This document shows positions 1-59,538 of a DNA stretch of 59,538 nt, piece after piece (positions within the stretch are counted from its first letter, which is position 1; each line of letters opens with the position of its first letter). Both the position numbers and the translations under genes were made by a program. The notes under the pieces were generated by a model, which saw only the letters and a program-made list of their open reading frames with translations, had not been told where the DNA came from and made no database searches. The stretch comes from Ectocarpus siliculosus (taxonomy: Eukaryota > Sar > Phaeophyceae > Ectocarpales > Ectocarpaceae). The DNA lies in contig FN649739.1 in the NCBI GenBank assembly GCA_000310025.1, forward strand, positions 1,990,110-2,049,647. Reading direction: 5' to 3'.

Positions 1-781
1 GGGTGGGGGGGGGGGGGGTGGCGACATGCATGAAGTGAGCACAGGAATAAGAGCAGCGTTCGTCGAAAGAACGCACATACCCCCGCCAACTACTGCCGCA
101 TCTCTTTCGTCAGGCGACGGTGGTGCTAAAGTATGATACTTGGAGAAGTACCACGCATGACGACAAAGACAAGACGTGTAACCGTCAAATGCTGGAGCAA
201 GAGGCGAGGAGGGCGCTGTAGTCTACACCACCAGCCGTTCTTGCGTACCCTTCGCACACGTACACCCCGCGCGATTGCTGTGTTGGACTGAAGTGGGGTG
301 TGATCAACTATAATAGGTTTTTGCTAACACTCTTCCGAGGAAGAACGAGGCAATGTGTGCCCTTCTCTCTAGAACATGGACAAAGCGACAAAACACGCAC
401 ACGAGACGCGTTCTCTATTCTCCGGCCGACCAAGAGGTAGACTAGATGGCGACATGGGAAGGACCACGTGCATTTTCTGCACCGCCTTCCGGTATCTCGT
501 CTCTTGAAAGTTAAAGTCTAACCAGCAGGTGACCCACATGCGGAAATGGCTTCTGGACAAGATATGACTGATCTGTTATGATTGGCGTTTTTTTCGAGCA
601 TTTTTTTTTTTTTTGCTGTCTGCGTCCCGTGCGTGCGACGCGTTATCCTACCCGCACCAGCTAGAGCGTGGACGTCTTGCCGAGAGCGATGATTCGACTG
701 TCTCATGTTTCGAGCAGTGCTCATTTATTTTTTTGGTTCTTATGTGCTGCAACGCGTTTTCCCTCCCGCCTACTACTCCAG
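1..781. other. Non-coding lead-in to the PepN exons (probably intron)
   Basis: Begins with a G-run, and a T-run lies at about 601-614. I found no exon here that continues the aminopeptidase N homology upstream. The stretch directly before 782 is a pyrimidine-rich acceptor ending in CAG, so at least its 3' part is an intron of the PepN gene. The upstream exons are probably outside the window. Confidence 0.5.
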
Positions 782-1699
782 GCCGCGGCGGATCTCCCGG
801 ACCTCCTCTCCCGCGTGAAGGACCTGATGCAGCACGAGGACTTCACACTCAAGAACCCTAACCGCCTCCGGTCGGTGGTATCTTCCTTCGCGGGCAGCCA
901 GCACAAGTTCCATGCCAAGGACGGGTCCGGGTACGAGTTCTTGGGGGACATGGTGCTTGAGGTGGACCAGCTCAACCCGCAGGCGAGTGCGACAAGCGGG
1001 AGCCGGCTAGTTCTTCGCGCACCGTGCTGGCCTGAAGTTTGTCTCATGTTTTGCCTGCCCCTTGTGTGTCTCTCCTCGTTCGGCTTCGACGATTTGTGTC
1101 TCCGCTCTTGTGTTTTCGGTGATTGGGATGGGGCAGACATCGGTGTAGGCGTGAGAGATATAGTTTAGAAGCCAAATGACCCGTTGGACTAGTCAGCCGC
1201 TGACTATTTAGTCTAATGGTTTGGTCTTGGCTTGTACAGAGGTTAACGTGGAGAGAGAGATAATGGGGTTGGAGGTCAAGCCTCTAGAGCACACTGGAGT
1301 GTCGCGGCCGCACGTGATGCACCCGACCCCCGCCGCGGCCCAGGCCCTTCATCTATGACGTCAGAATATGTTTTCGGCTGTGTTTCGCTTTTCTCGTGAG
1401 CGGCTGGTAAAAAGCACTAGTAGGCGCTGCGTCTTCTTGTCGATGTATGCCCACGGAGATTCGCCGCCGATGGAAACATCGCCTGCCTGTGTTGCTGCTG
1501 CTGCTCCTGTTTCCGAATTCGTGTGTTTGTGTTTCCGCCATGGTTTGTGCAGGTGGCCTCTCGTCTGGCGACGATGTTCAGCTCCTACAGGCGCTTCGAC
1601 GAGAAGCGACAGGGCTTGATGCGGGAGCAGTTGGCCCGCATCCGCGACTCGTCGCCGTCCAAGGACACGTACGAGGTGGCCACGCGGTGCCTCGGTTGA
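782..1699 (+). CDS. pepN: Aminopeptidase N (M1 family, PepN type), C-terminal two exons; 5' partial
   Basis: Zinc metallopeptidase of family M1 that removes N-terminal residues from peptides; only the C-terminal helical domain is present here. Exons are 782-982 and 1553-1699 (stop TGA). Exon 1 reads LMQHEDFTLKNPNRLRS, then FAGSQHKFHAKDGSGYEFL, and exon 2 reads VASRLATMFSSYRRFDEKRQ; both follow the end of bacterial PepN (LMxHxxFTxxNPNRxRS, FHAxDGSGYxFL, VASRL). The join is in phase only if the intron starts with GC (CAG/GCGAGT); the nearby GT would shift the frame and destroy the homology. The zinc site (HExxH) must lie upstream, outside the window. PepN-type enzymes in algae are usually of bacterial or plastid descent, but location cannot be judged without the N-terminus. 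The next gene starts 1.5 kb downstream on the same strand. Confidence 0.92.
1165..1233. repeat. MITE-like stem-loop, copy 1
   Basis: An imperfect inverted repeat (TTAGAAGCCAAA ... TTGGCTT) around a GACTAGTC core, lying in the PepN intron. A related stem-loop with the same arms and core is at 23651-23715, which suggests a small dispersed element. Confidence 0.4.
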
Positions 1700-3189
1700 T
1701 TTTATTTGGGCGAAGTGTGTGGCATCAGCTGCTAGATATAGCTACTGCATGCATTTGGGGGGCGATTGCTTTGGCGGCACCGCTGAGGGGTGTTGGATGC
1801 AGGCACACGGGCTTTTGCTGTAGGCAGTTGCTGCGGAGAACCTCGGATTTTTTGTGTGATTCGAGTTGTTGTTGTATGGGGCCGGCTTCTGCACAGGGGA
1901 GGGGATTGCGAAATGGCGCACGGACCTAGATGTTGTAACAGCGTACGCCGTGGGTACCGTTGGGTGGGGGTGGGGGTAGGGTGCTGTCGCATCGCTAGAA
2001 GCTCTTCGCTCGCGTACAGCCCTTTTCGGCGAATATGTGGTTTTGAGTTCATTTTTGTGGGTGCCCCGCGTGGCTGTGCACTGAAAATGTCCCTCATTAC
2101 GGAGTACCATACTTTCATGTGTTTTTCCCAGCTGCTTCCCATCTTTCAGCAACCGCCACGCTCGCCGGAAGATCAGGGTTCGCAGTGTTGCTTGCCGATG
2201 ATGCGAAAAGCGAGAGGCATTTGTTGTCGGCGCGATTGAACAGCGGCTTGAGGGAGAAGCCGGCCGTGGTTAGTTCTGCAGCCACGGCCGGTGTTTATCG
2301 CGTTGAAGCGCGTGTCTGCAGAATTATAGCAGTTACGCGACGAAGCACTAACGACGACGCTGGATGAACACTACTCGAGATACGCACACTGCCACTAATT
2401 ACAAGCAAGCGTCATCAGCTTGGCTGACACATACGTCTCGCAGCAGTATCACCGAACAACATGAGAATCTTTATCTTCGAGTGGCCACACACGCACCGCC
2501 GGTCATGACCTTCAAGCGTTTTGTGTGTTTTCAACCGCACGAGACTGGCGTCAAGCTTCCATCACCGGTCAGCGCGTTCGATGCTACATTGAAGTAACAA
2601 CAAAACACAAACCGTTCCTTTTTTGGCATACGCGCGAGTCTGGCCCCGTCTGGAGGAGCGGAAGAGGACGGTTTCCCACGAAATAATGTGTATGGTGTGC
2701 CGATGTGTGTTTGTATGTGTTTTTTTCGTTCCATCTATGTACTGCATACTGCTGTCTGGGCGCCAGTCTACAGCAGCATGTATTAGTCTTGACGCGCCCC
2801 CGCCGGTTCGCACGGGAGTTTTTTTTTTTTCCGACCTTTCGCGTTGCTGTGCTCGCTTGGCTCTTATTAACCCACGGAGAGGGTTCAACAATTGTTTCCC
2901 CCCTGTTGTATTTACCCACGACCTGCGCTCTCTGCCTCTAGATCGCGAAGTTTTCTCCAGAAACGATGAATGAATCCTGCAGTGGGGGCGGCAGAACAAA
3001 TCACATCTGATATCGAAGCACGATCATCATGAACACAGCTGACGTGGGGGGGGGGGGGAGGGAAATGCGTCGCCCCCGCGAAAAAATATGCGCCGCCGTA
3101 CAGCACTCCCACCTCCTGCTCTCTCTTCGCTGCGGTGTCCAACACACGCCCCCTCACGACCAGCAGTCATTAGAGCGAAAGAGAGAAAG
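1700..3189. other. Intergenic: PepN 3' flank and KARI 5' flank
   Basis: No supported gene. A 10-bp inverted repeat (CCGGCCGTGG / CCACGGCCGG) is at 2260-2269 and 2282-2291, with a T-run near 2818-2830 and a G-run at about 3046-3057. The ketol-acid reductoisomerase promoter and 5' UTR should lie in the last few hundred bases; I could not pick out a TATA box or initiator with confidence. Confidence 0.5.
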
Positions 3190-11927
<8,738 letters not shown>

Positions 11928-14168
11928 GTCTAGATAAGTCTTCCCCTTTTTTAGTTGTCAGGAATTTAGTGTTGATCGCACGTTGGAATGGCAAGTTTGG
12001 AGATTGGCCCGCTGGACCTTATCTATCTATACCTCCGATGGTGGGGCGGTAGCACATGGTTGTTAGGTTGTTTTGCCCTGATTTGTGTGTTCCCGGTAGG
12101 TGGGCCATGGGGGGGGGGGTCCCAATGGATAAGGGCCGGGGGGGGTTGTGAACCGGTTTTTGCGGTATCAACCTATCAGCCCCCGTCACGATTTTTCTCT
12201 CCAGGTTGCTGACTTTCTGCTGGGGTTGAGAACTGCATGCGGTCAGGCGTGCTTGTATCGTTGTGTGGAACGGGAGCGCAGGCGTTGCCTTCTCCTTGTC
12301 CAGCTGCTCGTGACGTGGCGACGAGGAGACCAGGCGCAGGCACCCACCAATAATTCTGCACTGAGTTTGCGGCTGAGAATCGCTTGGAAAATTCCGCACT
12401 TGCTTCTCTACAGCTCGTTTCGGAACGAATCGTTCTTGGATTGAGACTTGCTTTTTGCCTCGGTTGACAGAGAAAACCGAGTAGGGTCACGAAGCGCACA
12501 CACAACACACACAGGGTGGCAGCAAAACATGTATGTAACATTCGTCGTCGCCGCGAATGTGAGAGATAGGTGTATCGTTGCCCCCAGCGAGTAAGAGGAG
12601 CGGAGTCGTCGTCGAGATGCGCGCGCAAGTTTAAGGAGATTCGACAAAAGCGAAGCGCAGGGGCGTGATCGCTTTGTTACTGGAGAAGATGGAGCCCGCG
12701 CCCACGCTGTGAGACGCAAGAGGTGGTGCGCGTGACAAGCACGAATACAGCAGTGCGCCGAAGCGTTCACGGTCCACAAAACTCGAGGTGTAGGTCCATC
12801 TATCTGACGTGCTCTCAGCCGTACCACCGGCAGTGTCTAGCACGTACGTACGTCTCGAGAGGGGCGATGGATAAATCGCACAGCACAGGGGCAGGCGACA
12901 CGGGAGAGCGTGACGTACTTGTACCTGACGTTTGAGAGAACTCATGGTCCACCGTTGGCCAGTCCGGAAACAAAGTAGGCCGGGAGTAGCCCCGACCAGA
13001 CTCTGAAGCCCCGTTGATTTTCTCCTCAAGAGGTACAAGGGCGAGGCGTGCTAGTTCCGGGTGTTGGTCGTGCCGGTCTACACGCGATGATTTTCGTAGC
13101 TACAAAGGGTGCCTCAGGATTGCTGTGCATGTTTGTCCGAGTGGAAAAGTGACAAAAACGACTCAAAATCTGCAGGCAAGGATGACATCATGACGGGAAA
13201 CAAACTTGTCCGCTGTTTTTCTTCAGATGAAAAACGTTGTGTGTGTCAATCATGCGAATGACGAATTGTGAAGAATTTCGGAGGACATTGCACGCATCCT
13301 TAGCAGCACGTTTCACAATCAACACAACATATAACTGCTATACGTATACCCACTAAAAAAACAGACAAGACACGCAGTAAGCACAACCATATCGTTCAGC
13401 GCGACGTTGGGTTCCAGGACAACAAAAAGTCGTGACGAAATCCCGAAAAACTGGTGAGAAGTACAAACGAAAACAACAGGATCGTAGCAGTATAAAGAAG
13501 GTAGCTGGTTGTGCGCCAGCACACCAGCACAGGCAGCGCGGCAACACGCGACAGCAGTAACGTCGTTACCTCCGAATCTCCCGCCTACATGTAGGCAAGT
13601 AGGGGAAAAACTAAAACTTCCAAACACCACACACAGCATGGACTTGACAGCGACCAACGCCAAAAGTGCTGGGCGGGTATGAAACAACACCGGACAACAT
13701 GCATCCCTTCGGGTCAAGAGGATTGATTTGACTCCAAACACGGCACCCCCCTTTTGTCTGGTATAGGCACAGAAGGACCACTGCGTTGCACCCCAGCTGC
13801 TCCACGTTCTCTTCAAGGCATATTGTACTGCAAACGACTGTTCGGTGCCATCGGAAAAGAAGGTCTGTACCAACTACAACACAAGAGTGCGAGACAACAC
13901 AGGCAGGCGCCACGATACACGGTGGTCATGATGCCCCCCCCCCCCCCAAAACCAAGCGCCATCGCTGCCCAAACATCAAGATCAATCTCAGCAGACATTG
14001 ATTGGTCGGCGCCTGAACTAGTTTTCATTTTCAATACCCCCCCCCCCCGCCCGCCCGCTCCCCCTCACACAGAAAAGCCAAGCCACAGAGCCCCACAACC
14101 AACGTTAGTGGGAAGGAAGACAGTAGGAACGCGTCCATGACAACATCAGCGGAGGAAAAAAGGCTTAT
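11928..14168. other. Convergent intergenic region between KARI and the Got1-like gene
   Basis: Holds the 3' ends of two converging genes and nothing else I can support. A 184-codon minus-strand open frame at 13319-13873 has no recognisable features and lies just downstream of the Got1-like stop, so it is probably 3' UTR or chance. C-runs are at about 13936-13948 and 14038-14048. Confidence 0.5.
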
Positions 14169-17100
14169 TTACTCGTCGTAGCCCCCCCACCGGCCGCCGC
14201 CGCCGCCGCCGCCGCCTCCATTGTCCCAACCGTCGTCATCGTAGCCGTAGCCTCCGCCCTGTCGGTCGTAGTCGTAGTCGTCGCGCGAAGGCGCCGCGCG
14301 GGAAGATCGCTTCTGTCTGCTGCTTTTGCCGCTCCGTCCTTTCTTCCCCTTTGAGGACCCGCTGATTAACGAGTTTGGTCGTTCGTTGGTTGGTTCGTTC
14401 GTTTGGAAAGGAAACGGGTGGGAGGGGGAGGGACACATGGGGAACAAACCCTCAGTCATTGCGGCTGGAGCAAAACGTACAAGATCTTGCCCTGCTTTCT
14501 GGGTGTGCCTGCTGCGGGAGTTTCATGAGAGAAAACATTAACACCGACCGATTTTGGGTGTGCAAGCAAATAATTTAATAATTCCTCAAACGAATTATTC
14601 GACTATATTTGTATGCACAGCAGTCAAAGACCAATCACAACTACCGTCACGACGAAAAAAATAGAGGTTGTTGGGCCAAGCTCACCTGCCCATGATTTCC
14701 TTGATGAAGGGCATGTTGCTCGCCATAGCCCACACCATCGGCAACATGTTTCTGAACAAGCCACGAGAAAATAACGGCAAAGAGAGGGGGAGAGGGAGGG
14801 AGGAGGGGTGCTCCATTGCCAAGAAAATCAAGGCGTGAGTGAACACAAACCGGCGGCAGAACTTCATCCAACCGATCCCGGGTTACATGAATGAGCAGTT
14901 TGCCGACGAGAAACCGAATGCTTCAAATATGTGCTGTTGTTCGCTCGCCATTTTTGGCCTACCAAAAATAAGCCGAGGAGCCCGAAACATTCGACGGAAA
15001 CTAGGCCAACGCACAAAAAGAGGCATGGTCTTCCATGGCAAGGATCGATGAACACACCACGGGAAAGCACTCGATATGGAAACAGGCTGGCACAAAGAGC
15101 GGGGGGGGGGTGGTCTCCTGAGTCCCGGCCATGCAGCGGCATCACGATGAAGCAGCAGCGAGGCGCCGAGGGCCGTATTCTTCCTTATTTTCTTACAACA
15201 ACAGATCAGAATAATTTATCTCTTCCTCAGATAAGAGTCTGCGAGTTAGATTACCAACGAAATAATAAGTGTTATTTGACGACCAACTTGAATTTCTACG
15301 GTTTGCTCCACCATTGTTTTCTTTTCGTTCTAATATTATTCCATCCCTTTTGTTTTCCTTCCCTATGTTGTCCTTCTTTTTTTCATCGACTTTTTCCTTT
15401 CTTTTTGTTTTGTTTTTCCTCTCTTCTCTTTTTTTGTCTTTCTCTTTTTCGTTTTTGCTTCCTTCCTTTTCTCACCCGAAGAGGTTCAGGAACCCGAAGA
15501 CCTCGATGGCGAGGCCAATGATAGGGTGCCCCGTGAATACGAAGAAGAAACCCACCGCAAAAATGACGGATCCCCTGAGCTTAGAGGCCTATTCAGCGCA
15601 AGGACCCATACACCACGAGAAACAGAAGGCGTTCACCAGGGAGGGGGCGGGGTACTCTCGGGTCATGTTGACCATTGGGTATGCATCTCTCTTACGACCC
15701 GGCATCGTCTCAGCTAAAACTTGATGCTGAAGTACTCTCAGTCATTGCTTGCGTGAATGTGGGACCACTGGGTATGCATCTCTCCAAGACGACCGAGCAT
15801 TGTTGTGTTGCTGAAACTAAAACTTGACACAGAGGAGGGGGCGGGTACTCTCAGTCAATGCTTGCGTGAATGTGGGACCACTGGGTTTGCATCTCTCCAA
15901 GACGACCGAACCTTGTTGTGTAGCTAAAACTTGACAACAAGACCGCGGGGGGTCGGGTCAAACGATTGCCTTTCGCTAGCTACAACATGTTTTCCCACCC
16001 CAGTGCGGTAAAGGTATGTACATATGGACGAAAGGTCCAACTGTGGCCTATTGCCCACAACACCTTACTCTCGATGCCCAAGACACGGTCCAATCAGCAA
16101 GCAGTGACTGACTACAGCAGTACTTTACCCGAAACGAAAAAAGAAAACAATCCTATGCATACCTGAGTGAAGTACCGCACGACGTTGCTGGGGCCGATGA
16201 AGAGCGACATGCCCGCCACAAACCCGAGCTTTCGCAAGGACAGCATCAAGGACAACGTCAACGGCAAGGAAAACGGTACCGTCAAGGACAACGTCATCAA
16301 GGAGCTCTCATGAAGCCACCACATCCTTAGCAGTCGTTGCTACGCCCTTCCCCCCACCCCTATGATGTGAGAGCCTGGTCCGGTGAGAACCCGCCGTGCT
16401 CTGTCCCGGCTTCGTAGGGATGCGAGGTCAATGGTCTAACGACTACGACATGCACGACTATGAGGACCCCCGCCCCCCCCACCCATGACCATACGAGCGA
16501 TGGATGGACTTGACTCACGTTACCCAAGCGGATGAGGTTCTTCTCGAACATTAGCGACACCCCCATCATCGTCAGCAGGACCGACCCCGCCAAGGCGTAG
16601 ATGCCGTACTCTGCGTGACAAGACAAGAGGACGAGAGATAGGGAACAAGACGAAGATGGACAGGACGAGAAACGTCGAAAATACAAGTACTGTCTGCAAG
16701 ATAAATAGTACTCTGGGACAAAAGGACACGAGATAGGGAACAAGATAGACAAGGCGAGACCCGTCGCGTCCATACGATAAGGACAAAATACCACAAGATA
16801 CGCCGTTAACAGCAGTGTCTAAAATATAAAAACAAGATGTGTACGAATTAAGAACAAGACAAGATAAGGACAAATCGGTGTAGTGTCTGAAAAACAAGAC
16901 GAGATGCAAAAAGGTGCGTCGTTCACTGCCTGAAGGAAAGAGATAAGACCAAGTTGTTTCACGTGAGCATTGCGTCCGTCAGTACGAGACGAGGTTAGAA
17001 CAAGCAGAGTACACAATCGCGATCGCCGAGTCGGGGTAAGTGAATGATGTAACGCAATCATTGCCGTTGCAAACACCAAGCTCTTCGAACGTCCCCGCCC

Positions 17101-19333
17101 CTCGCCCGAAAATCACAGCTAGAACAGTTCACGCCTAGGGGGTCCCAATTGGTTGTTTTCGCTCGCGTACAATCCTTCCACAGCATGCTGGCCTCTTCGA
17201 ATACCAAGCCTCCAAATTGCGTCGGAACATCGTCACAAGCCAGAGAGAGCAGAGACACTCCCATCGGCGATGTACGAGCAGTTATGCGGACGGGTAAATA
17301 ACTCACTCTTGTTTCCGTTGGCTATGGTTCCAGTCAGGTCAAATCCTCCCGCACCGCTCTTGCCTCTTCCTCGCCCCCCGCTCTTCGAACTCCCTCTCCT
17401 CTCTTCGTACGGGTCGTATCGATCTCCCCTCCCTCCTCGGTCATCCCCCTGGATAGCGATACATCCCACCGATAAAAAATAAATAAATCGAATAGTCGGG
17501 CGAGAGAGAGAGAGAGTGGAATTAAATCGACCCATGGTAGATAACGCAGCAACGGCAGCGACACGGCCGTAGCACAAAACAAAACGGTCGCCCGATCGGC
17601 ATTTCCCAGCCCTCTTCCCTCCTCCCCCCTCCCCTCCCGCTCCATTCCAAGAACAAACGAACAAACCCCAACCACGTAACATACCGTGGCTCAAAGCTGC
17701 TAAAAAACACCCACCACCAGCAGAAACAAGCAAGTGCACTTTAACACCAAATACATAGATACTGTATGGCTTTTGAACTCACCCCCCAACCGTCGTCCCC
17801 CCACCCCCCCGCCCCGTCTTCGTAGTAAGGGTCGTCCCCCCCTCCCCCCTCCGCTCCCCCGTAGTAGTCGTCGTCGTAGTTGTACCCGCCGCCGCCACCC
17901 CTGATAAAGCAAGGCACAGACACCGTATGCCGGCGGGTAACAAAATTTCCACCATCAGGAACGTAACCTCTGGGAAAATAGGCGTTCTCTGCTGGACACC
18001 CTCCCTGCCGTACTGCCAATTCTCGAAGGTGCTTTCATCTACAGGTGTTTGCCTCCGTGACCTCCACCCAAGTCGGCCGTGGAGGTGGGGGTACCATCCC
18101 AGGAGGGGTCAAGCCAAATGAAGGACGTTGATGCAAGTGGAAATTTTTTCGTCCACCGTGCTACTAAGCGCACGGGCAGCGCGGTACTGTATTGGTCGTG
18201 CCGTGGGCCAAACGTGAGGGTTGGAGGTGTTCCGGCTACAGCAGCGGTGGTCCCGATATTTCGCAGTATATCACCGCAATATATATCGAGACCTCGGCGC
18301 TATTGAGGGAAGGTCCCTGAACAGCAATTAGAGGCTACAAGTATGCTATAATAGGCAGTTGTGGCAAGGAGCTCTTTCTGCGATAAATATCATAAACATA
18401 TATCGGGAACCGCGCTATTCGGGACCGCGATATGTCGGGACAACTACTGGTACTGCTGCTGCCGTTACCGTTGGACGGCGTGGACACCAGCTGCACCGCT
18501 CATTCGACCTTCCACGTGTTACGCTCGACCTACAAGCGACCAACATATGAACAACCTTTACGTACAACAACAGACACGTTGAAATGCTCGCAGGCTAGAC
18601 CTAAGCGTGCAACAAAGCAGCAGTGGCGCATGCCTTATGTACCATGGCTGTGTCTGGTTGCGTCGGGGGGGGATGTTTGTCTGCAAAAGCAAGCCTCCAA
18701 ACACGTCTCCAGTCTCCGTTGTGATCATGTGTTCCCAGACGACCTAGGCTACAACATGTGTTGAGCGACGTTCAAGTACATACCTCAGTCCCACTACTCC
18801 CGCCAACGCAAAAAAGACCAACACCTTAACCCGACAGTGCAGTTGCGTACATCATGAAACAGCAGCAGCAGTAGCAGTAGCAGCAGCGGCAGCAGCAGCC
18901 GGCGGGGTTGCACCACTCTCTCCCTGGCTTCTCACCTCGCCAAGCCCACCGCTGCCTCGAAGCCCGTCGAGCGAATCCCGTCCGCTGCTGCTGCTGCTGC
19001 TGCTGCTTCCTTCCCGGTGGCCTTCGCCGCGCAACGACCATTACCAGCAGCACGGGTTCGGCCGAGCCCTCCCCGCCTTCCCCACCACCACGAGTTCTTA
19101 TCTCGTCGCCTGATGTGGGCTGCTGGTGTAGCAGCCGCCTGTGGGTGCTCCAAAAGCGACCGTCCCGCCTCCGCGCCGTCGTTGGCGCCAAGCCGCCCGC
19201 TCCGGCGCTGATGTTGTTGCCGTTGCAGAGTGGCAGCGGCGCGGTAGCCTGCGGCAGTCTTCGCCGATCCCAGGGACGGCGGTGTGGCACACAATGTCAG
19301 CGCAAGCAGCGCGCAAGAGTAGGTGAGCACCAT
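14169..19333 (-). CDS. Got1/Sft2-like membrane protein with Gly/Tyr/Asp-rich extensions (8 exons, 392 aa)
   Basis: Got1-family proteins are small four-helix membrane proteins of ER-Golgi transport. Exons on the minus strand, 5' to 3': 19333-18936, 17900-17783, 17448-17307, 16610-16519, 16228-16163, 15579-15476, 14751-14686, 14361-14169; all phases join. The Got1 core spans about residues 221-328: YGIYALAGSVLLTMMG, FEKNLIRLGN, LGFVAGMSLFIGPSNVVRYF, SVIFAVGFFFVFTGHPIIG, EVFGFLNLF. These match the family pattern (Gxxxxxxxx FDxxLLxxGN, LFxxGLxxxIG, GxPxxGxxxE). The ends are odd. A signal-like start (MVLTYSCALLALTLCA) leads a long Ala/Arg-rich arm and a GGGGGYNYDDDYYGG / DDRGGRGDRYDPYEERRG segment, and the last exon adds a basic, then Tyr/Asp/Gly-rich tail. 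Normal Got1 is about 140 aa. Exon 1 is assigned by phase and splice fit and is the least certain part. Confidence 0.85.
15650..15936. repeat. About 113-bp tandem repeat in a Got1-like intron
   Basis: Blocks of the form TACTCTCAGTCA..GCTTGCGTGAATGTGGG..ACTGGGTATGCATCTC..AAAACTTGA start at 15733 and 15846, with a more diverged copy before them at about 15652. Non-coding. Confidence 0.8.
16363..16478. repeat. Dispersed repeat, copy A (about 115 bp)
   Basis: GATGTGAGAGCCTGGTCCGG ... GGTCAATGGTCTAACGAC recurs almost unchanged at 58933-59050, and its inverse is at about 51886-51946. It lies in a Got1-like intron. It is probably a short transposable element; I could not define ends or target duplications. 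Confidence 0.7.
16617..16900. repeat. Degenerate purine-rich repeat
   Basis: AGATAGGGAACAAGA appears twice, about 97 bp apart (near 16636 and 16733), within a stretch of variants of ACAAGATAAGGACAA. Intronic. Confidence 0.5.
18247..18442. mobile_element. Possible small inverted-repeat element in Got1-like intron 1
   Basis: The left part (GGTCCCGATATTTCGC) resembles the inverse of the right part (CGCGATATGTCGGGAC), and further CGCGCTATTCGGGACC-type modules lie inside. The arms are imperfect and no target duplication is clear. Confidence 0.3.
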
Positions 19334-19446
19334 GGCCGTTCCTCTCCCTGGCTGCTACACCCCTCCTCTGTGCTTCTTGCCTGTGTGTGCTTGAAACTCG
19401 GAGGGTAAATTCAAGGGGATACGCAGAGAATTACGCGTTAAATACG
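19334..19446. promoter_or_regulatory. Shared divergent promoter region (about 113 bp)
   Basis: Lies between the start codons of the Got1-like gene (minus) and the lipase-like gene (plus). If both starts are right, both 5' UTRs and core promoters fit within this span or overlap the genes. If the lipase starts at the in-frame ATG at 19576, the gap is about 242 bp. No TATA box is seen. Confidence 0.4.
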
Positions 19447-22400
19447 ATGGGTACACATTTTCTCCGCGAGTACATCTGTGCATCCCCCACGGGTGCAACC
19501 AAGCTTGCCGGTGCGCAGCATCGACACGGCCAGCAAGAGGCAAAACGAAGCTCTCTCACGACTGACGAGCGCACCATGGCAAGGCAAGCCGCGGACGATC
19601 TAGAGTACAAGAAGGCGATCAGCAGGGAGCTCTGCTGGGCTGTCAAGGAGACCACTCTCGAAGGACTCGAGAGCCACGCCGCCAAGCACGGGCTGACGAT
19701 TGTTCAAGCTTGGCGAGCTCCGCGAGGAGAGGGCTTCAAGGCCGCAGCGGCGAGGTTTGTCGTGGATGCCGCGGACGTCCTTATCGTGGCCTTCCGCGCG
19801 ACCATCGGCAACGACGAGTGGCTCGAGTACCCGCAGAAATATTTCAAACAGCGATTGATTCCACACGACGGTGAGAGAGGCGCCGACTGCACTGCTGGTG
19901 TGTGTTCATCCGAATAGCCCTGACTGTCAGTTGTACAAAGTCGGCACGTGTCTAGACTGCTGTTGATGGAAAACGCCGTAGACCGTAATCTACACGTGTA
20001 AACGAGGTCTGTCTGTGGGATGCTGATGCCTTTATTTCACTCCCGTGACAACCGTCACACATCTCGTGTACGCTCGTACTCATATCCCTTCCTGTACTGC
20101 CCGCGTATTCTATCCATCCTGTACCATGTGCTTCTTGTTCGGCAGGCGAGGCTCCAGGCACAAACCTCAAGGTCTTCGGCGTGTGGAGCCTGACTTTGGA
20201 CGAGGTTCGTACGCGTGTTTGCGCTTTCGATGCGTGCGGCCGGTCTTGCCAAACCTGCTGCTCCGGCTGCTGATGTGTACATCACGAGCAGGAGGTAGCG
20301 AGTGGCTGTTTTCGTACATGCAATAGGTTCCACGAAATCGGTAGCGGTGTGCGATACGACAGCAGAGCAGTGATCGCCGAAAGTAATCAGAGAACGGAAT
20401 GTTTTGGGAACAAGGTCTCCCGATCAGATAATAAGCACACCGCCGTATGCGCCATGTTTGAGACACTCATATTACGCCCTCTAGAATGCAGATTGTTTCT
20501 GGATGGCTGTACATAGGATGGGAGACAAGAGCTCCAAGAAGCGATCATTTTGCAAATATCGTGTGCTCATAAAACTTCAAAATTGAGGGACGTTCCCGGA
20601 CCGTTCTTCGGTTCCCTCTGGGATGAAGTCAGCACCCAGAACCCCACCAAGCATTCCAATTGCGTGCTGGTGGTGGTCGTCGCCATCCATCCATAAACGG
20701 CCGATCTAGATACCTACCGCACAGCCTCACCGAAGGCCTCCTATAGTATCCGGGGTCACACAACATCATTCCTTTCCAGGCGCATGCCTCCATTGTTTCT
20801 GTTTTGGAAAAATCGAAAACTCGAAACTCCCGATCACACACGGGGCCCCGTGCATCAATCATGGTGCCCCGACAGTCTCCGCTCACGGCGCGACATGAAC
20901 CGTCAAATCGATATGGATTCTTCCAAAACCTCTCCGTGTACCCAAGAGCAGACGACTGCAGTTGTGACTGTCTTGGTAGATATATCATCCCTGGTACCTT
21001 GTTAGCTATTATATAAGGTACCTTGTGTTTGACGCTACCATGCTTTCCCTATTTTAGTGCAAGTCTCTGAAAACAAAGCACGAACTCGACGAAGATCCGA
21101 CTATTGCAGGAAAATCCGAATGGTACAGCAGTCCTGCTATAGCTGCGAACACCCCTCACCCCAACTCCAGGCATGTCGCTGATAGTGGCCGCTCTGCGTG
21201 CTCCCTCCCTCCCACCACCGGCAACCCTGAATCGCGCCCCCGCACCCACAACGTGAACCAACAGGTCTGGAAGGTGCCCGGGGACAAGCCGGACGGCCCC
21301 AAAGACAACCTGCGGGGCCTCATCTGGCGGCAGCTGAACGCCGGCAACCGGGTCTGGCTGACGGGGCACAGTAAGGGGGGTGCCGTCGCTACCACAGCCG
21401 CTTCGCGCCTTCTCCTCGGAGATTCATCGGTGTGTAGCATGTATAGTAGTAGCATACCTACATGCGTAGCGTTCTGATCGGCCGGTTGAAATTGACTCTG
21501 CTGTAGTGTTCTGCGGCTCGATGTGTACCTACGTAGCGTTCTGGTCGCACTGCTGGGGTGTTGTATCTGCTGTGGTTGTGTTAAGTCTGTGGAGGTGTTT
21601 TACCCACCTGACGTGGCCTACTCCGTTTTTATGTTTTTGTGCCATCCAAGCCATCCCTCCGGGATGGGGTCATGAAAGAACTTTATCATCAAGATCAAGA
21701 GGTGATGCAAGATTTTAATAATAGCAGGCAGCAGACCCGGCCCACAGCTGGCTGTCAGCTGCCAGTTGTGACGTTCCCAAGCTCATACAGCTGACGCCCG
21801 CCCTTTAGTGTTTGTTACCGCTGGTGCTTTTTTTTTTTTTTTTGGGGGGGGGGAGGCGAGCTATGTCTTTTCATGAAGCGAACGGCACGTATGTGTGTTT
21901 CCACGCCCGTCCACCCACTCTTTTCTGTTTGCCTCTCTCTTATGCCGGGGTGTTTTTTTTTTTTTTTTTTTGCACTCTCCGGCGTGTTTTTTCGTTTTTT
22001 TTTCCACACCAGGTTGGCGGGAAGGAGGAAGCCGCCGACCCCGCCGTCCGCCGCCCGGAGCCGGACATGCTCTCCCTACGCGGCGGTCCCCTCTCCCGCC
22101 TCTCCGTCTTCACCTACAACGCCCCGATGGCGTTCTTCCATACCCTTGGCAGATCTCTACGACGCCAGGATGGCCGAAATCGGCGGCCGGGAAGGGAGCG
22201 CGGCAAGGAGATTGCATTTTTGGGGGGGGGGGGGGGGGGGGCAGGAGGAGCAGGAGGAGGAGCACCAGCAGCACGTGCGGTTCGAGCACAGGGCGGATCG
22301 AGTGAGGAAGCTCCCGCCGTCTTCGGACATGCGGCACGTCGGCGAGAGAAGGTTGGAAGGGAGCGGGCTTATCGAGGACACCGGGGTGCTCCTCGGCGGA

Positions 22401-22469
22401 GCGATTGCGGTAGGAGGGGTGCTCGCGGCCATGTTTGCGGCGGCTGCCAAGGTTGTCAACAGTCACTGA
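19447..22469 (+). CDS. Class-3 (alpha/beta hydrolase) lipase-like protein; last exon frame-disturbed
   Basis: Exons 19447-19870, 20146-20204 and 21265-21429 join in phase and encode 216 aa; a fourth exon starts at 22013. The core is lipase class 3: VLIVAFRATIGNDEWLEY (oxyanion-side strand), then VWLTGHSKGGAVATTAA, where Ser197 of GHSKG is the predicted nucleophile, then LSVFTYNAPMA in exon 4 (matching the VYTYGxPRVG strand). After this the sensible frame changes. From about 22135 the +1-shifted frame reads PLADLYDARMAEIGG and runs past a 20-G run (22222-22241) to a stop at 22469, with an Ala/Gly-rich hydrophobic C-terminus. The unshifted frame gives Arg-rich nonsense to 22531. The cause may be an assembly error, a tiny intron or a real frameshift. 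The catalytic Asp and His cannot be assigned. ATG 19447 is the first in-frame ATG; 19576 is an alternative start. Confidence 0.75.
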
Positions 22470-23650
22470 TGACCACGCTGTCCATAATAGAAACGACGAG
22501 CGTTAAGTCTTTCGAGGTCCGGAGCGCATGATGGACGACGGGCGTTTTTTGTTCCGAGCGCAGCCGTCAATTGTTTATGGTGTTGGGACTGAAAAGATTT
22601 TAAGGGTGGGTCAACCGGAATATAGGCGTGGTCGATGTTGTTGTTGTGGCAGCGTATAGTCTAGTTTGGTTCTTCGAAGCATCGACCACGATCGGTGTGT
22701 GTGTCCCTCGTGGTTTGATCCGACACGCACCTGTTGTTGTTGTTCCCGCTCTCGTGGATTGTCGATATGTACACAAAATATTATGTAAGTGGTAGTTTTT
22801 GAGAGACGCCCGCACTCAGGGCAGTGTTGTTTCATTTTTTTGCTTCGTGTGTTGCAGCTTGAAGGGCGGAGGAGATCGAACTAGAGCCTGCCCGTTTGTG
22901 TGTTTTTCGCGTGTCGGGTTATTGCGGAGAGGAGCTCAGCACAGCCCATAGGTCATTGAAGTCCTCCTTTTGTGGCATACTTCTCAGGGGTTGTGTTCCA
23001 CGTTACATGTACCTAGTGTTTGTTACTGAGCCCTAATGCGATGCAGGATTGATCCCCGGGAGAAATGCGATGCCCCCCCACCCTGCGTGTTTGGCAGTCG
23101 CTGTTGTGGTTTGGCTCTTTTGCCAAGAGAGTTTTGGTACTTCCCCGTCTTCGTGCCACAATCAGAATCCTGTCGCGATATGCACTGTAGGTGCAAGCAT
23201 CGAGGTTCCCTTGGCCTGACTGTTTGGATGAATTGTGGTTGGATGGGAAAGTCGTTCGGTGCTTGATGCTGTGGAGGTGTTGCGGGGTAATGTCGAACAC
23301 GGGCGAGGCGGACAACCGCCACCCCCCTGCTTCTTCCATCCCCGCTGTTGATCCTGGCACGTGGGCGGTACTAATTGTTGATTTTTTCCCCTTGGAATAT
23401 TTCACCACCTTTTACTTGAGTTGGACAAAATAGGACAGCCAGCGTTAGTGTGTATCACGCTCACACTTCGAAGATAGAGATCGATCTTTAGGGGGCCTAA
23501 CACGAAGGCCTCTGGTAATTTCCCGTCAATTTATACTTTTTTTGGGTACCTGGCGAGTTGTGGCACCTAACCTACCTGTGGTTGTTGACTGCTGTCTGTC
23601 ACTCGAGGCGGAAACACCGGCGCGCGGAACGATCCCGTTGGGTTGACCGT

Positions 23651-23715
23651 TTAGAAGCCGAAATCAAACCGGTAACAACGTTGACTAGTCTAATCGTTTG
23701 ATTTAGGCTTCTAAT
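23651..23715. repeat. MITE-like stem-loop, copy 2
   Basis: TTAGAAGCCGAAATCAAAC and GTTTGATTTAGGCTTCTAA form a 19-bp stem with one mismatch around a GACTAGTC core. It is related to the stem-loop at 1165-1233. Confidence 0.55.
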
Positions 23716-24603
23716 GAAGCCATGCAATAGAAGAACCGCAACGTGGATTCGTAAGCTTCGAGAACGGTGGAGCAGGAAAATAGACACGGGAAAAAGAGGG
23801 AAAAAATGTACGCATACTACTCCAAGGGCTGCCTACTGGTGGGTTTCAAGCGCTCGGATTTTGTACGTTGCCCTCACCATCCTAAAACGGCTTGCGTTTT
23901 CGGGTTGCCTGCATGTACGTAGTCTATTCGTATCGCTGTGTAAACAAGACACAGAAAATACGTGTTCGCAAGATGATGGTGTCCCGCTTCGTGTGTATAA
24001 TTCTCCGTGATGGTGTTGAAACAGGGCGAAGCGCGTGCCATCTTCGACAAAGAGCGGTGCACAGCCACTAAATAACAGCGGCCCAACTTGCGTCAGGACG
24101 TTGTACCTCGCTATTTGCTCTGTTGGGCTGCTGCTGCACCCACCGTTGAGCGTCGCGCTGGCTTATTAACTGCTGCGTTCGTTCAACATGTTGAAATGTC
24201 ATCATCTCCCCAACGGGGGCTGCATCTAGGTAAACGGCGATCTCTCCGGACGTTGACGTTGTTAGATGTGGATGGCCTACAACTACTACTGCTGTTGTGC
24301 CGCAGGCTGGCATCCTTGCCCTCCTTCAACCCCTTTGCGCCAGCCAATATCATGAATGTCGCCACTCTAGACTTAAAAGAAACAAGAGAAACACCTGAAT
24401 AAAGTGTTCGCTTCTTGTACAGTAGCGGGTCTCCACCGCCGTGTTGAAGCAGGGTCAAGCGCCTGCGATCTTCGATCAAGAGCGTTTTACAACCAACCAA
24501 CAGCGGCGGCCCACCGATGGCTTTATTAGCATTTTTGTGACCACGGGCCGAGTCTTTGCTAGATTTTGGGATTAGCAACTGACACGAGTTTAATGTGAAG
24601 AAA

Positions 24604-24631
24604 AACAACAACAACAACAACAACAACAACA
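24604..24631. repeat. AAC microsatellite
   Basis: About nine AAC units. Confidence 0.9.
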
Positions 24632-24824
24632 CCGTGTTGTGGTCAGGACGCTGTACCTTGTTGCGGAGTACTATTCACTCGATTTCGCTTTTGTTCTCTT
24701 CAAAGAAAGTCGCGCTGGCTCTATCTATCTGTTGCGTCACGTCTCATAAACAAACAGTTCGTTCGTTCATGATGGAATTATTTGTCATCTTCCAACGGCG
24801 GCTGCACCTTCTTGGATGGCTCAC

Positions 24825-26159
24825 TACCGTAATAGTCGGAGAGTTGGCACCGGCCAGAGAGATGGCACCGGTCGGAGAGACGGCACCGGGGTGCGATCAA
24901 AAAACCGATAAAAAAACATTAAATTCGATTTATGCACAGGGGTCGGTGAGATCGCACCAGGTGTGATCTCTCCGACCCCCAAATCCAAGATTGAGCTCCT
25001 TTTCAGCTGCCGGAACGAGGTACATGTGCGTACCTTTTACAGGTGGGGACGGTGTGAGCGGAGCGCCACTCCTTTACGTACGATTGGATGGTCGCGGTTC
25101 ACGCGGGATGCCAGTTGTTTTCATTTTTTAATTGGTATGGAAGTTGCCAACCTTACACTCAACCAAACACACAACTGTTAAGGAGGACCCGATTCGCAGG
25201 GTATCCGTCGGTTGACTTTTACCAGAATCGGTACACCTTCGCATATGGCGTCAGCTGGATACTGGTTCGAATCTCCTTGGGTGCACGTTTTTTCTCCTGA
25301 CTTGGACATTTTCCCATGGACACCATGTGTGTCAGTCCTGAGAACACCTCTTGGAATCGATCCTATAAAGAACCTTGTGACACTTCCATCGAATTTCCCG
25401 TCCTGGCCACAAGAGGTTCCCAGTTGAGGGTAAATTCTGTGGGTGGAGAGTGTTAAGGAGGACCCGATTCGCAGGGTATCCGTCGATTGACTTTTACCAG
25501 AATCGGTACACCTTCGCATAACGATGTACGTACATACATGCGCACCCAACCTTACACAACCCGAAACTATTGTACTGCTGCGAAGCTGAAGGAGCTGCTG
25601 CAGCAGCATCAGCAGTACCAGCACCAGCATCAACAGTACTGCCACTGGTCTGTGAGGAAGCGGTACCCCTGACATGGCACAATCAATGGCTGTGTGTGTG
25701 CGCTCTCGCACTGACTGACATCGTCTAGATCGACTAGATTTTTTTTGGAGCTACTACTGTATTTCGCCGCTTTTTTCGGGGTACGTATCTGGCACGTATA
25801 TGTGTATATGTGTACTTCGCTGCCTTGTTTCCGGCGCAGATACTATATGCGTATGTGTGCAGAAGACCGTGTGCGTGCGTGGGTACCTACACTGGTGATG
25901 GGAGCGGGGTGCGTGCATACAGCACCTGTACCTGTGTGTATTTCATCGGAGATCGCACCGGTCGGAGATATCGTACCGGTGTGACTTGAAAAATTAAAAT
26001 TCTAAACGAAATGGTTTTTTTTTTTTATGATTTAATTGCATTTGGCATTTGGGGTCGGAGAGGTGGCACCGGGAGATGGCGCCGCGGGTGTGAAAAAAAA
26101 CAGGAAAAAACATCAAAAAAACGATCACACCCGGTGCCAACTCTCCGACTATTACGGTA
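24825..26159. mobile_element. Non-autonomous inverted-repeat DNA transposon (about 1.33 kb, TA flanks)
   Basis: The left end at 24825-24853 (TACCGTAATAGTCGGAGAG then TTGGCACCGG) is the exact inverse of 26131-26159, 29 bp without a mismatch. If the outer TA belongs to the target site, the element is CCGTAATAG...CTATTACGG flanked by TA, as in Tc1/mariner-like transposons. Subterminal modules of the GGTCGGAGA..GGCACCGG type repeat on both sides, giving a foldback-like structure. Inside is a direct repeat of about 68 bp (25176-25245 and 25451-25520). No transposase frame is visible, so it must be mobilised in trans. Confidence 0.75.
25176..25520. repeat. Direct repeat of about 68 bp, spaced 275 bp
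   Basis: TGTTAAGGAGGACCCGATTC ... CGGTACACCTTCGCATA occurs at 25176-25245 and 25451-25520 with about one mismatch, inside the inverted-repeat element. Confidence 0.85.
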
Positions 26160-26314
26160 CTTCATTTGCCACAGGCCGGCGCCCGTGTCCTGCAGACAGC
26201 CCCTTTGCCAAATCTGTAGTCGTCACCAGGCCGTATTTCCTTTGTTCTCGGGGTAACACCCAGCTAGGGAGAGAGTGGTGTTAGAAAGGCTTCTTGCCCG
26301 GGTCTAAAGAAGAG

Positions 26315-26345
26315 GAGAGAGAGAGAGAGAGAGAGACAGAGAGAG
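26315..26345. repeat. GA microsatellite in helicase 5' UTR
   Basis: A GAGA run ending just before the helicase start at 26357. Confidence 0.8.
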
Positions 26346-26356
26346 CCAGCGCGTCG

Positions 26357-29300
26357 ATGAGTTCCGAAACACTTATTATTCATACAACAGCACAAACCCG
26401 CATCGACGCACTGCATGCGATGGCGGCAGGAGGAGGAGGAGCAGCCGCTGCCAACCCGAGGGCCACCACGGCGGCGGAGGCCCCGGCCAAAACGCTACGC
26501 GGCTATCAGTCCCGCATAGCAAACAAGTGCTTGCACGACAACACGATCGTCGTCCTGCCGACCGGATCGGGCAAGACCCTCCTCGCGGCCGAGGTCATCA
26601 AGCGACTGGGGCCCCCCGCCCTCTTCCTCGTGCCGACATGCCTCTTGGTGGACCAGCAGGCCGAAGCCCTCGGCTCCTGGACCGGACTAAGCGTGGCCAA
26701 GTACAGGGGCGGGGCGGGACTGCCGCCGTCAACGTTCAAGATATTAGTGAGCACTCCCCAGGTAAGGTCCGTGCGTGCAGTTCGAGTACGTGCGTACAGC
26801 AGTTTAGAGTTACTGCCGGGTGTTCGCGCAGCAGGGAGGGGGAGGTGGTGCAGCAGGTTTGGGCGTGGGCATGTCTTCTGTGTGAAGGTAGCATTGACTT
26901 GCACGAAAATCGGATGATGTACACCAGTATTGTACAGCAATCGTTGATGACGGTCGTCGTCTTATTTGCGCGACAAAGTCTTGTGTGTGTGTCTTGATGA
27001 CACCCGCCGCTTGCCGCCGCGTCTGTTTTCTTTGCCTCTCCTTACACGCTGGAACAGGCCTTCAGGACTGCACAACAGAACGGGATCGGACATCTGCAGT
27101 GGTCGGCGTTCAGGGTTGTGATCTTCGATGAGGTGAATGCAATGCGTTACTCATAGCTTCTACCTTCAGCATACAGCAGAAGGTACTTGTAGCGATACAT
27201 GATAAATAAGTGTACACAGCAGTAGTTTTTTTTTCCCCTCGCCGCAACGTCTATACAGTGGGGGTCCCTCTATAGTGCGGGTTATATAGTGCGGGTGCCC
27301 GCTATAGTGCGGGTGAAATCGCTTGGCACAAATTGGGTCCTCTATAGTGCGGGTGCCGCACTATTCGGGGCACCCCTCTATAGTGCGGGTTTGACCCCTC
27401 TCAAGACCCTATATAGTGCGGATTTGACGTCACGCCATGTCACCACCGGCCTAGATGCGGTCAAACCTAGATAGCCAACCCACACATTTTCCCGACACAC
27501 ACACACAGTCGTATTGGCGTTCGCATTTAGCGCATTGCGCAATTTTCGAATTTTGGCCCCATTCCAGGGACCTTGATTTTTACCCGTTGGCACTGACGTC
27601 TTTTCATTGGTCAGCCGGTTAGCGCGGTCGATGCTAATAATAAATACACACACACACACACACACACACACCCCTACCGGCCACGCATAGCAGCAGCAGC
27701 ATACCCCTACTGGCCACAGGAACAGCAGCAGAGGCACAGGATGCCGTGTGCAGCAGGCGAACTCTGCCAACTTAGCAACCTCACACCCAAAGCCCCCGAC
27801 GGCCACCAATGTCGAGGAGGATGTGGCGGCAGACTGCATGGTATATGCGGCGAGGTGGAGGAGGACGGCGAGGACGAAATGAACCGCCTCTGTCCGGCGT
27901 GCTTCTCCTCCAAACTTTCCAAACACTTCGCCCCCCTGGAAAGCTACGCGGCAGGGTGCAGCTTGAACGAGGCCAGCTACTTGCTCAAGAGGGCACGGAT
28001 GTTGATGATCGAAGCGCATGCATCGAAGCCATCGCGCCAGGCCGATGTTAGGGAGTTTTTTGACGCGTAGAGCAATCAGCCAGCCGTTTTGCCCCACGCA
28101 GCTCCTGCTGTAATTTGCTGGTAGTGGATCTGCCGGGTGTTTGAATGAGTCAACTGTCTGCGAGTTTCACTTTGCCGTTTTTTCTTCAAAGCCGCCCCCC
28201 CCAAACGTATATGGCGTTGTGTTGTGTTGGGGTTTTCTTGGAAAACTTGAGGTAGAACGTGCGGGAAGTACAATGTAGGATTTTTTTTTGGGTCCTTGTT
28301 TCTATTATATTTTTCTTGGAGTGTCCCCCCTCTCTTTTTTTCTCCGTGGGTGTGTCTGGGTCGTGTTGAAAAGGTGTTCGTTTCGTTTGTGAACGGACGT
28401 GTTTCGTATTTGGCAAGTTCAGGTCTCATTTTGTAGGCCTAACCTTGTTTTTTTAATGTGCAAGCGGAACTATCAATGCAGAATGGAACAAGGAACAACA
28501 ACATGGGCTGTGCGCAGCCTTCCTTTTTGGTACAGAGCGTACATTGCGTAACATCTCTGTACAGTACAGGATGTGGTTGTATAATATTTGCCGCTGCTGT
28601 GCAGTACATCCCGATGTATGTGCAACTTTTGCTGTTCTCTGCTCACCTGCGAACGGATGCAGGCTTCTATCCGTAGAGATACTGCATTTTTTCCCTCACT
28701 TGTTACATGCACTACCGTGCCACCTGCATACAGTATCCCTCGCTTTTGGCTACGTCCTATGCTAAAACCTAGTGATTTCGTGGATAGTGCGCCTACCCGC
28801 ATTATTGAGGGTTCTGAAAACCTGAATAGTGCGCCTTCCCGCACTAGTCAGGCTCGAAAGCATATAATGCGGGTGCCCTCTATAGTGCGGGTTTTTTCGC
28901 GTGTCACATACCCGCACTATAGAGGGACCCCCACTGTATGTCGTTTTTGTCCCGGTGACCCAAAGGTGACCCTTTCAGAGAGAACCGCTGACCCGAAGGT
29001 GACCCTTTCAGAGAGAACCGCTGACAGATTGTTCATCTCCTCTCCGTTCTCTGATCAAGCGTGTCTCTCTGCATTCCGATCAATACCTTATTTCTCGCAC
29101 CGAACAAAAAGCAGGAGCAGAGGAAAGAGAGTGACACCGCATCCACTAAAATTTCGAAACGGATTTTTTTCACTTTTCCTCGAGTCGAAAACAAATAAGT
29201 CGGCCGTCGTTCCTGCTAGCCACCGTCCTTGGTGTCACTCTCTCGGTCGAATTTTTCTCGTGCAGGAAAACAGCGAACCACAATAACATAGACACATACG

Positions 29301-32008
29301 GTAGACTGTAAGGAAACATATGTACCGCGGGCGCCACGGTCCCGGTATAAGAACACTCTCCCGTTCTTACGTGTACCCCGCTTTACACACAGAAACGCTT
29401 GGAACCGGGTGTACATTGTCTCATGTACCTGCTGCGCCCATAAAGTTGCCCGATGAAGCAAGATGATGTACTCCGTTGCGAAATATGAGACCGATACGGA
29501 ACTTGCGCTTCATACCGCAAAATGCACATCGTGTCAAAGTTTCTTGATTGGCCAAATGTTGCCTTGTGCCTGTCACCCACGGTACGGTTGTGGTATGCAT
29601 TGAGAAGCCTCTTCGTTGGGTGCGTGATCCTTTTTTTTCCTAGGTTATGTACCGGTTCTGTTTTTTGGCGGCCGAAGGTACTCGCTTGTTCTTGACTAAG
29701 ACAAGTTTTGCGGATGACTCACAGTTCAACGTGCGGGGGGGATATAGCTCAGTTGGCTAGAGCGTTTGTCTCATAAGCAGAAGGTCGAGAGTTCGAGCCT
29801 CTCTATCCCCGCACTTTTTGCCCCAAGTGGAGTTTGCAACGACAGACTAATCTCACGTCCTCAAACCTATATATTTGTACGAAAGTACATCTGCTGCAAA
29901 AATATGAAATACGAAGATCATCTCTGTTGGATGTATGATTGCATGTTGTGCATGTACGTGTTTTTTTGCTGCCGTGTCCGACGGAGTGCTGTGCCACACA
30001 GCGCGTGGCGCTTGGGTTTCCTCGTCTGCTTTGCCCCTGCACACATATGATCGTCTGCATCTTGCCACCATTTCAGCAAAAACAACTCGTGTCTCTCCCC
30101 CCGTACACGCACATGGACAAATCAAAGGTGCACCACGTGCTGAAGGATCACCCCTACCGCAAGCTCGCCCTGAGCCTTCGTCGATCGTCGCTCACGCCAC
30201 CACCTGCTGCTGCTGCTGCTGCTGGGCCAAGCTCACACCCCCGCGTCGTGGGCCTGACCGCCTCCTACTCCTACGCCGTCGGCGACGCCAAGACGAAAGC
30301 CTCTCTGACCAGGATGTGCCACGAGCTCCGCATCACCACCACGGAAACGGCGACCCGCCAAGAGCTGGAGGCGAGCGGGTACCACGCCACGGGCGCGGCG
30401 GCCGAGGTGTTGCTGGGCCCCCGTCCCGATTCCGCCGGCACCACCGACGACGCGGCGCCCGCTGGCGTCGTCCCCGAGGCCGACCGGAAGCCGCACGAGA
30501 TGGGGACCACCTTCTTCCGTCGGGAGGCCAAGGGCACCAGCACCGCCTTCACTCGCCTGCTCATGGCCTGCGTGCGCGGCATGGAAGAGGCCACGGCTGC
30601 TGCTGCAGCGGCGGCGGCGGAGGCGGCGCAGGCTGCTGCGCCCTCGTCGCAGCCCCGCCAAACGCTGTTGTTCGCCTCGCCGATGCCCCCCTCCGGGGAT
30701 CTAGCTCCCAGAGAGTGGGGCGCCTACACCCACAAGCTTGCGCTCAAAGCCGCCGGCGGCGGCGGCGGCGGCGGCGGCGGAGCAAAGATTCTCGAGACTG
30801 CTGCCGGTCGCGGCATACGCGGCGGGGGCGGTTTTCCCGGGAAAAGCGTCACGAAGCGGTGTACCCGGTGTGGCATCGACGCGAACGCCGGACAACCGCG
30901 GCGGTCGTCGGCCCGGCCGACGCTTCACCTGCTGCTCGCCGAGCTGGAGCACTGGTACGAGGCCGTCAAGGTCCTGGTCGTGTCCTGGGAGGAGAGGGAA
31001 GACGACGCCGCGACCATCCTCGACATGTTCGGCTGCACGGGGTCCCCGAGCGACCGCGCCGCGTCCGAGGCCGTCTGGCCGGGCGACGTGCGGCAAAAGA
31101 TCTCCGCCTTCTGGGAGGCGGTTCCCGGAACGTTCCCTCGGTACGAGAAACTGAAGAACGTGCTCCTGGACAAGTACGACCACCACGGCGGAGACGGCAG
31201 CAGCAGCGGCGGCGGCGGCGGCGGCGGAAAGAAGGGCTTCCGCGGCATAGTGTTCGTTGTCCAGCGCGTGACGACCCACGTGCTGGCCCACGCGATCGCC
31301 GCCGACCCCCGCATGGCGCCCCGCTTCTCCGCGGCCTGCCTGTACGCCTCCTCCTCCCCGGCGACGGCCTCCCTCTCCGTGACGAAGGCGCAGGCGCAGG
31401 CCAGCATCGAGGCCTTCCGGTCCGGCAGCGTGAACCTCCTCCTGGCCACCGTTGTCGCCGAGGAGGGCATGGACGTCCCCAAGGCGAACTGCGTGGTCCG
31501 CTACGACGCCATGGTGCACGCCGTGTCCATGGTCCAGGGGCGGGGCCGCGCGAGGGAGGAGGACAGCAGCTTCGTCGTCCTCAGCGAGAGGCCCGACCGC
31601 ACCACGGCCGACCTCGAGGCCGTCGAGCGCCAGCAGCAGCGGCTCGTGAGGGGCTTCAGGCCGCCCGCGGCCGGCAGCGCGGCCGCGGCCGCGGGCGACG
31701 CCGCCCTCGTCGTGGCCCAGAGGGCGCGCGAGCGCGGGGCGTGCGAGGCGCTTCTCGGCGCCGCGGCGGCGCAAGGTGGAGGCGGGGGCGGGGCCCTGAG
31801 CGCGATTAACTTCTTCGCCCAGAAGACGAAGGCCGCGCTAGAGGACGGGTGGAGCAAGGGGGCGGGCGGCCAGTGGGTATGCACCCTGTCCTACGAGTCT
31901 CCGCTGCGCGAGCTCCACGCCACTGGGACGGCCCCCGGGAAGAAGGCCGCCAAGAAACTGGCGGCCGCGAAACTCCTCGCCGGTCTTCGCGAGGCGGTGG
32001 CGGCTTGA
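26357..32008 (+). CDS. Dicer/RIG-I-type DExH helicase with one dsRNA-binding domain, no RNase III (3 exons, 786 aa)
   Basis: Predicted dsRNA-dependent ATPase of the Dicer/RIG-I group. Exons 26357-26761, 27058-27132 and 30128-32008, all phase 0. Motifs in order: RGYQ at about 48-51; Walker A PTGSGKT 68-74; FLVPTCLLVDQQ; ILVSTPQ; DEVHH 159-163 (Walker B, cut by intron 2 between E160 and V161), followed by xHPYR as in Dicer; GLTAS 202-206; IVFVVQRVTTHVLAHAI; LLATVVAEEGMDVPKANCV near 600; QGRGRAR 630-636. Residues about 717-783 form a dsRNA-binding fold (SAINFFAQK ... WVCTLSYES ... GKKAAKKLAAAKLLAGL). There is no PAZ, RNase III or CARD. Poly-Ala and poly-Gly runs interrupt the helicase. ATG 26357 is chosen as the first in-frame ATG. 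A close paralogue lies at 54020-57046. The role is inferred as dsRNA sensing or an RNAi accessory. Confidence 0.92.
27645..27671. repeat. CA microsatellite
   Basis: About 13 AC units inside the pogo-like element. Confidence 0.95.
27741..28070 (+). CDS. Transposon-borne Cys-rich (zinc-finger-like) protein, 109 aa
   Basis: ATG 27741 to TAG 28070, uninterrupted, entirely within the inverted-repeat element in the helicase intron. Residues 3-54 hold eight or nine Cys/His positions: C3, C9, H22, C24, C28, H33, C36, C51, C54, in the order HQCxxxC, HGxC, CPAC, which could bind zinc. A hydrophilic helical C-terminus follows. I do not recognise the family. It could be the tail of a pogo/CENP-B-type transposase, or an independent DNA-binding protein of the element. 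Whether it is expressed is unknown. Confidence 0.5.
   Translation: MPCAAGELCQLSNLTPKAPDGHQCRGGCGGRLHGICGEVEEDGEDEMNRLCPACFSSKLSKHFAPLESYAAGCSLNEASYLLKRARMLMIEAHASKPSRQADVREFFDA
28963..29027. repeat. 33-bp tandem repeat, 2 copies
   Basis: GGTGACCCTTTCAGAGAGAA is at 28965 and 28998, each followed by CCGCTGAC. It lies just outside the pogo-like element. Confidence 0.85.
29738..29811 (+). tRNA. tRNA-Met (CAT), elongator type
   Basis: A full cloverleaf can be drawn: acceptor GGGGATA/TATCCCC (7 bp), D-stem GCTC/GAGC, anticodon stem TTTGT/GCAGA with loop CTCATAA (anticodon CAT), T-stem GAGAG/CTCTC with loop TTCGAGC. The middle resembles fungal elongator tRNA-Met (AGTCTCATAA...GAAGGTCGAGAGTTCGA). 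No intron and no encoded CCA. The discriminator base would be G, which is unusual. A T5 pol III stop follows. The gene lies in the second intron of the helicase gene, on the same strand. Confidence 0.9.
29815..29819 (+). terminator. Pol III T5 terminator of tRNA-Met
   Basis: Five T residues start three bases after the tRNA 3' end. Confidence 0.7.
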
Positions 32009-33096
32009 TTCGCGCGCACCGGTTGGTGGTTTGGTTTCGCCAAGAGTGCATGATTGGTCGTGTGGTTTGGTCTGGGTGCAAGCTGCCGTCTGGTACCTGT
32101 TGCTGGTTGTCCGTCGATGATGCGCGTACAACCAGCAACGGGTGGCATCTGGTAGGTTGCTCCCAAACCAAACTAGGCCAACCGAGGGCATCATCAGCAG
32201 TACGACGACGTGCTGCCGCTGCCCGGTATTCTGGTGCTGCGGAAAGTTATACGGTAGATGTGTTCGGGCTACGGTTCTGTTTTTTGTTGTCTGCTTGTTG
32301 ACTCGCAAAAACAATGGTAGACTAGTAGGTGAATCGGGGGGGTATTGTTGTTTCAAGGCAGAACCGTCCCGTTTCCCCCCAGAGGCCTTCGCGTGCTCGT
32401 ACCCAGACTCTAGCCGGATCCCGAAGATTGTTGTGAACCATGTAATTGCTGCAAGAAGAGCGCATGCTTGAAAGAGAAGACGGCATGAGTGCGATAATAG
32501 GCGCGTTGTTGACCAAAACCTTGTAGGCATAGGTACTGTGAGGGTTGAGTGTTTTTGGCTCCTTCATGGGGTTTGAAGGATTACAACCCTAAGAAATAAT
32601 TCGAAGAAGACTGGACCGCGTTTTTTCTGGTACAACGACAACGAACGGCGAGCTGTAAGCGTGTACAATACGCGGTCTGTCATCCTTGGTGGGAGGGCGG
32701 AGTGAACCCCGCAATGTTTTTTTTGTGTCACGTCAAGCGCGTTACTCTTTGTTCTCTCCTTTCTGTCTCTCACAGGTCTAGAGCCGTCCGTATTTTCTCT
32801 TTCTCTGTCTCTCTCAAAGGACAAAAACCGTCCGTGTAATCAGCGCCATGCACTCTCGACTCTGTTCTGCCTGTTGCCCGGCTGGCTCCGTTTCGATCGG
32901 ATCCAAAAATGGATCGTGCCGCGAACACCGCGAGAGGGGGGGATTGTTGGCAGTCTTGACTGCGTGGACCCCCCGAGCTTCTGGAAACCTCGCTTGTTGG
33001 AAGTTTGGTGCCTGTTCCCCGTTCCAGTTCACGGCAGCAGCAGCAGCAGCAGCAGCAGAGGCAGCAGAGGCAGCAGCAGCAGAGCGCTTCTATATC
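32009..33096. other. Intergenic: helicase 3' flank and TPR-Aha1 5' flank
   Basis: No supported gene. A CAG-rich run lies at about 33030-33080, just before the TPR-Aha1 start codon. Confidence 0.5.
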
Positions 33097-36000
33097 ATGT
33101 CGTCTTTGCTCAACAGAAGCCGGTTTGGTGCTCATGGCGACGTCATGGGCGCTTCCCCCTCAGACGAAGCCGGAAAGACTACTCTCTGCGACGAGATCAA
33201 GAGCAGAGCTAGGTGTGGGACTTGATGATGGGTAACACGCACTTGTGCAGTCGCACAGCAGCAAGAGGTAGAGGGGAGGACAATGTTCGTCCACCTAGGT
33301 ACTGCGAGTTAGAGAGAGACGGCGTCTTCTGCTGTTGTTCGGCAGTTAGCGGTGTAGCGGTGTAGACATACCGTCCGGCGATAGAACGATGCATTTCCCC
33401 GCCAGCAAAGCCGCACGTCCAATCTCGCCGCGTGGACGGGTGGGCCGCATCACGGCATCCTTTGTCCAATACCCTTGAACTACAGCAGTGCCGCGGCTTG
33501 TATGCGGCTTGTTTCCCTGTCCACGTGCCGCCGCTTTTAAGATGAAAGGTACATGAATGTGTAGCCAAGCGCTCTCGGAAGATTGTTGTCCATCACTTGC
33601 GCACGGAAGACACCCCCCCCCCCCCCATGGACGATACGTACTCTTCATCTCTTCCTCGATCAGCAGTAGACACTACTGCTGCTATCGTCTTTTATACATA
33701 GTGGCTACTGCTGCAGCTTACCTAATGTTTTATTGGGCGTTGTTTTTCCTAAGGAGCAAGTGTACTTGGGGGAGGACATGGGGATGAGGCATTCGCGCCT
33801 GTCCCCAAGCCGTAAACACCACCGTTACAGAGTTGAGATTGTCCGACAAACGTAGATACGCAAAGCCACGTCGAAGGTATTTTCCAGCGAGGGCACAGCA
33901 GTTCCTTGAGCTCTGTTAGATCATTTCTTGACTCCGTCCGTGGGCTTGTGGCACGGAAGCCACTTTCACGTCTTCCAGAAAGCCTTCGACATTTTATCTT
34001 TGTGGGCTACTGTGCAGTCTTACGTTTAAGGCGGTCGCAGTGTTCAATATAAGGCGGGTGAAATTGGCTGCTGGCATACATGGAATAGTCCAAGATGTTC
34101 TCTACACATTGAACATGGCGGCAGCCCCAGTCCAGCTGCCGTGTCACCGCCTTATTCGAGGACCCGCAATTTAGTCTTTCCATGATCGGTGCCGCACGCC
34201 GTGCTCCTCCTACTGCTGTAACAACCGCACTCCTCGACGGGACGTGGAATGCTTGTGCGTGTGCATCGTGTACGCCTTGACGTTCGTGTTGTGCTGCTGT
34301 AGGTGCTGCTTTGTGTTCGCCGTTGTGTTAGGTGTAGCTCCATTCCCACCGTTGGTGAACATGGCATTGCTTCTTCTCGAGCGCCGCTGTCGCGGTGTTG
34401 GGGGCTTCAGCAGTAGATGTTGGGCTGTATTGTTGCCTCTGCTGGCTGTGCTTCTGGCTCTTTTGCCACGGCGCTGCCCAGGTACACGCTCCGGCGTTGC
34501 CCTCACGGTGTCCGCGACTCCCGCTCGAAACGAAAGTTGTTCGCTTGCTTCCTGCAGACCCCGTTGAACTGAGAGAATTAAACAGAAGAAGAGCACGCGT
34601 TGTACATCGCAGTTTACGTGTCTGATGCGGAACATTGTACCGCTCTTCGCTTGCATGTTCCCGCGCCGCTCTTGCATGCTGTCGTCGCACGAGCCCGCTC
34701 AGCTCCTGGTTGAATGCAGGGCCAAACGGCAGGAGCTGCCGTTTGGCCCTGCATGTGGTCCAGGCTAACTCTCTTCATCGTCACGTATGCATATGCGTGT
34801 AGACCTTTTTTGCGAGTTGTCGGCGTCAGCCAGCTGGACAACTTAACAGGACGTTTAGTATAAGTAAAGAAATCGCGAAATAACGCTCGAGTTTGTCCGT
34901 TCTGTGTGTTTGGACGCGTGGCATCAGGGCCGAGTTCGCCAGGAAGAACCTTCCCCAGGCAGAGATGCTTTACTCGAAGGCTGTGGAGATCAGGCCGGAA
35001 GACGCCACGCTGTACAGGTTTGTTTGTTTGAGATTGCGTACACCGCGTCGACCGCTGGCTGACGACCACCAATGACATTGCGTCACCCCCCCAAGCGTGA
35101 AAAATATCGAAGATTTTTTTGCTGTGCGCGTGTTTGTCTGGTTTTATCTCATTCACACCGATCCCCAGAAACCGGTTGACCATGAAAGACACGCCATTCT
35201 TGGCGGGGCAAACAAACGCTATTATAGTATTTTAGTAACACTTTCTACGCCGTGTAAGCGAATACCCATTGAGTTTGCATTGAACGTGCTACGTATTCGC
35301 AGAGCAAGATTATTTTCATGCCTCCTCCCATCTGACTACGGGGGGCCGCAGATGAGACTTGGCATAGAGATACGTGTGTGTGTGAGGTGTTAAGAGACGC
35401 GCCCGTTTCCTCCCCCCCCCACCCCCCAGCAACTTGGCGGCCGTGCGGCTTGGTCTGAACAAGCCCGGGCCGGCGCTGGAGAACGCCGTCGAGGCGCTTC
35501 GCCTGGACCCGGCCTACGCCAAGGGCCACTACCGCAAGGGGCAGGCGCTGATGGCGCTCGCGAGGCCGGGGGAGGCCGCAGAGGCTTACCGAGCGGGGGC
35601 GGCCCTCGAGCCGGAGAGCAAGCTGTGGGCCCCCCTCGTAGAAAAGGCGGAGAAGGCGGCGGCTTCGGCGCCGGCATCGTCGCCTACGAAAGCGACACCA
35701 ACCGAAGCCAGCAGCAGCAGCAGCAGCGGTAGCAGCGGTAGAAAGAGTGCTGGTTCGTCAAAGAGCGGCGGGACTAGCGCTGCTTCGCCGGCAGCTTCCA
35801 CCGCCTCTAGTGGTGGTGGTGGTGGTGGTGGTGGTGGTGGTAGCAGCGGTAGCGGTGATGCGGGGGCGGGGATGAAGGGGTACAAGATAACGGCAGACGG
35901 GAAGAAGACGACGTATTTCAACAACGACCTCACGGAAGAGGCCAAGGCCCTCATCGGGGACATTGCTCCCAAGAAGCTGGAGCCCGCCGCTGCAACCGCG

Positions 36001-39000
36001 CAAGATTCGACCTCGGCGGGGGGCAACGAGGCGAGCGCTTGGAACAAGGCGGGGACCTGGGAATCTCGAGATATGACAAGGTTTGTGGCGCGACTCATCG
36101 CCTTGCTTGCCGTCGGCACAAGGCTTGTGGCTCGACGTATCATCTTCTTTGCCGTCAGCATCGCAAAAGGGACAGCTGGAAATCGCGAAAACATCGAAGG
36201 AAAGAATGAAGAAATATTTGTTGGTTTTGTCCTTGTTTTTTCTCCTCACCGGAATCGGGATGAAACGAATGCGCGCTTTTGTGGGTGGTGTTCCTCGGTT
36301 GTTTTGGGGCCCTTGGTACCTGTGGAACTTTTGCGGGGCCCCCTGTTTCTTTTTTTTTTTGTCTTCTCGTCAAATCAGCACTCATGGCAGTTGTACCGTT
36401 TACTCCAACCCACGGTCACACAGAAGGGTTCCTCTTCCTGAGGCTCCCTACCCACCACTCCTGCGGTGCTTTGCATCCGCGAGTGCAGCACCCTGTTCCC
36501 TCTGTGTACATACAAACTAGCGCTTTCCACCCAGGCACGGAACGGAAGCGAGAGAATAACTCACTTTGCAAGAAAGCTCGCTTACGCCGGGGTTCGAACC
36601 CCTGACCCTGGCCACCAGAAGGTTTCCGCCGAGGTACCAACTATGACTATCGTTGGCGTCCTCAATATTGCGGCGAGAAACAAACGTACGCTTCGTTGGG
36701 ATAGCCGTGGATCTCGTGTGCCGGTCTCACACTCCGGTTTGGCAAACCATCTATCCGTTGTCGGGGTTGGGGGAAGAGGCTGCAGACCGGCGGTAACCGT
36801 GGGGTGTAGCGCAGGCGACGTGGCATCGCTGCTGTGACGTTCGTTCATGGGTGTGCCAACCAGGCCGCGGGCGGGGCAGAGCTTATCCCCGGTCGGGCAT
36901 GTAGGGTCAGCAGAACGCGTTACGTGCTGCCCGGCTTAAGGCCTGCTTTTCCCGTCTGTGCTTGTTTATGCACGTGGACACATGGGTAGGCACCCGTTGC
37001 TTCATTGCGCACCTGCCCGAAAGTCCTGGGACCCCACCTCTTCTACACACCATCCAAGTTCTGATGTTGCTGCCACCCTTTATTTAGTCTCGTTGTTCAA
37101 CCTTCTCGCTTATTCCAATTTCGTTGAGCTTCGGCCTGTTTTCACTGTTGTGTGCCCTCGATGGGTTTACCCTCCGGCCTGCTTGCCCCTTGTGTCCTCC
37201 CAGCTGGGCGAAGCAGCGTCTCGAAGAGCTCCTGGTAGGAGTGGAGCTGGACGCCTCGGAAAGCGTCGTGAAGGTCGTGAAGGTCGACAAACTCGAGGGA
37301 GACGCGGAGGTAGGTTATGTAGTTTGTGTCCTTCCTTCCTGGCAACAGCAACAGCAACGGCAGCAGCAACAACAACAGCAGCAGCAGTTGTGGTTTCGCT
37401 TTTTCTATCTAGGGTAGTCGTTGAGTTGCACCAGCTGTTGCCTCTTGGGGGGCCGGGGGGGGCTCTCACAGGGCTTTCACGGACAGGATCGGCGCCCTGT
37501 TGAGGCCTCAGGCGTACAAAAATCTCACTGTGGACGCCGAGGTTGAATGCGTTGGCCTCTTCCCCGGCGTCGCGGGTTTTCCGGCAGCGGCGCAGGTTTA
37601 CATTTTTGCCCTTCGCGTCGGGTAAGTAAAGTCGATGGACATGAGGTTTTCTTTCCAGTACATAGTCCGCGGTTTTGTTTTGTCGCTTTTTCTTTGGGGG
37701 CAAGAGGTGTCGGTGCCTTGTTGTGTGGTATCACGCGCCCCCCTCGATAGAAGTGGGTTTTGGACGCGAATGCAGGGAGGGTTGTCTGCAATGTGCAGTG
37801 CTTCCGGTAGCTTGGTTTGTTCTTCCGGGTGACGGTGGTGGATCAGGAATGATTACAGCGGTTTTTGTCCCCAACTGGTCAAAATTCGGTACGCCGAGAA
37901 AGCACGCCCTTCTCTCTATCTCGCATCATCCACCTGACATATTATCTTCTGTTGATGGATAAATGGGTACCTTTTTTTGTCCAGATCTCGTTCTCGCGAG
38001 GGAAGATGTACAACGTTTGACGTCCGGTTCGACCTAAAGTGGGAAGCATGGTCAACCTGACACATTTATCTTCTGTTGATAAATGGATTGATACCTTTTT
38101 TTGTCCAGATCTCGTTTTCCCGAGGGAAGAAGAGGTACATGTTCGACTTCCGCTTCGAACTTAAGTGGGAAGCGCCGGACCTCGACTGCGGCCCCGCGAA
38201 GGGGGTGCTCATGTACCCTGACGTGGGCCAGGACTGCGACGGGGTGTACGACGTCGAGTGCAGGGTGAGCCAACACAGCACAGAGGAGAGAAAAGTGTCC
38301 AGCAGGTGTTTCTCCCACTCACTACAAAAGACTTGAACACATCCCCTTCGACTATAATACTATGGTTGTATCTCGAACGGGAAGTCTTTCTGTGTTTGTA
38401 TGTATACTTTCTAAAGAAGAAAAAGGCGTTTTTGGTTGAGGGGTTGCCAGCCAGGCTGTAATTTCTATTATAAAAGTTCTATTATTTTTGTTGGGGTATG
38501 ACGTTTTTTGTCGTGGCTTGGTTTCGAGTCTTGTACCGCTTTCAACGACTGCTTTGCTCCCGGCTATGAAGGATTTTGCTGTGCACTCTTGTTGGAACGC
38601 TTTTGCTCTACCAGCATACAGGCGTGACGGTGTGGTTGAAGGGTTCGAAAACCAGACGTTCGAAAATCAGACCTCCACAGCAGTTGTGTTTCTTTGTTTC
38701 GTCGATGTAGGTCACCTGGGTCTGTCTGTGTTTTGCGCCCCGTGACTGCTGCTGTTGTGTCCAGACGTTCGGAACGGAGAAGGACGAGATGCATAGGGTG
38801 GCGTGTCGGCCAATGCAATGTTGAAGAAAATGAGTACGCCCTCGTCCGTTGTCCTCGCCAACTGTGTTTGCGTCGCAGGTGGATAGCAGCACCCCGACCG
38901 CCGCCAGAGGATTCGTGGACCGACACGTGCGACCAGAAGGCTCGGGTCTGAGGGAGGCGGCGCTGTCTCGCTTGACGGCTTTTACCACCGAATACTACGC

Positions 39001-39007
39001 AAAATAA
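33097..39007 (+). CDS. TPR co-chaperone fused to Aha1 N-terminal domain (6 exons, 415 aa)
   Basis: Predicted Hsp90 co-chaperone. Exons: 33097-33212, 34928-35017, 35430-36080, 37204-37309, 38109-38264, 38879-39007; all phases join. Three TPR units span about residues 27-134: DEIKSRARAEFARKN, AEMLYSKAVEIRP, LYSNLAAVRLGLNKP, AYAKGHYRKGQALMALARP. Carboxylate-clamp positions Asn (YSN) and Lys/Arg (KGHYRKG) are kept, as needed to bind the Hsp70/Hsp90 EEVD tail; the usual GN of TPR1 is AR. A Ser/Gly/Ala linker follows, then from about residue 262 an Aha1 N-domain: WNKAGTWESRDMTSWAKQRL, VVKVVKVDKLEGDAEISFSRG, YMFDFRFELKWEA, ending LTAFTTEYYAK. Aha1 stimulates the Hsp90 ATPase. Canonical Aha1 has no TPR and has a C-terminal AHSA1 domain, absent here. 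Exon 1 is assigned by phase and TPR alignment; ATG 33145 is an alternative start. Confidence 0.9.
34714..34754. repeat. Perfect 19-bp inverted repeat with 3-nt loop
   Basis: ATGCAGGGCCAAACGGCAG (34714-34732), GAG, then its exact inverse (34736-34754). It lies in intron 1 of the TPR-Aha1 gene. The loop is too short for a standard miRNA precursor. Confidence 0.95.
36565..36660 (-). other. tRNA-like sequence (possible SINE head or tRNA relic)
   Basis: The minus strand has a D-arm-like TAGTTGGTA, and about 50 nt later a B-box-like GGGGTTCGAACCCC, bounded by GACGCC...GGCGT. The T-stem and loop do not fit a functional tRNA (loop one base short), so I do not call a tRNA gene. It lies in intron 3 of the TPR-Aha1 gene. 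Confidence 0.3.
37930..38060 (+). pseudogene. Duplicated, broken copy of TPR-Aha1 exon 5
   Basis: The intron end and first half of exon 5 are repeated upstream, about 124 bp apart. In both copies CCTGACA..TTATCTTCTGTTGAT leads to TTTTTTGTCCAG/ATCTCGTT. The upstream copy keeps the acceptor and ISFSRGK, but is frameshifted relative to the real exon, so TGA follows within about 12 codons; the shifted frame still spells FDVRFDLKWEA. It is a decayed alternative exon inside intron 4. Confidence 0.85.
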
Positions 39008-40564
39008 CGAGGAGCTGTTTCGTCGTTTTGTTGTGTGTGTCTTTGACTTCTCGAGCTCGTTGCAATTTGTTGCTTTCTTGACCAGATGGATGATAGATCA
39101 TTGGTTCATTGTTCGGGTCTGGGCTGTTCCACGGCCTCAACAGCAATTTGCAATAATATATCGGTGGTCAGCGGGTGCTGGAATGCTAGTGCTACGTACA
39201 GTAGTATGCTTTGTTGTTGCATTCGGCTGGTGTACAGAATGGCTTTAAACGGACCAAACGCCGCGCTCGCCCTTGTTTTTGTCGTGGGCAACAGCAGTAG
39301 ACAGCGGTCGGTGCGTGTGTCAAGTATTTCAGGGCCAAGACTGGGAGGGCTTACCGCTGGGCTCCCCGCACTACAGCAGTCTTACACCTACTGTTTTTTT
39401 AACAACAGTCTGCTGCGTAAACCGAGTAATTATACTTCCATTGGCCAGCTTTGAGCTGCCTGCTAAGGCCGTATGCACCCGTCGCAGTGTGCACGCAACA
39501 GGACGCCGTTAAATAGGTGGTTGGGCACGCAAGTGCTGTACCACGTCGTTGTATTTTTCTCTAGTCTCGAGCCGCGTTGAAAGGGATTTGGTAGAGTTAA
39601 TCTTCGGTTTGCACCGACCGCGGCAACCGGGTGATCAATGCGTAGATGAGTGCGCATCTGTCGTCAAACCGAATGTTTGCATCATGGCGGAGTGTGTTAC
39701 GTTCTCTCTCGTCTTTTCTGCGATGGACCCGTGCAACAGTTGAGGTCTGTTGCGCGTTCCTGTAAGCGCGTTCCTGTAATACAGGGAAGAGCACCATCCA
39801 GGCGAAAGGCGAGCGCTTTGTTTGATCCTTTCTCCATACCGTCGGAAAGCTCGTAAAGCACGATCACTGCTGTATGATCAACAAACACTCAAGAAGGCCA
39901 CGCAACACGACGCAGGTATTCATCACGAATTCGTCCCCAAGACATACATGCTTAGACTGCGCATCTATCTACGCATACACAGGATGAGAGCTGAGAGAAC
40001 CGGCGTGTTGATTCTGTCATTCTTTCGCTTTTCTCCCATTCTTCGCTCTTCTCTCAACAGTCTATATGTAGTCTCCTCGCAGCTCGGCATTTCGGCATCT
40101 GGCCTCTAGCACTCTGCCCGGCCCAGGATATCTCTCAGGTGGATCTGCCGAGGTTCCCCCCACAAGTTACGACAACCCCGTACCAGTGCGTACGTACGCG
40201 GGCCTAACGGAGGGAACCACAGAATGGTAGGAAGTAGGATGAGAGTTGGGGGAATGCTTGCGGTCCCCGAGTTAAAATGACAGTCCCGCCGCGGTGATGC
40301 TGCAAAGTCTGCTGCTTTGCTGCAGCACGTACACCGCCTTCGCTGGTGCAGCTCGCGCTGGGGTGGACCAGCACGCGCTTAGGGTTGGGGTCAGCATCCC
40401 TGTCGCGTGCCTGAGGCGCTTACTTGTTCTCGGCGAAGGGGTGGTGACACGTGTTTCACTGCTAGGATATTCGCAAATTTGAGCAAGGCGCTGGAACGGG
40501 ATCAGCTTTGAGCAGCGGAGAACGAGCGAGAGGGAGGTGAGGGACGCCATTTCACAAGGCAACC
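39008..40564. other. Intergenic between TPR-Aha1 and kinase
   Basis: No supported gene. It contains three close copies of the ACAGCAGT/ACTGCTGT octamer (39291, 39373, 39866). The kinase promoter should lie near the end; no clear core element is seen. Confidence 0.5.
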
Positions 40565-40667
40565 ATGGTCTTCTCTCGTGGTCTGCCTGCCGCCAAGCCG
40601 ACCCTCCTGCTGTTCCTCGCCATTTGCTGCGCCATCGGGGGGGGGTTCCTTCTGCCTAGCGGCATTC

Positions 40668-40711
<44 letters not shown>

Positions 40712-43700
40712 GGTGGGTCAGAAGCTCTCTCGCGGAGCAACATGATACAGGATTCCGACGCACGTTCTCCTCCGCGCCCTCATAGTTCACGCGACAGATA
40801 CAGGAGCAGAGGCGGCTATTACAGCAGGAGGGTCACCTCTGCTTCCCGCCAGACGGGCCCTATCCCATCGCTTGTCCCCCACGGGCAGCCCACCAGCCAC
40901 GTACCCACCAGAATGCAGAGCGCCGACGGAGGAGAGCAGATTCAACAAGAGGAACTCGCTGAGCGAACTGTGCAACGGGACGAGGACCAAAACAGCGACA
41001 ACATACCCGACGACGACGGCACAAGAGTGCCCTCCCCCCTCCCGAAATCCTTGGGAGGCGGGCGGTACCTGGTCCAGAGCTTGCTGGGTACCGGCAGCAC
41101 CGCGTCCACCTACCGCTGCACCACCACCACCACCTTGCGCCGCCAGCGGCGGGAAGATGCAACACCCCCACCGGCTCCGAGACCGGCGCCTGTGTCGCGA
41201 GAAGGTCGGCAGCAGCAGGGAGAGGATCGTTCGCCCGGGGACACCCTCGGCGATGCACAACACCAAAGCCAACGGCAAGTACTGTAGTGCGAAATGGAAG
41301 CATCATGAGCAACACGCGAAAACGCAAGCAGGACTCTCGGTTTTCTGTCTCTACGTCCTCCCTAAAAGTACCAGTAGGTAGGAGTGTTGGAACCTACTGC
41401 TGTGCTCACCTGCGTGAACCGCTTTTTCGACATCGCTCGTTTTTGATGTGTTTCGCTGTCGAATGTAGCTGGAGGTAAAGGCTTGGTTGTTGGCGCACTT
41501 TGGAGGGGGTCTCGTCTCGAAGGCCGGCAGGCGTACGTGACCGAGACACGTGGAAACGATTGCTCCGACGCGAATGCAGTCCATCGTGGTTTTCAATCGA
41601 AAATACGCCGTCTCTCGTGTGTTTCTCGTGGTTTCAGGCAAGAGGAGGAAGGACAGGAGGGGGAGGAGGCGGAAGAGGTCGCTGTAAAGGTGCTAACGTT
41701 GCGAGATATGAAGAACTGGAAGCAGCTGGATCTCTTTCAGAGGGAGGCTAAGGTGCTCAAGGGCTTGAGACATCCGGGGATACCCAGGTAGGCAGGCAGG
41801 CCTCGGTCAGACTAGCAGACCGCGGATTGCACAAGAGGAACGGCGTCGATGGACCTAGTGTGCTCCTGGAGTAGGGTTGACGGCTGATCTGACGGAAAGC
41901 GTCAAAAGATCGAGTACGTGACCAGCAAGCTCCCTCGTTGAAGTACCCACAGATCGACGAGAGTCCCGTCGGAAAATATGAATTTCTCAACCGCGTGGGA
42001 TTGTGAGCGTTAAGAAATCTTCAGGGGCTATGGACAACCTAGGTTCGGGGGGGGAATCAGACGCATCGGTAACCGCCGGCCCTATTGTTGTACTAGTGTC
42101 ATATCTGCAGGTCAGCGGTACATAGTGTTGGGAGGCGCAACTCTTTCTCGCTGCCGCCATGTGCTCGACACGTTGCTTTCGACGACGCCGGTCCAAAGCC
42201 CATGATGGACGGGCCGCCTGTGGCAGTCAGTGTTTGTATCATTCTCCCTCTCTCTTTCTCCCTCTCTTCCTTTTTGCCCCCCCAGGAACGGCACGTTTCT
42301 ACTACCCGCGTGTTCTGCAGGGAAACGAGCTCCTGTGTAGTTGTAGTCTCTCAAGGACCAGCCTCCAGAGCATTGAATTGCATGCTCGAGGGGGGCGAGC
42401 AATATACCTGGTATATTTTTCGACACATGCACCCTCAAGTGAAATATGTATTTGTAGACGGGAACGCCATGCCCCGGGAATGCCCCCGTTTCAAGGTACG
42501 CCCACACCGCCAAACCTACAGCGTGCACCCCAAAAGCAGCCCCCCCCCCCGGCCTACTGTACCGTGTTTTATCGGTACAAGGTTTGGAGCGAAAGTCAGC
42601 TTAGCGCCCCCCCGCCCCATTTTCCCATCCGAAGCCCTGGGCATAATTTTCCTACACCGCGACCATGCTTTTGCTACGAGTACAGCTTCCCCTCCTCCTG
42701 GCACCCGACTGCCTGACAGGTACCTGGACTGCTTCGAGGAGGAGAGCGAGGAGCGAGGGAAGACATTTCTTCTGGTGCAGCAGCTAGGTGGGCAAGCTAG
42801 AGTGGGGCGGTGGAACACGCGCACCTTTGTAGCTGCTGTAGCTGTCCCCCCCGGCCGGGATACGATAGAAACGGGGCTGCCTCTGGATAGAGACTACGGA
42901 AGCTCCAGGCAGATGGCAGTACATTATCGAAACGAAGTCATGCACGCGCGTAATCACGTGCGTGTACACCGAGCGTGCCCTTGTCTTCGGACACTGCTTT
43001 TGACTCTCACCGCTCACCGTCGTGTTTTATGGGCGTCTCGAACATGCCGCGCACATCCACACACACCCAACGGCGTTCGTTCTCGCTTATAACCGGCGTT
43101 TGGGACCGAAGTGATTTGTCGCAACAAAGAGAAATCCCGCCGCCCTTGGTTTCCAAGCGCTTGGCCCCCCGACTGCTGGCCATAGAGATGTAGCGGTGCC
43201 GAGAAATGTTTGTGCTGCGATTGGGCTCCGGTCTTTCGAAGAGAAATCCTGCCTTCCCCCTGCCCTCGATGTCTTGTCCCCTCGTTCTTTACGCTTGACA
43301 CATCCACGACAACATCACCATTGGCAATCTACCGCCGACTGCGACACAGACACCGAGACGGAGGCGGCCGACCAAGCATGACGACACCTGGCAGGCCAGA
43401 TAGACTTGAAAACGACCCATACCCAACCCCGCCCTCCACATATTTCGTACCGTGCACGTTTCCGGTCGGCAAAACACCAACAAAATCGGCTACGACGACC
43501 CCCCCCCCCCTTCCACCCTCCACTATTTGGCCGCACATGTTACCGGTCGGCAACAACAACGACGACGCCGACAATGACACCGCAGCCCCGGGAAGAACGC
43601 TAGAGCAGATGGTGGAAGACGGCTGGAGGCCGACCGAGGCCGAGGTTCGGCGGATCGCGGAGAGGGTGCTAGAGATCCTCGTGTACCTCCACGGCCTGCG

Positions 43701-46700
43701 GCCGGCGATCGTGCATCGCGACCTGAAGCCGGAGGTGAGGCCCAAGTTCCGGGGATGCTCCGCACAACAGCGTATGTTTCCTAAGCGTTAAGAAACATAT
43801 ACATACGGAACAGCAGTAGCCTCCGCCGATTTTGGATGGAGTGCCTTTCGTTCGAAGAACTCGGCAGTCGAAATTTGCCTGAGGCGTCCAATGTACCGCG
43901 TGTCGACTTCTTGTTTGCGACACCAACTCGGGGAGGAACCGTTAGGATTCGAGGGTTTCCGGTCAAGGCGGCATGCCTGCCGATTGCTTTTTGTGAGAGC
44001 ATTTAAGTAGACCTTGCTTGAGCGACGGATGGAGGGACAGCGGTGCGCGTATGTGCGCCGGTGCAGCGCGCTCTGCTGGTGGCGTTGTGATACATACACC
44101 TACCGGCGTGTTGCGCACCGCCCCCCCCCCCCCCACCCCCGCCTCCATTGCATTCGTCATCGTCTCTCTCAGTTCGACAACTCGAGGCCCAGAAACGGTT
44201 TTGCGTGTCACACATTGGCAAGCTGAATCGACGTTGCGCCTCGTTGTTCTCATCAACGCTAGTGGTTTGTTTTTATTTCTCTTCGTCATTTCTATCCAAC
44301 GTTTTCCCCTCCGTCTCTCTCCGCATGGACGCACGCGTGCACGACGACCGGCGAATAATTTTCCTGCTTGAATGATGATAAGAACATCGTGATCGAGGGA
44401 GGTAGCTCTGGGGGCCGCGTGTTTCTCGTGGACTTCGGCGGGGTGCAAGGCGCCGTCACGGACAAGCCCAGCTCCACCGTCATCGGCACCTACGGGTGAG
44501 TGAACTTTGAAGACACGAGGGAGAACCTTTGAACGCATGACATGGAATCGTTGAACATGTGGTGGAAGAATCGTTGAACATACATGCCATGTAACCCTTT
44601 TGCAGGTGACAAAGCACGGCGCAAGTCTGATTTTTTTCTGGGGGTAGGGGGGTGCCGTGTGCCTTTTTTGCGTGCATCCTCGCGACCTACCTCCCCCGTC
44701 TGTGAGTGCACGCGCGTTGCTGCCTGCGCATTAGAGAGTTTTTTCATGGTTTGAGAAAGAGCAAACAGCTGTGGTCGAAGAGCGCAAGCGGCTTGTTCAG
44801 GCACCGACAACGGTCTAGTCAACGGTCTTGTGTCAATGGTCTTGTGTCAACGGTCTTGTGTCAACGGTCTTGTGTCAACGATCTTTTGTCAACGGTCTTG
44901 AGTCAACGGTCTTGAGTCAACGGTCTTGAGTCAACGGTCTTGTCGCCGGGTGTGTGATGTCTGTTGTCTTGGGTGTGCAGCGCGTTTGTGTGCATGTCTT
45001 GCACACGAATCACTACCACCGACGCGGAGAAGTTGGACGACGACAGGGCCTTCACCCCCGTGTTTGTTCAGAGTGCCATAGAACTGAAAAAAGGAGAAAA
45101 GACTCAATCAAGTCAACACCATGTCGTCATGTACTCGTGCAACCAACGATCACCGTTCCCGACCCCGACCCTTTATCCCTCGCGTGTCGTCTTTCTGTGA
45201 AACATTTTCCCCTGCCGTCTGTCGCCCCCCCCACCCTCCCGGTACTTTGGTCGGCGTGCCTTTCTCGGCGGCGTGTATGGTGTGTGGGCAGGTACATGTC
45301 TCCCGAGCAGTTCCGTGGCGAGGCGGTGGCGGAGTCGGACCTCTACGCCCTCGGCGGCACCGTGCTTTTTCTTCTGTCCGGGGGACGTCACCCCAGCGAT
45401 TTCCAGGCGGCCAGGCAAGACTCTCGGGGTTTAGAGAATATATGTAACAATCACAGGAAGACTACCCGTTCGAGATACGTATAGCCAAAGTCGAACGGGG
45501 TGTGTTCTTGTCGCGTATTCCCCCGCCCCAGCGTTTCTTACACCTCTCCACGTGTGTATGAGTGTATGTATGTATGCATGTATATAGAAGACCAGTTGCA
45601 GTAGACTCGAGAACACCGCGCAGATGATGCGTTGAATCGTTCGGATGGAGTATGTGCATGGCGCCTCCTGTTTGCCCGTCGCCACTGCTGCGGCAATGCG
45701 AGAGAGGGGGACGGGAAGCTTGCTACGTGCGATGTACCGGTTTTGGGGGGTTCCGTGCCGTAACCCGGACGGTTTCGAGGCGGCCGGGTATGGCTGTGGT
45801 GTGCCGCATCGCGCCCCGCTGGCCGCCCTGTGAGACGCGTTGCACTGCTGTACCCCCTTTTGCTTCTCTTCCCAGCTAGGGTGAAGAGTTGTACCCCCTT
45901 TCGTCTCTCTTCCGAGTAAGGATGAAGAGTTGTACCCCCTTTCGTCTCTCCTCCGAGTAAGGATGGAGAGTTGTACCCCCTTCCGTCTCTCTTCCGAGTA
46001 AGGATGGAGAGATTTACCCCCTTTTGTCTCTCTTTCGGGCAAGGGCTGAAGAGCACCATCGTCTCTTCCGACACAAAAAGGGCGATAGTATTTACCTTCC
46101 CCTCTGCGGGCCTGCTTGCTGCCAGAGGACGAAGTGCGTTGTCTGGCCATTTCCAACGTTGACGTGCGACAACTGACGAGCTGAGCCTGCCAGGCGTAAG
46201 CGTCTCCAAATCGGTCGTTCCGCAACTAACACCCACTGATGGCGTTGCCGCGTTGACTGACTGCTTGCTCGCTGTATGTTGTTTTTTGCAACTGACGGCT
46301 TTGCCGTGTCGACTGGTTGGCTGCTCGCTTGCTGTGTGTAGTTTTCCGCAACTGACTGTTTCACCTTGTTGATTGGCCGCTTGTTTGCTGTGTGTTATTT
46401 TTGCAACTGACGGCTTTGCTGTTGCTTGCTGTGTGTTGTTGGCCGTCCGAACAGGATGGAAGTGGCCTTCCAAGGACGGGTGCCGTGCGGCCAGCTTGTG
46501 GAAACCCTGCTGGAGGGATTGCTAGAGCCTTTCCCGGAAGACCGCTTGTCGGCGGAACAGGTCAGTCAGCGAAAAAAGAGACATGTAGCAGGGGCGAGCT
46601 GCACCCAGTGCGAGTGGACTTGAAACACGTTCGTTCGTGGGAGCGAAAAAACAAGAGCGAGAGACACCTACGTTACAAGAACACACACACGGGAGAGTTT

Positions 46701-49272
46701 GGGCACGGGATAGGCCTCAAAGGATTTGTCGACCCAGCCGAAAAGACACGGAGGGCAACCAAGGTGACCCAGATGGAAAATGTGGGTTTAAAATCACCCG
46801 GTTCAAACGACTGGACGTTCCATCTAACGCCCAGCCACGACGTCTAGTAGGCAAACACCAGAAACAGAGACCCGCAACCCGGGGACTAGGTATATTAGAA
46901 CAGTCCTTGCCCCCCTCGCATTCGCCCACACACCGTGTTGCCGCGGTAACCCGATGAACCACTTCGTCCTCGCCCTGTAGAAAGACGGGGGGGGGGGGGC
47001 ATACAAGGTCCATGTGGCCTCACGGCCTACCCGCGGCGCTTCTTGGAAGCCAAGGATGTTGCGAACCACTACTGCACCATCACCACTACCATGGCCAACA
47101 CCGCCTCCACCAAGTACAGCAAGAGCAGCCAAAAAATATATACTGATGTAGTTTCGTATCAACAGGCCTAACGCCTAACCCCTNNNNNNNNNNNNNNNNN
47201 NNNNNNNNNNNNNNNNNNNNNNNNNNNNNNNNNNNNNNNNNNNNNNNNNNNNNNNNNNNNNNNNNNNNNNNNNNNNNNNNNNNACCGTCGCAGGTTCTTC
47301 TCCGAGCGGTGGGCTTTCCGCTCTAAGCAAGCGCCGGAAGGTGACTTCGAATGAACGGGGTGGGGGCGACGATGACTGGAGGGGGTACGGCGAAGTGGAA
47401 CCGCTGGGGGTGGGGGTGGGGGAGGTGAGCTCGACGCGGGATACCATAATTGTGCTGTTGTTCCACCCGTCTCTACGCCGTAAGTCTGGGAGGCATCAGT
47501 TTTTTTTTCTAAGCATGTTGAAGGCTGAATAAAATGGTTGCTCGCTTTAAGTTTATGTGCTGCAGCTCTCCAACGCCATTCGCCTCCAGGCAGATACAAT
47601 GCCCCCAACAGAGTTCCTTCGGAACTACCTCAGCTCCCATGAGCAGTGGCGCAATTTCTTAGGAAGTCTCCGGGAGGCTGCGCTTGAGCAGCAAAGTGTT
47701 ACGTGTGTTGTTTTTTGGCAAAGCTATCGTCGGGATTGGTTCGTGGTGAGTGTGTTGTTTGGGGACAATAGGGAGGAATATAGGAATGTTGACCGGGTTA
47801 AGAGGTGTTGCGAGGTCTTGAAAACGACTATCCAGATGATAGATGATGGTACTGTACTCGGGTGTTGCAAGTGCGTGGGACAGAGACAGAGACAGGGACA
47901 GGGACAGGGACAGATACAGATACAAAGAGAGAGACAGAGAGACAGAGACAGAGACAGAGACAGATATAGATACAGATACAGAGAGAGAAAGAGAGAGGCA
48001 GAGAGAGAAAGAGACAGAGACAGATACAAAGAGAGACAGAGAGAGACAGAGAGAGACAGAGAGAGACAGAGAGACAGAGACAGACAGAGAGACAGAGACA
48101 GAGACAGGGACAGAGACAGAGACAGATACAAAGAGAGAGACAGAGAGACAGAGAGACAGAGACAGAGACAGAGACAGAGACAGATACAGAGAGAGAAAGA
48201 GAGAGGCAGAGAGAGAAAGAGACAGAGACAGATACAAAGAGAGACAGAGACAGACAGAGACAGACAGAGACAGACAGAGAGACAGAGACAGACAGAGAGA
48301 CAGAGACAGAGGCAGAGACAGACAGAGACAGACAGAAAGAGAGAGCGCGTTCTTTCTCGTTCTGGCCTCTCCGCTGGTCTCGTTTGTTTAATCCATTCGC
48401 GAATGCATGAAGCGGATGTGAAGCTCGTCTGTTTTGTTCTGCCGAATATGGCCTCTCAAACTTTTCGCCTCGCCCCTCTCGTTTCCCTTATCCCTGCTCG
48501 GCCTTGGAATTTTCAGACTTCTTCTGTTGCTGCAGAGGGGGACGACGGGGGTAGTCTGTTCGGCCTCGTGAAGCGGCGGCCGGTGGGAGCCCGGACATCC
48601 ATTCGGAGGGAAGGCGGCACGCTGGTGAGCCCCGGCGACTTCCATTCGCATGTACACGATGAGGCGTGGTTTGGCGCTGTTGCTGTTGCTGTTGCTGTTG
48701 CTGGTGGAGGTGGTGACGAGGGGATATGGACGAGGTTGTAGTTGTCGATGTAGTCAGGGCGTACAGACATGTATTCGTCGAAGAAAAAAACGATTCTGTG
48801 TACGCAAAAAAATAAAGTTGCAATTTGTTGCTGTAGTAGTGGTGGTTGTGTGGTGGTGTGATGAGGAGATATGAACGAGTCCCCTGTCTGTGTTGTTTTT
48901 CAGGTGATACGTCGTGGATGTTTTCGACAAAAACAAAATGTGTGGTATAAAATCTTGGAAGTTTGTTGCGGTAGTGATGACGTGTGGTGCCTTCCCACGC
49001 ATCACCAAACGCAAAACCCGAACGAATTCCTCGTGCTCTGCGTGTTTCAACGTCCTCGCACACGAGACCTTGTTTGCCATTCTCTCTCTCTCTCCCTCGC
49101 TTTCCCTTTTGTTTCTTGTTTTTTCCCGGGCCCAACTACTAAAAGGTTGTGGATATCCCCCCCGAGGGACTCTCCGGACAGGCGGCATCGGTGGGGGCGT
49201 TTGCCTTGATGTGGAACGGCATCGTGATCGGGATGACGGCCTCCTTGCTCACCGGTGAGAGGCTGTAAGCCG

Positions 49273-49319
<47 letters not shown>

Positions 49320-52300
49320 CACACCGATGGCAATGGTGCATGCCCTCATCAGTCTTGGTTGGCGGGGCAAGCTGAAGCTAGATGTGTAGTACTATAACTG
49401 GTGGCTCTGTTTTCGCAGTTGTTTTTATTTCTCCCTAGGACGAGTGATTCGGTTCGTCTGCCTACTGCCGGTGGTGGCTGGTGTGCCACTCACTCTTTTC
49501 CAGGCTACCCGCAAGAAGGGCTGACCTTGACGAACACGACCATGACGACACGAGCAGAAAACAAAGTAGACTACGGTAAGCCTCGGTATCAGAGTACTAA
49601 CATACGCACGAGGTTTTCAGTGTACACGGCGACCCGTACCACAAACACAACGTTCAGCGGTATTGTATACGGGATGAACGCACGGGGTCCGCGGGTATCA
49701 CGAGGGGTTCCGTGTGAGTAAACGGACGAGTGCATGTCAGCGAAACGAAAGAAAAAGCAAATACCCAAGCACCAATCGTTGTCAATCGAATTCGGGCGCG
49801 TGTTTTCTTGGCACGCGGGGACGCACGAGAGAAATCATTTGAAAGATATGATCCGATGGTTGTTGAAACGATCGCAGCAGCCCCGATTATTTTCCTTGCT
49901 GTATGGAGACTGCGGGTCCCGGCAGGGCTATTATGAGAACACGGCTCGGGCGCCGCAATCTATCAGTAGCAGCCATCGCAACACCAGCGACGGCAAACAG
50001 TAGCAGCAGCAGGAGATAGCAGGAGATTCGTCCCCTGAACAACGGCGGCGGCTCGGACGACCATCCATAGGTATGTTGACCATCACTACATGGCGGGAAC
50101 ATCAAATGTCCGATGAATATCGTACACCGTGGCAGGCGGCGTGGCGGCCCTCTTCCCGGCGCTGTGGATGTCGCCCTTCTTGTTCGCCGGCGGCAAGCTG
50201 GGCCTGGAAACCGCCAAGCGGATCTGCATGTGGGAGAGGCTGGAGGTCGGGATGGGTCGGTGAGAATCGTTGACTTTGCTGCTGTGTTCGTCCGTTTCCT
50301 CGATGCCGTCGTTGTGGTGGTGGTGCGAAGCTAGCATCGCTGAGATGATGCGAAAGCGGTATTAATGAGTTTTTTCGGCGGGGCGGCGGTGAGATCGTGC
50401 TGGTGTTTGACACCCGTACCCTCGGTACGATGCTACTCGCGTGTCCTTCATACAGGTGGAGCCTGAACCAACGCTGGGCCCCTTTGAGGCGCACCTCCTC
50501 CTCGTCGTCGTCTTCGAGCAAGAAGACAAGGGGCAAGACAAAACGGAGCGAAACCGCGAGCGAGGCAGCTCAGTGGGAAGCGGATTGGCGTAGCGCGAAA
50601 ACCGCAGATTCCGAGGTGGCAGGAAGCACGCATGACTTGGTGAGTGAGAAGACCGTTTTGGGGGAGGGGGGGGGGGGGAGGCGGCGACCGTACTGCCTGA
50701 ATACCAAAGACCACAACACGAGCTAACATCTGCTACCACCTGTTCGCGCGCAAGCGGGACGGGACGATCGACGAACAGGTCGAAATGGACATCAGCCTGT
50801 TGTACATCTTGGACGCGGGAGACAACAGTGCCGAAGCGCATGCACATGCACTTCCCTTTGATCACGTTTGGACTTTGCTGCTCCTGCGCCGTAGTGAAGA
50901 CGATTCGGGAGGGGGTGGGGGGAGACAGCATTTCCCGAATACCAACGACCACCACACAAGTGAACAGCTACTACCGTACTTGCTCTTGCTACATTGACGA
51001 CCGTCCAGGGTGGTCAGGGTGGTCAGGTTGGCAGCGCGCAAAGGACCGCTTTTTGAGCGACTCACCATCGCAACGAACAGCGAAGCTATCTGCACCGTGG
51101 CCGGCCAGCCTCAGTATGCGTCCATTGCGGCACCACGTGTTCTCCGAGGACACCCCTTCTTTTTTTTACGAAATGATGCAAGTACTGCTGTACATAACAA
51201 TGTCGTGGTACCTCTCCAAACCATGATGCATTCATGCACGTTCAGGGGAGGTCTCGTACATACAGTTTTTCGAAAATATACATACAATCACAGACAGACT
51301 ACACGTTCGAGAGATAGAGGTAACCACGTCTATTTGTTGTTGTCGGTTTTGTTTCTCCACGTCCCCTACCGTACGCGGCAGGTGGCTTGCCGGTCTCTGG
51401 TGAAGCGGGCCTCGGACGAGCACGGCAACCCGGTGGAGAACTGGTCGCTCCAGCTCATCGAGGGCGTCAATCGGTGGGTGTCGCTGCCTTGTCCCGTGTG
51501 AACGCGGCACGCTTGGAGGCATAGGTAGCTATAAGAGCCTGGAGAAGGCTTGCGTGAGAGGTGGGGGCGACAGGAATGGCAATTTCGAGGCACGTTTTTC
51601 GGGCACCCGGGGGGTATAGATACAGGACAGAGCGTGATTTCCGGCAGTCGAGGGGACTCCGAGGAATCTATTAATCTCTTCGTCGATCGATGTCGTGTCG
51701 CTTCCTCTGTGTTTCGAAACTTTGCACCTCGTTGCACTCTGGCGCTTGGTCTGTGCGTGCTCAAAGTTAGCATCATGTTGTGCGTGCTCCTTCTACCTGT
51801 AAGGCCACTGCTGTGCTATAGGCGCGAATTTAACGCCGAATGCTCCCCGCCTCGAGGTGACGGGGCGGGGGGTGCACTCATGTAAACGTATGCCGTTGTC
51901 GTTAGACCATTGACCTCGCATCCCTGCAACGCCGGGACGGAGCGAGGCTTGAGGCGGACACGTTGCCGTGGTGGTCTTGGAGCCTCGAACTAATATTTTT
52001 CGTCAACAAAAAACAACTCTTATTAGTAGTTTAGATTCGCTCGCTTGATTGTGACGAGGCCACCCGCCCACACACCCTTTACGCTTGGCTTGAAAGTATT
52101 TCGTGTTCGGTGGCCCGTGGCTGAAGATAACCCCCCCTACCTCAATGCCCGCTTCTCGCTCCTCCTGTGTGCTGATTGTCCATGCTCGACCGGAATTCCG
52201 GCAGCCATGCGTTCGGCGAGACCCTGCCGCCCGAGGAACAGATCTGGATTGCCGAGGAGGTTGACAGGCACATTCAGGCGTGTCTGAGGGTGGTGGTCGG

Positions 52301-52322
52301 GGGAGGGACAGGGGATAACTAG
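40565..52322 (+). CDS. Ser/Thr protein kinase with cyanobacterial-type C-terminal membrane module, probably plastid (at least 15 exons; assembly gap inside)
   Basis: Exons: 40565-41274, 41638-41787, 42720-42787, 43586-43734, 44383-44495, 45292-45414, 46455-46560, [gap] to 47424, 47566-47695, 48536-48624, 49146-49254, 50136-50259, 50456-50639, 51382-51473, 52205-52322. Kinase motifs: LLGTGSTASTYRC (Gly loop), VAVK, QREAKVLKGLRHPGIPRYLD, HRDLKPEN, VDFGGVQG, GTYGYMSPEQF. After the kinase come KRRPVGARTS, VVDIPPEGL, FALMWNGIVIGMTASLL (membrane), LFPALWMSPFLFAGG (membrane) and GETLPPEEQIWIAEEVDRHI. This order is shared with cyanobacterial Ser/Thr kinases and plastid relatives. The N-terminus (MVFSRG..TLLLFLAICCAIGGGF) looks like a signal peptide with a Phe after the cut, followed by poly-Ser. 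Introns 1 and 6 start with GC. Exon 9 (47566-47695) is assigned by phase with a weak donor. About 800 aa are visible; the piece in the gap is missing. Confidence 0.87.
40671..40709 (+). repeat. CAG repeat encoding poly-Ser in the kinase
   Basis: About 13 AGC/CAG units read as Ser just after the predicted targeting peptide. Confidence 0.95.
44821..44946. repeat. 14-bp minisatellite, 9 copies
   Basis: AACGGTCTTGTGTC-type units start every 14 bases from 44821, in a kinase intron. Confidence 0.9.
45848..46050. repeat. 41-bp minisatellite, about 5 copies
   Basis: Units beginning TTGTACCCCCTTTCGTCTCT start at 45889, 45930 and 45971, with variant copies at each end. Kinase intron. Confidence 0.9.
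46204..46450. repeat. About 58-bp degenerate tandem repeat next to a splice acceptor
   Basis: Repeated GCAACTGACGGCTTTGCCGT ... TTGCTGTGTGTTGTTTT units run to within a few bases of the acceptor of kinase exon 7 (AG at 46453-46454). Confidence 0.75.
47184..47283. other. Assembly gap (100 N)
   Basis: Exactly 100 N, a conventional gap of unknown size. It falls inside the kinase gene: exon 7 ends in phase 0 at 46560, and the coding frame resumes at 47284 (TVAGSSPSGGLSALSKRRK) without a resolvable acceptor, so at least one exon boundary is hidden. Confidence 0.98.
47878..48345. repeat. GACAGA satellite of about 470 bp
   Basis: Almost pure purine on the plus strand, made of GACAGA, GAGACA and GATACA units with an internal higher-order repeat (GAGAGAAAGAGAGAGGCAGA recurs). 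It lies in a kinase intron. Long open frames across it (Arg/Asp/Glu-rich plus, Ser/Leu-rich minus) are products of the repeat, not genes. Confidence 0.95.
49276..49313. repeat. CTG microsatellite
   Basis: About 12 CTG units in the kinase intron just after exon 11. Confidence 0.95.
51886..51946. repeat. Dispersed repeat, copy B (inverted)
   Basis: GTCGTTAGACCATTGACCTC followed by GCATCCCT.CAA.GCCGGGACGGAGC is the inverse of part of the repeats at 16363-16478 and 58933-59050. It lies in the last kinase intron. Confidence 0.7.
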
Positions 52323-54019
52323 CCCGTCGATGTTTCAGATGAACCTTATGGCGAGCTACCTTAAGTCTCGTTGTGGCTCTAATAGGCTCTAATAGGTTTG
52401 CAGCGACGTGTGAGTGTATATAAACGTCCTGCTGTGGTCCTTGGAGCTTGATTTTATATGGGTGGAGGGAAATGCCCCACTCACCACGGTACCCTGTTTT
52501 CTTTGTTACGGGGCTTTTGAAAGAAATACCGACTGTTAGAGAGGGGCCGACCAAGAAAGGCGAATAACCCTCGATACCTTGCAAAGTGCGGTAGGTGAAC
52601 GAATAGAAGATGCATGTTTTGGACGCTTGCTTCGGTGGAGCTGCTGCCGTGGTGGATGTGATGGAGTGTACCGTGAATGAATGATGGAGAGGTCCCGGCT
52701 TGCGCACGATGCTGTCGGCATGCTATGGGAGATGTAGACTAAGTGAATACGCGAATGTCGCGTAGCGGGTTCGGCGGTGTACGTTGTAGACAGGATGCTG
52801 CTGCCGCCATGTAGTATAGATACGTAGTACGGTAGAGATCCCTTGTACATGGAGGGTTATTGCACAAGTCTGAGCGTCCGGCATAGTTTGGGTGAAAATT
52901 GGCTCGAGCATAAACAGACAATCAGTGTAAGCCGCACTGCACAGGGACTCCACTGCAACGTATGACCCTCTGCTTGTCATGGATACTACTGTTTTTGTCG
53001 TGTGATGGAGACATAGAGGAGGAATCACCCCCCCCACCGCGCATCATCTTCTCTCCCGCTGCTGCCGTGCAGAACAACGTTGTGGCGGAATCATGATGTC
53101 TCCATGACATGAATATTTCGGAATAGAGCGTGGTTTGTTAATCGTGCGCAAGGTACTCAATAGAGAAGCATGAAACCACGGGCGAGTGTGGCTGGGTTTG
53201 CAGCCTCTTTTCGTTGCGCATCAAAGTGCCACCCATCCATATCGATGCGCGTGAATAGGTTTCGTGCGAAGATGAAAAACGCGACCCCCGAACACTGTTT
53301 CGGTCGCTCTTCTTTCATCTTTGACGCGCGCACCTCTTACTCCCGTTCACTGCCGTCGGCCCAGTGTCTCGAATGCCCTACATGCTTTTGCTTTGTACTC
53401 TGCCCCTCGATGGGGTACGTATGGGCGCGGAAAAGGCACAAGTATAAAAAACTCGGCTTGGAGCTACTCACGAAGACATGACAAGCGACAATTTTCCCCG
53501 CGACGAAGAAGGCACGCAGTCTGATTGTTTGAAAGTAGCCTGCTTGGAACTACTGGGTCAACACATGGCGCGGGTAGGTTGAACAACGCAGAGGTACCAA
53601 CGCACGCTTCTTAATGAATACTCAAACTTTCCGTCACGTTTCGAATCAATCCGACCACTGAACGATATCCTCAATCTGGCATCCAACCGCGAATAGCTCG
53701 CACCAAACACCAACACGAACTGGTCATCATCGCAACAAAAGAGGCAAAAAAAAGAGGATTGCACGTCAAAGCGCGCAACAACACGATAAAGTCTACACAC
53801 CGCCCGTAGACTGCAGGATTATTCACGACATACAAACAAGAGATATTGTATCAAGCAACCACGAACGCACGGCAACTACGGACATGTCTGAGATATTGTT
53901 TCTACGAGACAGGCAAGTCGAAGGGCAAGAAAAGGAGGGATGGAACTGGGACGGACGAAACGCCAGGCTAACCAAGAACCGAACGCGCGTGTCACACAAG
54001 AAGCGGGCACCCGACCACA
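52323..54019. other. Convergent intergenic between kinase and helicase 2
   Basis: No supported gene and no strong repeat. It holds the 3' flanks of both genes. Confidence 0.5.
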
Positions 54020-57000
54020 TTAAGTCGCTATCGCCTCAAGTAGATCTGCGACGAGCCTCGCCGCCGCAAGCTTCCTCGAAAGTTTCTTCCCGCTCATCGC
54101 CTGCCCCGAGGCGTGAACCTCTCGCAACGCCGACTTGTACGACAGGGTGCACACCCACAAGCGACTAGACGGATCCTGTTCAAATGTCTCCGTGACAACC
54201 CCCATCGTCTTCTCTGCGAAAATATCAACTGCACTCAGCACTCCAGACGGTGGGATCGGCGTCCCGTTCGGAGACACCCCCACCCCCAGTCCGTGCTTGT
54301 CCTGCACGTCTAGGAGTACGGCTCGTGCTCCGCGTTCATATGACCGCAGCGTGGCCAAACCATCTTCGCCGAAGTTCGTAGCGGAAGAGTTATCGATGCC
54401 GCTCGGCGCGCTTGACTCGCTGTTCACGCCCGCGTCCGGTTTCTGCCGTCCGGTCATGACGGCCGCGTCCTCTTCCGGCATGGCCACCGCCGCACCACTA
54501 ACACGGTGAAGCTCGTTCGTGCCCGTTGCTCTGGTAAGGCTCGCGACTAGCCTCGCCGCCGCAAGCTTCCTCGCCATCTGCTTCCCGCTCACCGCCTCCC
54601 CCGAGGCGTGAACCTCGCGCAACGCCGACTTGTACGACAGGGTGCATGCCCATAGGCGGCTCGTAGAGTCCTGGTTGAACGTCTCCGTGACAACCCCCAT
54701 CGTCTTCTCTGCGAAAATATCAACTGCACTCAGCACTCCAGACGGTGGGATCGGCGTCCCGTTCGGAGACACACCCACCCCCAGCCCGTGCTTGTCCTGC
54801 ACGTCTAGGAGTACGGCTCGTGCTCCGCGTTCAAACGACTGCAGCGCGGCCGAACCGTCGTCGCCGTCACTGGTAGTAGAAGAGTTACCCGTGCCACTCC
54901 CTAAGCTCGACTCGCTACGGACGTTCGCGTCGGGTGGCTGCCGCCCGGTCATGGCGGTCGTCTCCTCTTCCGGCATGGCCACCGCCGCACCACTACCACG
55001 GTGAAGCTCGTTCGTGCCCGTCGCGCTGATAAGGCTCGCGACTAGCCTCGCCGCCGCAAGCTTCCTCGCCACCTTCTTCCCGCTCACCGCCTCCCCCGAG
55101 GCGTGAACCTCGCGCAACGCCGACTTGTACGACAGGGTGCATGCCCATAGGCGGCTCGTAGAGTCCTGGTTGAACGTCTCCATGACAATCCCCATCGTCT
55201 TCTCTGCGAAAAGATGTACTGCACTCAGCACCCCCGGTGGTGGGATAGGCGTCCCGTTCGGAGACACCCCCACCCCCAGCCCGTGCTTGTCCTGCACGTC
55301 TAGGAGCACGCCACGTGCTCCGTGTTCAAGGAGCTCAAGAAACTCCTGTGCAGCCAAACCACCGTCGACGTCGCCGCTAGGAGTCAAGCCTGGACCGCGC
55401 CCCTCGCTCGCTGGCTCTGCAGGAAGCGGATGCCGACCGGCAGGCTCGTTGTATGTGTCTGCACTGCTGCTGCTGCTGCTGCTGGCCTCCGAAGAATCAG
55501 TACTGTCGTCCGCGTCCTCCACGATGCTACCGGAAGGCCCGTCTCCCGTGTCTGTGCTGCTGCCAGCACCATCCGAACCAAGAGTCGCGTCGTCGCCCTG
55601 CTGGACTGGGTCTGGCACAACGGCGGCGGCGGCGGCGGCGGCCACAACCTCCACGCCGCGTTCGCCTTGGTGGTCTGGCTCCATGTTTCGGAGGTGCCAC
55701 AGCTGCCGCTGCTCGACGGCCTCGAGATCGGCCGTCGTGCGGTCCGCCCGCTCGCAGAGCACCACGAAGCTGCTTTCTGCCCCCCTCGCGCGCCCCCGCC
55801 CCTGCACCATGGACACGGCGTGGTCCATGGGGTCGTACCGGACCACGCAGTTCGCGTCGGGGACGTCGATGCCCTCCTCGGCGACGCAGGTCGACAGGAG
55901 GAGGTTCACGCTGCCGGACCGGAAGGCCTCGAGGTTCTCCTCGGTATCTCTCTCGGAGAGGGAGAGAGAGGCCGTCGTGGGGGAGGAGGAGGCGTACAGG
56001 CAGGCCGCGGAGAAGCGGGGCGCCATGCGGGGGTCGGCGGCGATCACGTGGGCCAGGACGTGGGTTGTCATGCGCTGGCGCACGAACACTATGCCGAGGA
56101 AGGCTTCCCCGTCGCTGCTGCCGCTTCCATCGCCTCCGTGGTGGTCGTACTTGTCCAGAAGAACTTTCTTCAGGTGCTCGAACCGAGGGAACATTCTGGG
56201 AACCGCCTCCCAGAAGGCCGATATCTTTTGCCGCACGTCGCCCGGCCAGACGGCCTCGGGTGGGGCGCGGTGGCTCGGGGACCCCGTGCAGCCAAACATG
56301 TCGAGGATGATCGCGGCCTCGTCTTCCCTCTCCTCCCAGGACACGACCAGGGCCCTGACGGCCTCGTACCAGTGCTCCAGCTCGGCGAGCATCGGACGAT
56401 GCACAGACGGCGGCTGCGGCTGCCGCGAGTACCGGTTGGTTCGACAGCCCCTGTTGGTGGCGCCACCGCCTCCTCGTCCCCCGCGCCGGCCGCCTCTACG
56501 ACCGCGGCCGCCGCCGCCGCCGGCACCGTTGTGTGCGAGGCTGTGGGCGTAGGCGCCCCACTCGCGAGTCTTCATCTGACCGTCGAGGACAAGCGGCGAG
56601 GCGAAAGCAGGGTGCTCCGACACGGCCGTTATCGCCTTCTCCATACTGCGGACGCAGATCATGATCCGACGGGAAAAGTCGGTGCCTTCGTGCCTGCGCT
56701 CCCGGAGCAAGAACGTCGTCGCCTGCTGTTGGGTTCTGTTCGCCTCGAGCAGCACTCCGGACGGGGTTGCCGTCGAGGGAGGCAGCAACACCTCGGTCAC
56801 CACGTCGTGGCACCCGCCCGCTTCCAGTTCTTGGCCGGATGCCGTCTCGATGTTGGTGATGCACAGCTCGCTCAATAACTGGCGCAGGCGATCTTCCGCC
56901 TTCGCGTTCCCGAACTCGTAGGAGTAGGAGGCCGTGAGACCCAACACGCGCTGGGTGCCCAATGCCGACGGCGGCGACTGCAACCGCCAATAGCAAAGAC

Positions 57001-57046
57001 TCTGAGCCAGTTCGCGGTACGGGTGCTTTTTGAGCATATGGTGGAC
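54020..57046 (-). CDS. Dicer/RIG-I-type helicase paralogue with three tandem dsRNA-binding domains; 3' exon, 5' partial
   Basis: One 3027-nt exon (1008 aa plus TAA) read from 57046 down to 54020. The acceptor CAG/GTCCACCAT gives VHHMLKKHPYRELAQSL, so the DE of the DExH box ends the previous exon, exactly as in the gene at 26357-32008. Then GLTASYSYEFGNAKAE, IVFVRQRMTTHVLAH, LLLSTCVAEEGIDVPDANCV and QGRGRARG. After an acidic Ser-rich linker come three dsRNA-binding domains near exon residues 605, 770 and 935, spaced 165 aa (495 nt). Each reads GVLSAVxxFAEKTMG, W(A/V)CTLSYKSALREVHASG, then a basic Ala-rich helix (xxRKLAAARLVA). Each is preceded by an ERGARAVLLDVQDKHGLGVG-type leader. There is no RNase III or PAZ. 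Walker A exons are not found between 57047 and the window end; they are probably beyond it. Role inferred as dsRNA binding or unwinding. Confidence 0.9.
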   Translation of the reverse strand, partial: VHHMLKKHPYRELAQSLCYWRLQSPPSALGTQRVLGLTASYSYEFGNAKAEDRLRQLLSELCITNIETASGQELEAGGCHDVVTEVLLPPSTATPSGVLLEANRTQQQATTFLLRERRHEGTDFSRRIMICVRSMEKAITAVSEHPAFASPLVLDGQMKTREWGAYAHSLAHNGAGGGGGRGRRGGRRGGRGGGGATNRGCRTNRYSRQPQPPSVHRPMLAELEHWYEAVRALVVSWEEREDEAAIILDMFGCTGSPSHRAPPEAVWPGDVRQKISAFWEAVPRMFPRFEHLKKVLLDKYDHHGGDGSGSSDGEAFLGIVFVRQRMTTHVLAHVIAADPRMAPRFSAACLYASSSPTTASLSLSERDTEENLEAFRSGSVNLLLSTCVAEEGIDVPDANCVVRYDPMDHAVSMVQGRGRARGAESSFVVLCERADRTTADLEAVEQRQLWHLRNMEPDHQGERGVEVVAAAAAAAVVPDPVQQGDDATLGSDGAGSSTDTGDGPSGSIVEDADDSTDSSEASSSSSSSADTYNEPAGRHPLPAEPASEGRGPGLTPSGDVDGGLAAQEFLELLEHGARGVLLDVQDKHGLGVGVSPNGTPIPPPGVLSAVHLFAEKTMGIVMETFNQDSTSRLWACTLSYKSALREVHASGEAVSGKKVARKLAAARLVASLISATGTNELHRGSGAAVAMPEEETTAMTGRQPPDANVRSESSLGSGTGNSSTTSDGDDGSAALQSFERGARAVLLDVQDKHGLGVGVSPNGTPIPPSGVLSAVDIFAEKTMGVVTETFNQDSTSRLWACTLSYKSALREVHASGEAVSGKQMARKLAAARLVASLTRATGTNELHRVSGAAVAMPEEDAAVMTGRQKPDAGVNSESSAPSGIDNSSATNFGEDGLATLRSYERGARAVLLDVQDKHGLGVGVSPNGTPIPPSGVLSAVDIFAEKTMGVVTETFEQDPSSRLWVCTLSYKSALREVHASGQAMSGKKLSRKLAAARLVADLLEAIAT
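54038..55522 (-). repeat. 495-bp coding tandem repeat, 3 copies (dsRNA-binding domain array)
   Basis: Corresponding positions recur at exact 495-base spacing, for example the FAEKT coding segments near 54220, 54715 and 55210. The two C-terminal copies are close to identical in DNA. The most N-terminal copy matches in the domain but its linker differs. Confidence 0.95.
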
Positions 57047-58500
57047 CTGTTGCGCGACGGGGGGGTAAGCTAGTTGTTGAATGTAAAAGCAAAGCGAAGT
57101 CGACGAGATGCCATAATCTGGCGGGACATCGCGACACACAACAAACACCCAACACAGCGGTGCACACCATTTCAAGCTGGACCACTCATCACCATTCGGA
57201 TCTGAGCGGCAACGGCGCACGAACGCTAGGGTGGGGCATGTGCATGAGTGAGAGGTAGTGGAGGAGCGAATGGAAGAGGGAGGAGGAATTACTGTTGGGC
57301 TATTCTGATAGGTCACAGGATGTTGTGCCGTTGCATGGACGTACGTATGTGTATGAAAGCTATCGCTCGACGCGAAACCGATGTACAGCCTTCCGCGAAG
57401 CTGTTCTGCCGGGGAGACCTTGGTCTACGGAAAACGCTGGTACTTCCTCTGTCTCATGAGTGTGTAGCGTTATGTTTGTACGAGCACTTGACCGTGTCCG
57501 ATGCCTTCCGCGATGACTTTTTCGACATCACGGAGCGTTTTTTTGGGTTCAACACTTCATGTATTTCGATCATTACCCTGCATGGGCCAACGGCCGGAAA
57601 AATGATCAGTAGGTCCAAAAATGGCCACAGGTTGCCCCCATTTCGGCGGGGGGAAGACAAACACAAAGAAACACGACTCCTCAGAAAACACCAAAAATCG
57701 GGGATATATTGGCTTGTTTTTGGTATTGAAGTAAGGTCATTTTGTTGTATTTCTTGTTTCATCAGCATCGCCTTCGCCTTATCTTTGCAACGAACCCCAA
57801 GATTACAACCATCGGCGCTACCACTCCGCCTCAAACACTTATCGCCCGAAACGCTACAGACTCATGGGACGGAGGAAGTGCGTTCTCAACGAATATGGAC
57901 GTCTCCACAGGGCAACCGAGATCGCCACAACAGGGCGAAGGGCTACCGTCCAAAATGACAGCAAACAGCACCGTCTAACATCCAAGTCAGGCCCGACTAC
58001 ATGACGCATACCAGAACATCGATTTCCAGTACGGTCGTGAGGGGATACGAGAAGACCGTGCCGATGATTAAGCGTCGGTCAACGTGTCTACCCGCAAGAA
58101 ATACCCTTCCCACCGCAAGGGTGTACACAGAAAAGTGAAAACGTCACCTAGATGTTACACAGATAGTGAAAACGAGACATAGATGTTAGAGAGATCGGAA
58201 TAAAAAATAATCCGTGGACAGTACTTTCGAGGAAACTATCAGAATACTTCAAGCAGTCTCGGAAGAGAGATGAACGAGAGAGTCGCCGGAGGGGCCAGGG
58301 AGACCAAGCCCGAGGGTTTCGGATTCCCCAGCTCCGCAGGTGGCGCCAAGAGGGACGCATCCATAGTCGGGTTTCTTGCTGATCAACCATCAGTAACATC
58401 CTTCGCTCGGATCGTATCTTGGTCCTTATCTTGTATGTGAAACAATGGTTACAGCAATTCTACCCCTGTCATCCACATAGTAGCTTTTCTTGATTTTAGA
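57047..58500. other. Upstream intron/flank of helicase 2, no exon seen
   Basis: By analogy with the paralogue this should be the large intron that splits the DExH box. I searched both strands by eye for PTGSGKT-, LVDQQ- and STPQ-like exons with splice sites and found none. Confidence 0.5.
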
Positions 58501-58504
58501 ATAC

Positions 58505-59538
58505 CCTCCCCCCCCCCCCTTCGGTGTTTGCCATCGGGATTGGGTTTTCGTCGCTTGACAACGACGTTGTAAAAAAAGCCAATTCACTTCGTGAACTCGG
58601 CAACCAGGTTACCGGGTTCTTTTACATCTGTTTTTTTTTTTGGCGGTAACCATAATGGTGGTCGAGTAGATCTATTGTGCGGGGTGGAGAAACCTCACTC
58701 CGGGCAAGGGGGATGATCGCACCACGTTGGGATAAAACGGTCAAGCATCCTCGAGGCAGTTACACAGTGCTTATAACTGTCTCTGGAAGTGGACGCACCA
58801 GAAAATAGATTAAGTCATACGCAGCTGTCATCCGTACGCAAGGAAGTAAGCACAAGATGCCGAGCACCCTTAGCAGGATGCAGCGCACCCTTCATGCGAC
58901 TCGCCGAATACCTCACGGCGCTTCGCGCTTGGTGATGTGAGAGCCTGGTCCGGTGAGAACCCGGCGTGCTCCGTCCCGGCTTTGTAGGGATGCGAGGTCA
59001 ATGGTCTAACGACTTCGGCATGCACGACTATGAGTACCCCCCCCCCCCTGTGGCGGGGTTGGGTTTTCCTCGCTTGGCAACCACGTTGTAAAACAAGCCG
59101 CCCCCCCCCCGGTGTTTTCCCTCCGGGTTGGGGGTTTTTCCCTTGGGAACCAAGTTGTAAAAAAAAACCCATCCCTTTCTGAGCTCCACCACCCGGGTAC
59201 CCATCTTTTTTTGCCTTTTTTTTTTTGGGGGAACCCTAAAGGGGGGCCAAGAAAATATGTTGGGGGGGGGCCAAAAACCCCCCTCCCCCCCAGGGGGAAG
59301 AACCCCTCCCGTTGTCTTAAAAATGGGCCAGCATCCCCCAGGGCGCTACACAGTGGTTATAACTATTTCTGAAGTGGAAGCCCCCCAAAAAAAATTAAGT
59401 CCTACCCCGCTGTCCTCCCTACCCCAGGGAATAAGCCCCAAAAGCCGGAAACCCCTAACAGGATGCCGCGCACCCTTTCTGTGACTCCCCCAAAACCTCC
59501 CGGGGCTTCGCTCCTGGTGAATTGAGAGCCCGGGCCGG
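58505..59538. repeat. Terminal two-copy repeat; second copy probably low-quality sequence
   Basis: From about 59104 to the end, the sequence repeats 58520-58970 (GGTGTTT..GGGTT...TTGTAAAA; CAGTG.TTATAACT; AGGATGC.GCGCACCCTT). The second copy has many isolated bases replaced by C/G/A/T runs (CCCCCC, GGGGGG, AAAAAA). That pattern suggests poor base calling at a contig end rather than true divergence. Confidence 0.65.
58933..59050. repeat. Dispersed repeat, copy C
   Basis: Nearly the same as 16363-16478 over about 115 bp, ending in a C-run. A third start (GAGAGCCCGGGCCGG) appears at the very end of the window. Confidence 0.7.

Follow-up and report, generated by a model that had tools for sequence, protein, structure and literature searches.

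The last predicted exon of a gene on the minus strand of Ectocarpus siliculosus DNA encodes, in a single open frame, the latter half of a helicase of the Dicer/RIG-I family together with a tandem array of three domains with a plausible but very divergent double-stranded RNA-binding domain (dsRBD) fold. We call this gene gene 2 and refer to the whole 59,538-nucleotide stretch that was analysed as the window. No nuclease domain was found in gene 2, and the middle copy of its array is a mosaic of its two neighbors. The array as a whole looks old, and only the stretches exchanged between copies look recent.

Helicase core and paralogue

The last exon of gene 2 (exon B; 54020..57046, minus strand), which coincides with the feature picked out in an earlier sequence-only reading, follows a predicted acceptor at which CAACAG precedes GTCCAC. 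It encodes, in order, the end of motif II (VHH), motif III (TAS), an insert region, and Hel2 with motif VI (QGRGRAR). The 3′ part of the exon continues with an acidic Ser/Gly-rich linker, the three dsRBD-like domains and a stop codon. The frame is open for 1134 codons, 1008 of them within the exon. Pfam Helicase_C matches residues 479–546 of the frame, the Hel2 core (55787..55990, minus strand), with 49 bits against a cut-off of 23.5, and ∼275 residues, where a Hel2i insert would be expected, separate TAS from the start of this match. A predicted ∼6.8 kb intron, whose in-window part is 57047..59538 (minus strand), continues beyond the window, across a 1340-N stretch, as far as exon A, the first helicase exon, 6.8 kb upstream (63815-64300 in window-extended coordinates, G000:C14:2053924-2054409, minus strand). 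Exon A, which encodes PTGSGKT and the first part of motif II, matches Pfam DEAD (57.1 bits). The predicted spliced protein is 1170 aa long and carries motifs I, II, III and VI.

Gene 2 thus has the SF2 core motifs and is closest to Dicer/RLR helicases. Its best PDB helicase matches are the ancestral Dicer helicase (AncD1D2, 70 bits), MDA5 and LGP2 (∼63 bits), Dicers (∼50 bits), and a Dicer-related helicase. By sequence, its product is a member of the Dicer/RIG-I-like family of duplex-RNA-activated ATPases, and would share their ATPase activity. Scans of exon A returned no Pfam match to CARDs, and those of exon B and the last exon of gene 1 (see below) none to a RIG-I-type C-terminal domain. 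Neither RNase III nor PAZ was detected in the predicted gene 2 protein; for PAZ this is a weak test, because a genome search gave a single weak match, on contig C2, and none even at the presumed Dicer locus on C21.

An exon-wise six-frame search found RNase III at two places genome-wide, on C15 and C21, and none on the contig analysed here (C14), which bears out the description of the helicase as RNase-III-less in the sequence-only reading. At the presumed Dicer locus, on C21, exons for helicase_C, a weak DUF283 and RNase III share a strand and presumably belong to a single gene. By eye, the C15 match is an RNase III of another kind, a weak match on C33 is a DEAD-box-like fragment, and a weak match on C472 is apparently spurious. 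The genome also contains one Piwi-domain (Argonaute) locus, on C2, and two loci with RdRP matches, on C17 and C474, with no RdRP match on the gene 2 contig. Excerpts of the published literature report one Dicer and one Argonaute for Fucus and list them for Ectocarpus.

The window contains a second helicase gene of this type (gene 1, plus strand), arranged tail to tail with gene 2 and 22 kb from it. Exon 1 of gene 1 (26420..26761, start codon picked by eye) encodes Hel1 with PTGSGKT, and its open frame matches Pfam ResIII (37.6 bits) and DEAD (32.7 bits). Exon 2 (27058..27132) ends in FDE, before VHH; its start is uncertain, having been set by eye with the help of a CAG acceptor and of the gene 2 alignment. 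The last exon (30128..32008) encodes VHH, TAS, Hel2 (Helicase_C, 43.1 bits) and one dsRBD-like domain (31790..32005). As the sequence-only reading held, the two genes are paralogues (55% identical across 527 aligned positions; E 5.7e-139) and gene 1 has a single copy of the domain. An intron interrupts motif II (DEVHH) at the same point in both, between DE and VHH. Both genes look constrained, since dN/dS between them is ∼0.47 (0.257/0.552; 464 codons). Elsewhere in the window, Rfam identified only a tRNA; of the eight neighboring open frames scanned, all but one lacked a Pfam match at E ≤ 0.01, the exception having a weak TPR match.

Layout and age of the array

The array consists of three in-frame copies of a 165-codon unit, linkers included, at an exact 495-bp spacing (tandem-repeat score 1990), with the repeated motif at frame residues 707, 872 and 1037. 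Copy 1 (55038..55337) lies nearest the helicase, followed by copy 2 (54543..54842) and the C-terminal copy 3 (54048..54347), all on the minus strand. Over a 300-nt reference stretch taken from copy 3, copies 1 and 2 are 85% and 91% identical to it. All three copies carry an identical N-terminal extension, LLDVQDKHGLGVGVSPNGTPIPP, which is not recognisable in gene 1. A genome search found no second place for the array. The copy number, spacing and repeated linkers were correctly described in the sequence-only reading, which also called the last two copies nearly identical in DNA. That holds for one half of the domain: copies 2 and 3 are 98.6% identical over the first half and 77.6% over the second, or 87.8% overall, and copies 1 and 2 are closer (93.4%), with copies 1 and 3 at 84.5%.

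Copy 2 resembles copy 3 in its first part and copy 1 in its second, with the breakpoint in the interval 54680..54687 (minus strand). One such breakpoint fits 50 of the 52 informative sites, a fit reached by none of 20000 shuffles. The linkers behave differently from the exchanged parts. Two islands, between copies 1 and 2 (54836..54964, minus strand) and, with the same limits and in the same comparison, between copies 2 and 3 (54341..54469, minus strand), differ from each other at 37/129 sites, versus 9/360 in the flanking exchanged parts (Fisher 7.5e-16). Synonymous differences follow suit (∼12/33 versus 3/93, p 5e-6). Both p-values overstate the significance to an unknown degree, because the island limits were set after seeing the differences.

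Estimates of dS, which for array segments (0.02 to 0.77) rest on 33–52 synonymous sites each, are 0.54 in the linker island, 0.68–0.77 in the second half of copy 3 and 0.02–0.05 in the exchanged stretches. Between copies 1 and 3, dS over the first half is 0.23, so divergence is uneven. Between gene 1 and gene 2, dS is 0.55 over 464 codons and 0.34 over the last 180. The array therefore looks old: divergence in its linkers and in the second half of copy 3 is close to that between the paralogues, which would put its age at roughly that of the gene 1/gene 2 split. Copy 2 appears to have been overwritten in recent times, through gene conversion or an unequal exchange involving each of its neighbors.

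The sequence-only reading had instead proposed a recent in-frame amplification. On that account, two old units A-B would have become A-(B/A)-B through one unequal crossover, followed by fast linker divergence; the single breakpoint that accounts for 50/52 informative domain sites and the dS of 0.02–0.05 in the exchanged blocks favor this history. However, it predicts an evenly diverged duplicated block, and the contrast between linker island and flanks argues against that. We consider this history rather unlikely, and the mosaic pattern, the dS values and the linker island likewise tell against a recent triplication; an old array with exchange looks the better fit. It is most improbable that gene 2 is a pseudogene or an assembly artefact. 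There is a 1340-N stretch within its intron, but the last exon keeps its 1008 open codons and motifs, dN/dS against the paralogue is below 1, and all copies differ. An artefact is unlikely, given that no exact repeat in the array exceeds 106 bp and that the nearest assembly gaps are 4–7 kb away.

Nature of the repeated domain

The identification of the repeats as dsRBDs in the sequence-only reading falls below every curated threshold. No array copy has a dsRBD match in Pfam, and the gene 1 domain reaches 20.5 bits with dsrm, below the cut-off of 23. Across the whole genome, the dsrm profile found no match at E ≤ 0.001, and the Dicer_dimer (DUF283) profile found two weak matches at E ≤ 10, none of them on this contig. 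Searches by phmmer with copy 3 alone or copy 1 alone gave no match at E ≤ 10, and a longer profile including the N-terminal extension gave one, to an unrelated protein. A four-sequence profile of the core, run against 177,635 PDB sequences, returned three matches at E ≤ 10, AncD1D2 once and Staufen twice. The best of these (E 0.66), to AncD1D2, falls C-terminal to its helicase, in a segment that we take to be its DUF283. DUF283 has a dsRBD fold. Similarly, the best PDB matches of the gene 1 domain are R2D2, TARBP2 and Staufen, all at E > 0.4. Copy 1, copy 3 and the gene 1 domain retain a KK pair in the last helix; in copy 2 the pair is KQ, and in copy 3 an S replaces the A of the motif. Canonical dsRBDs carry a GPxH loop, and none was seen in the repeat domains. 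A canonical dsRBD array is thus not established, and we treat the repeat as a very divergent candidate for the fold.

Proposed function and relation to known systems

We see about an even chance that gene 2 is a host gene of the alga whose protein is a dsRNA-activated ATPase, with an old array that provides avidity on long dsRNA, acting as a sensor or cofactor beside RNAi. The helicase would close around dsRNA and use ATP, and three weak contacts on acidic flexible linkers would make binding to long dsRNA both tighter and longer-lived. From these steps we propose a dsRNA sensor, or a loading or translocation cofactor, that operates alongside Dicer and Argonaute in the alga. Nematode Dicer-related helicases act similarly. 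More tentatively, the protein may be a dsRNA receptor in its own right, able to discriminate lengths and comparable to MDA5 though not from an animal; it would belong to a brown-algal lineage of nuclease-less Dicer-like helicases in which gene conversion keeps the copies of a DUF283/dsRBD-type array alike.

The same features can be read in other ways. The repeats may be protein-protein (type-B-like) dsRBDs, the array then being a docking scaffold, for Dicer, for Argonaute or for itself, and not an RNA clamp. The weak dsRBD signal, the failure to see a GPxH loop, the KQ of copy 2 and the N-terminal extension, which recurs in every copy but has no recognisable counterpart in gene 1, point this way, as does the binding of Dicer helicases by type B dsRBDs (excerpts of PMC10328071). 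The KK pair, which copy 1, copy 3 and the gene 1 domain retain, speaks against a scaffold, a reading that we regard as doubtful. Quite improbable is a split Dicer, with gene 2 as the helicase half working in trans with a nuclease half: its order of helicase and DUF283-like domain is that of the N-terminal half of Dicer, and RdRP-fused helicase domains occur outside Dicer in oomycetes and Dictyostelium (excerpts of PMC4791657), but the presumed Dicer locus on C21 has helicase_C and RNase III exons of its own, presumably in one gene.

As in the N-terminal half of Dicer, an SF2 helicase in gene 2 is followed after Hel2 by a dsRBD-fold candidate; unlike Dicer, gene 2 has this domain three times, has no detected PAZ or RNase III, and gives no match to the Dicer_dimer profile. 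Scores to MDA5 and LGP2 nearly equal that to the ancestral Dicer helicase, but, in contrast to the RIG-I-like receptors and DRH proteins, the scanned exons gave no Pfam match to CARDs or to a RIG-I-type C-terminal domain, and gene 2 has the dsRBD-like array instead. LGP2 itself has no CARDs. DHX9/MLE is a DEAH/RHA helicase, not one of the Dicer/RLR type. It resembles gene 2 in combining a helicase with tandem dsRBDs, but its two dsRBDs are N-terminal, preceding the core (excerpts of PMC5173168). Helicase-RdRP fusions of oomycetes and Dictyostelium also place a Dicer-type helicase outside Dicer, in RNAi, and motif II of Dictyostelium RDRs is reported as DEVH (excerpts of PMC4791657); in contrast, the gene 2 contig has no RdRP match. 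Among the matches listed in open-access text, we found no described helicase of this make-up, in agreement with the sequence-only reading, and a three-domain dsRBD-like array on a nuclease-less Dicer-like helicase appears undescribed there.

Two short peptide patterns matched 54 stretches in viral contigs, and a search of prokaryote genome contigs gave 134 stretches; none in either set was confirmed as a relative. One distant phage helicase, under two accessions, was found at E 4e-3, and NCBIfam and PADLOC gave generic or distant helicase matches. These searches say little about other algae because the sets searched contain few eukaryotes or none.

From the literature surveyed, little seems to be known of how brown algae, which are complex multicellular organisms, sense dsRNA. 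A pair of Dicer-like helicases in which no nuclease was detected would contribute a testable layer, of sensor or cofactor type. The mosaic copy 2 clearly illustrates exchange between repeats of a protein domain, and the three-domain array, set against the single domain of the paralogue, offers a natural experiment on how dsRBD number relates to dsRNA affinity and length choice.

A helicase gene, its paralogue and their family

Gene 2, the minus-strand helicase gene under study, ends in a predicted exon that occupies 57046-54020 (exon B). This exon opens at a splice acceptor partway through motif II (VHH; ...CAACAG before GTCCAC) and runs to the stop codon; it is exactly the span named in the sequence-only reading. 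The first helicase exon (exon A) lies 6.8 kb upstream, beyond the window, on the minus strand (63815-64300 in window-extended coordinates), and ends with ...VVVFDE followed by a GT donor. When joined as predicted, exons A and B encode 1170 residues that include PTGSGKT, DEVHH, TAS and QGRGRAR. The Pfam DEAD model matches exon A (57.1 bits) and Helicase_C matches exon B (49 bits). Our gene model, in which start codons and splice sites are predicted, covers these two exons. Two-copy repeats ∼585 bp apart and 77–79% alike occupy 58734-59538, inside the predicted intron, and reach a run of 1340 N at the window's end.

Gene 1, the plus-strand paralogue, has predicted exons near 26420-26761, 27058-27132 and 30128-32008. 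The two genes are arranged tail to tail with 22 kb between them, share 55% identity across 527 aligned positions, and have a common last intron position, between DE and VHH. Gene 1 contains a single copy of the C-terminal domain. Both genes look constrained because dN/dS between them is ∼0.47 (0.257/0.552, calculated over 464 aligned helicase codons). A tRNA-Met (CAT) gene (29738-29812) sits in the same orientation as gene 1, within its predicted last intron. Elsewhere in the window, an open frame at 35386-36438 has a weak tetratricopeptide match just below the cut-off (25.3 of 27 bits).

In the PDB, exon B is matched best by an ancestral Dicer helicase (70 bits), followed by MDA5/LGP2 (∼63 bits) and Dicers (∼50 bits), and a two-sequence helicase profile returns the same order. 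Exon A alone best matches a Dicer-related helicase (39 bits). From this pattern we therefore place gene 2 with the duplex-RNA-activated ATPases, a group comprising RLRs, Dicers and DRHs (PMC8659333); the placement is at the level of the group rather than with Dicers or RLRs.

The repeated C-terminal domain

Gene 2 carries three copies of a C-terminal domain, copy 1 being nearest the helicase, at the exact spacing noted from sequence (495 bp). Over a 44-residue stretch, the copies are 41–43% identical to the gene 1 domain (E 1.5e-6 to 5.4e-6). The Pfam dsRNA-binding motif scores 20.5 bits against the gene 1 domain, below the cut-off of 23, and no Pfam dsRBD match was found for any of the three gene 2 copies. 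Across the 189-Mb assembly (492 contigs, with the window on contig 14), a dsrm search gave no match at E <= 0.001, and a Dicer_dimer search yielded two weak matches (E <= 10), both outside contig 14.

Seven of the eight sub-threshold PDB matches of the gene 1 domain alone are dsRBD proteins (best E 0.41): R2D2, TARBP2 and Staufen, plus an entry named LD06392p that aligns over the stretch to which R2D2 aligns. A 72-column profile built from all four domains matched 3 of 177,635 PDB sequences at E <= 10 (best E 0.66), namely Staufen twice and residues 584–624 of AncD1D2, an ancestral Dicer helicase construct. From their place, C-terminal to the helicase, and their sequence, we read these residues as its DUF283, a domain with the dsRBD fold (PMC10328071). 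Several results tell against a dsRBD identity: the outcomes of the whole-genome searches above, the lack of any match (E <= 10) for copies 3 and 1 searched singly, and the single, unrelated protein matched by a profile including the N-terminal extension of the repeat. We read the repeat as a fast-evolving domain of dsRBD fold. It possibly descends from the DUF283 of Dicer, given that both come after Hel2. All three copies carry an identical stretch, LLDVQDKHGLGVGVSPNGTPIPP, ahead of the dsRBD-like core (54239-54316, 54734-54811 and 55229-55306), and this stretch is unrecognisable in gene 1.

Relations and age of the array copies

The array is probably not an assembly artefact, a concern raised at the outset: all three copies differ from one another, no exact repeat is longer than 106 bp, and the closest runs of N lie at 47184-47283 and from 59539 onward. 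The first of these is exactly 100 N long and probably marks a scaffold join. A genome-wide search located the array nowhere else.

The copies differ at 58 variable sites (offsets −24 to 293), which group copies 1 and 2 (37 sites), copies 2 and 3 (15) or copies 1 and 3 (4), with two sites differing three ways. One breakpoint in copy 2, at offset 124/131 (54680-54687), fits 50 of the 52 sites that group copy 2 with copy 1 or with copy 3, a fit reached by none of 20,000 shuffles; copy 2 resembles copy 3 before it and copy 1 after it. Synonymous divergence, a rough measure at 33–52 synonymous sites per segment, is 0.05 for copies 2 and 3 and 0.23 for copies 1 and 3 ahead of the breakpoint. Beyond the breakpoint, the value for copies 1 and 2 is 0.02, and copy 3 stands at 0.77 from copy 2 and 0.68 from copy 1. 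The two linker islands (the diverged 129-bp part of each linker) give 0.54, and genes 1 and 2 give 0.55 across 464 codons and 0.34 for the last 180 of those.

The sequence-only reading proposed a recent in-frame amplification. The simplest account of these data is instead that the array is about as old as the split between genes 1 and 2, and that its middle domain was overwritten by gene conversion from both neighbours. The rival, a single recent unequal crossover, would require unusually fast change in the linkers afterwards, since it should leave them as alike as the exchanged flanks. However, 37 of the 129 island sites differ between the two linkers, compared with 9 of 360 in the flanks (Fisher 7.5e-16), and at synonymous sites alone ∼12 of 33 differ compared with 3 of 93 (p 5e-6). 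The island limits were chosen post hoc from the differences, so both p-values are too small, but the contrast is still large.

RNAi context and a possible role

A presumed Dicer locus on contig 21 (2820759-2840210) shows, along ∼20 kb of one strand, an exon for helicase_C, another for RNase III and a weak DUF283 match (E 0.087). Genome profile searches detected neither a second RNase III domain nor PAZ at this locus, so these domains are divergent or intron-split. One Piwi-domain locus was detected (contig 2, six exon matches). Together these agree with reports of one Dicer and one Argonaute in Fucus (PMC6085071) and a listing of one homologue of each in Ectocarpus (PMC4513859); a single Argonaute also appears in the title of PMC12867755. 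Two RdRP loci (14 matches), on contigs 17 (1194778-1201306) and 474 (77892-84393), show seven matches apiece, and the set is shared between them, which we read as either a recent duplication or the two haplotypes of a single locus. Several of these matches have a stop inside the matched stretch. The EsV-1-7 cysteine motif family is very large and spread over many contigs, with all 150 matches scored, from 880 first-look candidates, passing the cut-off. Such large families have been reported from brown algae and are said to be rare among the other stramenopiles (PMC12993054; PMC7457493), so this family by itself makes a brown-algal source very probable.

Since the presumed Dicer lies elsewhere, the helicases of genes 1 and 2 are predicted to be additional to Dicer. 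The array domains have net charges of +3, +3 and +1, and the 60-residue linkers −6 and −5. We suggest that the helicase would encircle dsRNA and hydrolyse ATP, and that the array on its acidic linkers would add weak contacts to dsRNA and thereby provide avidity for long dsRNA. The main alternative is that the domains are degenerate dsRBDs with a protein-docking role. Among the open-access full-text matches listed, none describes a helicase of the Dicer/RLR family that carries three tandem dsRBD-type domains; annotated orthologues may well exist in other brown-algal genomes. In nematode antiviral RNAi, Dicer-related helicases act beside Dicer and RdRP (PMC8659333), and 21-nt virus-derived small RNAs are reported from the brown alga Fucus serratus (PMC6085071). 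Our best guess, at roughly even chances, is that the gene 2 product may serve Ectocarpus as an RNAi cofactor or a dsRNA sensor.
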